64,000 bases of DNA from Pseudonocardia alni (GTDB taxonomy: Bacteria; Actinomycetota; Actinomycetes; Mycobacteriales; Pseudonocardiaceae), in the NCBI RefSeq assembly GCF_002813375.1, contig NZ_PHUJ01000003.1, forward strand, positions 3,906,001 to 3,970,000, given 5' to 3'. Under the pieces are notes generated by a model. It searched no databases and was not told where the DNA came from. It saw nothing but the letters and a program-made list of their open reading frames with translations. This document shows, piece by piece, positions 1-64,000 of the stretch. Made by a program: the position numbers and the translations under genes. The first letter of the stretch is position 1; the number at the start of each line of letters is the position of its first letter.

Positions 1-45
1 GACGGCGGGGCCGAACCGCTTGGCCAGGCCGTCGATCGCCAGCAC
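1..45 (-). CDS. ABC transporter ATP-binding protein, N-terminal fragment
   Basis: Only the first 15 codons are inside the window; the gene runs off the left edge on the minus strand. From a GTG at base 45 it reads VLAIDGLAKRFGPAV, the usual opening strand of an ABC ATPase, ahead of the Walker A loop (outside the window). No convincing ribosome site is visible upstream, so the exact start is uncertain. Substrate and partners cannot be judged from this fragment. Confidence 0.45.
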   Translation of the reverse strand, partial: MLAIDGLAKRFGPAV

Positions 46-171
46 GGTCGCGACGCTACACGGGGCCGTCGCGAAGGGCCGGGGATCGATCTCCACCCGT
101 GGGTGGCAGCCCCCCTTTTCGCTCTGTAAGCTCCGCACACCGCAAAGACGCTCACCATGTCGATCGCGTAA

Positions 172-205
172 CGAAATGCGGCTCCGCTTGCGGTCCGGCA
201 TTTCG
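172..205. promoter_or_regulatory. Inverted repeat upstream of the MHS transporter, candidate operator
   Basis: Perfect 8-base arms CGAAATGC (172-179) and GCATTTCG (198-205) are separated by 18 bases and end 19 bases before the transporter start codon. The rest of 46-224 holds no gene. The spacing fits a dimeric regulator site or an mRNA stem; which protein binds is unknown. Confidence 0.4.
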
Positions 206-224
206 ACAGTGGGGGGATTATCGA

Positions 225-1598
225 ATGTCATCGACTCCGGCAGACGCTGGTCAGCAGGGTGATCAGGACGAAGTGGAGCCCTCCGTCCTGCGGAGGGCGG
301 TCGCCGCGTCGGCGATCGGAAACGCCACGGAATGGTTCGACTACGGCATCTACGCCTACCTGACGGTCGAACTGACGAACGCGTTCTTCCCGGGTGAGCT
401 GGGATATCTCGGGACCCTGCTCGGGTTCGCGATCTCGTTCGTCCTGCGGCCGCTCGGCGGCTTCGTGTGGGGTCCGCTCGGTGACCGCATCGGCAGGCAG
501 AAGGTCCTGTCGATGACGATCATCCTGATGGGTGTCGCGACGTTCCTGATCGGCGTCATCCCGTCGTACGAGACGATCGGCTGGGCCGCCCCGGCGCTCC
601 TGTTCCTGCTGCGGATCATCCAGGGCTTCTCCACCGGCGGTGAGTACGGCGGCGCCGCCACGTTCATGGCGGAGTACGCGCCGGACCGCAAGCGCGGCTT
701 CTGGGGCAGCTTCCTGGAGTTCGGCACCCTGGCCGGCTTCACGCTCGCGGTGCTGGTCGTCTTCGGCCTGGAGACCGCGATCGGCGAGCAGGCCATGCTC
801 GACTACGGCTGGCGCATCCCGTTCATGATCGCCCTGCCGCTGGCCATGATCGGTCTCTACATCCGGACCAAGCTCGAGGACACCCCGGTGTTCCGGGACC
901 TGGAGGCCGCCGGCGAGTCCGAGTCCGCCGCGACCGGAGCGCTCAAGGACCTCCTCGTACGCTACTGGCAGCCGATCCTGGCGCTGTTCGGACTGGTCAT
1001 CGCGCTGAACGTCATCAACTACACCCTGCTGACCTACATGCCGACCTACCTGCAGACGACGCTGTCGATGGACTCGGCGAGTGCCGACACCGTCGCCGTG
1101 ATCGGCCAGGTCGTGATGATGCTGCTGATCCCGTTCGCCGGTGCGCTGTCGGACCGCATCGGCCGCAAACCGTGCTGGTGGATCTCACTGGTCGGCATCT
1201 TCGTGCTGGCGATCCCGATGTACATGCTGATGGCGCAGAGCCTGCCGCTGGCGATCCTCGGGTTCACCGTGCTCGGCCTGATCTACCTGCTGCAGCTCGG
1301 GACGATCTCCGCGACGTTCCCGGCGATGTTCCCGACCCACGTCCGGTTCGCCGGCATGGCGATCTCCTACAACGTGGCGACGGCGGCGTTCGGCGGCACC
1401 GCGCCGCTGATCAACGAGGCGGCCATCGAAGGCACGGGCGACGTCCTGTTCCCGGCCTACTACATGATGGGCGCCTGCGTGGTCGGCATGATCGCGCTCT
1501 ACTTCGTCATCGAGACGAAGGGTGTGTCGATCGCCGGCCGGGACGTCCCGGGGCTCGCCGAGCACCGCGCACGCCAGGCCGCGAAGACCGGCTCCTGA
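225..1598 (+). CDS. MHS-family MFS transporter (ProP/KgtP-like proton symporter)
   Basis: A 457-residue integral membrane protein with about 12 transmembrane segments. The N-terminal GNATEWFDYGIYAYLT signature and the loop motif GDRIGRQKVL mark the metabolite:H+ symporter branch of the major facilitator superfamily, whose members import carboxylates, betaines or aromatic acids. The start ATG at 225 is preceded by a purine-rich GGGGGG tract at 211-216; a longer reading frame reaches upstream but lacks MHS similarity. It lies just outside the monooxygenase locus and could import a related organic acid, but nothing in the sequence fixes the substrate. A strong terminator follows. Confidence 0.85.
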   Translation: MSSTPADAGQQGDQDEVEPSVLRRAVAASAIGNATEWFDYGIYAYLTVELTNAFFPGELGYLGTLLGFAISFVLRPLGGFVWGPLGDRIGRQKVLSMTIILMGVATFLIGVIPSYETIGWAAPALLFLLRIIQGFSTGGEYGGAATFMAEYAPDRKRGFWGSFLEFGTLAGFTLAVLVVFGLETAIGEQAMLDYGWRIPFMIALPLAMIGLYIRTKLEDTPVFRDLEAAGESESAATGALKDLLVRYWQPILALFGLVIALNVINYTLLTYMPTYLQTTLSMDSASADTVAVIGQVVMMLLIPFAGALSDRIGRKPCWWISLVGIFVLAIPMYMLMAQSLPLAILGFTVLGLIYLLQLGTISATFPAMFPTHVRFAGMAISYNVATAAFGGTAPLINEAAIEGTGDVLFPAYYMMGACVVGMIALYFVIETKGVSIAGRDVPGLAEHRARQAAKTGS

Positions 1599-1611
1599 CG
1601 CGTACCGCCCG

Positions 1612-1644
1612 ACCGGGCCCGTCCCCACCGGGGACGGGCCCGGT
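1612..1644 (+). terminator. Terminator hairpin after the MHS transporter
   Basis: A perfect 15-base stem (ACCGGGCCCGTCCCC with its complement) closes on a 3-base loop 14 bases after the stop codon. It sits between convergent genes and probably serves both strands. Confidence 0.75.
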
Positions 1645-1650
1645 CCGCGT

Positions 1651-2751
1651 TCAGCGCCCCGCCCACCCCCGGGCCAGCGGCACGTGCCCGACCCGCGCCG
1701 CCGCCCACACCCAGGCCCAGCAGACGGTGCCGTCCTCGACGACCACCCGGATACGGGCGTACTCCGGCCCCTCGTAGGCGTCCAGGATCGCCAGCGCGGA
1801 CACCGGGTCGGCCAGCTCGACGACCCAGCCGGGCACGCCGTCGCCGGTGTCGAGGGTGAGGGCCGGGTAGTCGTGCCCGGTGTCGGCGATCCCGCCGACC
1901 GGCAGCACCGCCGGCTGCGGCAGCGTCGCCGAGGCGTGCGCGCGCAGCAGCCCGAACGCGCGCTGACCCGGCATCAGCGAGCCGTAGACGAACACCCGGG
2001 AAGGCCAATGTTCCGGCACGGGCACCCCCTCGGCGGTGTCGGCGTCGAGCCCGTCCGGGCCGGGCGTCCCGGCCTGCGCGGCGGCCCCGGCCTGGTCGAG
2101 GGCGGTGCAGGTCACCGGGGCGCCGTCGAGCACGAGCGGCCGGCGGTCGGTGCGGTCGTCCCCGGTCGGGGTCTGCGGTGCGACGTAGGCCCACGGCCGG
2201 TCCAGCACCCCGACGCCGTCGAGGAGGGTCACGCGCCCGGTCGCGACCCGGGCGAGCCGGTAGCGGGGCGGGTCGGCGTCGCGGCCCTCGACGGTGTCGA
2301 GCGCGGCGAACTGCTCCGGTGCGGCCAGCCACACGGTGTGCTCCTCCACCGCACCGTCGAGGGCGGCCAGGGTGGCCGGACGCTGGTCGTCGACGACGCG
2401 GCGACCGGCCGCCCACACCGCCGCCAGGCCCGCGGTGCGCACCCGCAGCACGACCACCGGCCCGCCCAGCCCGCGCGCGTCGCGCATCCAGGTGATCTTC
2501 GACGGGCAGGCGTTCGAGCCGTAGGCCAGCAGCGGCACCCGCCCGGCCAGCCGCGGTGCGCCCAGGCCGGTGAGCACGTCGTCGAGGCAGCGGCCGCCGG
2601 CCCGCCATCCCGAGGGCGCCGACGGGTCGGCCGTCAGCGGGTGGGTGCGGCCGTCGGTGTGCAGGAACGAGCACGGCGGCCGGGCGCCCGGGTAGGGGTC
2701 GGCGGGGAACGCCGAGTCCGGCCACGGTGCAGCGATGTCCGTTCCCGTCAT
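1651..2751 (-). CDS. Tandem gamma-glutamylcyclotransferase-like (GGCT/AIG2-fold) protein
   Basis: A protein of about 366 residues with two GGCT-like domains. The first carries LLAYGSNACPSKI near residue 75 and a VEG...YRL segment; the second carries VFVYGSLMPGQ near residue 250 and LDAYEGPEY. YGSN/YGSL is the substrate loop of the family, and the Glu in the later segments is the usual general base, so both copies keep the key residues. Family members cleave gamma-glutamyl amines or peptides to 5-oxoproline; the actual substrate here is unknown. A GTG two codons upstream (2757) is an alternative start; neither has a good ribosome site. It is convergent with the MHS transporter. Confidence 0.7.
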   Translation of the reverse strand: MTGTDIAAPWPDSAFPADPYPGARPPCSFLHTDGRTHPLTADPSAPSGWRAGGRCLDDVLTGLGAPRLAGRVPLLAYGSNACPSKITWMRDARGLGGPVVVLRVRTAGLAAVWAAGRRVVDDQRPATLAALDGAVEEHTVWLAAPEQFAALDTVEGRDADPPRYRLARVATGRVTLLDGVGVLDRPWAYVAPQTPTGDDRTDRRPLVLDGAPVTCTALDQAGAAAQAGTPGPDGLDADTAEGVPVPEHWPSRVFVYGSLMPGQRAFGLLRAHASATLPQPAVLPVGGIADTGHDYPALTLDTGDGVPGWVVELADPVSALAILDAYEGPEYARIRVVVEDGTVCWAWVWAAARVGHVPLARGWAGR

Positions 2752-2781
2752 GGGCACGGACCGTAGATCAACGACCGGGGC

Positions 2782-3009
2782 TCAGCGGTGCGCGCCCGGG
2801 TAGCGCCGTCGCAGCAGCGCCGCCGCCAGGGCGAACAGCGCCAGGACCGACAGCACGGACACCACGACGAGCACCGCCGTCGAGGTGCCGGCGGGCAGCA
2901 GCATGAGGGGCCAGAGCACGGCGACCAGCACGATCAGCGCGGCGACGGCGCCGCGCAGCGGGGCCGGGACGCCGTCGGGGATCAGGAACAACCGTCGGAG
3001 CAGGGCCAT
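2782..3009 (-). CDS. Small two-helix membrane protein
   Basis: A 75-residue protein, MALLRRLFLIPDG..., with two hydrophobic segments (roughly residues 19-40 and 44-66) and a basic tail RRRYPGAHR. It resembles the neighbouring small protein at 3058-3306 in layout: basic N-terminus, a proline-containing turn, two helices, and an arginine pair ending the second helix. The two lie 48 bases apart on the same strand downstream of the activator gene. No family was recognised and no function is assigned. Confidence 0.5.
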   Translation of the reverse strand: MALLRRLFLIPDGVPAPLRGAVAALIVLVAVLWPLMLLPAGTSTAVLVVVSVLSVLALFALAAALLRRRYPGAHR

Positions 3010-3057
3010 GGTCCGACGGTAGGGGCCGTCCGGGGGCGTCGCAGTCCGTACGGGCCG

Positions 3058-3306
3058 TCACCCCTCGTGTCGGCGCCTGCCCTGCGTCGCCGCCCGGCGC
3101 AGCAGCGCCGCGGTCAGCAGCATCAGTCCCAGCACCGCGAGCGCGGACATGACCACCCGCAGCCACAGCGGCGCCGGGTCCGGCAGCAGCATCGCGATGA
3201 CGAACACCCCGGCCATCGAGCTGCTCAGCAGGATCATCACCAGCAGCGGGGGCGGCTTGCCCTCCGGGAAGGAGAACGCGCGGACGATCCGGCTGCGGCG
3301 ACCCAC
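3058..3306 (-). CDS. Small two-helix membrane protein, possible paralogue of its neighbour
   Basis: An 82-residue protein with a basic N-terminus (MGRRSRIVRAFSFPEGKPPP), two hydrophobic helices (about residues 21-42 and 48-68) and a charged tail. The GTG start lies 10 bases after the stop of the MimR/AcoR-type regulator gene, so co-transcription is likely. It shares its layout with the downstream 75-residue protein, suggesting an old tandem duplication. Function unknown. Confidence 0.5.
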   Translation of the reverse strand: MGRRSRIVRAFSFPEGKPPPLLVMILLSSSMAGVFVIAMLLPDPAPLWLRVVMSALAVLGLMLLTAALLRRAATQGRRRHEG

Positions 3307-3316
3307 GCCGCGCAGG

Positions 3317-5236
3317 CTACCGGGACATCCCCGCCCCCTCCGGCGTCGCGATGCCGTAGCCGCGGATCTTGCGGTAGATCGTGGCCCGGCTCATCCCGAG
3401 CCGGCGCGCGGCCTCGGCCTTGTTGCCGTCGGCGTCGAGCAGGGCGTCGACGATGGCGTCGCACTCGATCGACTCCAGCGGGGTCAGCACCCGCCGGGCC
3501 AGCACCCGCGTCTCCGGCGGCAGGTCCTCCAGCCGGATCACCCCGGTCCGGCGACGGCTCACGACCTTGCGCAGCACCTGGTAGAGCTGCTCGACGTTGC
3601 CCGGCCACCGGTGCCGCATCAGCACCCGCAGGGCCTCCGGCGCACAGGTCAGGTCGGCGCCGCGCGTCAGCCGGGCGAGCAGGTACGGCACCAGCTCGGC
3701 GACGTCCTCCACGTGGTGGCGCAGCGGCGGGACCTCGATGGTGCGCGGGAAGCAGTCCAGCAGCGACGCGAGCTCGGGTGAGTCGGTCGTCCGGGAGCTG
3801 CCGCGGGTCGCGACGACCCAGGCCCGCTCCGGGTCGGTCGACTCGCGGTGCGGCTCGAGCACGTCGGCGAGCGCCGCCGCGGCGGCCGGGGGGAGCCGGT
3901 CGACCTCGCGCAGCACCAGCGTCCCGCCGCCGCCGTCGAGCTCGTCGGACACCTCGGAGAGCCATCGCGGGCCCACGTCGCCGGCGTCGAGCACACGCAC
4001 GTGCCCGGCGGGGGAGTGGAGGTGGTGAGTGGCGCGGGCCAGCGTGGTCCGGCCGGAGCCGTGCTCGCCCTGCAGCACCAGCCACTCGTTGGTGCGGAAG
4101 TGCCGGTCCACCGCCTGGGCGCACTTGGTCCACAGCGCCCCCGAGCCGACGGCGGTCGGCAGCGCGGTGGTGATCGTCGGGGTCGCGGAGCCGCGGCCGA
4201 CGGTGTCGCGGTGGGTCAGGCTCACCTGCAGGATGCCGCCCGCCGAGCCCGCCTCGTTCCAGCTCGGCCGGCACTGCACGCGCGCGGTCGCCCCGCTCGG
4301 CAGGTCGACGACGAGCTGGCGGTTGCGTCCGGCCCGCAGCGCGTCGGTCGCCCCGGCGAGCAGCGGGACCTGGTCACCGGGTGCGATGAGCTCGCGGGCG
4401 CGGTCGTTCATCATCACGAGGTCGTCGCCGACGGCGAGCACCGCGGAGTCGCCCCCGCGCTGGACCGCGGTCAGGTAGTCGTGCAGCAGCGTCAGCTCGT
4501 GCCGCCCGGACGCGGCGAGCAGCGCCTCCTCGATGCGGCGGGCCGTCGTCGCGGCGGTGGCGACCATCAGCGCGTTGGCCTCGCTCCGCCAGCAGGTCAG
4601 GTCGACGACGCCGAGGATCTTGCCGGTCACCGGGTGCCGGATCGGGGCGCCGGCACAGGCCAGGTCCTCCAGGTGCTCGACGAAGTGCTCGTGCCCGAAC
4701 ACCTCGGTCGGGCGCCTGCCCTCCAGCGCGGTGCCGATGCCGTTGGTGCCGACGTGCTGCTCGGCGTAGGAGAAACCGGGGACGAGCCACACCCGGTCCA
4801 GGTGCTGACGCAGCGCGGAGTCACCGGTCCGGCGGTCGAGGACGACACCGTCGCCGTCGCAGAGGATGAGGCTGACCGGCTCGGTGGCGAACTGGTCGCA
4901 CAGCTCGGAGACGATCGGCGTGGCCGCCCGCACCAGCGGGCTGTCGGTCTCGCGGCCGATCTCGGGCAGGTCGATGGAGTCGGGCGCGACGTCGCTGTCC
5001 CGCGACCGGATCCAGGACGCCAGGATCGGCGGGCGGACCGAGTCCTCACGCATCTGCTCGTGGTGCAGGAACGCGTCGCGGGCCGCCGCGATGCGTTCGG
5101 CCGCGGCGCTGGTGCTGGTCCTGGTGGCGGGTGTGGGCGCCGAGCCGGTGACGGGGGAGTCATGTCCGTGTCGCGGGCGCGGCGTCGGCCGGCCCGCCCG
5201 GGTGGCGCCCTGCGCGCCGTCGGGCAGGGGTCTCAC
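3317..5236 (-). CDS. MimR/AcoR-type GAF-Fis transcriptional activator of the monooxygenase cluster
   Basis: A 639-residue regulator. A GAF-type sensor spans about residues 105-240, an AAA+-like region about 365-565, and a C-terminal Fis helix-turn-helix (NKAEAARRLGMSRATIYRKI, near 605-624) binds DNA. Walker A is recognisable (GEHGSGRT, 390-397). The segment that should carry the sigma-54-contacting GAFTGA loop is deleted, and the Walker B acidic pair reads RE instead of DE (TLVLREV). This matches actinobacterial relatives such as MimR, which activate di-iron monooxygenase operons without sigma-54. The GTG start at 5236 is supported by GAGGAGG about 7 bases upstream. Divergent from prmA, it is the obvious candidate for inducer sensing. 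Confidence 0.88.
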   Translation of the reverse strand: MRPLPDGAQGATRAGRPTPRPRHGHDSPVTGSAPTPATRTSTSAAAERIAAARDAFLHHEQMREDSVRPPILASWIRSRDSDVAPDSIDLPEIGRETDSPLVRAATPIVSELCDQFATEPVSLILCDGDGVVLDRRTGDSALRQHLDRVWLVPGFSYAEQHVGTNGIGTALEGRRPTEVFGHEHFVEHLEDLACAGAPIRHPVTGKILGVVDLTCWRSEANALMVATAATTARRIEEALLAASGRHELTLLHDYLTAVQRGGDSAVLAVGDDLVMMNDRARELIAPGDQVPLLAGATDALRAGRNRQLVVDLPSGATARVQCRPSWNEAGSAGGILQVSLTHRDTVGRGSATPTITTALPTAVGSGALWTKCAQAVDRHFRTNEWLVLQGEHGSGRTTLARATHHLHSPAGHVRVLDAGDVGPRWLSEVSDELDGGGGTLVLREVDRLPPAAAAALADVLEPHRESTDPERAWVVATRGSSRTTDSPELASLLDCFPRTIEVPPLRHHVEDVAELVPYLLARLTRGADLTCAPEALRVLMRHRWPGNVEQLYQVLRKVVSRRRTGVIRLEDLPPETRVLARRVLTPLESIECDAIVDALLDADGNKAEAARRLGMSRATIYRKIRGYGIATPEGAGMSR

Positions 5237-5565
5237 ACACGGCCTCCTCGCCTGTGTCGAGCTCGGGACACGACCACCGAGGACCCGCGTACGACAGCGG
5301 TGACCTGCCCGGATCCCGTGGTCACGGCGACGGTACGCGCCGTGAGAGCAAGATCACCACAGGTAGTGGGGCGGAAGAGTCTCATATTGAGACCTCGAAT
5401 GCCTGCCGGACCATGTGTGATTCGCAGCACGGAAGACAGACGGCACCGGCGCCGCGGCATCCACCCACGTCACCGGGTCGTCCGAGCTCCGTGCACGACC
5501 ACGACATCGGGCTACCCGCGCTCGCCCGCTGATCCGACCACAACCCACCACCGTGAGGAGACGAC
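5237..5565. promoter_or_regulatory. Divergent promoter region between the activator and prmA
   Basis: This 329-base gap carries the control signals of both divergent genes and no coding sequence that I can support. Besides the palindrome at 5379-5393 it has a GTCTCA half-site at 5230-5235 overlapping the activator start. The prmA ribosome site GAGGAG is at 5555-5560. I found no sigma-54 -24/-12 element. Confidence 0.6.
5379..5393. promoter_or_regulatory. Palindrome GTCTCATATTGAGAC, candidate activator binding site
   Basis: Perfect 6-base arms GTCTCA and TGAGAC flank TAT, about 170 bases before the prmA start and 145 from the activator start. Upstream palindromes at this distance are typical of enhancer-like AcoR-family sites. 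That the neighbouring regulator binds here is inference. Confidence 0.55.
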
Positions 5566-7218
5566 GTGAGTCGGCAGAGTTTGGCGAAGGCTCACCAGAA
5601 GATCCAGGAGCTTTCCTGGGAGCCGCAGTACCACGAGCCGTACATGAAGTACGGAACCGACTACACCTTCAAGAAGGCGGCGAAGAAGGACCCGCTCAAG
5701 CAGGTCCTGCGCTCGTACTTCCCGATGGAGGAGGAGAAGGACCACCGCGTCTACGGCGCCCAGGACGGTGCCATCCGCGGCAACATGTTCCGGCAGGTGC
5801 AGGAGCGCTGGCTGGAGTGGCAGAAGCTCTTCCTGTCGATCATCCCGTTGCCGGAGATCTCGGCGGCGCGCTCGATGCCGATGCTGTTCCACGTGGTGCC
5901 GAACCCGGAGCTGCACAACGGCCAGGCGATCCAGATGATCGACGAGGTTCGGCACAGCACGATCCAGCAGAACCTCAAGCGCCTGTACATGAACAACTAC
6001 ATCGACCCGGCGGGCTTCAACAACTCGCTGCGGAACTTCCAGTCGGACTACTGCGGCACCATCGGCCGCCAGTTCGCGGAGGGGTTCATCACCGGTGACG
6101 CCATCACCGCCGCGTCGATCTACCTGACCATCGTCGCGGAGACCGCGTTCACGAACACCCTGTTCGTGGCGATGCCGGCGGAGGCGGCCGCCAACGGCGA
6201 CTACCTGCTGCCGACGGTGTTCCACTCGGTGCAGTCCGACGAGTCGCGGCACATCTCCAACGGCTACGCCACGCTCCTGATGGCGCTGTCGGACGAGGAC
6301 AACCGCCAGCTGCTCGAGCGCGACCTGCGCTACGCGTGGTGGAACAACCACCGCGTCGTCGACGCCGCCATCGGTACCTTCATCGAGTACGGCACGAAGG
6401 ACCGCCGCAAGGACCGCGAGTCCTACGCGGAGATGTGGCGCCGCTGGATCTACGACGACTACTACCGCAGCTACCTGCTGCCGCTCGAGAAGTACGGCCT
6501 GGTGATCCCGCACGACCTGGTCGAGGAGTCCTGGAACCAGATCTGGAACAAGGGCTACGTCCACGAGGTCGCGCAGTTCTTCGCCACCGGCTGGTGCGCC
6601 AACTACTGGCGCATCGACGGCATGACCGACACCGACTTCGAGTGGTTCGAGTACAAGTACCCGGGCTGGTACGACCGGTACGGCAAGTGGTGGGAGAACT
6701 ACAACCGCCTCGCCAAGCCGAACGGTCACCACGCCATCGTGGCCGAGGACGTCGACTACGTGTACCCGCACCGCTGCTGGACCTGCATGGTCCCGTGTCT
6801 GGTGCGTGAGGACATGGTCGTCGACAAGGTGGACGGCCAGTGGCGCACGTACTGCCACGAGGTCTGCCGCTGGACCGACGCCGAGGCCTTCCGGCCCGTG
6901 TACCAGGGTCGCGAGACCCCGAACATGGGCAAGCTCGTGGGTCACCGCGAGTGGGAGACGCTCTACCACGGCTGGAACTGGGCCGACGTCGTCCAGGACA
7001 TGGGCTTCGTCCGTGACGACGGCAAGACGCTGACCGCTCAGCCGCACCTCGATCTCGACCCGAAGAAGATGTGGACGCTGGACCACATGCGGCGCATGCC
7101 GCACCTGGCCAGCCCCAACGTCATCCTCAACGAGATGAGCGACGCCGAGCGCGAGGCGTTCGTGGCGGACTACAACCGCCAGGGGCCGGGAGGCCGGCCC
7201 GCGCCCACCGACGCCTGA
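5566..7218 (+). CDS. prmA: Soluble di-iron monooxygenase hydroxylase, alpha subunit (propane/THF monooxygenase type)
   Basis: The 550-residue catalytic subunit of a group 5 soluble di-iron monooxygenase, which inserts one oxygen atom of O2 into alkanes or cyclic ethers. The six iron ligands are visible: Glu97, the EVRH pair Glu127/His130, Glu192, and the ESRH pair Glu226/His229. The length fits PrmA/MimA/ThmA. The GTG start at 5566 has GAGGAG five bases upstream. It leads the order alpha-reductase-beta-coupling protein shared by prm, mim and thm clusters. Propane/acetone-type chemistry is more likely than THF oxidation because no thm-specific dehydrogenase accompanies it, but sequence alone does not settle the substrate. 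Confidence 0.93.
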
Positions 7219-7233
7219 GCGCGGGTCAGGCGA

Positions 7234-7275
7234 GGGGAGGGGGTCCCCGTCATGCCATGACGGGTCCCTCTCCCC
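7234..7275 (+). terminator. Hairpin 1 between prmA and prmB (attenuator or processing signal)
   Basis: An imperfect stem of about 20 bases starts 15 bases after the prmA stop. GGGGAG and CCCGTCATG on the left pair with CATGACGGG and CTCCCC on the right. There is no T-tract. Because prmBCD must still be expressed, partial termination or 3'-end protection of prmA mRNA is more likely than full termination. Confidence 0.6.
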
Positions 7276-7279
7276 GCGG

Positions 7280-7310
7280 CCCGGCCGGGGGGTCGTCTTC
7301 CCCGGCCGGG
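7280..7310 (+). terminator. Hairpin 2 between prmA and prmB
   Basis: Perfect 11-base arms CCCGGCCGGGG (7280-7290) and CCCCGGCCGGG (7300-7310) enclose a 9-base loop, directly after hairpin 1. The rest of the 7219-7424 gap leads to the prmB ribosome site AGAGAGG at about 7406-7412. Confidence 0.6.
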
Positions 7311-7424
7311 TCACCCCGGGACTCCCGTCCGCCGGGCGGGGCCCGGGGCGACGCCTGCCCACGTCTGTCCGATTGGTCTTTTTTCTCACGCCATTCGTCA
7401 CGCCAAGAGAGGTGGTCTGCGCTC

Positions 7425-8480
7425 GTGGGCGACAAACACGTCGTGCGGTTCGAGCCCGTCGGCATCGAGATCGAGGTCGACGAGGACCAGAACATCCTCC
7501 GCGCCGCGGCCGAGCAGGGCGTCCAGCTCATGCACGGTTGCAAGGAGGGCCAGTGCTCGGCCTGCAAGTCCTTCGTGCTCGAGGGCGAGGACATCGAGTA
7601 CGACAGCTACTCGACCTTCGCGCTCCCGGACTACGAGAAGGAGGAGGGCCACACCCTCCTGTGCCGGGCGCATGCCTACGAGGACCTGGTCATCGAACTG
7701 ACCAACTACGACGAGGAGATCATCCGGTCCGGCCTGCCCCTCACCAAGGGCGTGGTCGAGGTCGTGTCGGTCGAGGCCGTCACCCACGACATGCGGCATC
7801 TGACCGTCAAGCTGGTCGAGCCGTCGGAGATCAAGTTCTTCCCCGGGCAGTACATGGACCTCGTCTGCCCCGGGACCGAGGAGAGCCGTTCGTTCTCCAT
7901 GGCCAACACCCCCAACCGGGACGGCACCTACGAGTTCGTCATCAAGGTCTACCCGGGTGGGTTGTTCGGGACCTGGCTCGACGAGAAGGCCGCTCCCGGT
8001 GACCGGCTCGATGTCGAGGCGCCCTTCGGCACCTTCACCCTCCGTCAGAACCGCAGCTCGCCGATCGTCTTCGTCGGCGGTGGCGCCGGCATGGCGCCGG
8101 TACTGGGCCTGCTGCGGGCGATGGCCGATGGCGGCGTCGAACGACGGGCCACCTTCTACTACGGCGCGCGCACCGCGGCCGATCTCTGCTTCGAGAAGGA
8201 GATCGCCGAACTGGCGCCCCAGCTCAACGGCTTCCGGTACGTCCCCGCCCTGTCCGACGGCGACGGCGGGGACTGGGCCGGCGAGACCGGTCTGATCACC
8301 GAGGTGGTCAGGCGCAACGAATCCGATCTGAAGGGAGCGGATGCCTACGTCTGCGGTCCCCCGCCGATGGTCGACGCGGCGATCGCGACGCTGACCCAGC
8401 TGGGTGTGAGTGAGACCAACATCTTCTACGACAAGTTCACCACGACCGGTGAGCAAGAAGGCGAGGACGGACAGCAATGA
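7425..8480 (+). CDS. prmB: Di-iron monooxygenase reductase (2Fe-2S ferredoxin-FAD-NADH)
   Basis: A 351-residue reductase that passes electrons from NAD(P)H through FAD and a 2Fe-2S cluster to the hydroxylase. The N-terminal plant-type ferredoxin domain has Cys39, Cys44, Cys47 and Cys80. The FAD domain has the RSFSMANTP motif. The nucleotide domain has GGGAGMAPVLGLL and ends with CGPPPMVDAA. The GTG at 7425 was chosen because homology begins there; the reading frame is open further upstream into the hairpin region. Its stop overlaps the prmC start by four bases (ATGA), so the two are translationally coupled. Confidence 0.92.
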   Translation: MGDKHVVRFEPVGIEIEVDEDQNILRAAAEQGVQLMHGCKEGQCSACKSFVLEGEDIEYDSYSTFALPDYEKEEGHTLLCRAHAYEDLVIELTNYDEEIIRSGLPLTKGVVEVVSVEAVTHDMRHLTVKLVEPSEIKFFPGQYMDLVCPGTEESRSFSMANTPNRDGTYEFVIKVYPGGLFGTWLDEKAAPGDRLDVEAPFGTFTLRQNRSSPIVFVGGGAGMAPVLGLLRAMADGGVERRATFYYGARTAADLCFEKEIAELAPQLNGFRYVPALSDGDGGDWAGETGLITEVVRRNESDLKGADAYVCGPPPMVDAAIATLTQLGVSETNIFYDKFTTTGEQEGEDGQQ

Positions 8481-9685
8481 CTCAGTCCCCCACCACACAG
8501 GACACGTCGTCCGGTTCGCAGCGCAGCGTTCCCAAGCCCGTCTTCACCGACGCGGAGGCCGGAGCGCGGGAGTTCCCGGACTCGAGCTCGAGCGCACGCC
8601 ACTACAACTACTACACCCCGGCCAAGCGGAAGCAGACGCTGTACGAGGACACCACCGTCGAGGTCCAGCCGGACCCGCGGCACTACCTCGCGCAGGGCTG
8701 GATCTACGGCTTCGCCAACGGCGAGGGCGGCTACCCGCTGCACTGGACCAAGCTGAAGGCCTGGGGCGTCGACGAGCCCGAGCCGCAGCGCGGCATCGGC
8801 ACCGGCGGCATGCACGTGAAGAACTGGCCGGCCCACGGCTGGCACGAGTTCCGCGACCCGAACGAGGAGTGGGAGCAGAGCCTCTACCGGTACAACGCGA
8901 ACGTCGTCCGGCAGCTCACCCAGAACATCGAGAACGCCCGCAACGCGAAGGCGTTCGAGCTGTGGAACTCGAACTGGATCCGGTTCGTCGAGCGCAACGT
9001 CGGCGCCTGGATGCACATCGAGCACATCCTCGGCCTCTACGTCTTCGCGTCCAACGAGCGGTCCGCGCCGACCAACATGCACAACACGGCGCTCGCGGCG
9101 AACTCCACCCGTAAGATCCGCTTCGCCCAGGACCTGGCGCTCTACAACCTGACGCTGTCGGAGGAGATCGACGGGTTCGACGGCGCAGCCCACCTCGACG
9201 CGTGGGACAACGCGCCGGAGTGGCAGGGCGCCCGCAAGTTCACCGAGGCCCTCACCGCGGTCCAGGACGACTGGGGCGAGGCCATCTTCGCGGCCAACTG
9301 CGTCTTCGAGCCGCTGGTCGGTGAGCTGTTCCGCTCGAACCTGGTCATGCAGTCCGCCGCCACCAACGGCGACTACGTGACCCCGACGGTCATGGGTGCC
9401 GGCGAGTACGACTACGCCCAGCGCGACCTGCGCTGGTCGATCGCCTGTTTCGCGCCGCTCACCCAGGACCGCGAGTTCGCCGAGCACAACCGCTCGCTGA
9501 TGGGCGGCTGGCTGCGGACCTACGTCCCGCAGGCGCTGGAGGCCGCCCGGACCATGCAGCCGATGTGGTCCCAGTCGGACTCGAAGCCCCCCACGTTCGA
9601 GGACTCCCTCGACCGCGCCAAGAACCGGTTCGCCGGGATCTGCAGCGATCTCGGCCTCGACGTCCCCGAGGAGCTGAAGCAGTGA
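8477..9685 (+). CDS. prmC: Soluble di-iron monooxygenase hydroxylase, beta subunit
   Basis: The 402-residue structural partner of PrmA in the alpha2beta2 hydroxylase. It has the ferritin-like helical fold but, as expected for beta subunits, lacks the paired E-x-x-H iron-binding set seen in PrmA. The segments FANGEGGYPLHWTK and EHILGLYVFASNE look typical of the family. It is locked into the operon by four-base overlaps at both ends: ATGA with prmB and GTGA with prmD. Confidence 0.92.
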   Translation: MTQSPTTQDTSSGSQRSVPKPVFTDAEAGAREFPDSSSSARHYNYYTPAKRKQTLYEDTTVEVQPDPRHYLAQGWIYGFANGEGGYPLHWTKLKAWGVDEPEPQRGIGTGGMHVKNWPAHGWHEFRDPNEEWEQSLYRYNANVVRQLTQNIENARNAKAFELWNSNWIRFVERNVGAWMHIEHILGLYVFASNERSAPTNMHNTALAANSTRKIRFAQDLALYNLTLSEEIDGFDGAAHLDAWDNAPEWQGARKFTEALTAVQDDWGEAIFAANCVFEPLVGELFRSNLVMQSAATNGDYVTPTVMGAGEYDYAQRDLRWSIACFAPLTQDREFAEHNRSLMGGWLRTYVPQALEAARTMQPMWSQSDSKPPTFEDSLDRAKNRFAGICSDLGLDVPEELKQ

Positions 9686-10038
9686 CCAGCACCAGCCCGT
9701 TCAAGCAGGACAGCACCGCGTCGAACATGTGTGGCTTCACGCTGATGAACAACCAGATCGGCGCGGTCATCGCGACCGTTCTGGACCGTCAGGACAACGT
9801 GACCGTGCAGCACCTGCCCTCGATGATCCGCGTCGACGGCACGGGCAAGTTCGAGCTGGACTACGTCGCGATGGACGAGGAGGCCGGCCAGGAGGAGGGC
9901 TGGTTCGATGCCGCCCAGTTCGAGGAGAACATGTCCACCCACTACGGGCGGATGGTCCACCTGGACGACAAGACGATCATGTTCGCCAATCCCGAGGACG
10001 CCGCCGAGTACATCGACTTCGACCTGAAGCCGGTGTAA
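9682..10038 (+). CDS. prmD: Di-iron monooxygenase coupling/effector protein
   Basis: The 118-residue cofactor-free coupling protein (MmoB family) that docks on the hydroxylase and tunes O2 activation. Recognisable parts are NNQIGAVIATVLDRQDNVTV and the C-terminal region ending in YIDFDLKPV. The GTG start at 9682 overlaps the prmC stop in GTGA; a longer upstream reading frame is a shadow of prmC. It completes the four-component enzyme. Confidence 0.9.
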   Translation: MTSTSPFKQDSTASNMCGFTLMNNQIGAVIATVLDRQDNVTVQHLPSMIRVDGTGKFELDYVAMDEEAGQEEGWFDAAQFEENMSTHYGRMVHLDDKTIMFANPEDAAEYIDFDLKPV

Positions 10039-10060
10039 GGACCCGCTCCTCACCCGGATC

Positions 10061-10122
10061 GCACCGCCCGGGACGACGACCCGTCCCCGGCCCACCACGG
10101 CCGGCGACGGCCCGGGCGGTGC
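10061..10122 (+). terminator. Long stem-loop between prmD and the chaperonin gene
   Basis: Perfect 12-base arms GCACCGCCCGGG (10061-10072) and CCCGGGCGGTGC (10111-10122) enclose 38 bases. The inner part can pair again: CCGTC at 10081-10085 with GACGG at 10106-10110. It begins 22 bases after the prmD stop. It probably reduces or separates expression of the downstream chaperonin gene. Confidence 0.6.
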
Positions 10123-10218
10123 GCTCCACCCGCGCAGCGCGCCCGCACGGCGACACGGCTGCGCACGTTGATCCACACCCGCGCACCTGGACCGACTCTT
10201 TCTCCGGGAGGACCCACC

Positions 10219-11907
10219 ATGGCCAAGGAACTCCGCTTCGGCGCCGAGGGCCGTCATCTGCTGCAGGCCGGCGTCGACCAGCTGGCCGAAGCCGTCAAGA
10301 GCACGCTCGGCCCCAAGGGCCGCAACGTCATCCTGGAGAAGATCACGGGCTCGCCCGAGGTCACGAACGACGGCGTCACGATCGCCCGCGAGATCCACCT
10401 GCGCGACCCCTTCGAGAACATGGGCGCCCAGCTGGTCAAGGAAGCGGCGGTCAAGACCAACGACACGGTCGGCGACGGGACCACCACCGCGACCGTCATC
10501 GCCCAGGCCATCGTCCGCGAGGGCATGAGCGCCATCGAGCGCGGCGGCAACCCGGTGCTGGTCAAGCGGGGCATCGACATCGCGGTCAACGCGCTCGTCG
10601 ACCGTCTGCAGACGGTGTCGCACCCGGTCAGCACCGAGGAGGACTACGCCCGCGTCGCGTCCATCTCGGCCAACGACGACTACACGATCGGCCGCGTCGT
10701 CGCGAAGGCGCTGCACACCGTGGGCGACGACGGCGTCGTCACCGTCGACGACACCCCGCTGCCGGGCGTCTCGGTGGACTTCGTCGAGGACTTCGAGTTC
10801 GACAACGGGTACGTCTCGCCGTACATGGTGACCAACCCCGGCACGCTCGAGGCGATCGTCGACGACCCCTACATCCTCTTCACCGCGCACAAGATCAAGG
10901 ACGTCCAGCAGATCATGCCGGTGCTGGACCGGATCATGCGCAACGACCGGCGCCCGCTCGTCATCGTCGCGGAGACCGTCGAGGGCACCGCCCTGCAGAT
11001 GCTGGTCCACAACCACGTCAACGGGCACTTCCAGGCCGTCGCGATCAAGGCGCCGGGCTTCGGCGAGAAGCGCATCCACCTGCTGGAGGACATGGCCGCG
11101 CTCTGCGGCGGGCAGGTGCACTCCAAGAGCTCCTCGTTCTCGCTCGAGCAGATCGACGTCGAGCACCTGGGGCGCGCCGTGCAGGTGCAGGTCACCAGCG
11201 AGGGCACCACGATCATCGGCGGCGGCGGGGACAAGCAGAAGCTGGAGTACCGGCTGTCGCAACTGCGCGCCGAGCTGGCCCGCGCGACGATCGGCACCGA
11301 CGAGGACTTCTTCTCCGACCGCATCGCCCGGCTGTCCGGGAAGGCCGCGATCATCTCGGTCGGGGCACCGACCAACGCCGAGGCCCGCGAGATCCGGCAC
11401 CGTGTGGACGACTCGCTGCAGGCGACCCGGGCCGCGGTGGCCGAGGGCATCGTCGCCGGTGGCGGCGCGGCACTGCTGCACGCCGAGCCCGCTCTCGACG
11501 AGCTGGACGTGACCGGGGACTACCGGATCGGCGTCGAGATCGTCCGGCACGCGCTCACCGAGCCCGTGCACCTCATCGCCTCCAACGCCGGCTACGACGG
11601 CGACGAGGTGGTCAAGCAGGTCACGACCATGGGCGTCGACGAGGGCTTCGACGCCCTGGAGGGCCGCTTCGGGGACATGGTCGAGATGGGCATCATCGAC
11701 CCGCTGCGGGTCGTGCGCTCCGCCCTGCAGAACGGCGCCTCGGTCGCCGGGCTGATCCTCACCACCAACTCGCTGGTGGCCGAGGAGGTCACGCCCTGGA
11801 ACAAGGCGCTCATGACCGAGTTCGGCCAGCTCGACGAGGGCATCCCGCAGCCCAGCCCGGACTCGAGCACGCCCCAGTCGATGGGGCTCGGCCCGTCGGT
11901 CGGGTAG
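10219..11907 (+). CDS. GroEL-like chaperonin dedicated to the monooxygenase (MimG type)
   Basis: A 562-residue group I chaperonin-like protein. The ATPase motif GDGTTTATVIAQAI (Asp86 equals GroEL Asp87) and VAEGIVAGGGAAL are present, so ATP binding is expected. The C-terminus ends SMGLGPSVG and lacks the GGM-repeat tail of housekeeping GroEL, and no groES gene is adjacent. In mycobacterial mim clusters a GroEL-like protein in this position (MimG) is needed to fold the hydroxylase, so this is the likely role here. The ATG at 10219 follows GGGAGGA at 10206-10212; an in-frame upstream extension has no homology. Confidence 0.88.
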   Translation: MAKELRFGAEGRHLLQAGVDQLAEAVKSTLGPKGRNVILEKITGSPEVTNDGVTIAREIHLRDPFENMGAQLVKEAAVKTNDTVGDGTTTATVIAQAIVREGMSAIERGGNPVLVKRGIDIAVNALVDRLQTVSHPVSTEEDYARVASISANDDYTIGRVVAKALHTVGDDGVVTVDDTPLPGVSVDFVEDFEFDNGYVSPYMVTNPGTLEAIVDDPYILFTAHKIKDVQQIMPVLDRIMRNDRRPLVIVAETVEGTALQMLVHNHVNGHFQAVAIKAPGFGEKRIHLLEDMAALCGGQVHSKSSSFSLEQIDVEHLGRAVQVQVTSEGTTIIGGGGDKQKLEYRLSQLRAELARATIGTDEDFFSDRIARLSGKAAIISVGAPTNAEAREIRHRVDDSLQATRAAVAEGIVAGGGAALLHAEPALDELDVTGDYRIGVEIVRHALTEPVHLIASNAGYDGDEVVKQVTTMGVDEGFDALEGRFGDMVEMGIIDPLRVVRSALQNGASVAGLILTTNSLVAEEVTPWNKALMTEFGQLDEGIPQPSPDSSTPQSMGLGPSVG

Positions 11908-11939
11908 GTACCGGCCCGTCCGGTCACAGGAACAGTGGG

Positions 11940-11976
11940 GAGCGGCCCGGCACGCGCTGCGCGTGCCGGGCCGCTC
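11940..11976 (+). terminator. Terminator hairpin after the chaperonin gene
   Basis: Perfect 17-base stem starting GAGCGGCCCGG, with loop CTG, 33 bases after the stop. It is the strongest hairpin in the locus and implies that the amidohydrolase-fold gene is at least partly uncoupled from the main transcript. Confidence 0.75.
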
Positions 11977-12000
11977 CGCGACAGTGGAGAGGTGGTCGTC

Positions 12001-13149
12001 GTGGACCGGTGCTGCGGTGCGCCCCAGGGGCGTGGTGGTCTCCCGGCAGTCGTCGACGCCCAGGTGCACGGCTGGGACGGCCGGCCGCACAACCAGGCGG
12101 GCCCGGCGGGGGAGCAGTTCGTCGCCGACCTGCTGCACCGCCACCGGATGGTCGACCCGTCGCCGCGCCCGCTGTCCGCGGACGCGTTCGAGCTGGTCAC
12201 GCCGCAGGCACTGGCCGCGCACGTGCTCTCCGCGGTGGACCGCGCGGTGCTCGTCCCGGCCGGTTTCGAGGACCTGTTCGTGCTGGGGTTCGCCGCACCG
12301 GCCTGGCACGCCGAGCTCGCCGCCGAGCACCCCGGGCGGCTCGTGCTGGCGGGGGAGCTCGACCCCGCCGACCGGGCCCGCGCCCGCGGCATCGGGGCCC
12401 GGGTCGGCCGCGACGGTCTGCGCGCGCTGACCGTGCTGCCCGCCCGTCGTCCGGAGACCGCGCTGTCGCTGCGGGCGCCGTGGCTGCGCCGCACCCTGAT
12501 CCGGGCCGAGCAGGCCGGCGCCGGGGTGGTCCACATCGGGATCGCGCCGACCGCGCGACCGTCGCGCGCGGCACCGGAGTGGGCGCACGCGGGCGTCGTC
12601 GCCGAGGGCGACGCCGTTCCGCGGCCCCGGTGGCCGGAGTGGGCCGAGCCGGTCCGCGCGGGGTCCGCACTCCCGGTCCGGGTGCGCAGCGCCGGGCCGC
12701 TGCCGGCCGGTGCCGTCGACGTCACCGACGTCGCCGCGCTGGCCACGGCCCTGCCCAAGATCCGGTTCGTGGTCGGCGCCGCCTGCGCCCCGACCGCGTC
12801 GCTGGTCCGGTTGGCCCGCCTGCCCAACGTCTACGTGCTGCTCACCGACCTGCTGATCGCGTTGCGCCGGCACCGGGTGACCGCCGCCGAGGCGCTCGGC
12901 GAGCTGCTGGCCGCCTACGGCCCGGACCGGCTGATGTTCGGCAGCGGCTACCCGCTGGTGCGCCCGGCGCGCCTGATCCGCGACCTCATGACCTTCCGCT
13001 ACCCCGACGAGCTGCGCGGACGGTTCCCCGAGCTCGACGACGACGTCCGCGCCGCCCTGCTCGGCGGCACCGCGGCACGGGTCCACGGGTTCGACCTGGC
13101 CTGCGCCACCGTCCGTCCCCGCCGCCGAGGAGTGTTGAGCCCCACCTGA
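12001..13149 (+). CDS. Amidohydrolase-fold protein of the prm/mim cluster with degenerate metal site
   Basis: About 382 residues, corresponding to the amidohydrolase (amidohydro_2 TIM barrel) usually encoded after the chaperonin in prm/mim clusters. The overall path is preserved, for example DAQVHGWDG near the start and LMFGSGYPL near the end, but the metal ligands are not. The first D-x-H-x-H His is Gln, the mid-barrel His region reads VVHIGIAPT, the next expected His is absent (FVVGAACAP), and the last Asp of the GSD motif is Gly. It is therefore probably non-catalytic. GTG 12001 was chosen because GGAGAGG lies 8 bases upstream; GTG 11992 is possible. Confidence 0.7.
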   Translation: MDRCCGAPQGRGGLPAVVDAQVHGWDGRPHNQAGPAGEQFVADLLHRHRMVDPSPRPLSADAFELVTPQALAAHVLSAVDRAVLVPAGFEDLFVLGFAAPAWHAELAAEHPGRLVLAGELDPADRARARGIGARVGRDGLRALTVLPARRPETALSLRAPWLRRTLIRAEQAGAGVVHIGIAPTARPSRAAPEWAHAGVVAEGDAVPRPRWPEWAEPVRAGSALPVRVRSAGPLPAGAVDVTDVAALATALPKIRFVVGAACAPTASLVRLARLPNVYVLLTDLLIALRRHRVTAAEALGELLAAYGPDRLMFGSGYPLVRPARLIRDLMTFRYPDELRGRFPELDDDVRAALLGGTAARVHGFDLACATVRPRRRGVLSPT

Positions 13150-13151
13150 AT

Positions 13152-13170
13152 GCAGGAGAGGCAACCCTCA
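13152..13170. promoter_or_regulatory. Possible IdeR/DmdR-type iron box
   Basis: By eye this 19-base segment matches the actinobacterial iron-box palindrome (TTAGGTTAGGCTAACCTAA) at 12 positions, with the central AGGC and flanking AGG/CCT kept. It lies 44 bases before the siderophore-binding-protein start; TATCCT at 13181-13186 could be the -10 element. Binding is unproven. Confidence 0.35.
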
Positions 13171-13213
13171 GAACGTGTCCTATCCTTCCGCCGGACGAGC
13201 GAAGGGAACGGAC

Positions 13214-14227
13214 ATGGGACTCAACCGACGGCAGATGCTTCTCACGACGCTGGCTGCGGCCGGTGGCGCCGTACTGGCCGGGTGTGGCGGGGGCGGCAGG
13301 TCGGAGACCGGCACCGGTGCCGCGACGGGGAGTGCCGGATTCCCGGTGACGATCGAGGGCAAGCTCGGTGCGGCGACGATCCCGCAGGCCCCGCAGCGGG
13401 TGGTGTCCGTGGGCTACACCGACCACGACGCGATCCTCGCGCTCGGGGTGGCGCCGGTGGCGGCCCGCTACTGGTACGGCGACGAGGAGGTCGTCGTGCA
13501 GCCGTGGGCCCAGGCGGCCGCGCAGGCAGTGGGCGCGGCACCGGCGGTGCTGAACATGTCCTCCGTCGAGCCGGAGAAGATCGCAGCACAGCGCCCCGAC
13601 CTGGTGATCGGCCTCTACTCCGACCTCGACGCCCAGAGCTATCCGGTGGTGAGTGCCGTCGCGCCGACCGTCGGACCGCCCCGGGGGTTCGACGACTACG
13701 GCGCACCGTGGCAGGAGTACACCCGCGAGACCGGACGGGCGCTGGGCAAGGAGGCCGAGGCCGAGAAGCTGATCACCGATCTGGAGGCCAGGTTCGTCGC
13801 CGCCCGCGACGCCGACCCGCAGTGGAAGGGGCGCTCGGTCGTCGTCGCGAGCCGCAGCGCGGACAAGATCAGCGTGTTCTCCTCGCAGGACCCCCGCTCA
13901 CGGTTCTTCACCCAGCTGGGGTTCACGGTGCCGCCCCGGATCGACCAGCTGGCCGCAGGCAAGTTCTACACCGAGTTCAGCTTCGAGCAGGCGAGCGAGC
14001 TCGACCACGACCTCATCGTCTGGGATCAGCTGTCGTTCACCCCCGGCGGGAAGGCGACGGTCGTCGGGGACCCGCTGCTGTCGCGGTTGCCCGCGATGCG
14101 CGACGGGCGCACCGTGTTCCTGGAGGGGGCCACCGAGCTGGCCTTCGCCTGGCAGACCGTGCTCAGCCTCCCGTCCGTGCTCGACGCGGTCGTCCCCCAG
14201 CTGCAGCGGGCGATTCCGAAGACCTGA
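13214..14227 (+). CDS. Iron-siderophore ABC transporter substrate-binding lipoprotein (FecB/FepB family)
   Basis: A 337-residue lipoprotein. NRRQMLLTTLAAAGG is a Tat-type signal followed by the lipobox LAGC, so it should be exported folded and anchored outside the membrane. The mature part shows the two-lobed siderophore-binding fold, with QRVVSVGYTDHDAILALG in the first lobe and conserved Glu/Asp residues around RPDLVIGLYSD. It delivers ferric siderophore to an FecCD permease, but no permease or ATPase gene is adjacent, so its partners must be encoded elsewhere. The ATG at 13214 follows GAAGGGA; a longer frame from 13175 would spoil the signal peptide. Confidence 0.85.
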   Translation: MGLNRRQMLLTTLAAAGGAVLAGCGGGGRSETGTGAATGSAGFPVTIEGKLGAATIPQAPQRVVSVGYTDHDAILALGVAPVAARYWYGDEEVVVQPWAQAAAQAVGAAPAVLNMSSVEPEKIAAQRPDLVIGLYSDLDAQSYPVVSAVAPTVGPPRGFDDYGAPWQEYTRETGRALGKEAEAEKLITDLEARFVAARDADPQWKGRSVVVASRSADKISVFSSQDPRSRFFTQLGFTVPPRIDQLAAGKFYTEFSFEQASELDHDLIVWDQLSFTPGGKATVVGDPLLSRLPAMRDGRTVFLEGATELAFAWQTVLSLPSVLDAVVPQLQRAIPKT

Positions 14228-14280
14228 GCCGCCGCCGTCGGGGAGGGGCGCCCCGACCCCCGGGCCCCGCCCTGCCACGC

Positions 14281-14372
14281 GCTGCTCCTGCTCACCCCGA
14301 CCGCCGCTCCGGGGTTGCCGTCGCGGTGGTCAGGCACGACGACGCCGGACGGCCGGGGTGAGCAGGAGCAGC
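14281..14372. repeat. Perfect 19-base inverted repeat across the MFS gene 3' end
   Basis: Arms GCTGCTCCTGCTCACCCCG (14281-14299) and its exact complement (14354-14372) are 54 bases apart. The right arm is coding sequence for the last codons of the MFS gene; the left arm lies in the gap before it. Partial similarity continues past the arms, suggesting an inverted duplication of the gene's 3' end. It could act as a bidirectional terminator. Confidence 0.6.
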
Positions 14373-15475
14373 ACCGCGGCCGTCGTGCCGAAGGCGGCGG
14401 CGAACCCGAAAGGCTCGGCGATCGCGCCGAGCCCGGTCGCCCCCAGGCCCGTCCCGGCGTCGTAGGCGATGTTCCAGGCGGCGCTGGCCGCGCCGTAGTG
14501 CAGCGGCCCGGCGGCGGCGAACAGGGCGACCATCGCGTCGTTCTGCACCAGCCCGAACCCGGCGCCGACGACGGCCGCCCCCACCACCAGCAGGACCGAC
14601 GCGTACGGCGCGGCGAGCACCCCGAGCAGCCCGACCGTGGCGCACGCCGTCCCGACCGGGAGCAGTGTCCCGGGACGTCCGCTGCGGTCGGTGAGGGTGC
14701 CCGCGACGCCGCGGCCGAGCAGCGCGCCGAGTGCGGTGGCGAACAGCGCGGCAGGCACCGCGACCGTCGCCCCGGGGGCGACGAGCGGGGCGAAGGTGAT
14801 CACGCCGCCCTGCGCGGTGGAGCAGCCCAGCATTGCCACGACCGGCGCGGCGGGGAGCCGCCTGCGGGTCTCGCGGGGGTGTGGGACGACATCGTCGCGG
14901 CGGGGTGCCGGGGCCCGCCGGGGGCCCCGCACGAAGGCCACCACCAGGGCTCCGGCGACCGGGGTGATCCCCGCCAGCAGGAACACCCCGGTGAACCCCA
15001 GCGCGTCGACGACCGCGACACCTGCCGGCAGGAACAACAGCTGGGGCAGGCCGACGGCGTAGCCGTAGCGCGCCGACGCGCGACCGTGTGCGGAGGGCTC
15101 GACCAGCTCCGCGACGAGCGCGCTCCCGGCGACCGTCGCCAGCCCGAACCCGATCCCGCGGACCGTGGAGATCGCCAGCACGGGCCCGAGGTCGGCGGTC
15201 AGCGCGAGCAACGGCGTCGGGAGGCCGAGCAGCAGCGACCCCACGACCAGCACCGGACGGTGGCCGACCCGGCGCAGCATCGCGGGCACCAGGAGCTGGG
15301 TGGCCACGGTGGCCGCCATCAGCACGCCGGTGCTCAGCCCCGCGCCGAACTCACCGGAGCCGCCCCGGGACACCCACAGCGGCACGACCGGCAGGAGCAG
15401 GGCGTACCCGCCGAACGCCAGCGCGGTCGCGGCGAGGAGCAGGCGGAACGGGAGCGACGACAGCGAGCGGGGCAC
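14330..15475 (-). CDS. MFS transporter (drug or metabolite efflux type)
   Basis: A 12-helix major facilitator of about 381 residues. Visible features are GYALLLPVVPLWV in helix 1, an A-like loop MLRRVGHRPVLVVGS, and STVRGIGFGLATVAGSALVAEL in the helix 4-5 region, as in proton-driven exporters. GTG 15475 starts just before the first helix; the frame is open up to an ATG at 15577, but that stretch falls inside an inverted repeat and lacks MFS similarity. Substrate unknown. It is downstream of, but separated by a terminator from, the formaldehyde dehydrogenase operon. Confidence 0.78.
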   Translation of the reverse strand: MPRSLSSLPFRLLLAATALAFGGYALLLPVVPLWVSRGGSGEFGAGLSTGVLMAATVATQLLVPAMLRRVGHRPVLVVGSLLLGLPTPLLALTADLGPVLAISTVRGIGFGLATVAGSALVAELVEPSAHGRASARYGYAVGLPQLLFLPAGVAVVDALGFTGVFLLAGITPVAGALVVAFVRGPRRAPAPRRDDVVPHPRETRRRLPAAPVVAMLGCSTAQGGVITFAPLVAPGATVAVPAALFATALGALLGRGVAGTLTDRSGRPGTLLPVGTACATVGLLGVLAAPYASVLLVVGAAVVGAGFGLVQNDAMVALFAAAGPLHYGAASAAWNIAYDAGTGLGATGLGAIAEPFGFAAAFGTTAAVLLLLTPAVRRRRA

Positions 15476-15524
15476 GCCCCACCGTGTCAGACCGCACCGG
15501 TCCCGGCCCGGCCCGGCCCGGTCG

Positions 15525-15582
15525 CCGAGATGCAGCTGAGCGGGAGTTGTGGATCTCCCCGGCCCGCTGAGGTGCATCTCGG
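15525..15582. repeat. Imperfect 20-base inverted repeat upstream of the MFS gene
   Basis: Arms at 15525-15544 (CCGAGATGCAGCTGAGCGGG) and 15563-15582 are complementary at 18 of 20 positions, separated by 18 bases. It sits 50-107 bases before the GTG start of the MFS gene, between it and the terminator of the upstream operon. It may be an operator or a dispersed intergenic repeat. Confidence 0.5.
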
Positions 15583-15592
15583 CGCGGGAACG

Positions 15593-15633
15593 GCCGCGGC
15601 CCGGCCTCTCGGGGTGAGGGGCCGGGCCGCGGC
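15593..15633 (-). terminator. Terminator of the mscR-MBL operon
   Basis: A perfect 14-base stem (GCCGCGGCCCGGCC and complement) that can be extended through CTC/GAG lies 18 bases beyond the stop of the metallo-beta-lactamase-fold gene. Confidence 0.7.
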
Positions 15634-15650
15634 GTGCACGATGGCGGGGC

Positions 15651-16277
15651 TCAGGATCCGTTGCGGATCCATTCCTCGAGGTGGGGTGCCTCGTCGCCGA
15701 TGCGGGTGGAGTCGCCGTGTCCGGTGCGGACCCGGGTGTCGGCGGGCAGGGGCAGCAGGGTGGTCCGGATCGACTCGATGATCGTGTCGAAGCTGGAGTA
15801 GGACCGTCCGGTGGCGCCGGGTCCGCCCTGGAACAGGGTGTCGCCGGTGAAGACGATGCCGAGCTCGGGGGCGTAGAGGCAGGACGAGCCGGGCGAGTGG
15901 CCGGGGGTCTGCAGGACGGTCAGGTCGATTCCGCCCGCGGTCAGGACCTGCCCGTCGGACAGCTCCTGGTCGGGCTTGCGGTCGGGCCAGGTCATGTCCC
16001 ACAGGACCATCTCGGCGGGGTTGAGCAGGATCGGCGCGCCGAAGCGGTCGGCGAGGGCGGGCGCCTGGTTGACGTGGTCGTCGTGGGCGTGGGTGCACAC
16101 GACGGCCTTGACGCGCCGGTCGCCGACGGCGGCGGCGATGGCGTCGGCGTCGTGGGCGGCGTCGATGACGATGACCTCGCGGTCGTCGCCGACGATCCAC
16201 ACGTTGTTGTCGACGTCGAAGGAGCCACCGTCGAGGTTGAAGGTGCCGGAGGTGACGACGTGGTCGATCGGGGCCAT
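15651..16277 (-). CDS. Metallo-beta-lactamase-fold hydrolase linked to mycothiol formaldehyde oxidation
   Basis: A 208-residue glyoxalase II-like protein. The metal motif THAHDDH is complete, with further ligands in TPGHSPG, FTGDTLF and GHGDSTR. It begins within the stop codon of the dehydrogenase gene (TGATG, one-base overlap), so the two are made together. This pairing is common in actinobacteria; the presumed task is hydrolysis of S-formylmycothiol, or a related thioester, to formate and mycothiol. The substrate is inferred from context only. Confidence 0.85.
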   Translation of the reverse strand: MAPIDHVVTSGTFNLDGGSFDVDNNVWIVGDDREVIVIDAAHDADAIAAAVGDRRVKAVVCTHAHDDHVNQAPALADRFGAPILLNPAEMVLWDMTWPDRKPDQELSDGQVLTAGGIDLTVLQTPGHSPGSSCLYAPELGIVFTGDTLFQGGPGATGRSYSSFDTIIESIRTTLLPLPADTRVRTGHGDSTRIGDEAPHLEEWIRNGS

Positions 16278-17365
16278 CAGAGGATCACCACCGAGCGGAG
16301 GACCTCACCGGCGTGCATCTTGTCGAAGGCCTGCTCGACGCCGTCGATCCCGATCTCCTCGGTGACGAACTTGTCGAGCGGGAAGCGTCCCTGCAGGAAC
16401 AGGTCGACGTAGGTCGGGAAGTCGCGGCTGGGCAGGCAGTCGCCGTACCAGGAGGACTTGAGGGCGCCGCCGCGGCCGAAGTAGTCGATCAGCGGGATCT
16501 CGGGGGCGTTGAGGTCGGGGGTGGGGACGCCGACCAGGACCACGGTGCCGGCGAGGTCGCGGGCGTAGAAGGCCTGCTTGTAGGTCTCGGGGCGCCCGAC
16601 GGCCTCGATGACGACGTCGGCGCCGTTGCCGTCGGTCACGCTCTGGATGTACTCGACCGGGTCGGTCTCCTTGGCGTTGACGGTGTGGGTCGCGCCGAAC
16701 TCCTCGGCCCACTTCAGCTTCCGCGGGTCGGTGTCGACGGCGATGATCGTCGTTGCACCGGCGAGCTTCGCCCCGGCGATGGCGGCGTCACCGACGCCGC
16801 CGCAGCCGATGACGGCGATGGAGTCGCCGCGGCCGATCTGGCCGGTGTTGACCGCGGCACCCAGCCCGGCCATGACGCCGCAGCCGAGCAGGCCCGCGAC
16901 CTTGGCGGGGGCGTCGGGGTTGACCTTGGTGCACTGTCCGGAGTGGACGAGGGTCTTCTCGATGAACGCGCCGATCCCGAGGGCGGGGGACAGCTCGGTG
17001 CCGTCCTCGAGGGTCATCTTCTGGGTGGCGTTGTGGGTGTCGAAGCAGTACTGGGGCTTGCCCTTCTTGCAGGCCCGGCACTGGCCGCAGACGGCGCGCC
17101 AGTTGAGGACGACGTAGTCGCCGGGTGCGACGTCGGTGACGCCCTCGCCGACGGACTCGACGATCCCGGCGGCCTCGTGGCCGAGCAGGAAGGGGAACTC
17201 GTCGTTGATGCCGCCGAGCTTGTAGTGCAGGTCGGTGTGGCAGACCCCGCAGGCCTGGATCTTCACCACGGCCTCACCGGGACCGGGATCGGGCACGTTG
17301 ATCGTCTCGACGGTGACCGGTTCACCCTTGGCGCGGGCCACGACTCCGCGTACCTGCTGTGCCAT
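16277..17365 (-). CDS. mscR: S-(hydroxymethyl)mycothiol dehydrogenase (mycothiol-dependent formaldehyde dehydrogenase)
   Basis: A 362-residue zinc-dependent alcohol dehydrogenase of class III type, oxidising the formaldehyde-mycothiol adduct with NAD+. The catalytic zinc set starts with [11 protein letters not shown] and GHEAAGIVE. The structural zinc cluster is [15 protein letters not shown]. The NAD-binding loop is [18 protein letters not shown]. Length and sequence match MscR/AdhE2 proteins of Rhodococcus and Amycolatopsis. The operon with the MBL hydrolase and closeness to the monooxygenase suggest it removes formaldehyde released from methyl groups, or from methanol or ether oxidation. 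A nitrosothiol reductase side activity is known in the family. Confidence 0.88.
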
Positions 17366-17489
17366 TGCTCGTACTCCACTCGTCCTCGACGCCGTCCGCT
17401 CGGGACGGATGCCCGGATGGCGACTCTGGCATGGGTGCCCGGACGGTGCCAGGTCGGCTCCGGCCCCGCAACAGGTGTTGTGCCGAAAG

Positions 17490-17518
17490 GCCCCGGTCCG
17501 CGGGACGCGGACCGGGGC
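17490..17518 (-). terminator. Terminator of the gene at 17527-18093
   Basis: Perfect 13-base stem GCCCCGGTCCGCG with loop GGA, 9 bases past the stop. It isolates the upstream gene from mscR. The remaining gap (17366-17489) must hold the mscR promoter, though I could not pick out clear hexamers. Confidence 0.75.
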
Positions 17519-17526
17519 GGCGGAGC

Positions 17527-18093
17527 TCAGAAGTCGAAGTCACCACCCATGTCCATGCCGCCGTCGTCGAAGCCGGGGTCCTCGGCCGGGGGCTCCTCGG
17601 CCGCGGCCACGTCGTCACCATCACCGGCGTCGTCGAACATCGCGCCGGCGATCGCCGTGCCGATGAACGCGCCCGCGACACCGGCGAGCAGCGACCCGGC
17701 GATCATCCCGCCCATGCCCGGACCACGGCCGCCGCCGAGCGAGCGCTCCATCGTGCCGGGGTTGCGCATCTCGGCGCGGGTCGCCATCCGCGCCAGCTCC
17801 TGCGGGTCGGCCGACCGCGCCCGCTCGGCCTCGGGGACCTGCGCGCCGACGTCGTTCAGCACCGCCTGCCGCTGCTCGGGGGTGAGTTTCGCGAAGGCCT
17901 CCGCGTGCGCCTGCTCCACCTGCTCCGGCGGGGCGGTGCGGAGCATGTAGCGGTAGCGCTCGATCGCCTGCTGGTCGGGATCCTGCTGCTGCGCCCGGCC
18001 GGAGCCCTGGTGGGGCGCGCCCCCGAAGCCCTGCTGCGGCTGTGCCTGCGCGCCTCCGGTGAGGCGTTCCTTGAGCTTGTCGAGCAGACCCAT
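17527..18093 (-). CDS. Actinobacterial protein of unknown function with glycine-zipper segment
   Basis: A 188-residue protein. A basic N-terminus ([14 protein letters not shown]) precedes a Gln-rich linker. A helical region of about residues 40-110 follows ([20 protein letters not shown]... [14 protein letters not shown]), then a Gly/Ala-rich hydrophobic stretch ([20 protein letters not shown]), and an acidic Asp/Gly-rich tail ending MGGDFDF. The hydrophobic part looks like a glycine-zipper membrane helix. Homologues are often mislabelled cation-transporting ATPase, but no ATPase motifs exist. The ATG at 18093 follows GGAGG. Function unknown. Confidence 0.75.
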
Positions 18094-18242
18094 CTGCGGG
18101 TGTCCTCCTGCGTTCCGGGTGAGTTCCCGGTGGTGTGTCGGTACGTGTCCGATCCGGACGGAACGGGCACACCGGTCGAACGCGTGACAACCGTGGCGAG
18201 TTCCCACCCACGCCGTCGCCGGATCGCCTACGGTCGGGGACC

Positions 18243-19418
18243 GTGACGACTGCGCCGCCGCCGACGACCGTCCCCGCCCTCGCGCTCGGCGCCGTCGCCG
18301 GGAAGGGACGCCCCGGGAGCTCGCGCATCGCCTGTCCGCTGCCCGACGGTGGCCTGCTCGACGTCGGCTCGCTGGCCACTGCACAGCGCGGCCCGTACCC
18401 GGACCTGCTGGCCGCGCCCGACCTGACCCGGCTGCTCGACGCCGGTGCCCCGGCCTGGCGCGAGGTCGTCCAGTGGCTGCGCGGCTGGCGCGAGGACCAC
18501 GAGCGGGCCGCCGCATACCGCCTGCCCGACGAGGGACTGGTCCCGGTGCTGCCGTTCGCCGTCGCCGACTACGTCGACTTCTACGCCTGCGAGCAGCACG
18601 CACGGAACGCCGGACTGATCTTCCGCCCGGACGCCCAGGACCCGCTCACCCCGAACTGGCGGCGGATGCCGGTCGGGTACCACGGCCGTTCCGGCACGGT
18701 CCGGGTCACCGGCACCCCGGTCGCGCGCCCGTCGGGGCAGCGCGGGCCCGAGGACTTCGGTCCCTGCGCCGAGCTCGACTTCGAGGCCGAGCTCGGCTTC
18801 GTCCTCGGCGGGCCGGTCCCGGGGCCGGTCGGAATCGACGACGCCGCCGACCACGTCCTCGGCGTCGTGCTGCTCAACGACTGGTCCGCCCGCGACATCC
18901 AGTTCTTCGAGTCCCGCCCGCTCGGCCCGCACCTGGGCAAGTCCTTCGCGACGTCGATCTCGGCGTGGGTGACACCGCTCGACGAGCTGTCCGCGGCCCG
19001 GGTCCCGCTGCCCGCGCACGACCCCGCGCCGCTGCCCTACCTCACCCCGGGCGAGCCCGCGCTGGGCCTGGACCTCGACCTCGCCGTGCACGTCAACGGC
19101 GAGCTGGTCGCGTCCCCGCCCACGAGGGACCTGTACTGGTCCCCGGAACAGATGGTGGCCCACCTCACCTCGGGCGGCGCCGGACTGCGCGCCGGCGACC
19201 TGCTCGGTTCGGGCACCGTCTCCGGCCCGGAGCGCAGCGGTTTCGGCTCGATGCTGGAGCTGTCCTGGAACGGCCGCGACCCTGTCGTGCTCGCCGGCGG
19301 CGCCACACGCACCTGGCTGGAGGACGGCGACGAGGTCGTGATGACCGCGACCGCGCCCGCCCGCGACGGCGGCCGGGTCGCCCTCGGCGAGGTCCGCGGC
19401 CGGATCCGCGGCGCCTGA
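18243..19418 (+). CDS. fahA: Fumarylacetoacetase
   Basis: A 391-residue fumarylacetoacetate hydrolase, the last step of tyrosine/homogentisate breakdown, giving fumarate and acetoacetate. Seen: DFYACEQHARNAG (metal Asp and catalytic His), VGYHGRSGTV, the acidic metal motif ELDFEAELGFV, and LLNDWSARDIQ with LGPHLGKSFATS. Both the N-terminal SH3-like and C-terminal FAH domains are complete. The GTG at 18243 is chosen because homology begins there; a longer upstream frame is not conserved. Homogentisate dioxygenase and maleylacetoacetate isomerase genes are not adjacent. Confidence 0.92.
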   Translation: MTTAPPPTTVPALALGAVAGKGRPGSSRIACPLPDGGLLDVGSLATAQRGPYPDLLAAPDLTRLLDAGAPAWREVVQWLRGWREDHERAAAYRLPDEGLVPVLPFAVADYVDFYACEQHARNAGLIFRPDAQDPLTPNWRRMPVGYHGRSGTVRVTGTPVARPSGQRGPEDFGPCAELDFEAELGFVLGGPVPGPVGIDDAADHVLGVVLLNDWSARDIQFFESRPLGPHLGKSFATSISAWVTPLDELSAARVPLPAHDPAPLPYLTPGEPALGLDLDLAVHVNGELVASPPTRDLYWSPEQMVAHLTSGGAGLRAGDLLGSGTVSGPERSGFGSMLELSWNGRDPVVLAGGATRTWLEDGDEVVMTATAPARDGGRVALGEVRGRIRGA

Positions 19419-19457
19419 CCGCCGCAGCCGGCGGGGGAGACCCTCGGCCGGGGGTGC

Positions 19458-19895
19458 TCAGGGGCGCAGCGGCATCAGCGGCTCGGGGTCGCCGAGCGCG
19501 TTCAGGATCAGCGCCGGCACCTCCTGCTTGCCGCTGCCGTCGACGGCGATGACCACGTAGACGGTGCGGCAGTCGCAGGTGACGATGCGCTCGCCCGCGT
19601 CGTCGAGGGCGCGGACCTGGAAGTCGAGCGCGAAGCTGGTCCGGCCGATCCGCGCCGTCGACACCGCGACGACGACGTCCTCGCCCCACCCGACCCCGGC
19701 CCGCCAGTCGAGCTCGGTGTGGACGAGCTGGACGTCGTAACCGGCGTCGAGCATCGCCCGGTAGGTGAGGCCGCGGGACTCGAGGAACTCGGTCATCGCC
19801 TCGTCGAACCAGGCCAGGTACCAGGCGTTGAAGACGACCCCCTGGGCGTCGACCTCGTGGTAGCGCACCCGGACCGGGAACTCGAAGCTCGCCAT
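19458..19895 (-). CDS. Acyl-CoA thioesterase, 4-hydroxybenzoyl-CoA thioesterase-like hotdog fold
   Basis: A 145-residue hotdog-fold protein. The opening VRYHEVDAQGVVFNAWYLA is the characteristic active-site segment, with Asp16 as nucleophile or base, and the central helix follows directly. It hydrolyses short or aromatic acyl-CoA thioesters, and the exact substrate is unknown. Convergent with fahA, its position beside a beta-oxidation locus suits a CoA-recycling role. Confidence 0.85.
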   Translation of the reverse strand: MASFEFPVRVRYHEVDAQGVVFNAWYLAWFDEAMTEFLESRGLTYRAMLDAGYDVQLVHTELDWRAGVGWGEDVVVAVSTARIGRTSFALDFQVRALDDAGERIVTCDCRTVYVVIAVDGSGKQEVPALILNALGDPEPLMPLRP

Positions 19896-19925
19896 GGGCC
19901 GATGTTACGACTCACCCGGCCGGGC

Positions 19926-20714
19926 TCACCCCTCGTGCCGGTCGGAGCCCCCGGAGGAGTCGACGCGCTCCCGGATGGCCCGGTTGACCGCCCGCCCGAA
20001 CGCTGCGACGACGCCCTGCAGGGTGATCGGCTTGAGCCGGGAGAAGGCGGCGGCGAGCCGTCGCCGCTCGTCGGCGGGGCGGCCGCGGTCCCGGTAGGGC
20101 TGCAGGACCTCGTCCTGGAACAGCGTCATCAGGTCCTCGGCGAGCGCGGCGGTGTGCCGCTCGATGAGGTCGTGCGAACGCTTCCACAGCTCGGGGGGCA
20201 GGCCGGAGTCCAGAGCCTCCAGCGCGGAGCCGAGCGCGACCGCGCCGTGCAGCCGGACGGTCGCCGGGCCGTCGCCGGGCAGCCGGGTCAGCGCGCCGAG
20301 CCGTTCGAGGGTGGTGACGTCGTCGTCGGACAGACGGCGACCCGCGCGCCGGTCGAGCCCGGCCCGGTCCAGCTCCTCGTCGACCTCGGGCAGCCAGGGC
20401 GTGAGCAGCGCGCGCTGCAGGGCCAGCTCCTCCGGCGCGGTCTCCAGCGGTACCCGTTCCAGCTGCCGTTCGATCGCGGCGAGGGTGAAGCCCAGCCCGG
20501 TGAGCTCGCCGATCAGCTCCAGCCGGGCGCGGTGCGCGGCGTCGTAGAGACCCGTGCGGCCGCGCAGCCGGGGCGCGGGGATGAGTCCCTTGCTCGCGTA
20601 GAAGCGGATGGTGCGCACCGACATCCCGGTCCGCTCGGCGAGCTGGTCGACGGTGAGGAGATCCCCGTCGTCGGGGGTCGGGCTCATCGCGGAGCCGTCG
20701 ATGGCGGCGGACAT
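19926..20714 (-). CDS. MerR-family transcriptional regulator, likely controller of fadAB
   Basis: A 262-residue regulator. The winged helix-turn-helix at about residues 20-90 (LTVDQLAERTGMSVRTIRFY ... GLIPAPRLRGRTG) is typical MerR; the long C-terminal region (GAVALGSALEALDSGLPP onward) is of the kind seen in actinobacterial MerR proteins next to lipid genes, probably the effector domain. It lacks the cysteine set of metal-responsive MerR. It is divergent from fadA, and the 180-base gap holds repeated TGTGACA motifs, so it probably represses or activates fadAB in response to an acyl-CoA. ATG 20687 is an alternative start. Confidence 0.8.
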   Translation of the reverse strand: MSAAIDGSAMSPTPDDGDLLTVDQLAERTGMSVRTIRFYASKGLIPAPRLRGRTGLYDAAHRARLELIGELTGLGFTLAAIERQLERVPLETAPEELALQRALLTPWLPEVDEELDRAGLDRRAGRRLSDDDVTTLERLGALTRLPGDGPATVRLHGAVALGSALEALDSGLPPELWKRSHDLIERHTAALAEDLMTLFQDEVLQPYRDRGRPADERRRLAAAFSRLKPITLQGVVAAFGRAVNRAIRERVDSSGGSDRHEG

Positions 20715-20745
20715 GGCGAGCAGGTTACGGGTCGGCCGCTCGATA

Positions 20746-20823
20746 TGACAGTGCTGGTGTGACATCATCCGTGTCACATGGACCCCGGTCCGTCTTGACC
20801 CATGTGACAGTGCTGCTGTAACA
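20746..20823. promoter_or_regulatory. Repeated operator motifs between the MerR gene and fadA
   Basis: Two near-identical 19-base direct repeats, TGACAGTGCTGGTGTGACA (20746-20764) and TGACAGTGCTGCTGTAACA (20805-20823), lie 59 bases apart. In addition TGTGACA (20758-20764) and TGTCACA (20772-20778) form a perfect inverted repeat. These are the best candidate binding sites for the MerR protein. Confidence 0.6.
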
Positions 20824-20824
20824 A
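20795..20824 (+). promoter_or_regulatory. Probable fadA promoter
   Basis: TTGACC (20795-20800) is a good -35. TGTAAC (20817-20822) or TAACAA (20819-20824) can serve as -10, giving spacers of 16 or 18 bases. The second direct repeat lies across the spacer, the position MerR proteins use. Confidence 0.5.
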
Positions 20825-20893
20825 AAGCTACCAGTAAGTAGGGGCAGTGCCGCCTGTACCGCCCCCGTGCCGACCACCCCACGAGAGGTTCGG

Positions 20894-22114
20894 ATGAGCG
20901 AGATTCCCGAGGCCTACATCTACGACGCGATCCGTACACCGCGCGGACGGGGCAAGGCCTCCGGTTCGCTGCACGAGGTCAAGCCGATCTCCCTGGTGAC
21001 CGGGCTGATCGACGCGGTCCGCGAGCGCAACCCGCAGCTCGACACGAACACGATCGACGACCTGGTGCTCGGCGTCGTCTCGCCCGTCGGCGACCAGGGC
21101 GGCGACATCGCCAAGACCGCCGCCATCGCCGCGGGCCTGCCCGACACCGTCGCCGGTGTGCAGCTCAACCGCTTCTGCGCGTCCGGCCTGGAGGCCGTGA
21201 ACACCGCGACCCAGAAGGTCCGCTCCGGCATGGAGGAGCTCGTCCTCGCCGGTGGCGTCGAGGGCATGAGCCGTGTCCCGATGGGCTCGGACGGCGGCGC
21301 CTGGGCGATGGACCCCGACACCGCCTATGAGACCGGCTTCGTGCCGCAGGGCATCGGCGCCGACCTCATCGCGACGCTCGAGGGCTACAGCCGCACCGAC
21401 GTCGACACCTTCGCCGTGGAGTCGCAGACCCGGGCCGCGAAGGCGTGGGCCGACGGTCGCTTCGCGAACTCGATCATCCCGGTGAAGGACCGCAACGGCC
21501 TGACGATCCTCGACCGCGACGAGCACATCCGCGCCGGCGCGACCGTGGAGGCGCTGGGCGGGCTCAAGCCGTCGTTCGAGATGATGGGCCGCGACGGCGG
21601 GTTCGACGCCGTGGCGCTGCAGAAGTACCACTGGGTCGAGAAGATCGACCACGTCCACCACGCGGGCAACAGCTCCGGCATCGTCGACGGTGCGGCGCTC
21701 ACCCTCATCGGCACCGAGGCCGCCGGGAAGGCCAACGGCCTGACCCCGCGTGCGCGCATCGTCGCCACCGCGCTGTCCGGCGCCGACCCGACGATCATGC
21801 TGACCGGTCCGGCGCCCGCCGCGCGCAAGGCGCTGGCCAAGGCCGGGCTGTCGGTCGGCGACATCGACCTCTTCGAGATCAACGAGGCGTTCGCGGCCGT
21901 GGCCCTGCGCTTCATGCGCGACATGGACATCTCGCACGAGATCACCAACGTCAACGGTGGGGCCATCGCGATGGGCCACCCGCTGGGGGCCACCGGCGCG
22001 ATGATCCTCGGCACCCTCGTCGACGAGCTGGAGCGCCGTGACCTGCGCCGCGGCCTGGCCACGCTGTGCGTGGGCGGCGGCATGGGCATCGCCACCATCG
22101 TCGAGCGCGTCTGA
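20894..22114 (+). CDS. fadA: Acetyl-CoA C-acyltransferase (3-ketoacyl-CoA thiolase)
   Basis: A 406-residue thiolase that splits 3-ketoacyl-CoA with CoA in the last step of beta-oxidation. The nucleophile is Cys95 ([12 protein letters not shown]). The activating histidine lies in [15 protein letters not shown], and the second cysteine in [13 protein letters not shown]. The ATG at 20894 has GAGAGG upstream; a start at 20867 is possible but lacks a site. It is the first gene of a fadAB pair encoding the thiolase and the multifunctional protein of the trifunctional complex. Confidence 0.93.
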
Positions 22115-22137
22115 ATCCCGGAAGGACTGAACAAGCA

Positions 22138-24315
22138 GTGAGTGAGCAGAAGGCCGTCCGCTGGGAGACCGACGGCGACGGCATCGCCGTCGTCACCCTC
22201 GACGACCCGGCCAGCAGCGCCAACACCATGAACGACGCCTACCGCGAGGCCATGCGGGAGGTCGTCGACGACCTGGAGAAGCACAAGGACGACATCGTCG
22301 GTGTCGTCGTCACCTCGGCCAAGAAGACCTTCTTCGCCGGCGGGAACCTCGAGCAGCTCAGCGCGGCCGGTCCCGACGACGCCGAGAAGATCTTCGAGCT
22401 GGTGACCGAGGTCAAGGCCCAGCTGCGCAAGCTGGAGACCTTCGGCCGCCCGGTCGCGTCCGCGCTCGTCGGCACCGCCCTGGGCGGTGGCCTGGAGATC
22501 GCGCTGGCGACCCACCACCGGGTCGGCGTCGACGCGAAGGGCGTCGTCTACGGCCTGCCCGAGGTGAGCCTGGGCCTGCTGCCCGGTGGCGGTGGCGTCA
22601 CCCGCGTCACCCGCATGCTGGGCATCGCGAACGGCTTCATGAACGTCCTCGCGCAGGGCCAGCGGCACAAGCCGGCCAAGGCGCTGGAGCTGGGCCTGAT
22701 CGACGAGCTCGTGGCCACCCGCGAGGAGGCCTTCGACAAGGCCCGCGCGTGGGTGCTCGCCAACCCCGAGCACACCACTCAGCCCTGGGACCAGCCGAAG
22801 TACCGGATCCCGGGTGGCACGCCGTCGAGCCCCTCGTTGGCCTCGATCCTCCCGGCGTTCCCGGCGAACCTGCGCAAGCAGCTCAAGGGTGCGCCGATGC
22901 CGGCCCCGCGCAACATCCTCGCGGCTGCCGTCGAGGGCAGCCAGGTCGACTTCGAGACCGCGCAGAGGATCGAGGGCCGCTACTTCGCGGAGCTCGTGAC
23001 CGGCCAGGTCTCGAAGAACATGACCAAGGCGTTCTTCTTCGACCTCAACGCCATCAACGGCGGCAAGTCCCGCCCGGACGGCCCCGCGAAGTGGCAGCCG
23101 ACCAAGGTCGCCGTGCTCGGCGCCGGGATGATGGGCGCGGGCATCGCCTACGTCTGCTCCCTCGCCGGCTGGGACGTCGTCCTCAAGGACGTCTCGAAGG
23201 AGGCCGCCGAGAAGGGCAAGGCCTACTCGCAGGGTCTCGTCGAGAAGGGCGTCAAGCGCGGGAAGACCACGCAGGAGAAGGGCGACGCGCTGCTCGGCCG
23301 CATCCTGCCGACCGACGACTACGCCGACCTCGCCGGCTGCGACGTCGTCATCGAGGCCGTCTTCGAGTCCGTCGAGCTGAAGCAGGAGGTGTTCCGCGAG
23401 GCCGCGAAGTACATCAACTCCGACGCGCTCCTGTGCTCGAACACCTCGACGCTGCCCATCACCGAGCTGGCCAAGGGCGTCGACCGCCCGGACGACTTCA
23501 TCGGTCTGCACTTCTTCTCGCCGGTCGACAAGATGCCGCTGGTCGAGATCATCAAGGGTGAGCGCACGAACGACGAGGCCCTGGCCAAGGCGTTCGACCT
23601 GACGCTGGGGATCAGGAAGACCCCGATCGTCGTCAACGACTCCCGCGGCTTCTTCACCAGCCGCGTGATCGGCACCTTCATCAACGAGGGCGTCGCGATG
23701 ATCGCCGAGGGCATCGACCCGCAGACGATCGAGCAGGCGTCGTCGCAGGCCGGTTACCCGGCCCCGGTGCTGCAGCTGATGGACGAGCTGACCCTCACGC
23801 TGCCGCGCAAGATCCGCGAGGAGACGAAGAAGGGCGTCGAGGCCGCCGGCGGCACCTGGACCCCGCACCCGTCCGACCCGGTGATCGACCGGCTGGTCGA
23901 CGAGTTCGACCGCAAGGGCAAGAGCACCGGCGCCGGGTTCTACGACTACGCCGACGGCAAGCGCACCGGACTCTGGCCCGGTCTGCGCGAGCACTTCGGC
24001 GCGACGAACCACGACGTCGACCTGCACGAGCTGTCCGAGCGGATGCTCATCATCGAGTCGATCGAGACCGTGAAGTGCGTCGACGAGGGCGTGCTGACCA
24101 CCGTCGCCGACGCCAACATCGGCTCGATCTTCGGTATCGGCTTCCCGGCCTGGACCGGCGGCGTGCTGCAGTACATCGAGGGCTACCCCGGTGGCCCGGC
24201 CGGCTTCGTGGCCCGCGCCGACGAGCTGAAGGCGAAGTACGGCGAGCGCTTCGAGGTCCCGCAGTCGCTGCGTGACCGCGCGGCGAAGGGGGAGTCGGCC
24301 ACCGCGGCCGCCTGA
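22138..24315 (+). CDS. fadB: Fatty-acid oxidation multifunctional protein (enoyl-CoA hydratase / 3-hydroxyacyl-CoA dehydrogenase)
   Basis: A 725-residue fusion. The N-terminal crotonase domain (about 1-200) has the Glu pair in GGGLEIA (Glu120) and [15 protein letters not shown] (Glu142). The dehydrogenase domain follows with the NAD loop [14 protein letters not shown] (residues 325-338), the catalytic-His segment [17 protein letters not shown], and two C-terminal helical domains. It converts enoyl-CoA to 3-ketoacyl-CoA for FadA. The GTG at 22138 with GGAAGGA upstream is 23 bases after fadA; together they form an alpha2beta2 complex. Confidence 0.93.
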
Positions 24316-24330
24316 TCCCGCCCGTCACCG

Positions 24331-24360
24331 ACCCCCGCCGGCGCCTCTGCCGGCGGGGGT
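24331..24360. terminator. Bidirectional terminator after fadB
   Basis: Perfect 12-base stem ACCCCCGCCGGC with a 6-base loop, between the convergent fadB and DUF1330 genes. Confidence 0.75.
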
Positions 24361-24379
24361 CCGTGCGTTCCGGGCCCGC

Positions 24380-24739
24380 TCAGCGGGGCACGGTGGGCTG
24401 CAGCGTCGCCTCGACCAGTGCCTCGGTCCGGATGTGGGTCCCCTCCTGGTAGCCGGGGTCGCGGACCATCTCGGAGAAGGCCCGCCGGCTCGGGTAGGAC
24501 ACCAGGAGCACCGCGTCCCACTCCTGGCCCGGCTCGGCGACGACCGGTGCCAGCCCGCGCCCGAAGTAGACGACCTCGGCGCCGAACCGGGCGGCGGTGG
24601 CCCGGAAGTGGGAGACGTAGTCGTCGTAGCGGGCCTCGCCGCCCTCGGCGAAGCGCAGCAGGTTCAGCATCACGATCGGCTGGTCGGGGTCCTCGGCGAG
24701 GAAGGCCTTCATGTCCGCGCCGGACGGGTTCACTGCCAT
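24380..24739 (-). CDS. DUF1330-family alpha/beta-barrel protein
   Basis: A 119-residue dimeric ferredoxin-like fold protein. Typical strands are QPIVMLNLLRFAEGGEARYDDY and WDAVLLVSYPSRRAFSEMV; the final segment YQEGTHIRTEALVEA is also typical. Relatives are small monooxygenase-like or ligand-binding proteins with no settled role. Divergent from the Dabb protein gene at 24802. Confidence 0.75.
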   Translation of the reverse strand: MAVNPSGADMKAFLAEDPDQPIVMLNLLRFAEGGEARYDDYVSHFRATAARFGAEVVYFGRGLAPVVAEPGQEWDAVLLVSYPSRRAFSEMVRDPGYQEGTHIRTEALVEATLQPTVPR

Positions 24740-24801
24740 CGGCCGAGTCTAGGGTCGATCTCCGGGGGCGGAACCCGACGACGACGGAAGGAGCCCGGGA
24801 C

Positions 24802-25095
24802 ATGATCCGCAACGTGGTGGTCGGCCGGCTGAAGGACGGCGTGGACCCGGCCGAGATCGAGAAGGGCCTCCAGGCGCTGCGCGACCTGCGCATCGAGGGC
24901 CTCGACCTCGACCTGAAGGCCGGCCCGGACCTGGGGCTGCGTGAGGGCAACGCGCACGTCGTGCTCACCCTCGACCTGCCCGACGAGGAGTCCTACCACG
25001 TCTACGACGCCGACGACGAGCACAACCGGATCCGCCGCGAGCTGTTCGCCCCGCTCTGCTCGTCGATCGAGCGGATCCAGTTCCGCCTCTCCTGA
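24802..25095 (+). CDS. Dabb (stress-responsive alpha/beta-barrel) domain protein
   Basis: A 97-residue dimeric alpha/beta-barrel protein. MIRNVVVGRLKDGVDP at the start and HVVLTLDLPDEESYHVYDAD in the middle are typical of the Dabb family, whose members include small aldolase- or cyclase-like enzymes and stress proteins. GGAAGGAG stands 8 bases before the ATG. Substrate unknown. Confidence 0.8.
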   Translation: MIRNVVVGRLKDGVDPAEIEKGLQALRDLRIEGLDLDLKAGPDLGLREGNAHVVLTLDLPDEESYHVYDADDEHNRIRRELFAPLCSSIERIQFRLS

Positions 25096-25138
25096 CCGGT
25101 CGAAGCGGACCAACCGGATGACCTGATCCTCGGGCACC

Positions 25139-25780
25139 ATGGTGTGCGTGACGCAGTGGGTGTTCGACATCGTGGACCGGCTCGGTGCCGCCGGCATCGG
25201 GTTGCTGATCTTCCTGGAGAACGTGGTCCCACCGATCCCGTCGGAGGTGATCCTCCCGCTGGGTGGCTTCCGCGCCTCGACCGGCGCGATGGACCCGGTC
25301 GCGGTCTGGGCGGCGGCCACGATGGGAGCCGTCGCCGGGGCGCTGGTCCTCTACGCGCTGGGCCACTGGCTCGGGTACGAGCGGGTGCACCGGCTCTGCG
25401 GTCGTCGCTGGTTCGTCGTCTCCAGCCAGAAGGACCTGGAGAAGGGGCTCGCGCTGTTCGAGCGGTGGGGGAACTGGTTCGTCCTCGGTGGGCGCTGCAT
25501 CCCGATCGTGCGCAGCCTGATCTCGATCCCGGCCGGGATCGCCCGGATGCCGCTGCTGCGGTTCACCGCGCTGTCCGCGCTCGGCAGTGGTGTGTGGAAC
25601 GCGCTGTTCGTCTACCTCGGGTTCGTGCTCGGCGAGCGCTGGGAGGTCATCGAGGTCTACATGTCCCCGATCAGCAAGGTCGTCGCCGTGCTCGGCGCGG
25701 CGGCGATCGTATGGCTGGTCGTGCGGAAGCTCCGGCAGCGCCGCCACCGCGACGCCGGGGTGTCGACCGGGACCGGCTGA
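25139..25780 (+). CDS. DedA/SNARE-associated-family membrane protein
   Basis: A 213-residue membrane protein. The re-entrant motif FLENVVPPIPSEVILPLGG (about residues 26-44) and the later GRCIPIVRSLISIPAGIARM define the DedA family, implicated in phospholipid flipping, proton-motive-force homeostasis and resistance to cationic peptides. Five to six hydrophobic segments; basic C-terminal tail. GTG codons at 25142 and 25148 are alternative starts. Confidence 0.85.
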   Translation: MVCVTQWVFDIVDRLGAAGIGLLIFLENVVPPIPSEVILPLGGFRASTGAMDPVAVWAAATMGAVAGALVLYALGHWLGYERVHRLCGRRWFVVSSQKDLEKGLALFERWGNWFVLGGRCIPIVRSLISIPAGIARMPLLRFTALSALGSGVWNALFVYLGFVLGERWEVIEVYMSPISKVVAVLGAAAIVWLVVRKLRQRRHRDAGVSTGTG

Positions 25781-25795
25781 ACGCGCCGAGCCGAC

Positions 25796-25812
25796 GTCCG
25801 GCTGCGCCGGAC
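25796..25812 (+). terminator. Short terminator hairpin after the DedA gene
   Basis: Seven-base stem GTCCGGC-TGC-GCCGGAC, extendable by one C-G pair, 15 bases past the stop. The rest of the 166-base gap to the ABC gene shows nothing definite. Confidence 0.5.
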
Positions 25813-25946
25813 GGGTGATCACGACAGCCCTGCGTACCGGTCCCGCCACGGGCCGTACCGCCGGGCCACCGCCGGGCCTCGGGCCCGCGCCGCTGTGCGA
25901 ACCTGATCGTCACGCACGGGCGGTGACGAGCGGTGGAGGTGGTCGG

Positions 25947-26807
25947 GTGCGCCTGGTCGGGATCCACCACACCCACCCGTCGGGGGCGGTCGCCCTGCGC
26001 GGTGCCGACCTCGACGTCGACCCTGCCGTGCCGACCGTCGTGCGGGGAGGCAACGGGGCGGGCAAGTCCACGCTGCTGCGGATCGCCGCCGGTGCACTCG
26101 CCCCGACCGCGGGCGAGGTCGAGGACGTCCCCGAGGTCGTCGGCTACCTGCCCGACCGGTTCCCGGCCGCCCGCAAGCTGACCCCGCGACGCTGGCTCGA
26201 CCACATCGCCCGGGTGCGCGGCGTCGACGTCGACGACGCCGCCGACCGCGCCGAGGTGCTGCTGACCGAGCTCGGGTACGACGGCGACGACGACGGGCCG
26301 ATGGCCGACCTGTCCACCGGCAACGCCCGCAAGGTCGGGCTGGTGCAGGCGCTGGCCTGCGAGCCCGGCGTGCTCGTGCTCGACGAACCCTGGAACGGTC
26401 TCGACGACGACGCCGCGGACGCCCTGACCCGGCTGCTCACCGCCCGCGCCGCCCCGACCCTGCTGACCGACCACACCGGTACCGCGGCCGGTCTGCCCGG
26501 CGCCCGCCTCCACCGGCTGCGCGAGGGCCGGATCGCGACCGCCTCCGACCCGGACTCCGTGCCGTTGCCGACCGCGCCGCCGCCCGGGGCGATGATGCGC
26601 CTGGACATGGCCTGTGCGGGAGACCCCCGCCCGCTGCTGGAACGGGTGCTGCCGCCCGCCCGTGTCGAGGGTGCGGCGCCGGGCCGGTTCACCGTGCGGG
26701 TCCCCGCCCCCGAGAGCGACGCCTGGCTGGCGGCCGCGCTCGCCGCGGGCTGCGCGGTCCGCTCGGTGCGGCCGGTCCGCCCGGCTCCCCGGGAGGGCGG
26801 CCGGTGA
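25947..26807 (+). CDS. ABC transporter ATP-binding protein
   Basis: A 286-residue ATPase. Walker A is RGGNGAGKSTLLRIAAG, the signature is LSTGNARKVGLVQAL (a variant of LSGGQ), and Walker B is GVLVLDEPWNGLD. After the ATPase core comes a C-terminal extension of about 85 residues. The GTG at 25947 is preceded by GGAGGTGG; an upstream in-frame extension overlaps the DedA gene and is not real. Its stop overlaps the start of the membrane partner in GTGA. Likely an exporter of unknown substrate. Confidence 0.82.
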   Translation: MRLVGIHHTHPSGAVALRGADLDVDPAVPTVVRGGNGAGKSTLLRIAAGALAPTAGEVEDVPEVVGYLPDRFPAARKLTPRRWLDHIARVRGVDVDDAADRAEVLLTELGYDGDDDGPMADLSTGNARKVGLVQALACEPGVLVLDEPWNGLDDDAADALTRLLTARAAPTLLTDHTGTAAGLPGARLHRLREGRIATASDPDSVPLPTAPPPGAMMRLDMACAGDPRPLLERVLPPARVEGAAPGRFTVRVPAPESDAWLAAALAAGCAVRSVRPVRPAPREGGR

Positions 26808-27520
26808 GGCGGCGGGTGCGCGCGGCGTTCGCCGTGGCGATGCTGCTGGGCGAGGACGTCGGCCGCACCGAACGCTTCGTCGCGCCGCTGGTGCTCTACG
26901 CCGGCGCTCTCGCCGTGCTGTTCGGCGGCGCGCCCGGCCCGCTGCCCGCGCCGTGGGCGGCCAGCGCGCTGCTGCTCTACCCGGTCGGGGCCTGGCTGGC
27001 GCACGCGCTGGCCGAGTCCGAGGACGACGACGCCCGCACCGTCACCCTGTCCGCCGCGGGCGGCCCCTGGCCGGTCGCGGCCGGCGTGCTGATCGCCGCC
27101 ACGGCGGGCGTGGCGCTGCTCGGGCTGCTCGCCGTGGTGTGGGGCGTGGTCGCGGCCTGGGGCACGGCGACGACCGGGAGCCTGCTCGACGGGCTGCTCG
27201 CGCACCTGGCCTGCGGGATCACCGGCGCCGCGGTGGGCTCGGTGTTCTCCCGGCCGGTGGTCCGCAACGAGGGTGTCGCGCTGATCGGTGCGCTGGTCGT
27301 GCTCGTGGTCACGGGCACGCAGTCGTGGCTGCCGCCGGTCGGGACCGCGGCCGCGGCCCTGGGGAGCGGGCGGCTCGGGGTGGGCCCGTTCGGCGACCTG
27401 GTCGTCGCGCTGCTGGTGGCGGTGGCGGCGACGGCACTGGTGGTCCGGGTCGAGCAGGGGGGCGGGCTGCGCGAGCTGGGTGCACGTCTCGGCCGGCACG
27501 TCGGCCGTCTGCGCCGCTGA
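26804..27520 (+). CDS. ABC transporter membrane subunit
   Basis: A 238-residue hydrophobic protein with about six transmembrane helices, translationally coupled to the preceding ATPase (four-base overlap). No recognised permease signature beyond hydrophobicity; the pairing defines its role. The cytosolic N-terminus has VAMLLGEDVGRTERF before the first helix. Confidence 0.7.
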   Translation: MRRRVRAAFAVAMLLGEDVGRTERFVAPLVLYAGALAVLFGGAPGPLPAPWAASALLLYPVGAWLAHALAESEDDDARTVTLSAAGGPWPVAAGVLIAATAGVALLGLLAVVWGVVAAWGTATTGSLLDGLLAHLACGITGAAVGSVFSRPVVRNEGVALIGALVVLVVTGTQSWLPPVGTAAAALGSGRLGVGPFGDLVVALLVAVAATALVVRVEQGGGLRELGARLGRHVGRLRR

Positions 27521-27557
27521 CCCCGCTGCTCGACCCGGCACCGCCCCGGGCCCGTTC

Positions 27558-28259
27558 TCAGATCAGGCCCGCGACCTGACCGAGGCGTTCGACGGTGCCC
27601 GCGAACAGGGCGTCGCGGGCGTCGACTGCGTTCTCGAACTGGCCGAACAGCTCGAAGGACAGGTGCCCGAACAGCCCGGTCCAGGCGGTGAGGGCGGCGA
27701 GCACGGCCCCGTCGGGCAGGTCCGGGAGACCCAGCGTGGCCCGGATGCGGACGGCGTCGCCGGCGAGTGCGGGATCCGGGTCGGTCGCCGCGGGGAGCGT
27801 GCCCGCGGCGTGCGCGGCGGTGAGCGCGCGGGCGAGCGGTTCCAGGACCCGGGCCGCGACGGGGACGGTGCCGGTCGGCGCACGGTAGCCCGGTACGGGG
27901 GAGCCGTAGATCAACGCGTACTCGTGCGGATGGGCCAGCGCCCAGCCGCGCAGGGCCTGCGCGATGCCCCGCCAGTGCTCCGCCGGGCCGGTGCCGGGGT
28001 CGGCCGCGGCGAGGGCGTCGGCGAGCCCGTCGTAGCTCTGCACGATCAGGGCGGTGAGCAGGTCGTCGCGGGTGGGGAAGTAGCGGTGCAGCGCCGAGGA
28101 CACCATCCCGATCTCTCGGGACACCGCGCGCATGGACAGCGCGGCCGCGCCGGTCTCGGCCAGCTGCCGCCGGGCCGCCGCGGTGATCTCGGCGACGAGC
28201 TCGGCGCGGGCCCGCTCGCGGGCGGTGCGGGAGGCGTTCACGTGGCCACGGTAGAGCAT
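27558..28259 (-). CDS. TetR/AcrR-family regulator with WHG-type C-terminal domain
   Basis: A 233-residue regulator. The helix-turn-helix is at about residues 30-70 (LSMRAVSREIGMVSSALHRY), followed by FPTRDDLLTALI. The C-terminal part (HEYALIYGSPVPGY, then GLFGHLSFELFGQFEN) is the ligand domain common in actinobacterial TetR proteins. It may start at the in-frame GTG six codons later. Target unknown; it is convergent with the ABC transporter operon. Confidence 0.8.
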   Translation of the reverse strand: MLYRGHVNASRTARERARAELVAEITAAARRQLAETGAAALSMRAVSREIGMVSSALHRYFPTRDDLLTALIVQSYDGLADALAAADPGTGPAEHWRGIAQALRGWALAHPHEYALIYGSPVPGYRAPTGTVPVAARVLEPLARALTAAHAAGTLPAATDPDPALAGDAVRIRATLGLPDLPDGAVLAALTAWTGLFGHLSFELFGQFENAVDARDALFAGTVERLGQVAGLI

Positions 28260-28340
28260 CGGTCTGTTCCCCGAGCGCTGTGCTGATCCACGAGCGGTGA
28301 TCTCGTTCTTGGCCGTCGCCGCGGTGGGTCTCCGCGACCG

Positions 28341-28820
28341 TCAGTCCGGCAGCGCCACCCCGACCAGCGCCGGCAGGGCGGTACGACCGGACGCCGTGAG
28401 GCGCACGGACCGCCGGTCGCGGCCGCGCTCGACCCAGCCGCGGTCGAACAGGGCCCGGCACAGCACCGCACCCGCCGTGCCCGCGAGGTGGTGGCGGCGC
28501 TCGGTCCAGTCCAGGCACGCCCGCACCACCGGGCGGCCGCGGCGGGCGAGCGCGTCCGGCCCGGCGAGCCCGGCGAACCACAACCGGCAGGCGGGGGTGA
28601 GGGCGAGACCGTCCCCCGTCGCGAGCAGGTCGTCGGCGACGAGCCCGTCGAAGAGCGCGACACCCAGGGCGCCCGCAAGGTGGTCGTAGCAGGTCCGGGC
28701 GGAGGCGAGCCTGGCTGCGGCGCGCGAGGCCCGCAGCGTCGGGGCTGCCCGGGCGGCGAGGGCGGCCGGGTCGATCGGGCCCCCCCGAGCCGCGGACGCC
28801 GTCCGTGCCGGGACCGCCGG
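28341..28820 (-). pseudogene. ArsR-family regulator remnant lacking its N-terminal HTH
   Basis: Read on the minus strand from just after the EamA stop, this open frame encodes TCYDHLAGALGVALFDGL, then LTPACRLWFAGLAGPDALA, and finally RACLDWTERRHHLAGTAGAV with a short C-terminus. This is the C-terminal half of a well-known actinobacterial ArsR type of about 220-240 residues. The DNA-binding half is missing, and no ATG, GTG or TTG occurs before the TTG at 28583. The frame is continuous with the EamA gene through that gene's TGA stop (28821-28823). A truncated relic left by deletion is the simplest explanation; a short product from 28583 is possible. Confidence 0.6.
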
Positions 28821-29768
28821 TCACCGCGGGCCCCGGTCCCCGCCGGACCCCGGCACCCCGCCCGCCGCGACCCGGCTCTCCCGCGCCGGCCGCCCCCGGT
28901 AGCGGGACAGCGCCACCCCCGTCAGCGCGAGCACGCCGCCGAGCAGCGCCAGCGGCGGCGGCAGCTCCCCGAGTACCGGCCACGCCATGAGCACCACCAG
29001 CGTCGGGACGAGGTAGGTGGTGACGCCGAGCTGTCCCGCGTCGGTCCGCGACAGCGCGTACGCCCAGGTCCCGAACGCGAGCGCCGTCGGGACGAGCCCG
29101 AGGTAGACCATCCCGGCGATCTCCGGCCCGGACACCGTGCCGAGACCGTCGACCAGGTCGCCGGCCCACGGCAGCGTGACGACCGCTCCGACCACGCAGG
29201 CGACCTGGGTGACCTGCACCGCGGGCAGGCGCCGGAGCACGGGTTTCTGGGCGAGCACCCCGATCGTCCAGGTCGCGGCGGCCAGCAGGCACAGCAGCGC
29301 GCCCACCGGGCCCCCGGCGCCGGCCGGGCCGTCGCCCGAGGTGGCGAACCCGATCAGCACGGCCCCCGCGAACCCGATCCCGGCGCCCGCCAGCAGCGGG
29401 CGCGGGAAGCCCTCCCGCAGCACGACGCCGGCGGAGAGCGCGATGAGGATCGGTCCGACGTTCACCAGCATCGCCGCGGTCCCGGCGTCGAGGCGTTCCT
29501 CGGCCGCGTTCAGCGCGACGTTGTACACGGCGAACCAGCTCACCCCGCACACCACCATCAGCAGCCACTCCCGCGCGGTCGGCCGCACCCAGGACCGCGA
29601 TGCCAGCACGGCGAGCGTGAGCGCGGCCCCGCCGACCGCCAGTCGTCCGAGCGCGAGCGCACCGGCGCCGAACGCCGGCCCCACGGCCCGGATCGCCACG
29701 AACGCCGACGCCCACGCCAGCACGGTCACCCCGGCCGCCGCGGCGATCCGCATCCCTGTTCCCGTCAC
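28821..29768 (-). CDS. EamA/DMT-family transporter
   Basis: A 315-residue drug/metabolite transporter with about ten helices in two EamA repeats. Seen: LAWASAFVAIRAVGPAFGAG in helix 1, VCGVSWFAVYNVALNAAE, AAMLVNVGPILIALSAG, and in the second repeat ALAFGTWAYALSRTDAGQLG. Members export amino acids or other metabolites. GTG 29768 or ATG 29753 may be the start. The short hydrophilic tail and stop abut the truncated ArsR relic. Confidence 0.82.
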   Translation of the reverse strand: MTGTGMRIAAAAGVTVLAWASAFVAIRAVGPAFGAGALALGRLAVGGAALTLAVLASRSWVRPTAREWLLMVVCGVSWFAVYNVALNAAEERLDAGTAAMLVNVGPILIALSAGVVLREGFPRPLLAGAGIGFAGAVLIGFATSGDGPAGAGGPVGALLCLLAAATWTIGVLAQKPVLRRLPAVQVTQVACVVGAVVTLPWAGDLVDGLGTVSGPEIAGMVYLGLVPTALAFGTWAYALSRTDAGQLGVTTYLVPTLVVLMAWPVLGELPPPLALLGGVLALTGVALSRYRGRPARESRVAAGGVPGSGGDRGPR

Positions 29769-29810
29769 GGCGACGACGCTAGGCGCCCGACGTTTCGGCC
29801 TGCACCGAAT

Positions 29811-30314
29811 TCAGCCCCGGTAGTACGGTGCCGTCGCCGCGAGGGACGCCTCCCAGTCCGGCATCGGCGCCCCGGCCAGGACCGCGGCGAGCCGGTCGAG
29901 GTACCAGTGCCAGCCCGGGCCGGCGTCGGCCGGGGAGAACCCGTCGGGCAGCACCTGCTCGAACACGAGCACGGTGCCTCCGCCGTCCGGGGTGAGCGTC
30001 ACCGACAGCTCCCACGGCTCGCCGTCACCCTCCCGGATGTCGACGACCAGCCGGTGCGGGGGCTCGCAGTCCCGGACGAGCACGGTGGACGGGGCGCCGC
30101 CGCCGTCCTCGTCGCTGGTCAGGACGAGCTCGACGGTGCCGCCGGGCCGCCCGTCGCCGCTCCACCGCCCGAACCACCGCGCGCAGCGGTCCGGGTCGGT
30201 GACCGCCGACCAGACGTCGGCGACGGGTTCGTCGTGGACGCGGCGGAACCGCAGCACGGCACGCCCGTCGGTGCCGCGGACCACCTCCCCGGCACGGCTT
30301 CCGGTATCGGTCAC
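29811..30314 (-). CDS. SRPBCC (AHSA1-like) domain protein
   Basis: A 167-residue START-like fold protein. RFRRVHDEPVADVWSAVTDP and CARWFGRWSGDG are hallmarks of the AHSA1/Aha1-type SRPBCC family. The GTG start at 30314 overlaps the stop of the ArsR gene (GTGA), giving a regulator-SRPBCC pair that is very common in actinobacteria. It may bind a hydrophobic ligand or modulate stress response; no enzyme activity can be assigned. Confidence 0.85.
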   Translation of the reverse strand: MTDTGSRAGEVVRGTDGRAVLRFRRVHDEPVADVWSAVTDPDRCARWFGRWSGDGRPGGTVELVLTSDEDGGGAPSTVLVRDCEPPHRLVVDIREGDGEPWELSVTLTPDGGGTVLVFEQVLPDGFSPADAGPGWHWYLDRLAAVLAGAPMPDWEASLAATAPYYRG

Positions 30315-30637
30315 GGGTTCCTCCTCGATCCACGGGCCAGTTCGGTGCCGAGCGCGTCGAGCCGCTGCGTCCACAAGCCGCGCAGCCCGGCCAGCCACTG
30401 CTCGGCCGCGGCAGGCCCGGATGGGTCGACCGCGTAGAGCCTCCGGGTCCCCTCCGCCCGGACGGTGGCGAACCCGTTGTCCCGCAGCACGCGCAGGTGT
30501 CGGGAGACGGCCGGCTGCGATATCCCGAACTCGGCGCGGACGACCTCGGTCACCCGCCCTGCCGTCCGCTCGCCCCCGGCGAGGAGTTCCAGGATGCGCC
30601 GCCGGACGGGGTCGCCCAGCACGTCGAACGCTTCCAC
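30311..30637 (-). CDS. ArsR-family winged-helix regulator
   Basis: A 108-residue regulator. FDVLGDPVRRRILELLAGG followed by FGISQPAVSRHLRVLRDNGF is the classic ArsR HTH, and the wing and dimer helix end with TRRLYAVDPSG. No metal-binding cysteine pair is present. The GTG start at 30637 is favoured because the ArsR fold begins there; a longer reading frame to 30736 crosses promoter-like and operator sequence. Co-translated with the SRPBCC gene. Confidence 0.85.
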   Translation of the reverse strand: MEAFDVLGDPVRRRILELLAGGERTAGRVTEVVRAEFGISQPAVSRHLRVLRDNGFATVRAEGTRRLYAVDPSGPAAAEQWLAGLRGLWTQRLDALGTELARGSRRNP

Positions 30638-30643
30638 AACCCC

Positions 30644-30658
30644 GAGTTTATATAACTC
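30644..30658. promoter_or_regulatory. Near-palindrome GAGTTTATATAACTC before the ArsR gene
   Basis: Arms GAGTT and AACTC flank TATAT, 7 bases upstream of the ArsR start. The AT-rich centre in such GC-rich DNA suggests a combined -10 element and autoregulatory operator. Confidence 0.5.
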
Positions 30659-30704
30659 CGAACGGAAATAGTAGCCCGCTGGACGGATTGACCCCTCGCC
30701 GCTA

Positions 30705-30730
30705 TGGTTCATTACATGACTAATGAACCA
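30705..30730. promoter_or_regulatory. Perfect 26-base operator palindrome for the YtrA-type regulator
   Basis: TGGTTCATTA (30705-30714) and TAATGAACCA (30721-30730) are exact complements around CATGAC. It lies 27-52 bases before the GntR start, where an autoregulated YtrA-family operon would carry its operator. Confidence 0.7.
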
Positions 30731-30756
30731 CTGCACTACGGCACCGGGAGGTCGCC

Positions 30757-31119
30757 GTGATCGACGACGGACGCCCGCTGTTCGCGCAGATCGCGGAGGA
30801 CATCGCGTCCGCCGTGGTGGACGGGACCTATCCGGAGGAGACCCAGGTGCCGTCCAGCAACGAGCTCGCCGCCTTCCACCGGATCAACCCGGCCACCGCG
30901 GCGAAGGGTCTCAACCAGCTGGTCACGCAGGGCGTGCTCTACAAGAGACGGGGGATCGGCATGTTCGTCGCCGAGGGGGCACGGTCCCGGCTGCTGGAGA
31001 GCCGCCGCGAGGACTTCGCCCGGCAGTACATCGCTCCGCTGGTCACCGAGGCCCGCAAGCTCGGCATCGACCCCGAGCAGCTCAAGAAGATGATCGACGT
31101 CTGGGGGGACGACCGATGA
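30757..31119 (+). CDS. YtrA-subfamily GntR transcriptional regulator
   Basis: A 120-residue short GntR regulator. The HTH is at about residues 7-75 (PLFAQIAEDIASAVVDGTYP, then NELAAFHRINPATAAKGLNQ) with only a 45-residue tail, as in YtrA. Such regulators repress the ABC operon in which they sit. GGGAGG at 30746-30751 supports the GTG start. The stop overlaps the ATPase ATG in ATGA, forming a three-gene operon. Confidence 0.9.
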   Translation: MIDDGRPLFAQIAEDIASAVVDGTYPEETQVPSSNELAAFHRINPATAAKGLNQLVTQGVLYKRRGIGMFVAEGARSRLLESRREDFARQYIAPLVTEARKLGIDPEQLKKMIDVWGDDR

Positions 31120-32021
31120 GCACCGACGTGATCGCCATGCACGGCGTCACGAAGCGCTACGGCGACGTGACCGCGCTCGACGACGTGACGTTCACGCTGG
31201 AGGAGAACCGCATCCACGGGCTGCTCGGCCGCAACGGCGCCGGCAAGACCACCGCGATGCAGATCCTCACCGCGCAGAACTTCGCGACCTCCGGGCGCGC
31301 CGAGATCTTCGGCGAGCAGCCCTACGAGAACGCCCGGGTGCTCGCCCGCACCTGCTTCATCCGCGAGTCGCTGAAGTACCCGGACGAGTACCGGGTCCAC
31401 CACGCGCTCCGGGCCGCCGCGAGCGTGTACCCGCAGTGGGACCAGGCCTTCGCCGACCGGCTCGTCGGGGAGTTCGGGCTCCCGCTCACCCGGCTCTGCA
31501 AGAAGCTCTCGCGCGGCCAGCAGTCCGCGGTCGGGGTGATCATCGGACTGGCCTCGCGGGCCCCGCTGACCTTCTTCGACGAGCCCTACCTGGGCCTCGA
31601 CGCCGTCGCCCGGCAGATGTTCTACGACCACCTGCTCGCCGACTTCGCCGAGCACCCGCGCACCGTCGTGCTCTCGACGCACCTGATCGACGAGGTCTCC
31701 GACCTCATCGAGCACGTCGTCCTGATCGACCGGGGCCGCGTGCTCATCGACGAGGAGGCCGAGGCGCTGCGCGGCCGGGCCGTCACCGTCTCCGGGCCCG
31801 CCGAGTCGGTCGAGCGGTTCGCCCGCGGCCACACCGAGCTGCACCGGGAGCGCCTCGGCGGCTTCCTCCGCGTCACCCTCTCCGGGGTCGCGCCGACCCG
31901 CACCGGCCCCGCCGAGCCGAACCTGCAGTTCGAGCCGGTCTCGCTGCAGCAGCTCGTCGTCCGTACGACCCAGCACAGCGCGGCGCCGGGCACCGGCGTC
32001 GCCCAGGAGGTCCTGTCATGA
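31116..32021 (+). CDS. ABC transporter ATP-binding protein (YtrB-like)
   Basis: A 301-residue ATPase: Walker A GLLGRNGAGKTTAMQI, signature LSRGQQSAVGVIIGLA (LSRGQ variant), Walker B PLTFFDEPYLGLD, H-loop VVLSTHLIDEVSDL. The C-terminal 80 residues form an accessory region. Coupled on both sides by ATGA overlaps. The related B. subtilis ytr and Streptomyces systems respond to cell-wall antibiotics; a similar efflux or protection role is plausible here. Confidence 0.88.
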   Translation: MSTDVIAMHGVTKRYGDVTALDDVTFTLEENRIHGLLGRNGAGKTTAMQILTAQNFATSGRAEIFGEQPYENARVLARTCFIRESLKYPDEYRVHHALRAAASVYPQWDQAFADRLVGEFGLPLTRLCKKLSRGQQSAVGVIIGLASRAPLTFFDEPYLGLDAVARQMFYDHLLADFAEHPRTVVLSTHLIDEVSDLIEHVVLIDRGRVLIDEEAEALRGRAVTVSGPAESVERFARGHTELHRERLGGFLRVTLSGVAPTRTGPAEPNLQFEPVSLQQLVVRTTQHSAAPGTGVAQEVLS

Positions 32022-32761
32022 CCGCCGTCACCGCCGACCGCAGCCCGGTCGAGAGCACATCCGCCCGGGTGCACGCCGCGATCCGGATGGGCACGGTCAA
32101 CTGGGGCCGCCGGTTCGGGGTGGCCTGGCTGATCCTGGCCGTCGTCTTCGTGCTGCACCAGACCATCTGGTGGGTCGTGAGGAGCAACGGCGGAGATGTG
32201 GAGGCCGGGTACGTCGGCGCGCTGACGTCGTTCTTCTTCATCCTCGGCAGCACCTATCTCGCGCTGATGACCCAGGTGATGCCGTTCGCGCTGAGCCTGG
32301 GCATCACGCGACGGCACTTCTACCTCGGCACCGTCCTGCTGGTGGCCGCCGAGACCCTGGTCAGCGCGATCGGGCTCAGCGTGCTGCTGGCCGTCGAACG
32401 GGCCACCGACGGCTGGGGACTGCGAGTCCAGTTCTTCGAGATGGGCTTCATGGGGCAGTCGAACCCGGTCACCCAGGTGCTCGTGTACTGGGTGCCGCTG
32501 CTGACGATCGGACTGGTGTTCGTGCTGCTCGGTGCGGTGTTCCGGCGCTGGGGACAGCTCGGGGTCTGGGGCGCGGCCCTGGTGCCCGTGCTGGTGGTCG
32601 CCGCCGGGATCGTGCTCCTGACCTGGCAGAACGCCTGGGGGGCGTTCGGCCGGTTCTTCGTCGAGACGCCGACGTGGGCGCTGCTCGCCGGCTATCCGCT
32701 GATCCTCGCCGCGGTCGCGGCGGGGGCCGGGTACCTGGTGCTGCGCCGCGCGACTCCCTGA
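32018..32761 (+). CDS. ABC transporter membrane subunit of the YtrA operon
   Basis: A 247-residue integral membrane protein with about six helices (for example VAWLILAVVFVLHQTIWWVV and YLALMTQVMPFALSLG). ITRRHFYLGTVLLVAAETL links helices as in ABC-2-type permeases. It partners the upstream ATPase. A strong terminator follows. Confidence 0.82.
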   Translation: MTAVTADRSPVESTSARVHAAIRMGTVNWGRRFGVAWLILAVVFVLHQTIWWVVRSNGGDVEAGYVGALTSFFFILGSTYLALMTQVMPFALSLGITRRHFYLGTVLLVAAETLVSAIGLSVLLAVERATDGWGLRVQFFEMGFMGQSNPVTQVLVYWVPLLTIGLVFVLLGAVFRRWGQLGVWGAALVPVLVVAAGIVLLTWQNAWGAFGRFFVETPTWALLAGYPLILAAVAAGAGYLVLRRATP

Positions 32762-32775
32762 CGGAGGACCCGGCG

Positions 32776-32811
32776 GGGCCCGGCACCCTCGTGGGGGGTG
32801 GTGCCGGGCCC
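32776..32811. terminator. Bidirectional terminator after the YtrA-type operon
   Basis: Perfect 12-base stem GGGCCCGGCACC with a 12-base loop. It abuts the stop of the convergent kinase-like gene. Confidence 0.75.
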
Positions 32812-33369
32812 TCAGCCGTCCAGCACGAGATCGGCCCGTTCCGGTGCGCCACCGGAACGGGCCAGCTCCTGTTCGGCGCGCCGCCAGCCGTCGCGGTACG
32901 GGGCGTAGCCCGGCCAGTCCGCCCGCCCGCGCAGCCGCCGCTCCCGCTCGCCCGCCGACGCCTCCACCCAGATCGCCAGCGAGGTCACCGGCGCCAGCTC
33001 GGGCGCGCCGCTCCCGCACCCCTCCAGCACGACGACGGCCGCCGGCTCCAGCGTGCGTTCCGGTCCCGGCCGGTCGCGCACCCAGTCCCACGACGTCCAG
33101 CGCAGCGTCGTACCGGCCGCCAGCGGGTCACCGATCCCGCGCCGGGCCAGCGCCGGGACCCGGGGCAGCCCGTCCCAGCCTGGGCACAGGTCCTCGATCT
33201 CGAGCAGCGGGGCCCCGAGCCGGTCGGCGAGCTCGCGGGCCCGCGTGGACTTCCCGGCCCCTGAGAACCCGTCCACGGTGACCAGCCGGTTCCCGGCGGG
33301 CCCGGCGGGGGCGGCGTGCACGAGCCGGGCGACCGTGTCGGTCCAGCCCCGGTCCGCGACCGCCCTCAC
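32812..33369 (-). CDS. Uridine-kinase-like P-loop protein
   Basis: A 185-residue protein with Walker A VDGFSGAGKSTRARELADRL and a nucleoside-kinase-like layout (EIEDLCPGWDGL, then VVVLEGCGSG). It resembles actinobacterial proteins annotated as uridine kinase or (d)CMP-kinase-like ATP-binding proteins; the phosphate acceptor is not known. The start overlaps the stop of the dehydrogenase gene (GTGA), suggesting co-expression. Confidence 0.75.
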   Translation of the reverse strand: MRAVADRGWTDTVARLVHAAPAGPAGNRLVTVDGFSGAGKSTRARELADRLGAPLLEIEDLCPGWDGLPRVPALARRGIGDPLAAGTTLRWTSWDWVRDRPGPERTLEPAAVVVLEGCGSGAPELAPVTSLAIWVEASAGERERRLRGRADWPGYAPYRDGWRRAEQELARSGGAPERADLVLDG

Positions 33370-34349
33370 GGCCGGACGACCACCTTGACCTGCGACGCGT
33401 CGGGGGACAGGGCGTCGCCGACGTGGTCGAGGTCGACGTGCCCGGTCACCAGCCGGCCCAGGTCCACCGCGCCCGACGCGGCCAGGCGCACCGCCGTCGG
33501 CCAGGTGTTGGCGTACCGGAAGGTGCCGGTCAGGGTGATCTCGCGCGACTGCAGCATCGACACCGGCAGCGTCATCTCGTCAGCACCCATCCCGACCAGC
33601 ACCGCGGCGCCTCCCGGCCGGACCGCGGGCAGCCCGCCCAGCACCGCGGCCGGCACTCCGGAGCAGTCGACGAAGACGTCCACCCCGGACACGTCGGCAC
33701 CCGGCGCGACGACGTCGGTCGCGCCGAAGTCGCGGGCCAGCGCGGCGCGCGCCGGGTCCGGGTCGCTGACGACGACCTCGGCGGCGCCCTGCACCGCCGC
33801 CACCTGCGCGACGAGCAGCCCGATCGGCCCCGCCCCGGCGACGAGCACCCGCGACCCGACCCCGGTGCCCGCCCTGTGGTTCGCCCACAGCGCGACCGAC
33901 AGCGGTTCGAGCAGCGCGGCGACGTCGTCGGAGACGTGCTCGGGGACGGGGTGGGCGAAGTCGTCGGCGATCGTCACGTACTCGGCGAACGCGCCGTCGA
34001 CCGGCGGGGTCGCGAAGAACACCATGTCCGGGCACAGGTTGTAGGCGCCGGTGTGGCAGTACCGGCAGCGACGGCAGGGCACGCCCGGCTCCAGCGAGAC
34101 GCGCTCGCCGATCCGCCCCGCGTCGACGCCCTCCCCGACGCCGACGATCCGCCCGGACGGCTCGTGCCCGAGCACCATCGGCTCGCGCAGCACGAAGTCG
34201 CCGATCCGGCCGTGCCGGAAGTAGTGCACGTCGGAGCCGCAGGTGCCGACCGCCGCCACCCGCACCAGCACCTCCCGGGGGCCGGGCCGGGGGACCGGTC
34301 GCCGCTGCACCTCCAGCTCACCGGCGGCACGCAGCACGCTGCACCGCAT
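33366..34349 (-). CDS. Zinc-dependent sorbitol/L-iditol-2-dehydrogenase-like oxidoreductase
   Basis: A medium-chain dehydrogenase of about 327 residues. Catalytic zinc residues lie in GTCGSDVHYFRHGRIGDF and MVLGHEPSGRIVGVGEG; a structural zinc cluster CRRCRYCHTGAYNLC is present; the NAD loop is VAGAGPIGLLVAQVAA. The HYFRHGRIGDF segment places it with sorbitol/xylitol/iditol dehydrogenases, which oxidise polyols to ketoses with NAD+. ATG 34349 (GAGG upstream) is preferred over GTG 34379 or 34385. No polyol transporter is nearby. Confidence 0.85.
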   Translation of the reverse strand: MRCSVLRAAGELEVQRRPVPRPGPREVLVRVAAVGTCGSDVHYFRHGRIGDFVLREPMVLGHEPSGRIVGVGEGVDAGRIGERVSLEPGVPCRRCRYCHTGAYNLCPDMVFFATPPVDGAFAEYVTIADDFAHPVPEHVSDDVAALLEPLSVALWANHRAGTGVGSRVLVAGAGPIGLLVAQVAAVQGAAEVVVSDPDPARAALARDFGATDVVAPGADVSGVDVFVDCSGVPAAVLGGLPAVRPGGAAVLVGMGADEMTLPVSMLQSREITLTGTFRYANTWPTAVRLAASGAVDLGRLVTGHVDLDHVGDALSPDASQVKVVVRP

Positions 34350-34572
34350 CGACTCCGGCACCTCGGCGATCGTCGTCACGGGCACGACGGTGGCACGCGC
34401 GGCCGGGCCGGGCAACGCGGTGCGCCGACCGCGCCGGACGTACCGGTGCGCGCACGGTCGATCATTCCGGCGGACGTCGTCCGCCCCCGGGAGGTCCGCC
34501 GGTGGTGTACTGCTCCGCGACGAGAGGGAGGACCGGCCGCCCCGCGGGCGGCCGGCGACGAGAAGGACGCCC

Positions 34573-35013
34573 ATGGGCTCGGCCATCGAACGACCGGCGG
34601 TCACCGGCTTCCACCACGTGGCGGCGGCCGTGACCGACGTGGAGTCCAGTGCGCTCTGGTACCAGCGCGTCCTCGGGCTGCAACGGCTGCCGATGACCTT
34701 CCCGCACCACGACGCAGCCGACGGCTCGGCGGAGAAGGCGGCGCTGCTCCTCGACGTCGTGACCGGAGTGATGATCGAGCTGCACGCCCCGGCCGACGGC
34801 GACGGCGGCGGCCCCCGCGGCGCGCTCGACCACCTGGCGTTCGGCGTCGCCGACCGCGCGACCCTCGACGCCTGGGCCGCCTGGCTGGACAGCCTCACCG
34901 TGCCGCACGGCGGCGTCGTCGACCGGACCGACCCGACCGGCTACGCGACGCTGGAGTTCCGCGACCCGGACGGCATCGCGCTGGAGTTCATCCACTTCCC
35001 CGGCCGCGGTTAG
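34573..35013 (+). CDS. VOC-superfamily (glyoxalase/dioxygenase fold) protein
   Basis: A 146-residue vicinal-oxygen-chelate protein with two beta-alpha-beta-beta-beta units. Putative metal ligands are in GFHHVAAAVTDV, DHLAFGVAD and the final RDPDGIALEFIHF. GAGAAGGAC precedes the ATG. The substrate cannot be told. Its stop codon overlaps that of the opposite-strand methyltransferase by three bases. Confidence 0.82.
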   Translation: MGSAIERPAVTGFHHVAAAVTDVESSALWYQRVLGLQRLPMTFPHHDAADGSAEKAALLLDVVTGVMIELHAPADGDGGGPRGALDHLAFGVADRATLDAWAAWLDSLTVPHGGVVDRTDPTGYATLEFRDPDGIALEFIHFPGRG

Positions 35014-36224
35014 GAGCTGCCCCGGCGGGGGTCCACGCAGACCAGGCCCCACGGCCGGTCGTCGACCCGGGTCATCACCACGGTGGCGTGCCGCGACCCG
35101 CGGCCGCGCAGCTTCCGGGCGATCGCCTCGACGTCACCGGCCAGGCCGCGGCGCCGCACGTCGACCGCGCCGACGTCGAGCTCGCGCAGCAGCCGGGGCA
35201 GCCGCTTCTGGTCCCACGGACGGGAGTCGAGCACCCGCAGCGGCCGCGCGAACGGCGTGGCCGGGGGCTCGTCGTCGCCGGTGAGGAAGGCGATCCGCGG
35301 GTCGATCCGGGCGGTGCCGGTGGCCCGGGCCAGCGCGGAGACCAGTCCGGCCCGGGTGACGGCCGGGTTCGGGTCGAGCAGCCAGACGCCCGGTTCGCCG
35401 ACCGCGATCCCGGTGTCCCCGTCCGGCGGGTCCGGCTCGCCCTGCAGGTCGTGCACGCCGTCGTCGTCGACGACGGTGGCGCGCGTGCGGGCGCGGGCCA
35501 GCGCGGGGGACCAGGCGCAGGCCTCCTTCAGCTCGCGTCCGAGCGCGAGGAACTCGATCTCCCAGTCCGGCGGGACGGTGTCGTGGTCGATCCCCGGTGC
35601 CGCCTTGATCCCGACCGCGCCGGCCCGCCGCTCCAGCTCCAGGCACCAGCCCAACGGCGGCTCGGACTCGCCGGTCCGCATCCGGCCACCGCCGGTGCGC
35701 CGGGCGGGGTCGACGAACACACCGTCGGTGCCGGACAGGTCGGCGTCGCGCACGTCGCACCGCACCGTCCGGGCCGAGCCGCCGTGCACGGCCGCGTTGC
35801 GGTCGGCCATCCACAGGTGCACCGGGTCCAGGTCGACGCCGGTGACCTCGTGGCCCGCCGCGACCAGCGAGACCAGGTCGCCGCCGATCCCGCAGCACAG
35901 GTCGACGACCGCGCGCCCGGCGAATCGGGCGGCCCGGTGTCGCGCGATCACCTCCGACGACGCCTGCTCCAGCCCGTCGCGTGTGAACCACATCCGCGCG
36001 GCCCGTGCGAACTTGCGGGCGGCCCGGTCCCGCAGCCCGGCCTGGGCCATCGCGTCGGCGACCAGCCCGGCGTCGTGCTCACGGCGCAGCGCGGTCCCCA
36101 GCCGGAGCGCGGCGTCACCGTCCCGGTCGGCGACGGCGAGCCGCTCCAGCAGCGCCGTCCCCTCCGGCCCGGCGAGCCGCTCCAGCCGGGCGATCGGATC
36201 GTCGTCCACGACGACAGTGTCCAC
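35010..36224 (-). CDS. Class I SAM-dependent methyltransferase with THUMP-like domain
   Basis: A 404-residue protein. The SAM loop is VVDLCCGIGGDLVSLVAAG, followed by VTGVDLDPVHLWMADRNA and VFVDPARR. An N-terminal helical domain of about 85 residues precedes it, and a C-terminal THUMP-like RNA-binding domain (RKLRGRGSRHATVVMTRV near the end) follows, as in actinobacterial proteins related to RNA methyltransferases. The GTG at 36224 has GGGGAC 7 bases upstream. It probably methylates RNA; the target is unknown. Confidence 0.82.
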   Translation of the reverse strand: MDTVVVDDDPIARLERLAGPEGTALLERLAVADRDGDAALRLGTALRREHDAGLVADAMAQAGLRDRAARKFARAARMWFTRDGLEQASSEVIARHRAARFAGRAVVDLCCGIGGDLVSLVAAGHEVTGVDLDPVHLWMADRNAAVHGGSARTVRCDVRDADLSGTDGVFVDPARRTGGGRMRTGESEPPLGWCLELERRAGAVGIKAAPGIDHDTVPPDWEIEFLALGRELKEACAWSPALARARTRATVVDDDGVHDLQGEPDPPDGDTGIAVGEPGVWLLDPNPAVTRAGLVSALARATGTARIDPRIAFLTGDDEPPATPFARPLRVLDSRPWDQKRLPRLLRELDVGAVDVRRRGLAGDVEAIARKLRGRGSRHATVVMTRVDDRPWGLVCVDPRRGSS

Positions 36225-36323
36225 GGCGCCGTCCCCGGCACCGTCGTGTGCCCGCACCGGCGTCGGCCGCCGCGGACCGGCGGGCGTACGGTCGTCGGCC
36301 GGGACAGCGGAGCGGAGGGCCAC

Positions 36324-37565
36324 GTGGTCGAGTACGACGGCCGCGACCCCGCCGTACCCGGCGCACCGGTGCCCGCGCCCCCCACGGTGCGGGGTGCGAC
36401 GGCGCTGCCCCGCGAGATCGGCGTGCTGGTCGGGTCGGCGTTCGCGATCGCCATCGGGTTCGGGCTGGTCGCGCCGGTGCTGCCGGCGTTCGCGCGCTCG
36501 TTCGACGTCGGGGTGACCGCGGCCGCCGCCGTGATCAGCGTGTTCGCCTTCTCCCGGCTGGTGTTCGCCCCGCTGTCCGGCACGGTCGTCGGCCGGTTCG
36601 GCGAGCTGCGGGTGTTCGTCGCCGGGCTCGCCGTCGTCGCCGTGACGACGGCCGGTCTGGCCTTCGCGACGGCGTACTGGCAGCTGATCGCGCTGCGCCT
36701 GGTCGCGGGCGTCGGATCGACGATGTTCACGATCTCGGCGGTGTCGCTGCTCGTGCGGCTGTCCCCGCCGCACCTGCGGGGCCGCGCGACGAGCCTGTGG
36801 GCGACCGGGTTCCTGCTCGGCAACATCGCCGGGCCGTTGCTCGGCGGCACCCTCGCCGCGATCGACGTACGCGCCCCGTTCCTGATCTACGCGGCGCTGC
36901 TGGTGCTGGTGATCGTCGTGGGCGGGCCGCTGCTGCGCCGGCCGGAGGGCCCGGTCGACGAGGCGCCCCCGCCGCGCACCCGGTTCCGCGACGCCGTGCG
37001 CCACCGTGCCTACCGGGCGTCGCTGGTGGGGAACTTCGCGAACGGCTGGGCGGTGTTCGGCGTCCGCATCGCGCTGGTCCCGCTGGTGGTGGTCGAGGCG
37101 CTGGGGCGCGAGGACGCGTTCGGCGGCATCGCGTTGTCGGTGTTCGCGGCCGGGAACGCGGCGACCCTGCTGCTGGCCGGACGTCTCGCCGACCGCTCCG
37201 GTCGCAGGCCCCCGCTGATCGCCGGCCTCGCGGTGTCGGGTGCGTCGACGGCCGTCCTCGGCTGGGTGCTCGACCCCTGGGCGTTCCTGGCGCTCTCGCT
37301 CGTCGCGGGGCTCGGCAGCGGACTGGTGAACCCGCCGCTCAACGCGGCCGTCGCCGACGTCATCGGGGAGCGCGCCCGTGGCGGCTCGGTGCTGGCGGGC
37401 TTCCAGATGGCGGCCGATCTCGGTGCCATCGCCGGGCCGCTCGTGGCCGGTGCGCTCGCCGAGGTCTGGGGGTACGGGCCGGCGTTCGCCGTGACCGGGG
37501 TGCTGTCACTGGTCGCGGCGCTCGTCTGGTGGCGGGCGCCGGAGACCCTCCCGTCCCGGTCCTGA
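36324..37565 (+). CDS. MFS transporter (DHA1-type efflux pump)
   Basis: A 413-residue, 12-helix major facilitator. Motif A-like GTVVGRFGELRVFVAGL, the helix 4 region LRLVAGVGSTMFTISAVSLL, and the second-half motif GRLADRSGRRPPLIAGL are clear. Members export drugs or metabolites. The GTG at 36324 has GGAGGG upstream, and the 99-base gap to the divergent methyltransferase holds both promoters. Confidence 0.82.
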   Translation: MVEYDGRDPAVPGAPVPAPPTVRGATALPREIGVLVGSAFAIAIGFGLVAPVLPAFARSFDVGVTAAAAVISVFAFSRLVFAPLSGTVVGRFGELRVFVAGLAVVAVTTAGLAFATAYWQLIALRLVAGVGSTMFTISAVSLLVRLSPPHLRGRATSLWATGFLLGNIAGPLLGGTLAAIDVRAPFLIYAALLVLVIVVGGPLLRRPEGPVDEAPPPRTRFRDAVRHRAYRASLVGNFANGWAVFGVRIALVPLVVVEALGREDAFGGIALSVFAAGNAATLLLAGRLADRSGRRPPLIAGLAVSGASTAVLGWVLDPWAFLALSLVAGLGSGLVNPPLNAAVADVIGERARGGSVLAGFQMAADLGAIAGPLVAGALAEVWGYGPAFAVTGVLSLVAALVWWRAPETLPSRS

Positions 37566-37666
37566 CCTGGGGCGTCGCCCGCCGGGGTGACACCAGGGCC
37601 GGTCGCTCCGTCCCGCTGGTCCCGATCGTCACCCGGATCCCACCCGTCATGGCGGGCCGCCGGTTC

Positions 37667-37696
37667 GGGTGACCTCCTCCGGGGTGACCTCACCCC
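37667..37696. promoter_or_regulatory. GGGTGACCTC direct repeats and palindrome upstream of the GH16 gene
   Basis: GGGTGACCTC occurs at 37667-37676 and 37682-37691. The second copy is part of GGGGTGA-CC-TCACCCC (37681-37696), a perfect 7-base inverted repeat. It lies about 96-125 bases before the GH16 start. Candidate operator, or a weak terminator for the MFS gene. Confidence 0.4.
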
Positions 37697-37791
37697 ACCG
37701 ACGGGTGGCGGGTGTGGCTGGTGTGCACAGGGTGCTTCTAGCGTCGTGGATATCGGACAAGCCGGACACGGATGGGGACGGGAACGAAGCC

Positions 37792-39429
37792 ATGAGGCGC
37801 GGACTGGCACGACGTACGGTGATGAGCGCGGCGGCGGTGGTGACGGTGAGTGCTGTCATGTTCACCGGAGGGGTCCTGGCTCTCACCGACGGTGCGGCCG
37901 TGTCCGCGGCCGCGGCACCCACGGTGCCCGGCGCCGTCGCGCAGGCCGCGGCCCCGGAGGCACCGAGCGTGCTCGCCGGGCCGGCGACCACCCCGTCGGG
38001 CGCCGCGGCGTTCCCGACCGACTCCGCTCTGCGGTCGTCGTCGGAGGCCGCCGGGGGCTCCGGTGCTGCGACGGCTGCCCGATCCGCGGAGACGGGGACG
38101 GACGCCGTCCGCGGGGCCGAGGGCTCCGGTGACGCCGGACCGGCTCGCCCGGCCGCGACCGGGTCGTCCGGTTCCGCGGGCCCGGTCTCGCCGTCCGCGC
38201 CGGAGTCCGCCGACGCAGCGAAGCCTGCCGACGCCGCGAAGCCTGCCGACGCGCCCGCCGACGTGCCGTCCGGCCCCGCGGACGGACCCACGACACCGGT
38301 CGCCCCCGCCGAGAAGCCCGCCGGCCCCGCAGCCGACCCGGCGCCGCCCGTGGACGAGCCCAGCGGTCCCGCGGCCGGACCGGCCGCTCCCGTGGAGAAG
38401 CCCGCCGATCCCGCAGGAGACCCCGCCGATCCCGCAGGAGACCCCGCCGCTCCCGCGGGCGAGCCCGCCGCTCCCGCGGAGACACCGGGTGGGCCGGCCG
38501 AGAAGCCGGCGGATACTGGGGAGACGCCGGCCGGCCCGGCGCCCGCACCCGCCGACGCCGGGACGGAGCCCGCCGCCCCCGTGAAGCCCACCGACCCGGA
38601 GGAGAATCCCGTCGCCCCCTCGGACGAGCCCGTCGAGACGCCGACCGACCCCGCGGCCGCGCCCGCCGCGCCCGCCGACCCCTCGGCCCGACCGGCCGAC
38701 CAGAGTGCGCCCCGACCCGGGGCCACCAGCGCTGCCGAACGCTACGGCTGGGGCGCGCCGCTGCCGGCGTCGGACGAGTTCGACTACACCGGACCGCCCG
38801 ACCCGGCGAAGTGGAACCAGGCGGGCGAGTGCTGGCCCGGTCACGCGGGCAACGGCGGCCGCTGCGCCAGCCGGTCCACGGTGAAGGACGGCAAGCTGAT
38901 CCAGACCGGGCTGCGGAACGGCGACTCGGCGTGGATCTCGTCGAAGTTCAACCAGCGATACGGCCGCTGGGAGGCCCGCGTCCGCTCCGAGGCCACCGGC
39001 CCGGACAACGGCAGGCAGTACCACCCGCTGCTGATCATCTGGCCGCAGTCGGACCGCTGGCCCCAGGACGGCGAGTACGACTTCCTCGAGAACGGCGCGC
39101 CCGGCGAGCAGTGCGCCGAGGCGTTCATCCACTACCCGCACGGCCGCGGCGCGGTCCAGCAGGAGTACGCCAAGGAGAAGAACTGCGGTGCACCGCTGAG
39201 CGAGTGGCACAACGTCGCCGTCGAGTGGACGCCCGACCACGTGAAGGGCTTCATCGACGGCAAGGAGTGGTTCTCCTTCTCCGGCGGTGCCCGGCCCGGC
39301 CGCAAGAACATCCAGGACATGCCCAGCGGGCACCTGACCATCCAGCTCGACAACTTCTTCGGCGGCAACATGCAGCCGGCGACGTACGAGGTGGACTGGG
39401 TCCGGATCTACTCCCTCGACGGGAAGTGA
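37792..39429 (+). CDS. Secreted glycoside hydrolase family 16 protein with long Pro/Ala-rich linker
   Basis: A 545-residue secreted protein. A signal peptide (MRRGLARRTVMSAAAVVTVS..., cleavage near residue 40) is followed by about 270 residues of low-complexity Ala/Pro/Asp/Glu sequence with PADPAGD-type repeats. A C-terminal GH16 beta-jelly-roll follows (about 318-545). The catalytic E-x-D-x-x-E is intact: Glu428, Asp430 and Glu433 in DGEYDFLENG. GH16 enzymes cleave beta-1,3/1,4-glucans or galactans, or act as transglycosylases. The linker could span the cell wall, holding the enzyme at the surface. The ATG at 37792 begins the signal peptide. Confidence 0.87.
   Translation: MRRGLARRTVMSAAAVVTVSAVMFTGGVLALTDGAAVSAAAAPTVPGAVAQAAAPEAPSVLAGPATTPSGAAAFPTDSALRSSSEAAGGSGAATAARSAETGTDAVRGAEGSGDAGPARPAATGSSGSAGPVSPSAPESADAAKPADAAKPADAPADVPSGPADGPTTPVAPAEKPAGPAADPAPPVDEPSGPAAGPAAPVEKPADPAGDPADPAGDPAAPAGEPAAPAETPGGPAEKPADTGETPAGPAPAPADAGTEPAAPVKPTDPEENPVAPSDEPVETPTDPAAAPAAPADPSARPADQSAPRPGATSAAERYGWGAPLPASDEFDYTGPPDPAKWNQAGECWPGHAGNGGRCASRSTVKDGKLIQTGLRNGDSAWISSKFNQRYGRWEARVRSEATGPDNGRQYHPLLIIWPQSDRWPQDGEYDFLENGAPGEQCAEAFIHYPHGRGAVQQEYAKEKNCGAPLSEWHNVAVEWTPDHVKGFIDGKEWFSFSGGARPGRKNIQDMPSGHLTIQLDNFFGGNMQPATYEVDWVRIYSLDGK
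38407..38448 (+). repeat. Tandem 21-base repeat in the GH16 linker
   Basis: Two exact, adjacent copies of a 21-base unit (38407-38427 and 38428-38448) encode DPAGDPA twice; degenerate copies follow. The same linker has a repeated AAKPAD unit near 38218-38245. Slippage can change linker length in steps of seven residues. Confidence 0.7.
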
Positions 39430-39461
39430 CCGGCTAACGCCGGACCGTTGCGGGACGATGA

Positions 39462-39797
39462 GTGGACGTGCCGCTTCTCACACGCAGGACCGCGGGGTGG
39501 CTGCTCGCGGGCGTCGTGGCCCTGGAGGTCGCGATCCCCGCGGTCGGCCTGGCCACCACCGAGCCGCCGCGCCGCTACTCCTGGAGCATGTTCGTCGCGT
39601 CGTCGACGGAGTACGCCTACACCGGACGGACCGCCGACGGTGCGTCCCGCGCCCTCGACACCGGGGGCCTGCCGTGGCCGCAGCGGACCGTCCACTACGG
39701 AGCCACGGTCCCGGGGCTGCTGTGCGCGGCGGCCCCGGACCTCGTCTCGGTCTCCCGGACCCGGGACGGCGCCCCGGAGTGGGAGCAGTCGTGCTGA
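39462..39797 (+). CDS. Single-helix membrane protein paired with HTTM protein
   Basis: A 111-residue protein: short basic N-terminus, one transmembrane helix (about residues 10-32), then an extracellular-looking domain with RRYSWSMFVASSTEYAY and two cysteines, one at the C-terminus. It overlaps the following HTTM gene by 7 bases, so the two are co-translated. The arrangement recalls SdpA-SdpB pairs, where a small membrane-anchored protein precedes an HTTM protein; direct similarity to SdpA is not evident to me. GTG 39468 is an alternative start. Confidence 0.65.
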   Translation: MDVPLLTRRTAGWLLAGVVALEVAIPAVGLATTEPPRRYSWSMFVASSTEYAYTGRTADGASRALDTGGLPWPQRTVHYGATVPGLLCAAAPDLVSVSRTRDGAPEWEQSC

Positions 39798-40651
39798 GGC
39801 TCCCCGACACGCTCCCCGCCCGCCCGCTGGCCGGGTACCGGATCCTGGTCGGGCTCGTCGCCGGGCTGAAGGCCGTCGAGCTCGGCGCGAGCCCGCTGCT
39901 CGGGACCCGGGCCGGACCGCTGTTCGGGGTCGGCCCGACGCTGCCCGCCCCGGTCTGGCTCGCGCTCGGCGCGGTGATGGGGCTGGCGGCGCTGGCCGTC
40001 GTCGTGGGGTGGAACGCGCGGGCGGCGGCCCTGCTGGTCGGGCTGTGCACCGCCGGCTTCGTCTGGGGTGCGGGCTACTACTCCAACCACACCTACCTGC
40101 TGTTCACCGCGGCGGTGCTGCTGTCGTTCTCCGACTGCGACGCGGCCTGGTCACTCCGGTCCCGGCGCGGACACGGCGCCGACCGGGTGTGGGCGGCGCC
40201 GGTGCTGGTGCTGCGGGCGCAGATCACGATCGTCTACTTCTACGCCGCGATCTCGAAGATCCGTCCGGACTTCCTGTCCGGCAACGGTCTGGCGTCCTGG
40301 ACGTGGGACTCGGTGCTGGTCCCGGCGGCGATGCTGACGCCGGTGTTCCTGGTGCCGATGGCGTTCGGCGCGGTACTCACCGAGCTGTTCGTCGCGTTCG
40401 GGCTGTGGTCGTCGCGGCTGCGGCCGGTCGCCGTCGTCGCCGGGACCGGGCTGCACCTCGGCATGATCGCGATGCTCTCCGACGGGCTGCACGCCGCGGT
40501 CGAGCTGGGGCTGTTCGCCACCCTCACCTGCGGTGGCTACCTGCTGTTCGCGGACCGCGTCCCGGTCGTCGGCGGGCTCCCCGGCGCGGTGGTGGTGCCC
40601 CGGCAGCGCCGGTCGGAACCGGCGCTGCCGAGCACGGTCACCCGGCGCTGA
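39791..40651 (+). CDS. HTTM-domain (vitamin K-dependent carboxylase-like) membrane protein
   Basis: A 286-residue membrane protein with six or more helices. GAGYYSNHTYLLFTAAVLLSF and ITIVYFYAAISKIRPDFLSG are hallmarks of the HTTM domain shared by vitamin K-dependent gamma-carboxylase and SdpB. Bacterial versions are largely uncharacterised; SdpB helps make an exported toxin peptide. No peptide-toxin gene is apparent next door. GTG 39791 lies just before the stop of the preceding gene. Confidence 0.78.
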   Translation: MLRLPDTLPARPLAGYRILVGLVAGLKAVELGASPLLGTRAGPLFGVGPTLPAPVWLALGAVMGLAALAVVVGWNARAAALLVGLCTAGFVWGAGYYSNHTYLLFTAAVLLSFSDCDAAWSLRSRRGHGADRVWAAPVLVLRAQITIVYFYAAISKIRPDFLSGNGLASWTWDSVLVPAAMLTPVFLVPMAFGAVLTELFVAFGLWSSRLRPVAVVAGTGLHLGMIAMLSDGLHAAVELGLFATLTCGGYLLFADRVPVVGGLPGAVVVPRQRRSEPALPSTVTRR

Positions 40652-40994
40652 CGCCCATCGCCTCGGCCAGCCGCAGGTGCGGCGCGGCCTCGTCGTGGCG
40701 CGAACGGCGCTGCAGGGTGCGCCCGAGGAGCAGGTGGGCGTACCCGTCGGCCGGCTCGCGGCGCACCAGCTCGCGGAGCTCGGTCTCGGCCCGGCCGAGC
40801 TGCGCGGAGTGGTAGTACGCGCGGGCCAGCAGCAGCCGGACCGCGGCGGCCCCGGGCTGCTCGGCGACGAGCTCGGCGAGCACCGTCGCGGCCCCCGCGG
40901 GGTCGCCGGAGTCGAACAGGTACCCGGCGTGCTCCCACCGGTCGGCAGGCCCTGCTTCCGTCCCGGTCATCCAGGACAGCGCGTCGATCCTCAT
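40638..40994 (-). CDS. TPR-repeat protein
   Basis: A 118-residue protein of three tetratricopeptide-like helical pairs (for example AAVRLLLARAYYHSAQLGRA and GYAHLLLGRTLQRRSRHDEA). It is a probable protein-interaction adaptor. AAGGAGG precedes the ATG at good spacing. Its 3' end overlaps that of the HTTM gene on the other strand by 14 bases. Confidence 0.8.
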   Translation of the reverse strand: MRIDALSWMTGTEAGPADRWEHAGYLFDSGDPAGAATVLAELVAEQPGAAAVRLLLARAYYHSAQLGRAETELRELVRREPADGYAHLLLGRTLQRRSRHDEAAPHLRLAEAMGVSAG

Positions 40995-41068
40995 CGGTGC
41001 GGCCTCCTTCCGGCCCGTTCGGTTGATACGTCAACCACAACCGTGGCGCCGGGTGTTCTGTTCCCGGC

Positions 41069-41896
41069 TCAGGCCAGGGCGGCGCGGACCAGCTCGGGCA
41101 TCCCGGTCGCCGGGCGGCCGAGCAGCGTCGCGAGGTCCTCCGACGGCTCGGCGAACATTCCCGACGAGACGAACTCGCCGATGAAGGCCGGGGCCGGGGC
41201 CTGGTCGAGCGGTACCCGGCGGTGCGACACCGGCCGGCCGGACTCCGCGGCGATCGTCGCGGCCAGCTCGTCGTAGGTCCACAGCGGTCCGCGCAGCTCG
41301 TAGGCGCGCCCGGCGTGCTCCTGCGGCCCGCCGGCCACGACGACGGCGGCGGCCCGCGCGAGGTCCGCGATCGTGGCGGTGTTGAGCGCCCGGCCGCCGT
41401 CCGCGGCGACCGTCTCCCCGGCCTCCAGCGCGGTGGCGACCACGCCCGGGTTGACGAACATGTCCGAGTAGAAGGTGTTGCGCAGCGGCGTCACCGGCAG
41501 TCCGGAGTCGCGCAGCAGCTCCTCGGTGAGGGTGTGGTCGGCGAGGAACGCGGGCGCACCGGGCCGGTCCGCGCCGATCGCGCTGGTGTAGACGACATGG
41601 CCGACGCCCGCGTCGGCCGCGGCGCGGACCACGTTGCCGTGCTGGCGCTCGCGCACCCCGGGGGTCACGTCGGAGCCGGACACGAACAGCAGCCCGTCGG
41701 CGCCGGTGAACGCCGCCGTCAGCGAGGCCGGGTCCTCGTAGTCGCCGACGTGCACCCGGACCCCGGCCGCGGCCAGGTCGGCCACCTTCTCCGCGGACCG
41801 GGCGAGGACGCCCACCTGCTCCGCCGGCACGGTCTCCAGCAGCGCCCGCACGGCCGCGCCGCCCAGCTTCCCGCTCGCCCCGGTCACGATGATCAT
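41069..41896 (-). CDS. NmrA/QorB-like NAD(P)H quinone oxidoreductase
   Basis: A 275-residue atypical short-chain dehydrogenase. The dinucleotide motif is MIIVTGASGKLGGAAVRALL; later GVGHVVYTSAIGADRPG and PLRNTFYSDMF match QorB-type NAD(P)H:quinone oxidoreductases. Divergent from the HxlR regulator with GGTAAGTA repeats between them, it is the probable target of that regulator, perhaps induced by quinones or electrophiles. Confidence 0.85.
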   Translation of the reverse strand: MIIVTGASGKLGGAAVRALLETVPAEQVGVLARSAEKVADLAAAGVRVHVGDYEDPASLTAAFTGADGLLFVSGSDVTPGVRERQHGNVVRAAADAGVGHVVYTSAIGADRPGAPAFLADHTLTEELLRDSGLPVTPLRNTFYSDMFVNPGVVATALEAGETVAADGGRALNTATIADLARAAAVVVAGGPQEHAGRAYELRGPLWTYDELAATIAAESGRPVSHRRVPLDQAPAPAFIGEFVSSGMFAEPSEDLATLLGRPATGMPELVRAALA

Positions 41897-41944
41897 CGCT
41901 GTCTCCCCATCTCGTCGTGGACGGTGCCGACACTGCCGGATAGG

Positions 41945-41979
41945 CTTACGTCCGGTAAGTACGTACCTTCTGGTAAGTA
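41945..41979. promoter_or_regulatory. GGTAAGTA repeats, candidate HxlR operator
   Basis: GGTAAGTA occurs at 41954-41961 and 41972-41979, 18 bases apart (almost two helical turns). CTTAC at 41945-41949 forms an inverted repeat with the first copy. All lie in the 95-base gap between divergent qorB-like and hxlR genes. Confidence 0.6.
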
Positions 41980-41991
41980 GGTGGGTGGACG

Positions 41992-42369
41992 GTGAGCACG
42001 CAGGTGGAACGGCCCACGGGCCTGTTCTCGGGTGACGCGTTCGACAGCAGCTGCCCGTCGCGGTCGGTCCTCGACCACGTGACGTCGAAGTGGGCGGTCC
42101 TCGTGCTCGTGGTCCTGTCCCGCGAGGACCACCGGTTCTCCGCGCTCCGCCGCGCCGTCGGCGGGATCAGCGAGAAGATGCTGGCCCAGACCCTGCGCAC
42201 CCTGGAGGGCGACGGCTTCGTGCACCGCGAGGTCGCCGCGACCACCCCACCGCAGGTCAGCTACGGCCTCACCGAGCTCGGCCACGGCGTGACCGGCCAC
42301 CTCGCCGGTCTCGTCGGCTGGATCGAGGACCGGATCCCCGAGGTGGTGGCGGCACGCGGGCGGGCCTAG
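41992..42369 (+). CDS. HxlR-family transcriptional regulator
   Basis: A 125-residue winged-helix regulator. CPSRSVLDHVTSKWAVLVLV and FSALRRAVGGISEKMLAQTL are the HxlR signature; the single Cys lies at the start of the domain as in redox-sensing QorR/HypR types. QorR of Corynebacterium controls a divergent quinone reductase in the same arrangement. GTG start at 41992. Confidence 0.88.
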   Translation: MSTQVERPTGLFSGDAFDSSCPSRSVLDHVTSKWAVLVLVVLSREDHRFSALRRAVGGISEKMLAQTLRTLEGDGFVHREVAATTPPQVSYGLTELGHGVTGHLAGLVGWIEDRIPEVVAARGRA

Positions 42370-42379
42370 GTCCCGGTGG

Positions 42380-43867
42380 TCAGTGCCCGCCGCCCAGGTG
42401 CCCGGCGAGCCGCTCGTGGCGGTCGCGGCTGTCGTCGTTCATCCCGGTGACGACGAGCGTGCGGCCGGACCGCGCGTAGCGGCGCCGCAGGTCGTCGAGG
42501 ACGGCGACGGTCGAGGCGTCCCACACGTGCGCGCCGGACAGGTCGACGGTCACCTCGTCGGGGTCCCCGTCGGGGGCGAACGCGGTGCTCAGCTCGCTGC
42601 TGGAGGCGAAGAACAGCTGGCCGGTGACGCGGTAGACGACGGCCCCGCCGTCGTCGACGGTGCGGTCCACCCCGACCAGCCGTGACACCCGGTTCGCGAA
42701 CAGCACCGAGGCGACGAGCACGCCGGCGCCCACGCCGAAGGCGAGGTTGTCGGTGCCGACGGTGACCACGACGGTCGTCAGCATCACCGCCGTCTCGCTG
42801 CGCGGCATCCGGCGCAGCGTCGCCGGACGGATGCTGTGCCAGTCGAACGTCCCGACCGACACCATGACCATCACCGCGACCAGGGCGGCCATCGGGATCA
42901 GCGCGACGACGTCGCCGAGTGCGACCACGAGGACCAGCAGGAACACCCCCGCCAGGAACGTGGACAGCCGCGTCCTGGCCCCGGACGCCTTCACGTTGAT
43001 CATCGTCTGGCCGATCATCGCGCAGCCGCCCATGCCGCCGGTGAAACCGGTGACGATGTTCGCGACCCCCTGGCCCCACGACTCGCGGGTCTTGTCCGAG
43101 CCGGTCTGCGTGATGTCGTCGACCAGGCGCGCGGTCATCAGCGACTCGATCAGCCCGACCAGCGCGACGCCGAGCGCGTACGGCGCGACGATCCGCAGCG
43201 TCTCCCACGTCAGCGGCACCGCGGGGAGGTGCGGGAGCGGCACCGTGTCTGGCAGCGCGCCCTGGTCGCCGACGGTCGGCACGGCGACCGCGGCCGTCAC
43301 CGTGACCACGGTCAGCCCGACGATGGCGACCAGCGGTGCCGGGACGACGCGGGTCAGCCGCGGCAGCCCGACGATGACCGCCAGGCCGACGGCGACCAGC
43401 GGGTAGACCGCCCAGGGCACGCCGACCAGCTGGGGCACCTGCGAGGTGAAGATCAGGATCGCGAGTGCGTTGACGAAGCCCACCATCACGCTGCGTGGCA
43501 GGAAGCGCATCAGCCGCGCGACGCCCGCGGCGGCCAGCGCGATCTGCAGCACTCCGCCGAGCACGACCGCGGCGAACAGGTACTCGACGCCGTACTCCCG
43601 CGACAGCGGGGCCACGACCAGCGCGATCGCGCCGGTGGCGGCCGAGATCATCGCCGGTCGCCCGCCGCAGACCGCGATGACCACGGCCATGGTGAACGAG
43701 GCGTACAGGCCGACCCGGGGGTCCACCCCGGCGATGATCGAGAACGCGATGGCCTCGGGGATCAGGGCGAGCGCGACGACGAGCCCGGCGAGCACCTCGG
43801 TGCGCACCAGGCGGGGTGTCCAGCGCGCACGCAGCGTGGCGAGGTCGGGCAGGGCGGAGCGGGGCAC
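42380..43867 (-). CDS. SulP-family anion transporter with STAS domain
   Basis: A 495-residue transporter. The start RTEVLAGLVVALALIPEAIA (helix 1) and VGLYASFTMAVVIAVCGGRP are typical SulP. About 12 helices are followed by a C-terminal STAS domain (about 405-490) with VDLSGAHVWDASTVAVLDDL. Substrate may be sulfate, bicarbonate or another anion. The GTG start lacks a strong ribosome site. The 197-base gap to the divergent glycosyltransferase shows nothing definite. Confidence 0.87.
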   Translation of the reverse strand: MPRSALPDLATLRARWTPRLVRTEVLAGLVVALALIPEAIAFSIIAGVDPRVGLYASFTMAVVIAVCGGRPAMISAATGAIALVVAPLSREYGVEYLFAAVVLGGVLQIALAAAGVARLMRFLPRSVMVGFVNALAILIFTSQVPQLVGVPWAVYPLVAVGLAVIVGLPRLTRVVPAPLVAIVGLTVVTVTAAVAVPTVGDQGALPDTVPLPHLPAVPLTWETLRIVAPYALGVALVGLIESLMTARLVDDITQTGSDKTRESWGQGVANIVTGFTGGMGGCAMIGQTMINVKASGARTRLSTFLAGVFLLVLVVALGDVVALIPMAALVAVMVMVSVGTFDWHSIRPATLRRMPRSETAVMLTTVVVTVGTDNLAFGVGAGVLVASVLFANRVSRLVGVDRTVDDGGAVVYRVTGQLFFASSSELSTAFAPDGDPDEVTVDLSGAHVWDASTVAVLDDLRRRYARSGRTLVVTGMNDDSRDRHERLAGHLGGGH

Positions 43868-44073
43868 GATACGACGGTCGCTTTCACGTCGGGGGAGGGG
43901 TGGGGCCGCGGGCCACGTCGGCGGGAGCGCGCGAACGGCCCGACCGTACTCTCACGCTAGGGGAGGGTCTGCGGTGCGGGGCCGGATCCCGTCCGGGGTG
44001 GCGCGTCCCACACTCCGTTGTCCCACAGGTCGATCTCAGCGTCGTCACAGCGACGGTGAGCACGATGGGGTCC

Positions 44074-45465
44074 ATGGCGATGACTCCCGACGTACCGACC
44101 TGGGTGGGTGAGCTCGACCGGCTCGCCCCGGCCCGCGACCTCGAGGTCGACCGGCGGTTCGCCGCCGCGCGGCTGCTGGTCACCGTCGGTGGCACCCCGC
44201 AGGGTCAGGTCACCGTGCCGCTGCGCGCCGGGCGCGCGACCGCCGCGGAGCTCTCGCTCGCCGTCGCCGCGCTGCCCGCGGCCGGCACCGTCGCCGTCGC
44301 GCCGTCCGCGGCCGACCCGGTCACCGTGGTCGTCGCGACCCGCAACCGGCCGGAGTCGCTGGCCCGCTGCCTGCGCGCGGTCCTCGCCTCCGACCACCCG
44401 GCGCTGTCGGTCGTCGTCGTCGACAACGACCCGGACGACGAGCGGACCGAGCTGGCCGTGCGGGCCGCGGGTTCCGACCGCGTCCGCTACGTCCGCGAGC
44501 CGCGGCGCGGTGCGTCCATCGGGCGCAACCGGGGTCTGGCCGAGGCCCGCACCGAGATCGTCGCCTTCACCGACGACGACACCGAGGTCGACCCCGCCTG
44601 GGCCTCGCGCATCGCCGGGGCGTTCGCCGCGGATCCCGAGCTCGCCTGCGTCTCCGGCCCGGTACTGGCCGCCCGCCTGGGCAGCCCCGAGGAGCGCGCC
44701 GCCGACGTCGCCCTGGCCTGGAACAAGGGCTTCACCCCACGCCGGTTCACCCTCGCCGAGCCCCCCGCGGACTCCCCGATCTTCCCGTTCGCCCCCGGCC
44801 TGTTCGGCATCGGCGCCAACCTCGCCGTGCGTGCCGGGGCCGCCCGCGCCGTCGGCGGCTTCGACGAGGCCATGGGCCCGGGCACCCCCACCCACGGCGG
44901 CGAGGACTGCGAGTTCCTCGTCCGCATGATCCTGGCCGGCAACGTCCTCGGCTACGCCCCGGGCGCCTACCTGTGGCACCACCACCGCCCCGACCAGGCC
45001 GCGCTGAACACCCAGCTCGAGGGCTACGCGATCGGGTTGGGCAGCTTCCTGGCCAAGGTGGCGCTGTCGCCGCAGGGCCGGTCGGTCGCGCTGCGCCGGC
45101 TCCCGGCGGCGGTCGCCCGGCTGCGCCACATCTCCGACCGCGAGGCAGGCGCCGGCGACGCGATGCCCGACAGCGGGCTGCTGGAGCGCGGCGGCCGGAT
45201 CGCCCGCGGTGGCTGGGCCTACCTGCAGCGGTCCCGCGAGGTGCGGCGCAACGGTGGCGCGGTGCCGCCGATGCTGCTGCCCGCGCGCTCGGCGCTCGTC
45301 CCGGCGCACATCCGCCGCGCCGCCGAGGCCGCGCGGGTCCGGACCGGGGCCGGCGCCCACGTCGGTCCGACGGCCGTCCCGGCTCCGCGTCCCGACCGGC
45401 AGGCCGAGGCCGAGGCCGGCGACGACCGCGGGGCCGCGGAGCTCGCCCGGAACTCCGCGGCCTGA
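44074..45465 (+). CDS. Family 2 glycosyltransferase
   Basis: About 463 residues. After a 75-residue N-terminal region comes a GT-A fold: VTVVVATRNRPESLARCLRA, then VVVDNDPDDERT, the metal-binding IVAFTDDDTEVDPAWA, and GTPTHGGEDCEFLVRM with the catalytic acidic pair. A C-terminal helical region follows. It probably transfers a sugar to a cell-surface glycan. ATGs at 44065, 44074 and 44080 are all possible; none has a clear ribosome site. Confidence 0.82.
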   Translation: MAMTPDVPTWVGELDRLAPARDLEVDRRFAAARLLVTVGGTPQGQVTVPLRAGRATAAELSLAVAALPAAGTVAVAPSAADPVTVVVATRNRPESLARCLRAVLASDHPALSVVVVDNDPDDERTELAVRAAGSDRVRYVREPRRGASIGRNRGLAEARTEIVAFTDDDTEVDPAWASRIAGAFAADPELACVSGPVLAARLGSPEERAADVALAWNKGFTPRRFTLAEPPADSPIFPFAPGLFGIGANLAVRAGAARAVGGFDEAMGPGTPTHGGEDCEFLVRMILAGNVLGYAPGAYLWHHHRPDQAALNTQLEGYAIGLGSFLAKVALSPQGRSVALRRLPAAVARLRHISDREAGAGDAMPDSGLLERGGRIARGGWAYLQRSREVRRNGGAVPPMLLPARSALVPAHIRRAAEAARVRTGAGAHVGPTAVPAPRPDRQAEAEAGDDRGAAELARNSAA

Positions 45466-45469
45466 GCCG

Positions 45470-46615
45470 CTACAGCCCGTAGGACTTCCCGATGATGTCG
45501 CGCTGGATCTCGCTGGTCCCGCCGTACACCGTCGAGACGACGCTCTGGCGGAGCAGCCGCTCCATGCCGTACTCGGTGGCGTAGCCGTAGCCGCCGAGCA
45601 TCTGCATCCCCTCCAGGGACAGGTGCTTGGCGAGTTCGGTGGCCTTGAGCTTGGCCATCGACGCCTCGCGGGGGAACAGCGCACCCGCGGGGGCCTCGTC
45701 GATCACCCGTGCGGTGTCGTGCACCAGCAGTCGCGTGGCCGCCAGCTCGGTGGCGTTGTCGGCGATGCGGTGGCGCATCGCCTGGAAGCTCCCGACGGGG
45801 CGCCCGAACTGCTTGCGCTCCGTGACATAGGCGACGGTGTCGTCGAAGGCGCGCCGCGCGAGTCCGAGCATGAGCCCGGCCAGGATCATCCGCTCCAGGT
45901 TCAGCCCGGCCATGAGCTGGCGCCAGCCCTGGCCCTCGACGCCGACGACGGCGTCGGCGGGCAGCTCGCACCCGTCGAAGTAGAGATCGTTGACCTCCTT
46001 GCCGCCCATCGTCTCGATGCCGTGGATCGACAGGCCTGCCGCGTCGGCGGGCACGACGAACATGGTCAGGCCGTCGTGCTTGCCGCCCTCGGTGGAGGTC
46101 CGGGCGACCAGCAGGATGTGCGACGCGATGTGCGCGTTCGAGCACCAGGTCTTCTGGCCGTCGATCCGCCAGCCGGTCTCCGTCTTCGTGGCCTTGCACT
46201 TCAGCCCGCCGACGTCGGACCCGGCCTCCGGCTCGGACATCGAGATCGACAGCACGTCGCCGCGGCACATCCCGCCCAGCAGCTCCTGCTTCTGGGCCTC
46301 GGTGCCGAACTTCTCGATCGCCGCGGCGGTGATGGTGGTCGTGCCGAACCCGGCGATCGGGGCCTGGCCGTACGCGGACTCCTCCAGGAAGACCAGCAGG
46401 TCACGCATGCCCTGGCCGGCGCCGCCGTACTCCTCGGGGGTGGCGATGCCGAGCCAGCCGAGGTCGGCCATCTTGCGGTAGATCTCGTCGGAGTGGGCGT
46501 GCCGCCCGCCGCCGGTCAGCTCGTCGCGGCGCTCCTTGCTACCGATCTCGCGACGGCAGAAGTCGCCGATCGCCTTCGCCAGGTCGGACTGGTCCTCGGT
46601 CAGGGTGACGGGCAT
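45470..46615 (-). CDS. Acyl-CoA dehydrogenase
   Basis: A 381-residue FAD enzyme introducing a trans-2 double bond in acyl-CoA. Seen: LSISMSEPEAGSDVGGLKCK (FAD/substrate contact), GWRIDGQKTWCSNAHIASHI, RKQFGRPVGSFQAMRHRIAD and the end QMLGGYGYATEYGMERLLRQ with YGGTSEIQRDIIGK. The start overlaps the stop of the GntR gene (TGATG), forming a regulator-dehydrogenase operon divergent from an acyl-CoA synthetase gene. Confidence 0.92.
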   Translation of the reverse strand: MPVTLTEDQSDLAKAIGDFCRREIGSKERRDELTGGGRHAHSDEIYRKMADLGWLGIATPEEYGGAGQGMRDLLVFLEESAYGQAPIAGFGTTTITAAAIEKFGTEAQKQELLGGMCRGDVLSISMSEPEAGSDVGGLKCKATKTETGWRIDGQKTWCSNAHIASHILLVARTSTEGGKHDGLTMFVVPADAAGLSIHGIETMGGKEVNDLYFDGCELPADAVVGVEGQGWRQLMAGLNLERMILAGLMLGLARRAFDDTVAYVTERKQFGRPVGSFQAMRHRIADNATELAATRLLVHDTARVIDEAPAGALFPREASMAKLKATELAKHLSLEGMQMLGGYGYATEYGMERLLRQSVVSTVYGGTSEIQRDIIGKSYGL

Positions 46616-47352
46616 CAGGGGTCTCCTCGGTCGTCGGACCACATTCCGGTGCGGTCCAGGTGGGTGAGCAGCAGGTCGCGGCCGTCGAGCACGTGGCGAC
46701 GCATCGCCGCCCGCGCGGCGTCGGGATCGGCGGCGCCGAGCGCGTCGAGCAGGACGAGATGGGCGTCGACCGCGCCGGCCCGCCACTCGGGCGAGCCGGT
46801 GTAGAAGTGCGCCGGCAGGTAGTGCGACGAGCGCCCCACCAGCCAGGCGAGCTTGCGCGAGCCGGCCAGCCGGTTGACCTCGGCGTGCAGCCGGTGCTCG
46901 GCGGACACGAGCGGGTCCAGCTCGGCCGGGTCGTGGGTCTCGGGGGTGCGCTCGCACAGCGCGGCGATCCGGTCGGCGAGCTCGCGCAGCGGTGCGAGGT
47001 CGGCGGGGGACAGTCGCTGCGCCGCGCGCGCGGCCAGCGTTCCGGTCAGGTCGGCCTGCACCTCGAACAGATCCGCGACGTCGTCGCGGGTCAGCTCGGC
47101 GACGACGAACCCGCGCCGCGGCACCGCGTGGACCATGTCCTCCGCGCGCAGCGACTGCAGGGCCTCACGGACCGGGGTGTGGCTGACGCCCAGGTCCGCG
47201 GCGATCCGGTCCATCCGCAGGAAGGTGCCCGGGCGCAGCTCACCGGAGAGGATGCGGTCCCGCAGGACGAGCGCGATGCGGTCGGGCAGCTGCGGGGCGC
47301 GGCCCGGGGAGAGCTCACGCACGAAGTCGGCCGTGGACACGACGACTATCAT
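46615..47352 (-). CDS. GntR/FadR-family (FCD) regulator
   Basis: About 245 residues. The N-terminal winged helix (DRIALVLRDRILSGELRPGT, DLGVSHTPVREALQSLRAED) and the all-helical FCD effector domain with SAEHRLHAEVNRLAGSR (metal/ligand site) are clear. It likely senses an acyl-CoA or carboxylate and controls the adjacent dehydrogenase and the divergent synthetase. ATG 47352 overlaps the putative operator, so the GTG at 47340 may be the real start. Confidence 0.85.
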   Translation of the reverse strand: MIVVVSTADFVRELSPGRAPQLPDRIALVLRDRILSGELRPGTFLRMDRIAADLGVSHTPVREALQSLRAEDMVHAVPRRGFVVAELTRDDVADLFEVQADLTGTLAARAAQRLSPADLAPLRELADRIAALCERTPETHDPAELDPLVSAEHRLHAEVNRLAGSRKLAWLVGRSSHYLPAHFYTGSPEWRAGAVDAHLVLLDALGAADPDAARAAMRRHVLDGRDLLLTHLDRTGMWSDDRGDP

Positions 47353-47359
47353 ATACGAT
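47348..47359. promoter_or_regulatory. ATCATATACGAT, candidate GntR operator
   Basis: A 12-base near-palindrome (10 of 12 positions symmetrical), strikingly AT-rich for this genome, in the short gap between divergent GntR and synthetase genes. It fits FCD-GntR operator patterns. Confidence 0.5.
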
Positions 47360-47399
47360 TCTGCCGAACCTGCGTCGCCGACGACCGAGGGAGAAGAAC

Positions 47400-48938
47400 G
47401 TGCCGGGTCAGAGCCCTGCCGAGGATTTCCGCCTGACCGACATCCTCGCCGATCCCGACCGCGCCGACCTCGTCGCGCTGTCGTTCGACGGCGCGACGAC
47501 CACCTACGGCGAGCTCGAACAGCGCGCCGGGCGCACCGCGGCGGCCCTGCGCGACCTCGGCCTCGGGGCCGGGGACCGCGTCGTGTGGATCGGGAGGAAC
47601 CGGCCGGAGTTCCTGGAGCTGCTCTTCGCCGCGCCGCGGATCGGCGCGGTGTCGGTCCCGCTCAACACCCGGCTCACCGAGGCCGACCTGCTGGCGCTCG
47701 TCGCCGACGCCCGGGCCGGTCTCGTCGTGCTGGGGCCGGACTTCGCGGGGCTGCGCGGTGCGCTCGACGGGCGCCGGGTCGTCGTGGTGGGGGAGGACCA
47801 CGCGGACTGGCGTGACGCGGCCGCGGACGTGCTGCCGCCGTCGTCGCCTGCCGGATCCACCCCGGACGACACCGTGCTGCAGCTCTACACCTCCGGCACC
47901 ACGGGGCTGCCCAAGGGCGTGCTGCTCGCGCACCGGCAGTTCTCGGCGCTGCTGCTGGCCGCCGGGCACTGGTCGATCGACCCCACCTCGACCGCGCTGG
48001 TCGCGATGCCGCTGTTCCACATCGGCGGCGTCGGCTACGCGCTGGTCTGCCTGGCCGCCGGGGCGCGGTGCGTGCTCGTCGCCGACATCGTCCCCGGGCC
48101 GCTGCTCGACACGATGTCGGACGAGCGCGTCACGAACGCCTTCCTCGTGCCGGCCGTGCTGCAGATGCTCTCCGCGGTGCCCGGTGCCGCCGACCGCGAC
48201 TGGTCCGCGCTGCGGTCGATCGCCTACGGCGCCTCGCCGATCACCGTCGGCGCGCTGCGGGCGGTCGTCGAGACCTTCCGCGCGCCGCTGTTCCAGGTCT
48301 ACGGCGCGACCGAGACCACCGGTGCGATCACCCAGCTCGACCCGGGCGACCACGATCCGGACGGCCCCCGGGCGCACCTCATGCGCTCGGCCGGGCGGGC
48401 GTACCCGTGGGTGCGGCTGACGATCGTGGACCCGGCGACCGGCCGGGAGCTGCCGCCCGGCGAGGTGGGGGAGGTCCGGATCCACTCCGACCAGGTCACG
48501 GCCGGCTACTGGAACCGGCCCGAGGACACCGCGGCGGCGCTCGGTGACGACGCCACGCTGCGCACCGGCGACGGCGGCTACCTCGACGCCGAGGGCTACC
48601 TGTTCCTCACCGACCGGATCAAGGACATGATCGTGACCGGCGCGGAGAACGTGTATCCGATCGAGGTGGAGAGCGTGCTGTCCGAGCACCCGGACGTCGC
48701 GGACGTCGCGGTGATCGGGGTGCCCGACGAGCGCTGGGGCGAGGCGGTGAAGGCCGTCGTCGTGCCGCGGCCGGGGACGACGATCGATCCGGATGCCCTC
48801 ATCGAGTGGGTCCGGCCGCGGATCGCGGGCTTCAAGCGGCCCCGCTCGGTCGACGTCGTGGAGGCGCTCCCGCGCAACCCGAGCGGCAAGATCCTCAAGC
48901 GCGAGCTGCGTGAGACCTACCGCAGGGCCTTCACCTGA
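47400..48938 (+). CDS. Acyl-CoA synthetase (AMP-dependent, class I adenylate-forming)
   Basis: A 512-residue ligase that activates a carboxylate with ATP and CoA. The P-loop is LYTSGTTGLPKGVLLAHRQF; other core motifs are QVYGATETTGAIT, the hinge TDRIKDMIVTGAENVYP, and the catalytic lysine in PSGKILKREL. A GGGAGAAG ribosome site precedes GTG 47400. Together with the acyl-CoA dehydrogenase it could start degradation of a particular acid; chain length is unknown. Confidence 0.9.
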   Translation: MPGQSPAEDFRLTDILADPDRADLVALSFDGATTTYGELEQRAGRTAAALRDLGLGAGDRVVWIGRNRPEFLELLFAAPRIGAVSVPLNTRLTEADLLALVADARAGLVVLGPDFAGLRGALDGRRVVVVGEDHADWRDAAADVLPPSSPAGSTPDDTVLQLYTSGTTGLPKGVLLAHRQFSALLLAAGHWSIDPTSTALVAMPLFHIGGVGYALVCLAAGARCVLVADIVPGPLLDTMSDERVTNAFLVPAVLQMLSAVPGAADRDWSALRSIAYGASPITVGALRAVVETFRAPLFQVYGATETTGAITQLDPGDHDPDGPRAHLMRSAGRAYPWVRLTIVDPATGRELPPGEVGEVRIHSDQVTAGYWNRPEDTAAALGDDATLRTGDGGYLDAEGYLFLTDRIKDMIVTGAENVYPIEVESVLSEHPDVADVAVIGVPDERWGEAVKAVVVPRPGTTIDPDALIEWVRPRIAGFKRPRSVDVVEALPRNPSGKILKRELRETYRRAFT

Positions 48939-48946
48939 CCGCAATC

Positions 48947-48965
48947 GTCGGTTAGCCTCGCCTCA
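48947..48965. promoter_or_regulatory. IdeR/DmdR-like iron box before the ABC-like protein gene
   Basis: The segment GTCGGTTAGCCTCGCCTCA agrees with the 19-base iron-box palindrome at 13 positions by eye, including the GGTTAG half-site. It ends 22 bases before the ATG at 48988, where a bound repressor would block the promoter. Confidence 0.45.
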
Positions 48966-48987
48966 GTACCGGTGAGGGAGGGCTTCC

Positions 48988-49404
48988 ATGTCTCTGCGTC
49001 TGCCGACCGGCAGCATCACGGTGCTGCTCGGGCCGTCGGTGCAGCGCCGCCGCATGATGAACCGGCTGGACGACGCGAGCGGCCGGTGCGCCGACGGGCA
49101 CGATGCCGTGGTCCGCAGGCTGGGCGCCCGCGCGACCGAGACGGCGGCGGACCGGCTGGCCACCGTCGACGCGGCCCGCCGGGGCCCCACCGCGATGGTC
49201 CTCGCCGACCGCCTGACCGACGGTCTCGACGCGCACGACCGCAGCACGGTGCTGTCCGCGCTGCGGGCGGTCGCTGCGGACGGGGTCGCCGTCCTCGTCG
49301 ACGACATCGACCCCGTCGCGGCCCTCGCCGTGGCCGACGGCGCACTGCGCGTCGACGAGCGTGGCGAGGTCCGGGTGGAGGAGCTGGCCTACTTGGCCTC
49401 GTAG
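48988..49404 (+). CDS. Degenerate ABC-ATPase-like protein lacking Walker A
   Basis: A 138-residue protein recalling a miniature ABC ATPase. ITVLLGPSVQRRRMMNRLDD corresponds to the P-loop strand, but the GxxGxGK(S/T) lysine loop is replaced. AMVLADRLTDGLDAHDRSTV matches the Walker B/D-loop region with the catalytic Glu changed, and VAVLVDDIDPVAALAVADGA the H-loop region with His changed. ATP hydrolysis is therefore unlikely. GGGAGGG precedes the ATG, and an iron-box-like site lies upstream. It converges on the DUF1540 gene with a 16-base overlap. Function unknown, perhaps regulatory. Confidence 0.65.
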   Translation: MSLRLPTGSITVLLGPSVQRRRMMNRLDDASGRCADGHDAVVRRLGARATETAADRLATVDAARRGPTAMVLADRLTDGLDAHDRSTVLSALRAVAADGVAVLVDDIDPVAALAVADGALRVDERGEVRVEELAYLAS

Positions 49405-49676
49405 GTGAGGCAGTCGGCGGCGTCGGCGCCCGCGCCGATGTTCACCGACGACGCGGTGCACTCGAGCTTCTCGTTGAACCGGCAGTCCGAACGGTGGCAG
49501 GCGCCGACGAGACCGTTGCCGCTGCCGCCGCGGAACGAGATCTCGACGAAGGTGCCGCAGTGGGCGTGGTCACCGGAAATCGTGATCGCCCCCGCGCCGC
49601 AGCTGGAGTCGGAGTTGTAGGAGCAGCTGGTGGCGGAGCACTGCTGAACCTGGGGCATGTCCTGGGCCGTGGTCAT
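49389..49676 (-). CDS. DUF1540 cysteine-rich protein (two repeats)
   Basis: A 95-residue protein with two DUF1540 units. Cys13, 18, 26 and 40 form the first set (CSATSCSYNSDSSCGAGAIT) and Cys60, 65, 73 and 89 the second. The four-cysteine spacing in each unit suggests two metal sites, perhaps zinc or iron. No enzyme activity is known for the family. ATG at 49676. It overlaps the convergent ABC-like gene. Confidence 0.85.
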   Translation of the reverse strand: MTTAQDMPQVQQCSATSCSYNSDSSCGAGAITISGDHAHCGTFVEISFRGGSGNGLVGACHRSDCRFNEKLECTASSVNIGAGADAADCLTYEAK

Positions 49677-50018
49677 GGCGCCCACGGTGTCGGGGTCGCC
49701 CGGTGCGCGCCAGGCAACAGAGGCTCGCCTGACCGGCAGTGCGGACCGCCTCATTTGCGCCCTCCACCTGGGAGTTCGGTCCGGCAAACGCGGTATGAAT
49801 GTGTCGCGAATCACATTGCGCGCCCGCCGGACGGGTGATCTGTGGCGGTCGCGGAGGTGACCGGCCGGCGACGACACCCGTCCGTGCGGTCGCCCGGTCG
49901 CGACGGCCGCCCGTCGCGCGGGCCCGCCCGATGCGACGGGCCGTGCCGGGCCGCCGACCGGCGGTGGGCGATGATCCCCCCGCCGGACCCGGTGGACCGG
50001 GCCGGAGAGGGAGGCGAC
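49677..50018. other. Gap between DUF1540 and GDSL genes
   Basis: This 342-base stretch has only shadow reading frames and must hold both divergent promoters. The only definite structure is the inverted repeat at 49798-49817. A long reading frame enters from 49842 but is judged to be the 5' extension of the GDSL gene rather than coding. Confidence 0.5.
49798..49817. promoter_or_regulatory. Inverted repeat AATGTG-N8-CACATT
   Basis: Perfect 6-base arms at 49798-49803 and 49812-49817 lie about 122 bases upstream of the DUF1540 start. It is AT-rich relative to its surroundings. Candidate operator; the binding protein is unknown. Confidence 0.4.
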
Positions 50019-50825
50019 GTGGACGAGGACCTGATGGGCCGGCTGATCCGGTTCGCCGACCTGACCGCCTGGCCGGCGTTCGCGGCGTTCGGGGTGCAGG
50101 AGGAGTCGATCGACCGGCTGCTCGCGACGACCGCCGGGCTGGACCCGTCGGCCGTCGCCGGGGTGCGGGCCGGGCTCGCCGGGCGGGTCCGCGCCGCGGC
50201 GCGGGCTCTGCGGACCGAGCCGCCGGTCGCGGACGGCCTGCACCGGATGGCGCTGCGTCCGGGCGAGCGGATCGTGGTCGTCGGCGACTCCCTGTCCGCC
50301 GACCGGCTGAGCTGGGCACGGCTGTTCGCCGAGCTGGTCCCGATGGTCGAACCGGAGGCGTCGGTCGAGGTGCTCGCGCTGTCCGGGCGGACCAGCTCCG
50401 AGGCACTCGCGCTCGGCCCGGTCCTGGTCTCGCGGGTGCCGACCCGGGTGCTGGTCATGCTGGGCACCAACGACATCCGCCGGGAGGGCGCGACCACCGG
50501 GATCCGGATGGTGTCGATCAGCGAGACGGCTCGGAACCTGCGGGCGCTGCGCCTGCTGCTGGAGACCGAGAGCGGCGCCCGGGTGCGGTTCGTCGTCCCG
50601 CCACCGGTCGACCCCGGACGGGTGGCCGCCACCCGCGAGCTCACCGGCGAGTGGTGGGACCCGGCCGACGTCCCCGGGCTCGTCGCGACGGTCCGGGAGG
50701 TCGACCCGGACGCGATCGACCTGTCCCGGATGCCGATCCGGCCCGACTTCTGGGAGGACGACGGCCTGCATCCCAGCCCGATCGGGCAGGTCGCGATCCT
50801 GCGGGCGGTGCTGGCCCGGATCTGA
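50019..50825 (+). CDS. SGNH/GDSL-family hydrolase
   Basis: A 268-residue esterase-type protein. Block I is VVVGDSLSADRLSWARLF (nucleophile Ser in GDS), block II the Gly in SGRTSSEAL, block III MLGTNDIRR with the oxyanion Asn, and block V DDGLHPSPIGQ with catalytic Asp and His. All catalytic blocks are intact. No signal peptide, so cytoplasmic. The GTG at 50019 follows a purine-rich GGAGAGGGAGG; homology does not extend upstream. Substrate unknown. Confidence 0.85.
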   Translation: MDEDLMGRLIRFADLTAWPAFAAFGVQEESIDRLLATTAGLDPSAVAGVRAGLAGRVRAAARALRTEPPVADGLHRMALRPGERIVVVGDSLSADRLSWARLFAELVPMVEPEASVEVLALSGRTSSEALALGPVLVSRVPTRVLVMLGTNDIRREGATTGIRMVSISETARNLRALRLLLETESGARVRFVVPPPVDPGRVAATRELTGEWWDPADVPGLVATVREVDPDAIDLSRMPIRPDFWEDDGLHPSPIGQVAILRAVLARI

Positions 50826-50835
50826 CCCGGCGCGC

Positions 50836-51750
50836 TCAGCCGCGCAGCGCGGCGATCGCGGCCCGGGCCGCCGCGGCGACCGCGGCCTCCCCGCGCGCCG
50901 TGTCGGCCGGGTCGGCCGGGACGGTGAAGACCGTCAGGACCAGCGGTGCGCCGTCCGGCGGGTACAGCACCCCGGAGTCGTTGCGCTCCCCGAGCGGCCC
51001 GGAGCCGGTCTTGTCGCCGACGGTCCAGCCGGCCGGGACCGCCGCGCGGATCTGCCGGTCGCCGGTGGTGTTCGCCCGCAGCCAGCCGGTCAGCCGGTCG
51101 CGCTGCGCGGGCGGCAGGGCGTCGCCGAGGACCAGGGTGCGCAGCGTGGAGGCCAGCGCGGCCGGGGTCGAGGTGTCGCGCTCGCCGTCGCGGTCGTTCA
51201 GCGCGGTCTCGGCCCGGTCGGAACGGGTGACGGTGCCCCCGGTCGTGCGCAGCCACGCGGTCAGCTCGGCGGGGGAGCCGACCTCGCGCAGCAGCAGGTT
51301 GTGCGCGGTGTTGTCCGAGACGGTGACGGCGGCCTCGCACAGCTGTGCCACGGTCATCCCCGCGGCCAGGTTCCGGGTCGTGACGGGCGCGTACTCCAGC
51401 AGGTCGGCGCGCCCGTAGCGGACCGGGCGGTCGAGCAGGCCGGGCTCGGACAGCGAGCGGTGCAGCACGAACCCGGCCATCAGCGCCTTGACCACCGAGC
51501 ACATCAGGAAGCGGTCGCCGTCGCGGTGCCCGGCCGCCGCGCCGGTGCCGGTGTCGAGCACGTGCACCCCGATCGTGCGGGCGTACTCGCGTTCGACGTC
51601 GGCCAGCGCGGGGATCGGTGCGCTCCCGGCGCCCGGGTCCGCCGGGGCGGGTGTCGCGGGTGCGGGCGGAGCCGCCGGTGCGCAGCCGGTCAGCGCGGCG
51701 CCGCCCAGTGCGGCACCGGCCAGGAGCAGGGAACGGCGGGTGATCGTCAT
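50836..51750 (-). CDS. Class A beta-lactamase, Tat lipoprotein
   Basis: A 304-residue beta-lactamase. MTITRRSLLLAGAALGGAAL is a twin-arginine signal ending in the lipobox LTGC (Cys23). All class A motifs are present: S85-V-V-K88 in MCSVVKAL, S145-D-N147, Glu181 in ETALN (the Glu166 equivalent), and K247-T-G249. It should hydrolyse beta-lactams at the outer face of the membrane. The divergent LysR gene, with a CGCGAA-N11-TTCGCG site between, resembles the AmpR-type arrangement of inducible enzymes. Confidence 0.92.
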   Translation of the reverse strand: MTITRRSLLLAGAALGGAALTGCAPAAPPAPATPAPADPGAGSAPIPALADVEREYARTIGVHVLDTGTGAAAGHRDGDRFLMCSVVKALMAGFVLHRSLSEPGLLDRPVRYGRADLLEYAPVTTRNLAAGMTVAQLCEAAVTVSDNTAHNLLLREVGSPAELTAWLRTTGGTVTRSDRAETALNDRDGERDTSTPAALASTLRTLVLGDALPPAQRDRLTGWLRANTTGDRQIRAAVPAGWTVGDKTGSGPLGERNDSGVLYPPDGAPLVLTVFTVPADPADTARGEAAVAAAARAAIAALRG

Positions 51751-51780
51751 GGGCGCACCGTGTCGCATCCGGACCGATAG

Positions 51781-51803
51781 CGCGAATACGATCGTGCTTC
51801 GCG
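51781..51803. promoter_or_regulatory. LysR-type operator CGCGAA-N11-TTCGCG
   Basis: Perfect 6-base arms at 51781-51786 and 51798-51803 are separated by 11 bases. They sit midway in the 83-base gap between the divergent beta-lactamase and LysR genes, fitting the LysR consensus layout. Confidence 0.6.
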
Positions 51804-51833
51804 TGTGATAGCCGATCGATATGGAGCGAGCCG

Positions 51834-52703
51834 GTGGACCTGCTGCGGCACCTGACGTTCTTCGTCGCCGTCGCCGAGGAGCGGCACTTCGGGCGGGCCG
51901 CCGCCCGGCTCGGGATGACGCAGCCGCCGCTGTCCCAGGGTCTGCGACGGCTGGAGGCCCGGCTCGGCACCCCGCTGTTCGACCGCGGACCCGGCGGCGT
52001 CTCCCCGACGGCGGCCGGTCGCGACCTGCTGCCCCGCGCCCGTGCCCTGATCGAGGACGCCGCGGCGCTCGGCCGCGCCGCCGCCCGGCACGCGGAGGCG
52101 GCCCGGGTGCTGCGGCTCGGCGTCGTCGCCGACCTCGGCCCGGCCGCCACCGCCCGGCTGGCGGTCCGCGCCGCCGCCGCGACCGGCCTGCGGGTCGCGC
52201 CCACCGTGGCGACCACCGTCGCGCTGGTCGACGCGGTGTCGGACGGGACGGTGGACGTCGCCGTCGTCGCGCACCCGACGGTGCTGGAGTCGGCGCGGGC
52301 CGGGCCGGTCGTCGCGCTGCCGACCGAGGTCCTGCTGTCCGCCGGCCACCCCGCCGCGGCCGGGCCGGGGCCGGTGGTGCTGCGCACCCTGCGCGGGACG
52401 GCGGCGGCCACGGCGCCGCGGGCGCACGCCCCGGCCGCCCACGACCTGCTGCTCGACACCCTCGACGCCCGCGGGTGCCCGGCCGGCCCGGCCGACGCGG
52501 CGTCCCCGGCGGAGGCACTGGCGCTGGTCGCGACCGGCGCCGCGTTCCTCCTCACCGCCGACCCCGGCCTCGCCGGCGACGGCGTGGTCCGCAGGCCGGT
52601 GGCGGGGGAGCCGGTGCCCTACCGGGTCCGGGTGGTGCACCGCGACGGCGTCCCGGACGGCCTGGTCGGGGCGCTCGCCGACGCGCTGCGGGAGGGCGCG
52701 TGA
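51834..52703 (+). CDS. LysR-family regulator of the beta-lactamase genes
   Basis: A 289-residue LysR protein. The HTH is at about residues 18-40 (FGRAAARLGMTQPPLSQGLR) with RLEARLGTPLFDRGPGGVSP following. The C-terminal co-inducer domain is rather Ala-rich. The position opposite a class A beta-lactamase and overlapping (GTGA) a second serine-hydrolase gene suggests AmpR-like control of both. GTG start at 51834. Confidence 0.87.
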   Translation: MDLLRHLTFFVAVAEERHFGRAAARLGMTQPPLSQGLRRLEARLGTPLFDRGPGGVSPTAAGRDLLPRARALIEDAAALGRAAARHAEAARVLRLGVVADLGPAATARLAVRAAAATGLRVAPTVATTVALVDAVSDGTVDVAVVAHPTVLESARAGPVVALPTEVLLSAGHPAAAGPGPVVLRTLRGTAAATAPRAHAPAAHDLLLDTLDARGCPAGPADAASPAEALALVATGAAFLLTADPGLAGDGVVRRPVAGEPVPYRVRVVHRDGVPDGLVGALADALREGA

Positions 52704-53599
52704 CCCCGGCCGCCGAGGTCCGCGCGGTGTTCCGCGACGCCGGGGTGCGCGGCTGGCTGCACGCCCGCCCGGTCACCGGCGACGGGACCCGCCCGACGGC
52801 GCGCGAGGTCGGCGTCGGCGCGCACGTGCCGGTCGTGATGGCCTCGGTCTACAAGGTGTTCGTGCTGGTCGCGTACTGCCGGGCGGTCGACGCCGGCACG
52901 GTCGACCCGCGGGAGCCCGTCGTCGTCCCGGTGCGGCGCACGCCCGGGATCACCGGGATCTCCGCGCTGGCCGACCCGGTGACGATGAGCTGGCGGGACC
53001 TGGTCACCTCGATGGTGACGGCCTCGGACAACGCCGCGGCCGACGTCGTCCACACCCGGGTGGGGCGCGACCGGGTGGCCGCGCTGCCCGCCGAGCTGGG
53101 GCTCACCGGCACCAGGATCCGGGGCGGCACCGACGACGTGTTCGCCGACCTGCTCGCCGACACCGGGACCGACGACGTCGCCGCGGCCTTCGCGGTGCTC
53201 GCCGACAACGACGTGCCGGTACGGACCCGTGCACTCAGCCCGGTCTACGGCTCCTCCACCACGGCGGCGGACACCACCGCGCTGCTCGGCATGCTCTGGC
53301 GCGGCGAGCTCGCCTCGGACGGGTCCACCGCCTTCGCCCGCCGGGTGCTCGGAGCCCAGATCTGGCCGCACCGGCTGCGCGCCGGGTTCCCCGCGGCCGC
53401 GCGGGTGGCGGGCAAGACCGGCACGGTCGGCGCGGTCCGCAACGACGTCGGCGTGGTGACCTACCCGGGGGAGCACCCGGTCGCCGTCGCCGTCTACACC
53501 CACGCCGCGCGCAGCGATGCCGCCGTCCCGCGGGCGGACGCGGCGATCGGGGCCGCCGCGCGGGTCGCGGTGCACGCGCTGCGCGCCCCCGCCCTCTGA
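52700..53599 (+). CDS. Class A beta-lactamase-like serine hydrolase lacking the Glu166 motif
   Basis: A 299-residue penicillin-recognising protein. Active-site motifs are S49-V-Y-K52 (MASVYKVFV), S109-D-N111 and K239-T-G241. The omega-loop E-x-x-L-N, which deacylates the enzyme in class A, is not found between SDN and KTG. It also lacks an export signal, unlike its neighbour. It may be a slow or altered hydrolase, a penicillin-binding sensor, or act on other substrates. Start GTG overlaps the LysR stop. Confidence 0.8.
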   Translation: MTPAAEVRAVFRDAGVRGWLHARPVTGDGTRPTAREVGVGAHVPVVMASVYKVFVLVAYCRAVDAGTVDPREPVVVPVRRTPGITGISALADPVTMSWRDLVTSMVTASDNAAADVVHTRVGRDRVAALPAELGLTGTRIRGGTDDVFADLLADTGTDDVAAAFAVLADNDVPVRTRALSPVYGSSTTAADTTALLGMLWRGELASDGSTAFARRVLGAQIWPHRLRAGFPAAARVAGKTGTVGAVRNDVGVVTYPGEHPVAVAVYTHAARSDAAVPRADAAIGAAARVAVHALRAPAL

Positions 53600-53605
53600 C
53601 CCCGG

Positions 53606-54835
53606 TCAGCCGACCGGCAGCCACTCCCGCGCCGCCGCGACCAGCGCCGCGACGCCGACCGACAGCGTCGGCTCGACCACCGGCGCGTAGCGGGGGGAGT
53701 GGTTCGACGGCAGCGACGCGGTCCGCTCCCGGATCTCCGCGACGGTGCCCGCGCCCTCGAACGCGGCCGGGTCGGCGCCGCCGAGCAGCCAGTACACGCA
53801 CGGCACCCCGGCGGCGACGGCGAACCGGCCCACGTCCTCGCTACCGGTGACCGGCCCCGGGTCGACGACCGGGAGCGGGGTGACCGCGGCCAGTGCGGCC
53901 CGGGTGCGCTCGGCGGCGTCGGCGTCGTTGACGACCGGTGGGAAGGACTCCAGCAGCCGGATCTCGGGGTCGGTCGGCGCCCCCGAGGCCGCGGCCTCGC
54001 CACGCACGGTGCGCTCGATCCCGGCGAGCACCCGGTCCCGGACGCCGGGGGTGTAGGACCGCACGGTCAGGCCCAGCTCGGCGGAGTCGGGGATGACGTT
54101 CTCCTTCGTGCCCGCCCGCAGCATGCCGACGCTGAGCACAGCGGTCTCGGTCGCGGCCACCTCCCGCGGCACGACGGTGTGCAGGCGCAGCACCGTCGCG
54201 GCGGCGAGCAGCACCGGGTCGACCGTCGTCTCCGGGCGCGAGCCGTGCCCGCCGGAGCCGTGCAGGGTCACCCGCACGGTGTCGCTGCCCGCGAACGCCG
54301 GGCCGGCGGCGAGGGCCAGCAGCCCCGCGGGCAGCGGCGCGACGTGCTGGCCCAGCACGACGTCGGGGGTGCCGAAGCGGGCGAACAGACCGTCGTCGAG
54401 CATCGCGTCGGCGCCGGCGCCGAACTCCTCGGCGGGCTGGAACACCACCAGCAGCGTGCCCCGCCAGCTGTCGCGGGCGGCGGCCAGCTCGGCGGCGGCG
54501 CCCACCAGACAGGTGACGTGCATGTCGTGCCCGCAGGCGTGGGCGACGGCGGTCTCCTCCCCGTCGCGGCCGACGGCGCGGACGGCGCTGGCGTAGTCCA
54601 GGCCGGTGTCCTCGGCGACCGGCAGCGCGTCCATGTCGGCCCGCAGCAGCGCGGTCGGGCCGTCGCCGTTGCGGAGGACCCCGACCACACCGGTGCGTCC
54701 GACCCCCTCGGCGACGTCGTAGCCGGCGTCGCGCAACCGGGCCGCGGCGATGCCCGCGGTGCGGGTCTCGGCGAAGGACAGCTCCGGGTGACGGTGCAGG
54801 TCGCGGTACAGGTCGGCGAGTTCGGCGCTGCTCAC
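53606..54835 (-). CDS. M20-family amidohydrolase (aminoacylase/hippurate hydrolase type)
   Basis: A 409-residue metallopeptidase. Metal and catalytic segments: LLRADMDALPV, HACGHDMHV, VVFQPAEEFGAGA and GQHVAPLPAG. The dimerisation/lid domain lies at about 185-300. Such enzymes deacylate N-acyl amino acids or related amides in the cytosol. Substrate not predictable. Convergent with the beta-lactamase-like gene. Confidence 0.88.
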   Translation of the reverse strand: MSSAELADLYRDLHRHPELSFAETRTAGIAAARLRDAGYDVAEGVGRTGVVGVLRNGDGPTALLRADMDALPVAEDTGLDYASAVRAVGRDGEETAVAHACGHDMHVTCLVGAAAELAAARDSWRGTLLVVFQPAEEFGAGADAMLDDGLFARFGTPDVVLGQHVAPLPAGLLALAAGPAFAGSDTVRVTLHGSGGHGSRPETTVDPVLLAAATVLRLHTVVPREVAATETAVLSVGMLRAGTKENVIPDSAELGLTVRSYTPGVRDRVLAGIERTVRGEAAASGAPTDPEIRLLESFPPVVNDADAAERTRAALAAVTPLPVVDPGPVTGSEDVGRFAVAAGVPCVYWLLGGADPAAFEGAGTVAEIRERTASLPSNHSPRYAPVVEPTLSVGVAALVAAAREWLPVG

Positions 54836-54951
54836 CCGAGTGAACCTAGGCGGCGGGCACCGAAGGCGGCTGGGCCGGACGAGTTCCCTCCGATGCCGTC
54901 ACACGGACCGGTGAATCCGCCATCCCGGGGACAACCACAGGACCGGTCGAG

Positions 54952-54981
54952 TTAACCCCTTGTTCAAGGGCGCCCTATCAT
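54952..54981 (+). promoter_or_regulatory. Possible promoter of the kinase-fold gene
   Basis: TTAACC (54952-54957) and TATCAT (54976-54981) are spaced 18 bases apart. The inverted repeat CCCTTG-TT-CAAGGG (54957-54970) lies in the spacer and could be an operator. This argues against a TTG start at 54960. Confidence 0.4.
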
Positions 54982-55013
54982 TCGCTCATGGCGCAACCTT
55001 TCGGGCCGAGCCG

Positions 55014-56207
55014 GTGACTCTCGAGGAGACTCGGCGCGGCGCACCTGCCGCGGCCGACCGCTGGCGCGGTCTGGCCGTGTTCGTCGTGCGGTCGGCGGCG
55101 GCGCCCCTGCTCGACGAGGCCGTCGCCGGTGTCGCCCGTGGGCTGGAGATCCTCGACGTCGTCGTCCTGGACGACGCGCAGGTCGCCCGGGTCCGCGGCA
55201 CGTTGCCCGCGCCGGCGTCGCGCCCGGTCCCGTCCGGTGCGCCGTACGCCCTGATCGTCGCCTGCGACGTCGTCGCCCCGGTCGGGACGTCGGGCGTGCA
55301 GGCGGTCGCCGACCGGGTCGCCGCCGTCCTGGACTACACCGACAAGCGGGTCCTGCGCCGCGTCCCGCCGCGGGAGCACTACCTGCCGGTGCAGGCATCG
55401 TCGTCGCCGGAGCGCGCCCTCGCCCTGCTCGACGCGCTCGGCGATCCGGGGATCCTGCACCGCATCGCCGGACCGGTCGAGGACCTCGGCCGCCGGTGCG
55501 CGATGCCCTTCCCGGTCGTGCGGATGCTCGGCGGCACCTCGCCCGGGTTCCGCGCCCGCGTGGCGCTGGTCCACCACCCGGTGCACGGCCCGTCGGTGTG
55601 CAAGGTGTTCCGGCCCGGGGCGCACGAGGCCTACGGCCGCGAGCTGCGGGCCCGCCTCGACCTCGGCGACCTGCCCGAGGTCCCGGAGCTGCTCGAGCAC
55701 GGCCCGAACTGGCTGCTCACCCCGTTCTACGGCGACACCGGACGGCACATCGTGCGCCGGCTGCCCGGCGAGCTCGCCCAGCTGCGCCCGGAGGTCGTGC
55801 GGACGCTGCTGCGGTTCTGCCGCGACCTGCACGAGCGCGGCCGCTTCGTGCTCGACCTGTCCCCGCACAACCTCGTGTGGGACGAGCGGGCCGGGCTCAA
55901 GGTCCTCGACCTGGAGTTCGTCCTCGAGTACCCGGGCGAGCCGCCGGCGTGGTCGGACTGCTGGAGCCTGCGTGGCGTGCCGCCTGCCTACCGGGCGTCG
56001 GTCGAGGGGCTGCCCGACCTGGTGCTGACCCGTGGCGTCGGCAACTCGGTGTTCCACCCGGCGATCTCCGGGATGCGCCGCGCCCGGCTGCTCGCCGAGC
56101 CGCGCCGGGGCGAGGCCGCGCACAGCGGGGCCACCCAGCTCGCCTGGTTCAGCGCCCTCGGTACCGTCGGGCGGTTGCATCCCGCACTCCGCGGGAAGCG
56201 GCACTGA
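55014..56207 (+). CDS. Protein-kinase-like-fold protein beside a flippase gene
   Basis: About 397 residues. The C-terminal two-thirds resembles an aminoglycoside-phosphotransferase/lipopolysaccharide-kinase fold: SVCKVFRPGAHEAYGREL (candidate ATP lysine), RDLHERGRFVLDLSPHNLVW (catalytic loop with Asp and Asn) and KVLDLEFVLEY (metal Asp in place of DFG). The N-terminal 130 residues are unassigned. GTG 55014 is preferred. Lying just upstream of a polysaccharide flippase, it may phosphorylate a glycan or lipid-linked sugar. Activity is inferred from motifs only. Confidence 0.6.
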   Translation: MTLEETRRGAPAAADRWRGLAVFVVRSAAAPLLDEAVAGVARGLEILDVVVLDDAQVARVRGTLPAPASRPVPSGAPYALIVACDVVAPVGTSGVQAVADRVAAVLDYTDKRVLRRVPPREHYLPVQASSSPERALALLDALGDPGILHRIAGPVEDLGRRCAMPFPVVRMLGGTSPGFRARVALVHHPVHGPSVCKVFRPGAHEAYGRELRARLDLGDLPEVPELLEHGPNWLLTPFYGDTGRHIVRRLPGELAQLRPEVVRTLLRFCRDLHERGRFVLDLSPHNLVWDERAGLKVLDLEFVLEYPGEPPAWSDCWSLRGVPPAYRASVEGLPDLVLTRGVGNSVFHPAISGMRRARLLAEPRRGEAAHSGATQLAWFSALGTVGRLHPALRGKRH

Positions 56208-56256
56208 CGGCGCGCCCCCCGACGCGCCGACCCGCCCCGACGACCGGAGGACCCGC

Positions 56257-58026
56257 GTGACCGGACCCGGTGGCGATCTGCCCGACGACCCGACCCGGCC
56301 GCTGCGGCCCGTGCCCCCGGTGCCCGCACCGGCCCCCGGCCCGCCGGGTGGGACGGGTCCGTCGGCATCGTCCGGGTCGTCGCTGACCGCGCGGACCGCG
56401 CGCGGGTTCGCGTGGGCGTTCACCGGCACCGTCGGACAGGCGGTGCTGCAGATCGGCGCCACCGTCGCGCTGGCCCGGCTGCTCACCCCGGAGGAGTTCG
56501 GTGCGGCCGCGGCCGCGCTGCTGATCGTCGGGCTGACCCAGCTGGTCACCCAGCTCGGCGTCGCCGCCTCCCTGGTGCACCGCGAGGACCTCGACGACCG
56601 CGACGTGACGGCGGCGTTCTGGTTCTCGGTGCTGGTCGCGGCGGTGTTCGCCGCGGTGCTGGCCCTCGGCTCGCCGGTGATCAGCCCGCTCGTCGGGCTC
56701 CCGGCCGACTCCGCACTGCTGCCGCTGCTGTCGATCGCGCTGCTGTTCGCGGGGGCCTCGGCGACCCCGCTCGGCCTGCTCCAGCGCGACCTGCGGTTCC
56801 GTTCGATGGCGACGGTCGACCTGCTCGCGGCGGGCCCCGCGCTGATCGGGGTCAGTGTCGTCCTGGCCGTGGCCGGGTTCGGCGCCTCCGCGCTCGCGTT
56901 CGGCGAGATCGCCGCCGCCGTCGCCAAGTGCGCGGGCTACCTCGCGCTGACCCGGCCGCGGTTCCGCCCCGAGGGGCCCACCGCGAGCTGGGGCCGGCTG
57001 CGGCCGCTGCTCGGCTACGGCGCCGGGTTCTCCATCGCCCAGCTCGGCAACTGGTTCGCGCTCAACGCCGACAAGCTCGTCGTCGCCAACGCGCTGGGCA
57101 CCGGTCCGCTCGGTGTCTACGGCCGCGCCTACAACCTGCTCTCCGAACCCGCGAACATCATCGGCGGTGCCGCCGACAAGGCACTGTTCCCGGCGATGGC
57201 CCGGGTCCGCGACGACGGCCCCCGCCTACGCGCCGCCTACGTGCGCAGCGCGAGCCTGGTCGCGCTGGTCACGGCCCCGGCCGCGGTGCTGCTCTGCGTG
57301 CTCGCCCCCGAGGTCGTCCGGGTGCTGCTCGGGGCGCAGTGGGACGCCGTCGTGCCGCTGGTGCAGCTGTTCGCGCTGGTCCTGCTGCCGCGCACCTCGT
57401 ACAAGATCAGCACCTCGCTGACCCGGGCCACCGGCGCCGTCTACCGGGCGGCCTGGCGGCAGTGGCTCTACGCCGGCTACGTCGTCGTGCTCACCGTGAC
57501 CGGCGGGCTGCTGTGGGGCCTGGTCGGCGTCGCGGCCGGGGCGTCGCTGGCGATCGTCGTCCACTTCCTGGTGATGCTGCAGTTCTCCGCACGCGTCTCG
57601 CCCGGCCTGATGGGGGCGGTGCTGCGGATGTACGTCAAGCACGTCCCGGCGCTGGTGCTGACCGTGGCCGCGACCTGGGGCGTGGCGGTGCTGGTCCGCC
57701 CGCTCGGGATCGACCTGGTGACCCTGGCCGCCGCGGCCCTGGCCGGCGGGGTCGCGTCGGTCGGCACGCTGGTCGTGCTGCGCGGCCGCTTCGCCGCCGA
57801 GCTGTCGGTGGTGCGGAGCCTGCGCGGGGGCGGCGCGCCGCGCGGGCCGAGGCCGGACCGTCCGGCCCCGTCCGGCCCCGCCGCCCCGGCGGTCTCCGCG
57901 TCCGACGCCGGTCCGGCGGCGCCCGGGGGCCATCGCCGCCTCCCCGACGACGCCACCGTGCAGCTGCCCGCCGTCGGTCGCCGGGATGCGCCCCGCGCCG
58001 TGGGGAACCCGGCCGACCGTCGCTGA
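56257..58026 (+). CDS. Polysaccharide flippase (Wzx/WzxC-type, MOP superfamily)
   Basis: A 589-residue membrane protein. About 50 residues of Pro/Gly-rich cytosolic sequence come first, then 12-14 helices (ARGFAWAFTGTVGQAVLQIG, LLTPEEFGAAAAALLIVG) with LLQRDLRFRSMATVDLLAAG and DKLVVANALGTGPLGVYGRA, typical of lipid-linked oligosaccharide flippases. It ends in a disordered tail of about 80 residues. GGAGG precedes the GTG. It likely exports an undecaprenyl-linked glycan unit; no complete biosynthetic cluster is next to it. Confidence 0.85.
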   Translation: MTGPGGDLPDDPTRPLRPVPPVPAPAPGPPGGTGPSASSGSSLTARTARGFAWAFTGTVGQAVLQIGATVALARLLTPEEFGAAAAALLIVGLTQLVTQLGVAASLVHREDLDDRDVTAAFWFSVLVAAVFAAVLALGSPVISPLVGLPADSALLPLLSIALLFAGASATPLGLLQRDLRFRSMATVDLLAAGPALIGVSVVLAVAGFGASALAFGEIAAAVAKCAGYLALTRPRFRPEGPTASWGRLRPLLGYGAGFSIAQLGNWFALNADKLVVANALGTGPLGVYGRAYNLLSEPANIIGGAADKALFPAMARVRDDGPRLRAAYVRSASLVALVTAPAAVLLCVLAPEVVRVLLGAQWDAVVPLVQLFALVLLPRTSYKISTSLTRATGAVYRAAWRQWLYAGYVVVLTVTGGLLWGLVGVAAGASLAIVVHFLVMLQFSARVSPGLMGAVLRMYVKHVPALVLTVAATWGVAVLVRPLGIDLVTLAAAALAGGVASVGTLVVLRGRFAAELSVVRSLRGGGAPRGPRPDRPAPSGPAAPAVSASDAGPAAPGGHRRLPDDATVQLPAVGRRDAPRAVGNPADRR

Positions 58027-58224
58027 GCCGACGGCCTGCGCCGGAGCGGGGCGGCGTCCGGGACCGCGGCACGCGTGCGCCGCCGCCGCACCGGCCGCGC
58101 CGGCGGAGTGAGGCCGGGCACCCGTCGTCGCGCCGGGTTGTGCCCCGCCCCCCGCCGACGGAAGTCTCGACGGTTCGACCGCGTCCCGGAGATCCCGGGT
58201 CGCGCAGAGGGAACTGAGGTGCTC

Positions 58225-59070
58225 ATGGAGCGCGTAGGCGTCGTCGGCTGCGGTCAGATGGGATCCGGGATCGCGGAGGTCGCGGCACGGGCCGGGTACG
58301 GGGTGCGGGTCGTCGAGACCTCCGCCGCCGCGGTGGAGGCGGGCCGGGCCCGCCTGGAGTCGTCGCTGGCCCGGGCGGAGAAGCGCGGCCGGATCGACTC
58401 CGCCGAGGAGGTTCTGACCCGCCTCGAGGTCGTCGAGGGGCTGGACGCGCTGGCCGACCGGGAGCTCGTCGTCGAGGCGATCGCCGAGGACGAGGCGCTC
58501 AAGACCGGCGTCTTCCGGGAGCTGGACCGGCTCGTCACCGACACCGGCGCGGTGCTGGCGTCGAACACGTCGTCCATCCCGATCATGAAGCTGGCGGTGG
58601 CGACGAAGCGGCCCGAGCAGGTCGTCGGCATCCATTTCTTCAACCCGGTGCCGGTGCTGTCGCTGGTCGAGCTCGTCCCGAGCCTGATGACCTCCGAGGA
58701 CACCCTGGCCCGTGCGCGGAGCTTCGTCTCCGACGGTCTGGGCAAGAAGGCGATCGACTGCCAGGACCGCGCCGGCTTCGTCGTCAACGCGCTGCTGGTG
58801 CCGTTCCTGCTGTCGGCGATCCGGATGATGGAGTCCGGCTTCGCCACCGCCGAGGACATCGACGAGGGACTGGTCCGCGGCTGTGCGCACCCGCAGGGCC
58901 CGCTCGCGCTGTCCGACCTGATCGGCCTGGACACCGTGCAGGCCGTCGCGGAGTCGATGTACGCGGAGTTCAAGGAGCCGCTGTACGCGCCGCCGCCGCT
59001 GCTGGCCCGCATGGTCGACGCCGGCCTGCTCGGCAAGAAGACCGGGCGGGGCTTCCACACCTACGCCTGA
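58225..59070 (+). CDS. 3-hydroxybutyryl-CoA dehydrogenase
   Basis: A 281-residue single-function 3-hydroxyacyl-CoA dehydrogenase (PaaH/Hbd/FadB2 type). The NAD loop is VGVVGCGQMGSGIAEVAA, the catalytic-His segment GIHFFNPVPVLSLVELV, and the C-terminal helical domain ends with GLLGKKTGRGFHTY. It interconverts 3-hydroxybutyryl-CoA and acetoacetyl-CoA. GAGG precedes the ATG at 58225. The 198-base gap before it shows no clear structure. Confidence 0.9.
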   Translation: MERVGVVGCGQMGSGIAEVAARAGYGVRVVETSAAAVEAGRARLESSLARAEKRGRIDSAEEVLTRLEVVEGLDALADRELVVEAIAEDEALKTGVFRELDRLVTDTGAVLASNTSSIPIMKLAVATKRPEQVVGIHFFNPVPVLSLVELVPSLMTSEDTLARARSFVSDGLGKKAIDCQDRAGFVVNALLVPFLLSAIRMMESGFATAEDIDEGLVRGCAHPQGPLALSDLIGLDTVQAVAESMYAEFKEPLYAPPPLLARMVDAGLLGKKTGRGFHTYA

Positions 59071-59197
59071 CCGGGCGTCCCGGGGGGCGCGATTGTGCTC
59101 CCCGGGACAACGTCAGTGCTCCCGGTGCCAAGACCGGCGCGCGGCGGGCGACCAGTCTCGTGGGCGACGCCATCCCACCACGAGGCGAGGAGCACCC

Positions 59198-61357
59198 ATG
59201 ACCGCGACGCACGAGGCCCCGGCCACGCCGCTGACCGAGAAGGTGGTCAAGGCCGCCTGTCCCCAGGACTGTCCGGACACCTGCGCGATGCTGGTGACCG
59301 TCGACGGCTCGGGGACGGCGACCTCGGTCGTCGGCGACCCGGACCACCCGTACACCAACGGCGGCCTCTGCGTGAAGGTCAACAACTACCTCGACCGCGT
59401 GTACGACCCGGGCCGTGTGCTGTTCCCGATGCGCCGGACCGGGCCCAAGGGCAGCGGCCGCTTCGAGCGGATCACCTGGGACGACGCCGTCACCGAGATC
59501 GCCACCCGCTTCAGGGCCATCGCCGACGAGCACGGCCCCGAGGCGATCATGCCGGTCAGCTACCTGGGCACCCAGGGCATCCTGAACGGCCTCAACGTCG
59601 GCGACCCCTTCTTCGCGAAGCTGGGCGCCACCGTCGCCGAGCGCACCTACTGCGACTCCGGCTCCTGCACCGCCTACGCCATGACCATCGGCGACACCGC
59701 CGGGGTGGACCCGGAGAGCCTCGTGCACTCCACGTTCATCCTGGTGTGGGCCTGCAACATCATGAGCACCAACCTGCACCTCTGGCCCTACATCGCGAAG
59801 GCGAAGAAGAACGGCGCGAAGGTCGTGGTCGTGGACCCGGTCCGCACCCGCACCGCGGCCGCGGCCGACCAGCACATCCCGATCCGCCCCGGTACCGACG
59901 GCGCGCTCGCGCTGGCCATGGCGCACGTGATCATCGCCGAGGGCCTCACCGACGACGACTACATCGCGAACCACACCGTCGGCTACGACGAGTTCGCCGA
60001 GCGCGTCTCCCGCTACACCCCCGAGTGGGCCGAGACCGAGACCGGCGTGCCCGCCGAGACCATCCGGGTGCTCGCCCGCGAGTACGCCGGCGCGCAGCCG
60101 TCGGTCATCCGGATCGGCGTCGCCGTCGAGCGGCACGCGGGCGGCGGCCAGACCGTACGCGCCCTGTCCTGTCTGCCCGGCCTCGTCGGCGCCTGGCGCA
60201 AGCCCGGCGGCGGAATCCTGCAGCTGCCGCTGTGGGCGTTCCCCGTCAACTGGGGCGCCTTCATGCACCCGGAGATGCTCACCCCCGGCACCCGGGTCAT
60301 CAACCAGTACCGGCTCGGTGCCGCGCTCGCCGGTGACCTGCCCGCCGGCCCGCCGATCAAGGGCCTGATGGTCTACAACTCCAACCCGGTCGTCACCACG
60401 CCCGACCAGGACCGGCTGATCAAGGGCCTGGAGAGCGAGGACCTGTTCACCGTCGTGTCGGAGCAGTTCATGACCGACACCGCGGAGTACGCCGACATCG
60501 TCCTGCCGGCCACGACGCAGCTCGAGCAGGACGACATCATGTTCTCCTGGGGTCACCTGTTCGTGACCTACAACCACCGGTCCATCGAGCCGCTGGGCGA
60601 GGCCGTCCCGAACACCGAGATGTTCCGCAGGCTCGCCGCCGCGATGGGCTTCGACGACCCGGTCTTCCGGCGCACCGACTCCGAGATGATCGCCGAGGCG
60701 TTCGACTGGTCCCACCCGCACATGGAGGGGATCACCGTCGAGTCGCTGAAGGAGAAGGGATGGCAGCGGCTCAACGTGGCCCCGCCGGAGGCCTACGCCC
60801 CGCACGCCGAGGGGAACTTCCCGACGCCGTCGGGCAAGGCCGAGTTCGTCTCCGCCGCCGCGGCGGGCGGCAACTTCGTCGTCCCGCTGTTCCGGCAGGG
60901 TTCCAACGACCACCAGCCCGGCCAGCCGGTCGACCCGCTGCCGCATTACATCCCGCCGCGCGAGTCCGCCGCCGCGGACCCCGAGCTCGCCGCCCGCTAC
61001 CCGCTCAACCTGCTCACGCCCAAGTCGCACGCGTTCCTGAACTCGAGCTTCGCCAGCCACGAGTTCCACCGCCGTGTCGCGAACGAGCACACCCTGATCA
61101 TCCACCCGGACGACGCCGCTGCCCGCGGCATCGCCGAGGGGGCGCCGGTGCGCGTGTTCAACGACCGGGGCGAGTTCACCGTCGTCGCGTCGCTGCAGGA
61201 CACCGTGTCCCGCGGGGTCGTGGTGAGCCCGATGGGCGGCTGGCGCAAGAACTCCAAGGCCGGCACCACCCTGGCCGCGGTCAACCCGACCGTGTTCGGC
61301 GACCTGGGCAACGCGCCCACGTTCTCCGACACCCTCGTCGAGGTCGAGACCGCCTGA
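59198..61357 (+). CDS. Molybdopterin-dependent oxidoreductase (bis-MGD, DMSO reductase family)
   Basis: A 719-residue molybdo(tungsto)enzyme. An N-terminal 4Fe-4S site (Cys21, Cys25, Cys29 in AACPQDCPDTC, and Cys58) is followed by the bis-MGD domains: SYLGTQGILNGLNVG, VVVVDPVRTRTAAAADQHIP, GLMVYNSNPVVTTPDQ, VVSEQFMTDTAEYADIVLPA and the C-terminal beta-barrel. The metal ligand is probably in RTYCDSGSCTAY (Cys152-Cys157). No Tat signal, so cytoplasmic. The ferredoxin and reductase genes downstream suggest electrons flow to or from NADP(H). Substrate unknown; an annotation such as formate dehydrogenase would be a guess. Confidence 0.85.
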   Translation: MTATHEAPATPLTEKVVKAACPQDCPDTCAMLVTVDGSGTATSVVGDPDHPYTNGGLCVKVNNYLDRVYDPGRVLFPMRRTGPKGSGRFERITWDDAVTEIATRFRAIADEHGPEAIMPVSYLGTQGILNGLNVGDPFFAKLGATVAERTYCDSGSCTAYAMTIGDTAGVDPESLVHSTFILVWACNIMSTNLHLWPYIAKAKKNGAKVVVVDPVRTRTAAAADQHIPIRPGTDGALALAMAHVIIAEGLTDDDYIANHTVGYDEFAERVSRYTPEWAETETGVPAETIRVLAREYAGAQPSVIRIGVAVERHAGGGQTVRALSCLPGLVGAWRKPGGGILQLPLWAFPVNWGAFMHPEMLTPGTRVINQYRLGAALAGDLPAGPPIKGLMVYNSNPVVTTPDQDRLIKGLESEDLFTVVSEQFMTDTAEYADIVLPATTQLEQDDIMFSWGHLFVTYNHRSIEPLGEAVPNTEMFRRLAAAMGFDDPVFRRTDSEMIAEAFDWSHPHMEGITVESLKEKGWQRLNVAPPEAYAPHAEGNFPTPSGKAEFVSAAAAGGNFVVPLFRQGSNDHQPGQPVDPLPHYIPPRESAAADPELAARYPLNLLTPKSHAFLNSSFASHEFHRRVANEHTLIIHPDDAAARGIAEGAPVRVFNDRGEFTVVASLQDTVSRGVVVSPMGGWRKNSKAGTTLAAVNPTVFGDLGNAPTFSDTLVEVETA

Positions 61358-61360
61358 GCC

Positions 61361-61402
61361 ACGCGGCTCGGCCGGAGACCCCTTGCTCCGGCCGAGCCGC
61401 GT
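61361..61402 (+). terminator. Hairpin between the molybdoenzyme and ferredoxin genes
   Basis: Perfect 17-base stem (ACGCGGCTCGGCCGGAG and complement) with an 8-base loop, 4 bases after the stop. It would terminate or attenuate, or protect the molybdoenzyme mRNA end. Confidence 0.75.
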
Positions 61403-61442
61403 ACCCACGTGCCGCCACCGTCCACATCGGAGGAAATACCCC

Positions 61443-61757
61443 GTGGCCTACGTCGTCACCGAAGCCTGCATCGACGTGCAGGACCGCGCCTGCATGGAGG
61501 AGTGCCCGGTCGACTGCATCTACCCCGGCGAGCGGATGATGTACATCCACCCCGACGAGTGCGTCGACTGCGGCAAGTGCATGCCCGCGTGCCCCAGCGA
61601 GGCCATCCACTGGGAGCACAAGATGCCCGCCGAGCTGGCGCCGTTCGTCGACGCCAACGCGGTCTTCGTACGCGAGCAGGGTTTCGCCGGTGGTGGCGAG
61701 GACGCCGATCCGGCCGACGGCGACCACCCGATCGTCGCGCAGCGGAGGCCCCGATGA
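61443..61757 (+). CDS. 7Fe ferredoxin (3Fe-4S/4Fe-4S)
   Basis: A 104-residue ferredoxin of the mycobacterial FdxC type. Cys9, Cys17, Cys21 and Cys25 (CMEECPVDCIYPG) and Cys40, Cys43, Cys46 and Cys50 (CVDCGKCMPACP) bind the clusters; a 50-residue tail follows. GGAGG lies before the GTG. Its stop overlaps the reductase start in ATGA. It likely shuttles electrons between the reductase and the molybdoenzyme or a P450. Confidence 0.9.
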   Translation: MAYVVTEACIDVQDRACMEECPVDCIYPGERMMYIHPDECVDCGKCMPACPSEAIHWEHKMPAELAPFVDANAVFVREQGFAGGGEDADPADGDHPIVAQRRPR

Positions 61758-62728
61758 GCGGGGATCTCACCGCCGACCTGGTCGTCGTCGGCGCCGGTCC
61801 GACCGGTCTCTACGCCACCTACTACGCCGGCTTCCGCGGCCTGTCCGTGGTCGTCGTCGACGCCCTGGACCAGCTGGGCGGGCAGATGTCGGTGCTCTAT
61901 CCGGAGAAGCCGGTCTTCGACGTCGCGGGCTTCCCCCGGGTCCGGGCGCAGGACCTGGTCGACTCCCTGGTCGAGCAGGCCGCCCTGGCCGAGCCGACCT
62001 ACCTGCTCGGGCACGACGCCGTGGAGCTGGAGCAGTTCGACGACGGCGTCGCCGTCACCACCGACCGCGGCGTGCGGGTCCGGGCGGGCGCGCTGCTGGT
62101 CACCGGCGGCATGGGCCGGTTCACCCCGCGCCCGCTGCCCGCGGGCGGCGACTTCGTCGGGCGCGGGCTGCGCTACGCGGTGCCGCGCCCGGCCGATCTG
62201 ACGGGCAAGGACGTGCTGATCGTCGGCGGCGGGGACTCCGCGGTGGACTGGGCGCTGTGCCTGGAGCCGCTGGCCGCCTCGGTGACCCTGGTGCACCGCC
62301 GCTACGCCTTCCGCGCGCACGAGCGCAGCGTCACCGAGCTGCGCGCCTCGTCGGTGCGGATCCTGACCCCCTACGAGGTGCACGACGTCCGCGGCGACGG
62401 CCACGTCTCCGAGGTCGACGTGTCCGGCCCGGACGGCGTCGAGACCCTGCGGGCCGACGAGATCGTCGCCGCGCTGGGGTTCAAGGCCGACCTCGCGGCG
62501 CTGTCGAACTGGGGGATCGGGATGAGCCGCCGGCACATCGCCGTCGACCGGTCGATGCGCACGACGCTGCCCCGGGTGTTCGCGGCCGGGGACATCACCG
62601 ACTTCGACGGCAAGGTCCGGCTGATCTCGGTCGGGTTCGGCGAGGCCGCCCTGGCGGTCAACAACCTCGTCCCGCTGGTGCGCCCCGACCTCCCGGTGGT
62701 GCCCGGCCACTCGAGCGACGCGGCATGA
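61754..62728 (+). CDS. Ferredoxin-NADP+ reductase, thioredoxin-reductase-like type
   Basis: A 324-residue flavoprotein. FAD loop VVVGAGPTGLYATYYAGFRG, then LDQLGGQMSVLYPEKPVFDV (typical of TrxR-like FNRs; the CxxC redox pair of true thioredoxin reductase is absent), NADP loop VLIVGGGDSAVDWALCLEP and FAAGDITDFDGKVRLISVGF. Coupled to the ferredoxin gene upstream and the CBS gene downstream by ATGA overlaps. Confidence 0.92.
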   Translation: MSGDLTADLVVVGAGPTGLYATYYAGFRGLSVVVVDALDQLGGQMSVLYPEKPVFDVAGFPRVRAQDLVDSLVEQAALAEPTYLLGHDAVELEQFDDGVAVTTDRGVRVRAGALLVTGGMGRFTPRPLPAGGDFVGRGLRYAVPRPADLTGKDVLIVGGGDSAVDWALCLEPLAASVTLVHRRYAFRAHERSVTELRASSVRILTPYEVHDVRGDGHVSEVDVSGPDGVETLRADEIVAALGFKADLAALSNWGIGMSRRHIAVDRSMRTTLPRVFAAGDITDFDGKVRLISVGFGEAALAVNNLVPLVRPDLPVVPGHSSDAA

Positions 62729-63195
62729 TCGGCCCGGCGCCGGAGCGTCCCGGGACGGGGTGGGCCCCCGGCAGCACCGGTGAGGCGATGATCGCGCACC
62801 CGCGGACGTGCGGGCGCACCACCACGGTGCACCAGGCCCGGGAGGTGTTCCGCGACGACCACGTGCACGCGCTGCTCGTCGTCGACCGGGGTGTGCTGCT
62901 GGCCGTGGTGGAGCGCGGCGACCTCGACGGCCGTCCCGCAGCGGCGCCGGTCCGCTGGCTCGGCACCCTGGCCGGGCGCACCGTCGCCCCCACCGCGCCG
63001 GCGACCGCGACGCGCGACCGGATGCGGGCCGAGGGGCGCAGGCGGCTCGCCGTCGTCGACGGGCACGGCCGGTTACTCGGTCTGGTCTGCCTCAAGCGGT
63101 CCGGGGCCGGCTTCTGCACCGACGAGAGGGTACGGGCCAGGGCGGCCGAACGTGCCGCGCGACGACGTCCTCACATCGGAGCAACACGTTCGTGA
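62725..63195 (+). CDS. CBS-domain pair protein
   Basis: A 156-residue protein with two CBS-like motifs: RTTTVHQAREVFRDDHVHAL with LLVVDRGVLLAVVERGDLDG, and ATRDRMRAEGRRRLAVVDG with GRLLGLVCLKRSG. A basic tail follows. CBS pairs bind adenine nucleotides; here it may gate the redox module by energy or NADPH state. Translationally coupled to the reductase. Confidence 0.78.
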   Translation: MIGPAPERPGTGWAPGSTGEAMIAHPRTCGRTTTVHQAREVFRDDHVHALLVVDRGVLLAVVERGDLDGRPAAAPVRWLGTLAGRTVAPTAPATATRDRMRAEGRRRLAVVDGHGRLLGLVCLKRSGAGFCTDERVRARAAERAARRRPHIGATRS

Positions 63196-63217
63196 CGTCC
63201 ACGTGCGATGCTCGGGT

Positions 63218-64000
63218 ATGGCATTGGTCACGATCGACACCACCACCGTGGCCGAGACCGACCGGCTGGAATTCTGGCGCGCCACGGTCTGCGACCAGTT
63301 CGTCGCGCTGGACGTGACACCGTCCACCACCGGTCTGGTCTCCGGACGGGTCACCGCCTCCTCGGTGGCCGGTACCCACCTGCGGCGGATCTCCTCGGTG
63401 CCGCACCGCTTCGAGCGCACACCGCGCCAGGTGCGGGCGGCCGACGAGGACTACCTGCAGATCGCGCTGGCCCGCCGTGGCCGCACACTCGTCGCGCAGG
63501 ACGGACGGGAGGCGGTGATCGGCCCCGGCGAGTTCGTGATCTACGACAGCAGCAGGCCGTTCACCTTCGTCACCACCGACAGCTTCGAGTACCAGGTCTG
63601 CCTGCATCCCAAGAGCGCGCTGCCGCTGTCCCGGGCGGAGATGGCCGAGGCCACCGCGGTCGCCCTCGACGGCCGTCGCGGCGTCGGCGCGATGCTGCCG
63701 CCGCTGCTGTCCTCCCTGGACCGGGCGATCGGCGACGACGTCCCCGTGGCCGCGCGGGAGGCCGTCGCACGGACCATCGGGGATGTGTTCGTCGCGCTGG
63801 TCCGCAGCACCGTGCCCGCGTCCGCGCCGGAGAACCTGCACGTCGCGCGGGCCCGCGGGCACATCCGCCAGCACATCGCCGACCGCGACCTCGACCCCGC
63901 GGGTGTCGCCGCCGCCTGCGCGATCTCGGTGAGCTATCTGCACAAGCTGTTCGCCGAGGAGGGCACCTCGGTCGCCGGCGAGATCCGCGAGCAGCGGCTG
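63218..64000 (+). CDS. AraC-family regulator with AraC-binding-like N-terminal domain (partial)
   Basis: 261 residues in the window; the C-terminus is cut off. The N-terminal domain (FWRATVCDQFVALDVTPSTT, then VIGPGEFVIYDSSRPFTFVT) is the AraC-binding-like domain found in NitR/FeaR-type regulators. The HTH begins at about residue 210 (HIRQHIADRDLDPAGVAAAC, then ISVSYLHKLFAEEGTS). ATG 63218 is the likely start, 22 bases after the CBS gene. It may regulate the redox module or the unseen gene to the right. Confidence 0.82.
   Translation, partial: MALVTIDTTTVAETDRLEFWRATVCDQFVALDVTPSTTGLVSGRVTASSVAGTHLRRISSVPHRFERTPRQVRAADEDYLQIALARRGRTLVAQDGREAVIGPGEFVIYDSSRPFTFVTTDSFEYQVCLHPKSALPLSRAEMAEATAVALDGRRGVGAMLPPLLSSLDRAIGDDVPVAAREAVARTIGDVFVALVRSTVPASAPENLHVARARGHIRQHIADRDLDPAGVAAACAISVSYLHKLFAEEGTSVAGEIREQRL

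Follow-up and report, generated by a model that had tools for sequence, protein, structure and literature searches.

A conserved amidohydrolase-like protein lacking the usual metal ligands is encoded next to the chaperonin of a Pseudonocardia di-iron monooxygenase cluster

Soluble di-iron monooxygenases (SDIMOs) are wanted for the oxidation of propane, acetone and chlorinated solvents, and are hard to produce. The cluster analyzed here, from Pseudonocardia alni, resembles the described mimABCD/prmABCD arrangement (PMC4428276, PMC7176365), in which a dedicated GroEL-like protein is given for the maturation of one such enzyme: MimG of another actinomycete is described as serving the maturation of MimAC (PMC7176365). 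Amidohydrolases belong to these clusters as well, namely the "metal-dependent hydrolase" of the prm clusters (PMC4428276), which is the canonical counterpart of the protein studied here, and the "amidohydrolase-like protein" WP_018330679.1 of the Mim cluster of another actinomycete, which we take as canonical from its length of 349 amino acids (PMC7176365). The proteome shares given in the same source are 4.0% for MimG and 3.2% for the cluster amidohydrolase-like protein, which are thus no less abundant there than MimA (1.8%) and MimC (3.8%). In the portions of the open-licence literature covered, we found no description of a cluster amidohydrolase without metal ligands. A precedent for an inactive chain of the amidohydrolase superfamily that another enzyme needs is pDHO, an inactive dihydroorotase chain necessary for the activity of Pseudomonas ATCase (PMC7053772). 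For the protein described below, which we call AHL (for amidohydrolase-like), pDHO is a works-like model only: it belongs to a different family and is a stoichiometric ATCase subunit, a kind of role that for AHL would be conjectural.

The window, a stretch of 64,000 nucleotides from a P. alni genome of 5,994,807 bases (G000), encodes on its plus strand, at 5566-13149, the large subunit, reductase, small subunit and coupling protein of a monooxygenase, a GroEL-like chaperonin and then AHL (Table 1). An earlier note on this DNA had spoken of a "prm cluster"; a mimABCD/prmABCD-type di-iron monooxygenase cluster is indeed present, but prm is merely one of two possible names for it. The intact frame and good ribosome site claimed in that note are borne out by an open frame of 382 codons and a stop, with a GTG start, a GGAG upstream and no internal stops, and all five motifs that it quoted (DAQVHGWDG, GELDP, VVHIGIAPT, FVVGAACAP and LMFGSGYPL) are found in the translation. 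Two further GroELs were found in the genome, with 47% and 45% identity to the mimG-type chaperonin. In the divergent regulator (3317-5236, minus strand) the matches to the sigma-54 activation domain are sub-threshold, so that it may act otherwise than classical sigma-54 activators do. On the 3' side of AHL lies a gene (13214-14227, plus strand) that, by sequence, appears to encode a lipoprotein-type substrate-binding protein, and which takes the same place in the loci L025, L028, L029 and L057. Further along, at 15651-17365 on the minus strand, are an S-(hydroxymethyl)mycothiol dehydrogenase (TIGR03451, 680 bits) and an adjoining gene whose product by sequence resembles a hydrolase of the metallo-beta-lactamase fold; the two are perhaps a formaldehyde detoxification pair.

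Table 1. Positions in the window of the cluster genes and of the AHL residues discussed in the text
Feature	Position	Strand	Basis
GAF/Fis-type regulator, divergent, start uncertain	3317..5236	-	PF01590, PF02954; regulator (REG) divergent from mimA where loci reach
mimA-type hydroxylase large subunit	5566..7218	+	PF02332 E 1.3e-57; only copy found in genome at E 1e-5
mimB-type reductase, start inferred	7425..8480	+	Syntenic homologues
mimC-type hydroxylase small subunit	8477..9685	+	PF02332 E 5.8e-40
mimD-type coupling protein, start inferred	9682..10038	+	Syntenic homologues
mimG-type chaperonin (GroEL-like), start inferred	10219..11907	+	Cpn60_TCP1 E 3.8e-74
mimG-AHL spacer: strong GC hairpin and GGAG ribosome site	11908..12000	+	Sequence, 93 nt
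AHL, amidohydrolase-like, without usual metal ligands	12001..13149	+	PF04909 match, alignment to canonical paralogues, AF2 TIM barrel
Gln21, at first His of beta-1 HxH	12061..12063	+	Gln 28/31 AHL, His 3/31; canonical His 23/23
His23, second beta-1 HxH His, kept	12067..12069	+	31/31 AHL; canonical 18/23, Ala 5/23
Glu119, AHL-specific invariant, end of strand beta-3	12355..12357	+	31/31 AHL; absent from 23 canonical rows
Thr144, at canonical beta-4 Lys	12430..12432	+	Lys 23/23 canonical, 0/31 AHL
His178-x-Gly180: His178 kept, Gly180 instead of beta-5 ligand His	12532..12540	+	Gly180 31/31; canonical His 23/23
AHL-only insert, residues 188-233, between beta-5 and beta-6	12562..12699	+	Gaps in most canonical rows
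Gly259-Ala260, at canonical beta-6 Glu-His	12775..12780	+	Glu or His in 0/31 AHL; canonical Glu-His 23/23
Gly316, at canonical beta-8 Asp (GSD/GAD)	12946..12948	+	Gly 31/31 AHL; canonical Asp 23/23

The sole Pfam match of AHL is to Amidohydro_2 (PF04909), at 54.3 bits over residues 69-364 (curated cut-off 26.4, E 2.2e-14); the two canonical paralogues encoded in the same genome score 144.1 and 172.4 bits against this profile. Its NCBIfam match, FuconLaconase, is below the cut-off at 21.5 bits. Neither the Pfam nor the NCBIfam profiles place AHL in the dihydroorotase family, and one of the canonical paralogues gives a sub-threshold dihydroorotase match of 16.2 bits. As had been claimed, AHL can be aligned with the cluster amidohydrolases, end to end, with a profile-profile probability of 100, E 1.2e-49 and 22% identity. 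With these proteins it shares the Pfam family, the cluster context, an N-terminus of the form GExYxVVDAxVHxWDxSPxNQ and the DP, GP and AARLY-type motifs. Our joint alignment comprises 31 AHL rows and 23 canonical rows, the latter chosen from 37 canonical ORFs found. The AHL rows are that of the window and those of 30 named loci; out of 34 such loci, L029 and L057, which are split, L058, which is cut, and L042, whose motifs are the same as those of L041, were omitted. Sources of canonical proteins were mim/prm-type clusters in further genomes of the same order and on two plasmids (one Rhodococcus, one Aminobacter), together with two loci of the genome to which the window belongs (C3, 2.90 Mb and 3.38 Mb).

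The metal-binding and catalytic set of the superfamily, which we take to be HxH on strand beta-1, one His each on beta-5 and beta-6 and an Asp on beta-8, was located through this alignment. All 23 canonical rows have the first beta-1 His, the beta-4 Lys, HxHK at beta-5, Glu-His at beta-6 and the beta-8 Asp. AHL lacks the set, and the second beta-1 His alone is kept throughout; position beta-6 reads Gly-(Ala/Ser/Val) in all 31 AHLs, and the glycines at 180, 259 and 316 are invariant. The earlier note had every expected position changed, which holds for the beta-4 Lys, beta-5 His, beta-6 His and beta-8 Asp (gone in 31/31) and for the first beta-1 His in 28/31, but fails at His23. This second beta-1 His is the least telling site, being retained in every AHL yet replaced by Ala in 5 of the 23 canonical rows. 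The canonical family itself thus varies at one expected ligand, with HxA for HxH. The canonical motif set (HxH or HxA, HxHKGPT, EHxGxP and S/A-D-Y) is accordingly missing from AHL, and no full set of metal-binding residues at shifted positions, the outcome that the note had named as contrary to its claim, was found in the joint alignment. Of the 84 columns that do not vary among the canonical rows, 24 persist in 90% or more of the AHLs and 33 have been lost from them; 81 columns are invariant across the 31 AHLs. The loss is not significantly enriched at catalytic columns (4/5 catalytic against 29/79 other canonical-invariant columns absent, p = 0.075), because AHL has lost many canonical-invariant residues; what carries weight is the identity of the lost residues and the completeness of their loss, rather than the enrichment.

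An AF2 model of AHL, built from 31 family sequences, is a TIM barrel (pLDDT 80.0, pTM 0.84). Among the Foldseek matches to it are 4l6d (E 2.4e-9, the best value) and 4dlf (E 3.2e-9). The best 50 matches, with TM-scores by query length of 0.43-0.57, are named amidohydrolases, related decarboxylases or hydrolases, or 3irs, all of which belong to the amidohydrolase superfamily. By its predicted fold, AHL is a TIM barrel of this superfamily. The single AHL sequence found no close relative of solved structure. The best PDB match of a mixed AHL and canonical profile is 3irs (BB4693, an uncharacterized TIM barrel of Bordetella bronchiseptica), with E 4.4e-8 as against E 0.21, the best value obtained, for the canonical profile alone; it also matches the AHL model in Foldseek (E 5.5e-9). 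Two of the residues missing from AHL, the beta-5 His and the beta-8 Asp, are missing from 3irs too in the alignment (GTAYP at beta-8); unlike AHL, it has a His at the beta-6 position. The COG3618 amidohydrolase 4dlf, which has a bound zinc, shares the fold as well: its LMFGSDWP aligns, in a significant piece, with the FGS-D/G-Y motif of beta-8. The piece that pairs its IDSHQHFW with the beta-1 motif lacks significance by itself. The Q-x-H and Gly of AHL correspond to HxH and Asp in 4dlf.

A barrel that has lost its metal might still hold a working pocket. Three residues, His23, Glu119 and His178, are invariant in all 31 proteins, and the model puts each of them at the end of a strand or close to it (beta-1, beta-3 and beta-5, respectively); His178 is two residues ahead of the lost beta-5 ligand. 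Other barrel residues (D19, W25, D26, D121-P122, Y317 and P322) are retained. Some amidohydrolase-superfamily lactonases, such as LigI, work without metal, which counts in the same direction. Through these residues AHL might bind a small molecule, or catalyze a metal-independent or unusually ligated reaction, for instance with a product of the monooxygenase pathway as substrate; it might also sense a metabolite. Against such a rewired site stand the complete loss of the beta-8 Asp, the beta-6 His, the beta-4 Lys and the beta-5 ligand His and the fixation of Gly at three sites, and we regard it as rather unlikely.

In addition to the missing residues, AHL is set apart from the canonical proteins by an insert of about 46 residues with the motif P-x-W-A-x-P-V-R-x-G-S-x-x-P-V-R and invariant W194, P212, W214, A215, P217, G221, P225 and R227. 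Mean entropy is 0.39 for residues 212-227, against 1.05 for the core and 1.44 for the whole insert. Judging from the fold, the insert should face the barrel mouth. In the window AHL model residues 215-220 and 222-230 have pLDDT below 50, and in a model of a second lineage (L038) this is so for residues 188-227; both models were built from shallow alignments (31 and 28 rows), and the low pLDDT may come merely from this shallowness. A conserved segment without a confidently predicted fold often marks a partner-binding element, and the insert might be one.

These changes could be those of a decaying duplicate of the cluster amidohydrolase without a present role, and two kinds of observation fit such a view. 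In the amidohydrolase tree (65 rows, 36 of them with unusual letter make-up; midpoint root) a very long branch, supported at 100/100, separates the AHLs as a group from the canonical set. Further, copies that are split or bear stops occur in G649, in G633 (= L057), where one AHL piece has an internal TAG, and as a second copy in G638 (= L029). However, neighboring genes are split too in G649 and G633, which suggests assembly errors, and in G638, where AHL alone is split on its contig, an intact copy lies on another contig; the broken copies may mostly be assembly errors. None of the 40 full-length copies contains a stop, and together with the 81 invariant columns the substitution rates speak against decay. 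In 11 AHL pairs with dS 0.05-0.35, which share members and are not independent, omega is 0.05-0.23 by a simple counting method on GC-rich genes; in the eight pairs measured gene by gene it is 0.05-0.15 for AHL and 0 to 0.62 for the other cluster genes (values for REG and mimA are absent in L048-L049). Every pair listed has a dS between 0.05 and 1. Distant pairs reach an omega of about 0.9; we discount these values, as dS saturates at around 0.5-0.8 in such GC-rich genes. Neutral decay, which the earlier note had itself proposed as a contrary outcome, is contradicted by the non-neutral omega of the close pairs, and a duplicate without a role is highly improbable. Subfamily-wide loss, purifying selection, grouping in the tree and constant synteny agree with that note in that AHL is not an ordinary pseudogene. 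There is a strong case that AHL would count as a pseudoenzyme, with its predicted catalytic residues lost and its gene kept by selection, and very probably the AHLs are a selected family of pseudoenzymes without metal ligands.

The distribution of AHL reaches little beyond a single genus. In a GTDB scan 34 AHL loci were found, 33 in Pseudonocardia and one in a Pseudonocardiales MAG. Matches at E 1e-20 occur in 20 of 297 genomes of the family, all within the genus of the window, and at E 1e-40 the window's own AHL is the sole match in a phylum sample of 396 genomes; the plasmid collection held no AHL homologues at E 1e-5. The genome scans are samples, and include MAGs and short contigs without flanks. 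Within the genus an AHL profile finds full-length copies in 40 of 62 genomes (525-618 bits) and AHL pieces alone in three more (G649, G640 and G633); canonical pieces score 116 bits at most, and just AHL fragments lie between 116 and 525 bits. A canonical amidohydrolase scoring at least 400 bits is encoded by 58 of the 62 genomes (59 have one at E 1e-60). AHL is therefore a Pseudonocardia subfamily with canonical copies elsewhere in the genome, a conclusion beyond the reach of one window.

All 40 genomes with a full-length AHL are among those that encode a canonical amidohydrolase of at least 400 bits, and pairs of a pseudo- and an active subunit are a common role of pseudoenzymes. AHL might on these grounds be an inactive subunit that tethers or regulates the canonical enzyme encoded elsewhere. 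However, the canonical protein is near-universal in the genus, so its co-occurrence with AHL is uninformative, and it is mimG to which AHL is linked: the fetched flanks of the 34 AHL loci, which span up to 10 kb and less where a contig ends, gave no match to a canonical amidohydrolase or a DUF59 (PF01883) gene. A role as partner of the active paralogue is thus improbable. Weak ADH matches (29-36%) are seen in the flanks of 16 of the 34 loci.

Unlike the canonical gene, AHL stands immediately after mimG and is without adjoining ADH and DUF59 genes. It directly follows mimG in all 34 named loci, including the split L029 and L057 and L058, which is cut by a contig end, and of the 40 full-length AHLs in the 62 genus genomes, 36 share contig and strand with mimA at a distance of at most 8 kb. 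Two more are on a different contig from mimA, and the genomes of the last two gave no mimA match. The nearest plausible AHL start comes 0-10 nt past the mimG stop in 11 of 31 loci, a spacing suggestive of translational coupling. In the lineage of the window, 93 nt with a hairpin separate the two genes, and the coupling there would therefore be weaker. The long GC hairpin of this lineage is at 11935-11995; other lineages have other hairpins or hardly any spacer.

Clusters without AHL also occur: a mimA match is present in 56 of the 62 genus genomes, and 15 of these 56 show no AHL. Two of the 15 (G636 and G646, with partial mimA) were left out, and of the remaining 13 clusters (L096, L137-L147 and L155) ten have an ADH-amidohydrolase-DUF59 module in the fetched stretch and three do not. 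Such modules are inside the mim/prm clusters in many other genomes, whereas the genome of the window has two of them (ADH, canonical amidohydrolase and DUF59; L059:7803-10554 and L060:9058-11941, near 2.90 and 3.38 Mb of C3), and about 0.5 Mb and 1.0 Mb separate them from the one SDIMO that the search found there. The strain G621 (L153) has two mim clusters, one on contig C1 with AHL and one on contig C2 with a canonical module upstream, in which AHL was not found. A tree of four joined cluster proteins, made with a quick method and SH-aLRT support only, does not separate the AHL clusters from the others: the AHL label changes at least five times, and therefore the slot after mimG has apparently been swapped repeatedly. 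Among the labels of this tree, L146 is marked canonical though its cluster shows ADH only, and the module of L153 lies upstream; the AHL label is unaffected by either.

Among the mechanisms considered, help in the maturation of the hydroxylase or its chaperonin is the best candidate. AHL would be an Amidohydro_2 barrel related to the mim/prm-cluster amidohydrolases, with its metal and catalytic residues mostly lost, that acts with MimG, and without any catalysis of its own, in the maturation or assembly of the MimA/MimC hydroxylase. The motif of the insert would fold upon binding a partner from the cluster, either MimG or a hydroxylase subunit, and AHL bound to this partner would hold or deliver the folding hydroxylase. 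The position of AHL after mimG, the abutting starts in some lineages and the conserved insert are compatible with a role in assembly alongside the chaperonin, which the earlier note had put forward. The maturation role described for MimG, the abundance of the cluster amidohydrolase-like protein beside MimA, MimC and MimG, and the precedent of pDHO speak for it as well. Counting against it are the repeated changes of the AHL label on the cluster tree, the 93-nt spacer and a faster drift: in the named loci with complete mimA, mimA is 90-100% identical to that of the window and AHL is down to 47%, so that AHL drifts faster than its supposed client. The 15 mimA genomes without AHL imply that it is not always needed, which likewise counts against a maturation role. 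Taken as a whole, a maintained pseudoenzyme that acts with MimG as a non-catalytic maturation or assembly factor of the hydroxylase is quite possible, if short of probable; for the maturation role as such, exerted with MimG, our confidence is tentative and slightly lower. More doubtful is the specific form in which AHL would be a dedicated pseudoenzyme co-factor of the SDIMO chaperonin, the first of its kind by our searches, whose insert binds the partner and which passes the folding hydroxylase to or from MimG.

As a chaperonin-linked protein that is apparently a former metal enzyme under selection, AHL is a possible missing component of SDIMO maturation, and it bears on the question of what an amidohydrolase is for in mim/prm clusters in the first place. 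The genus Pseudonocardia amounts to a natural experiment in this respect, with related clusters that have AHL, the canonical ADH-amidohydrolase-DUF59 module or neither, and the strain G621, which combines an AHL cluster with a canonical-module cluster, provides a natural comparison.
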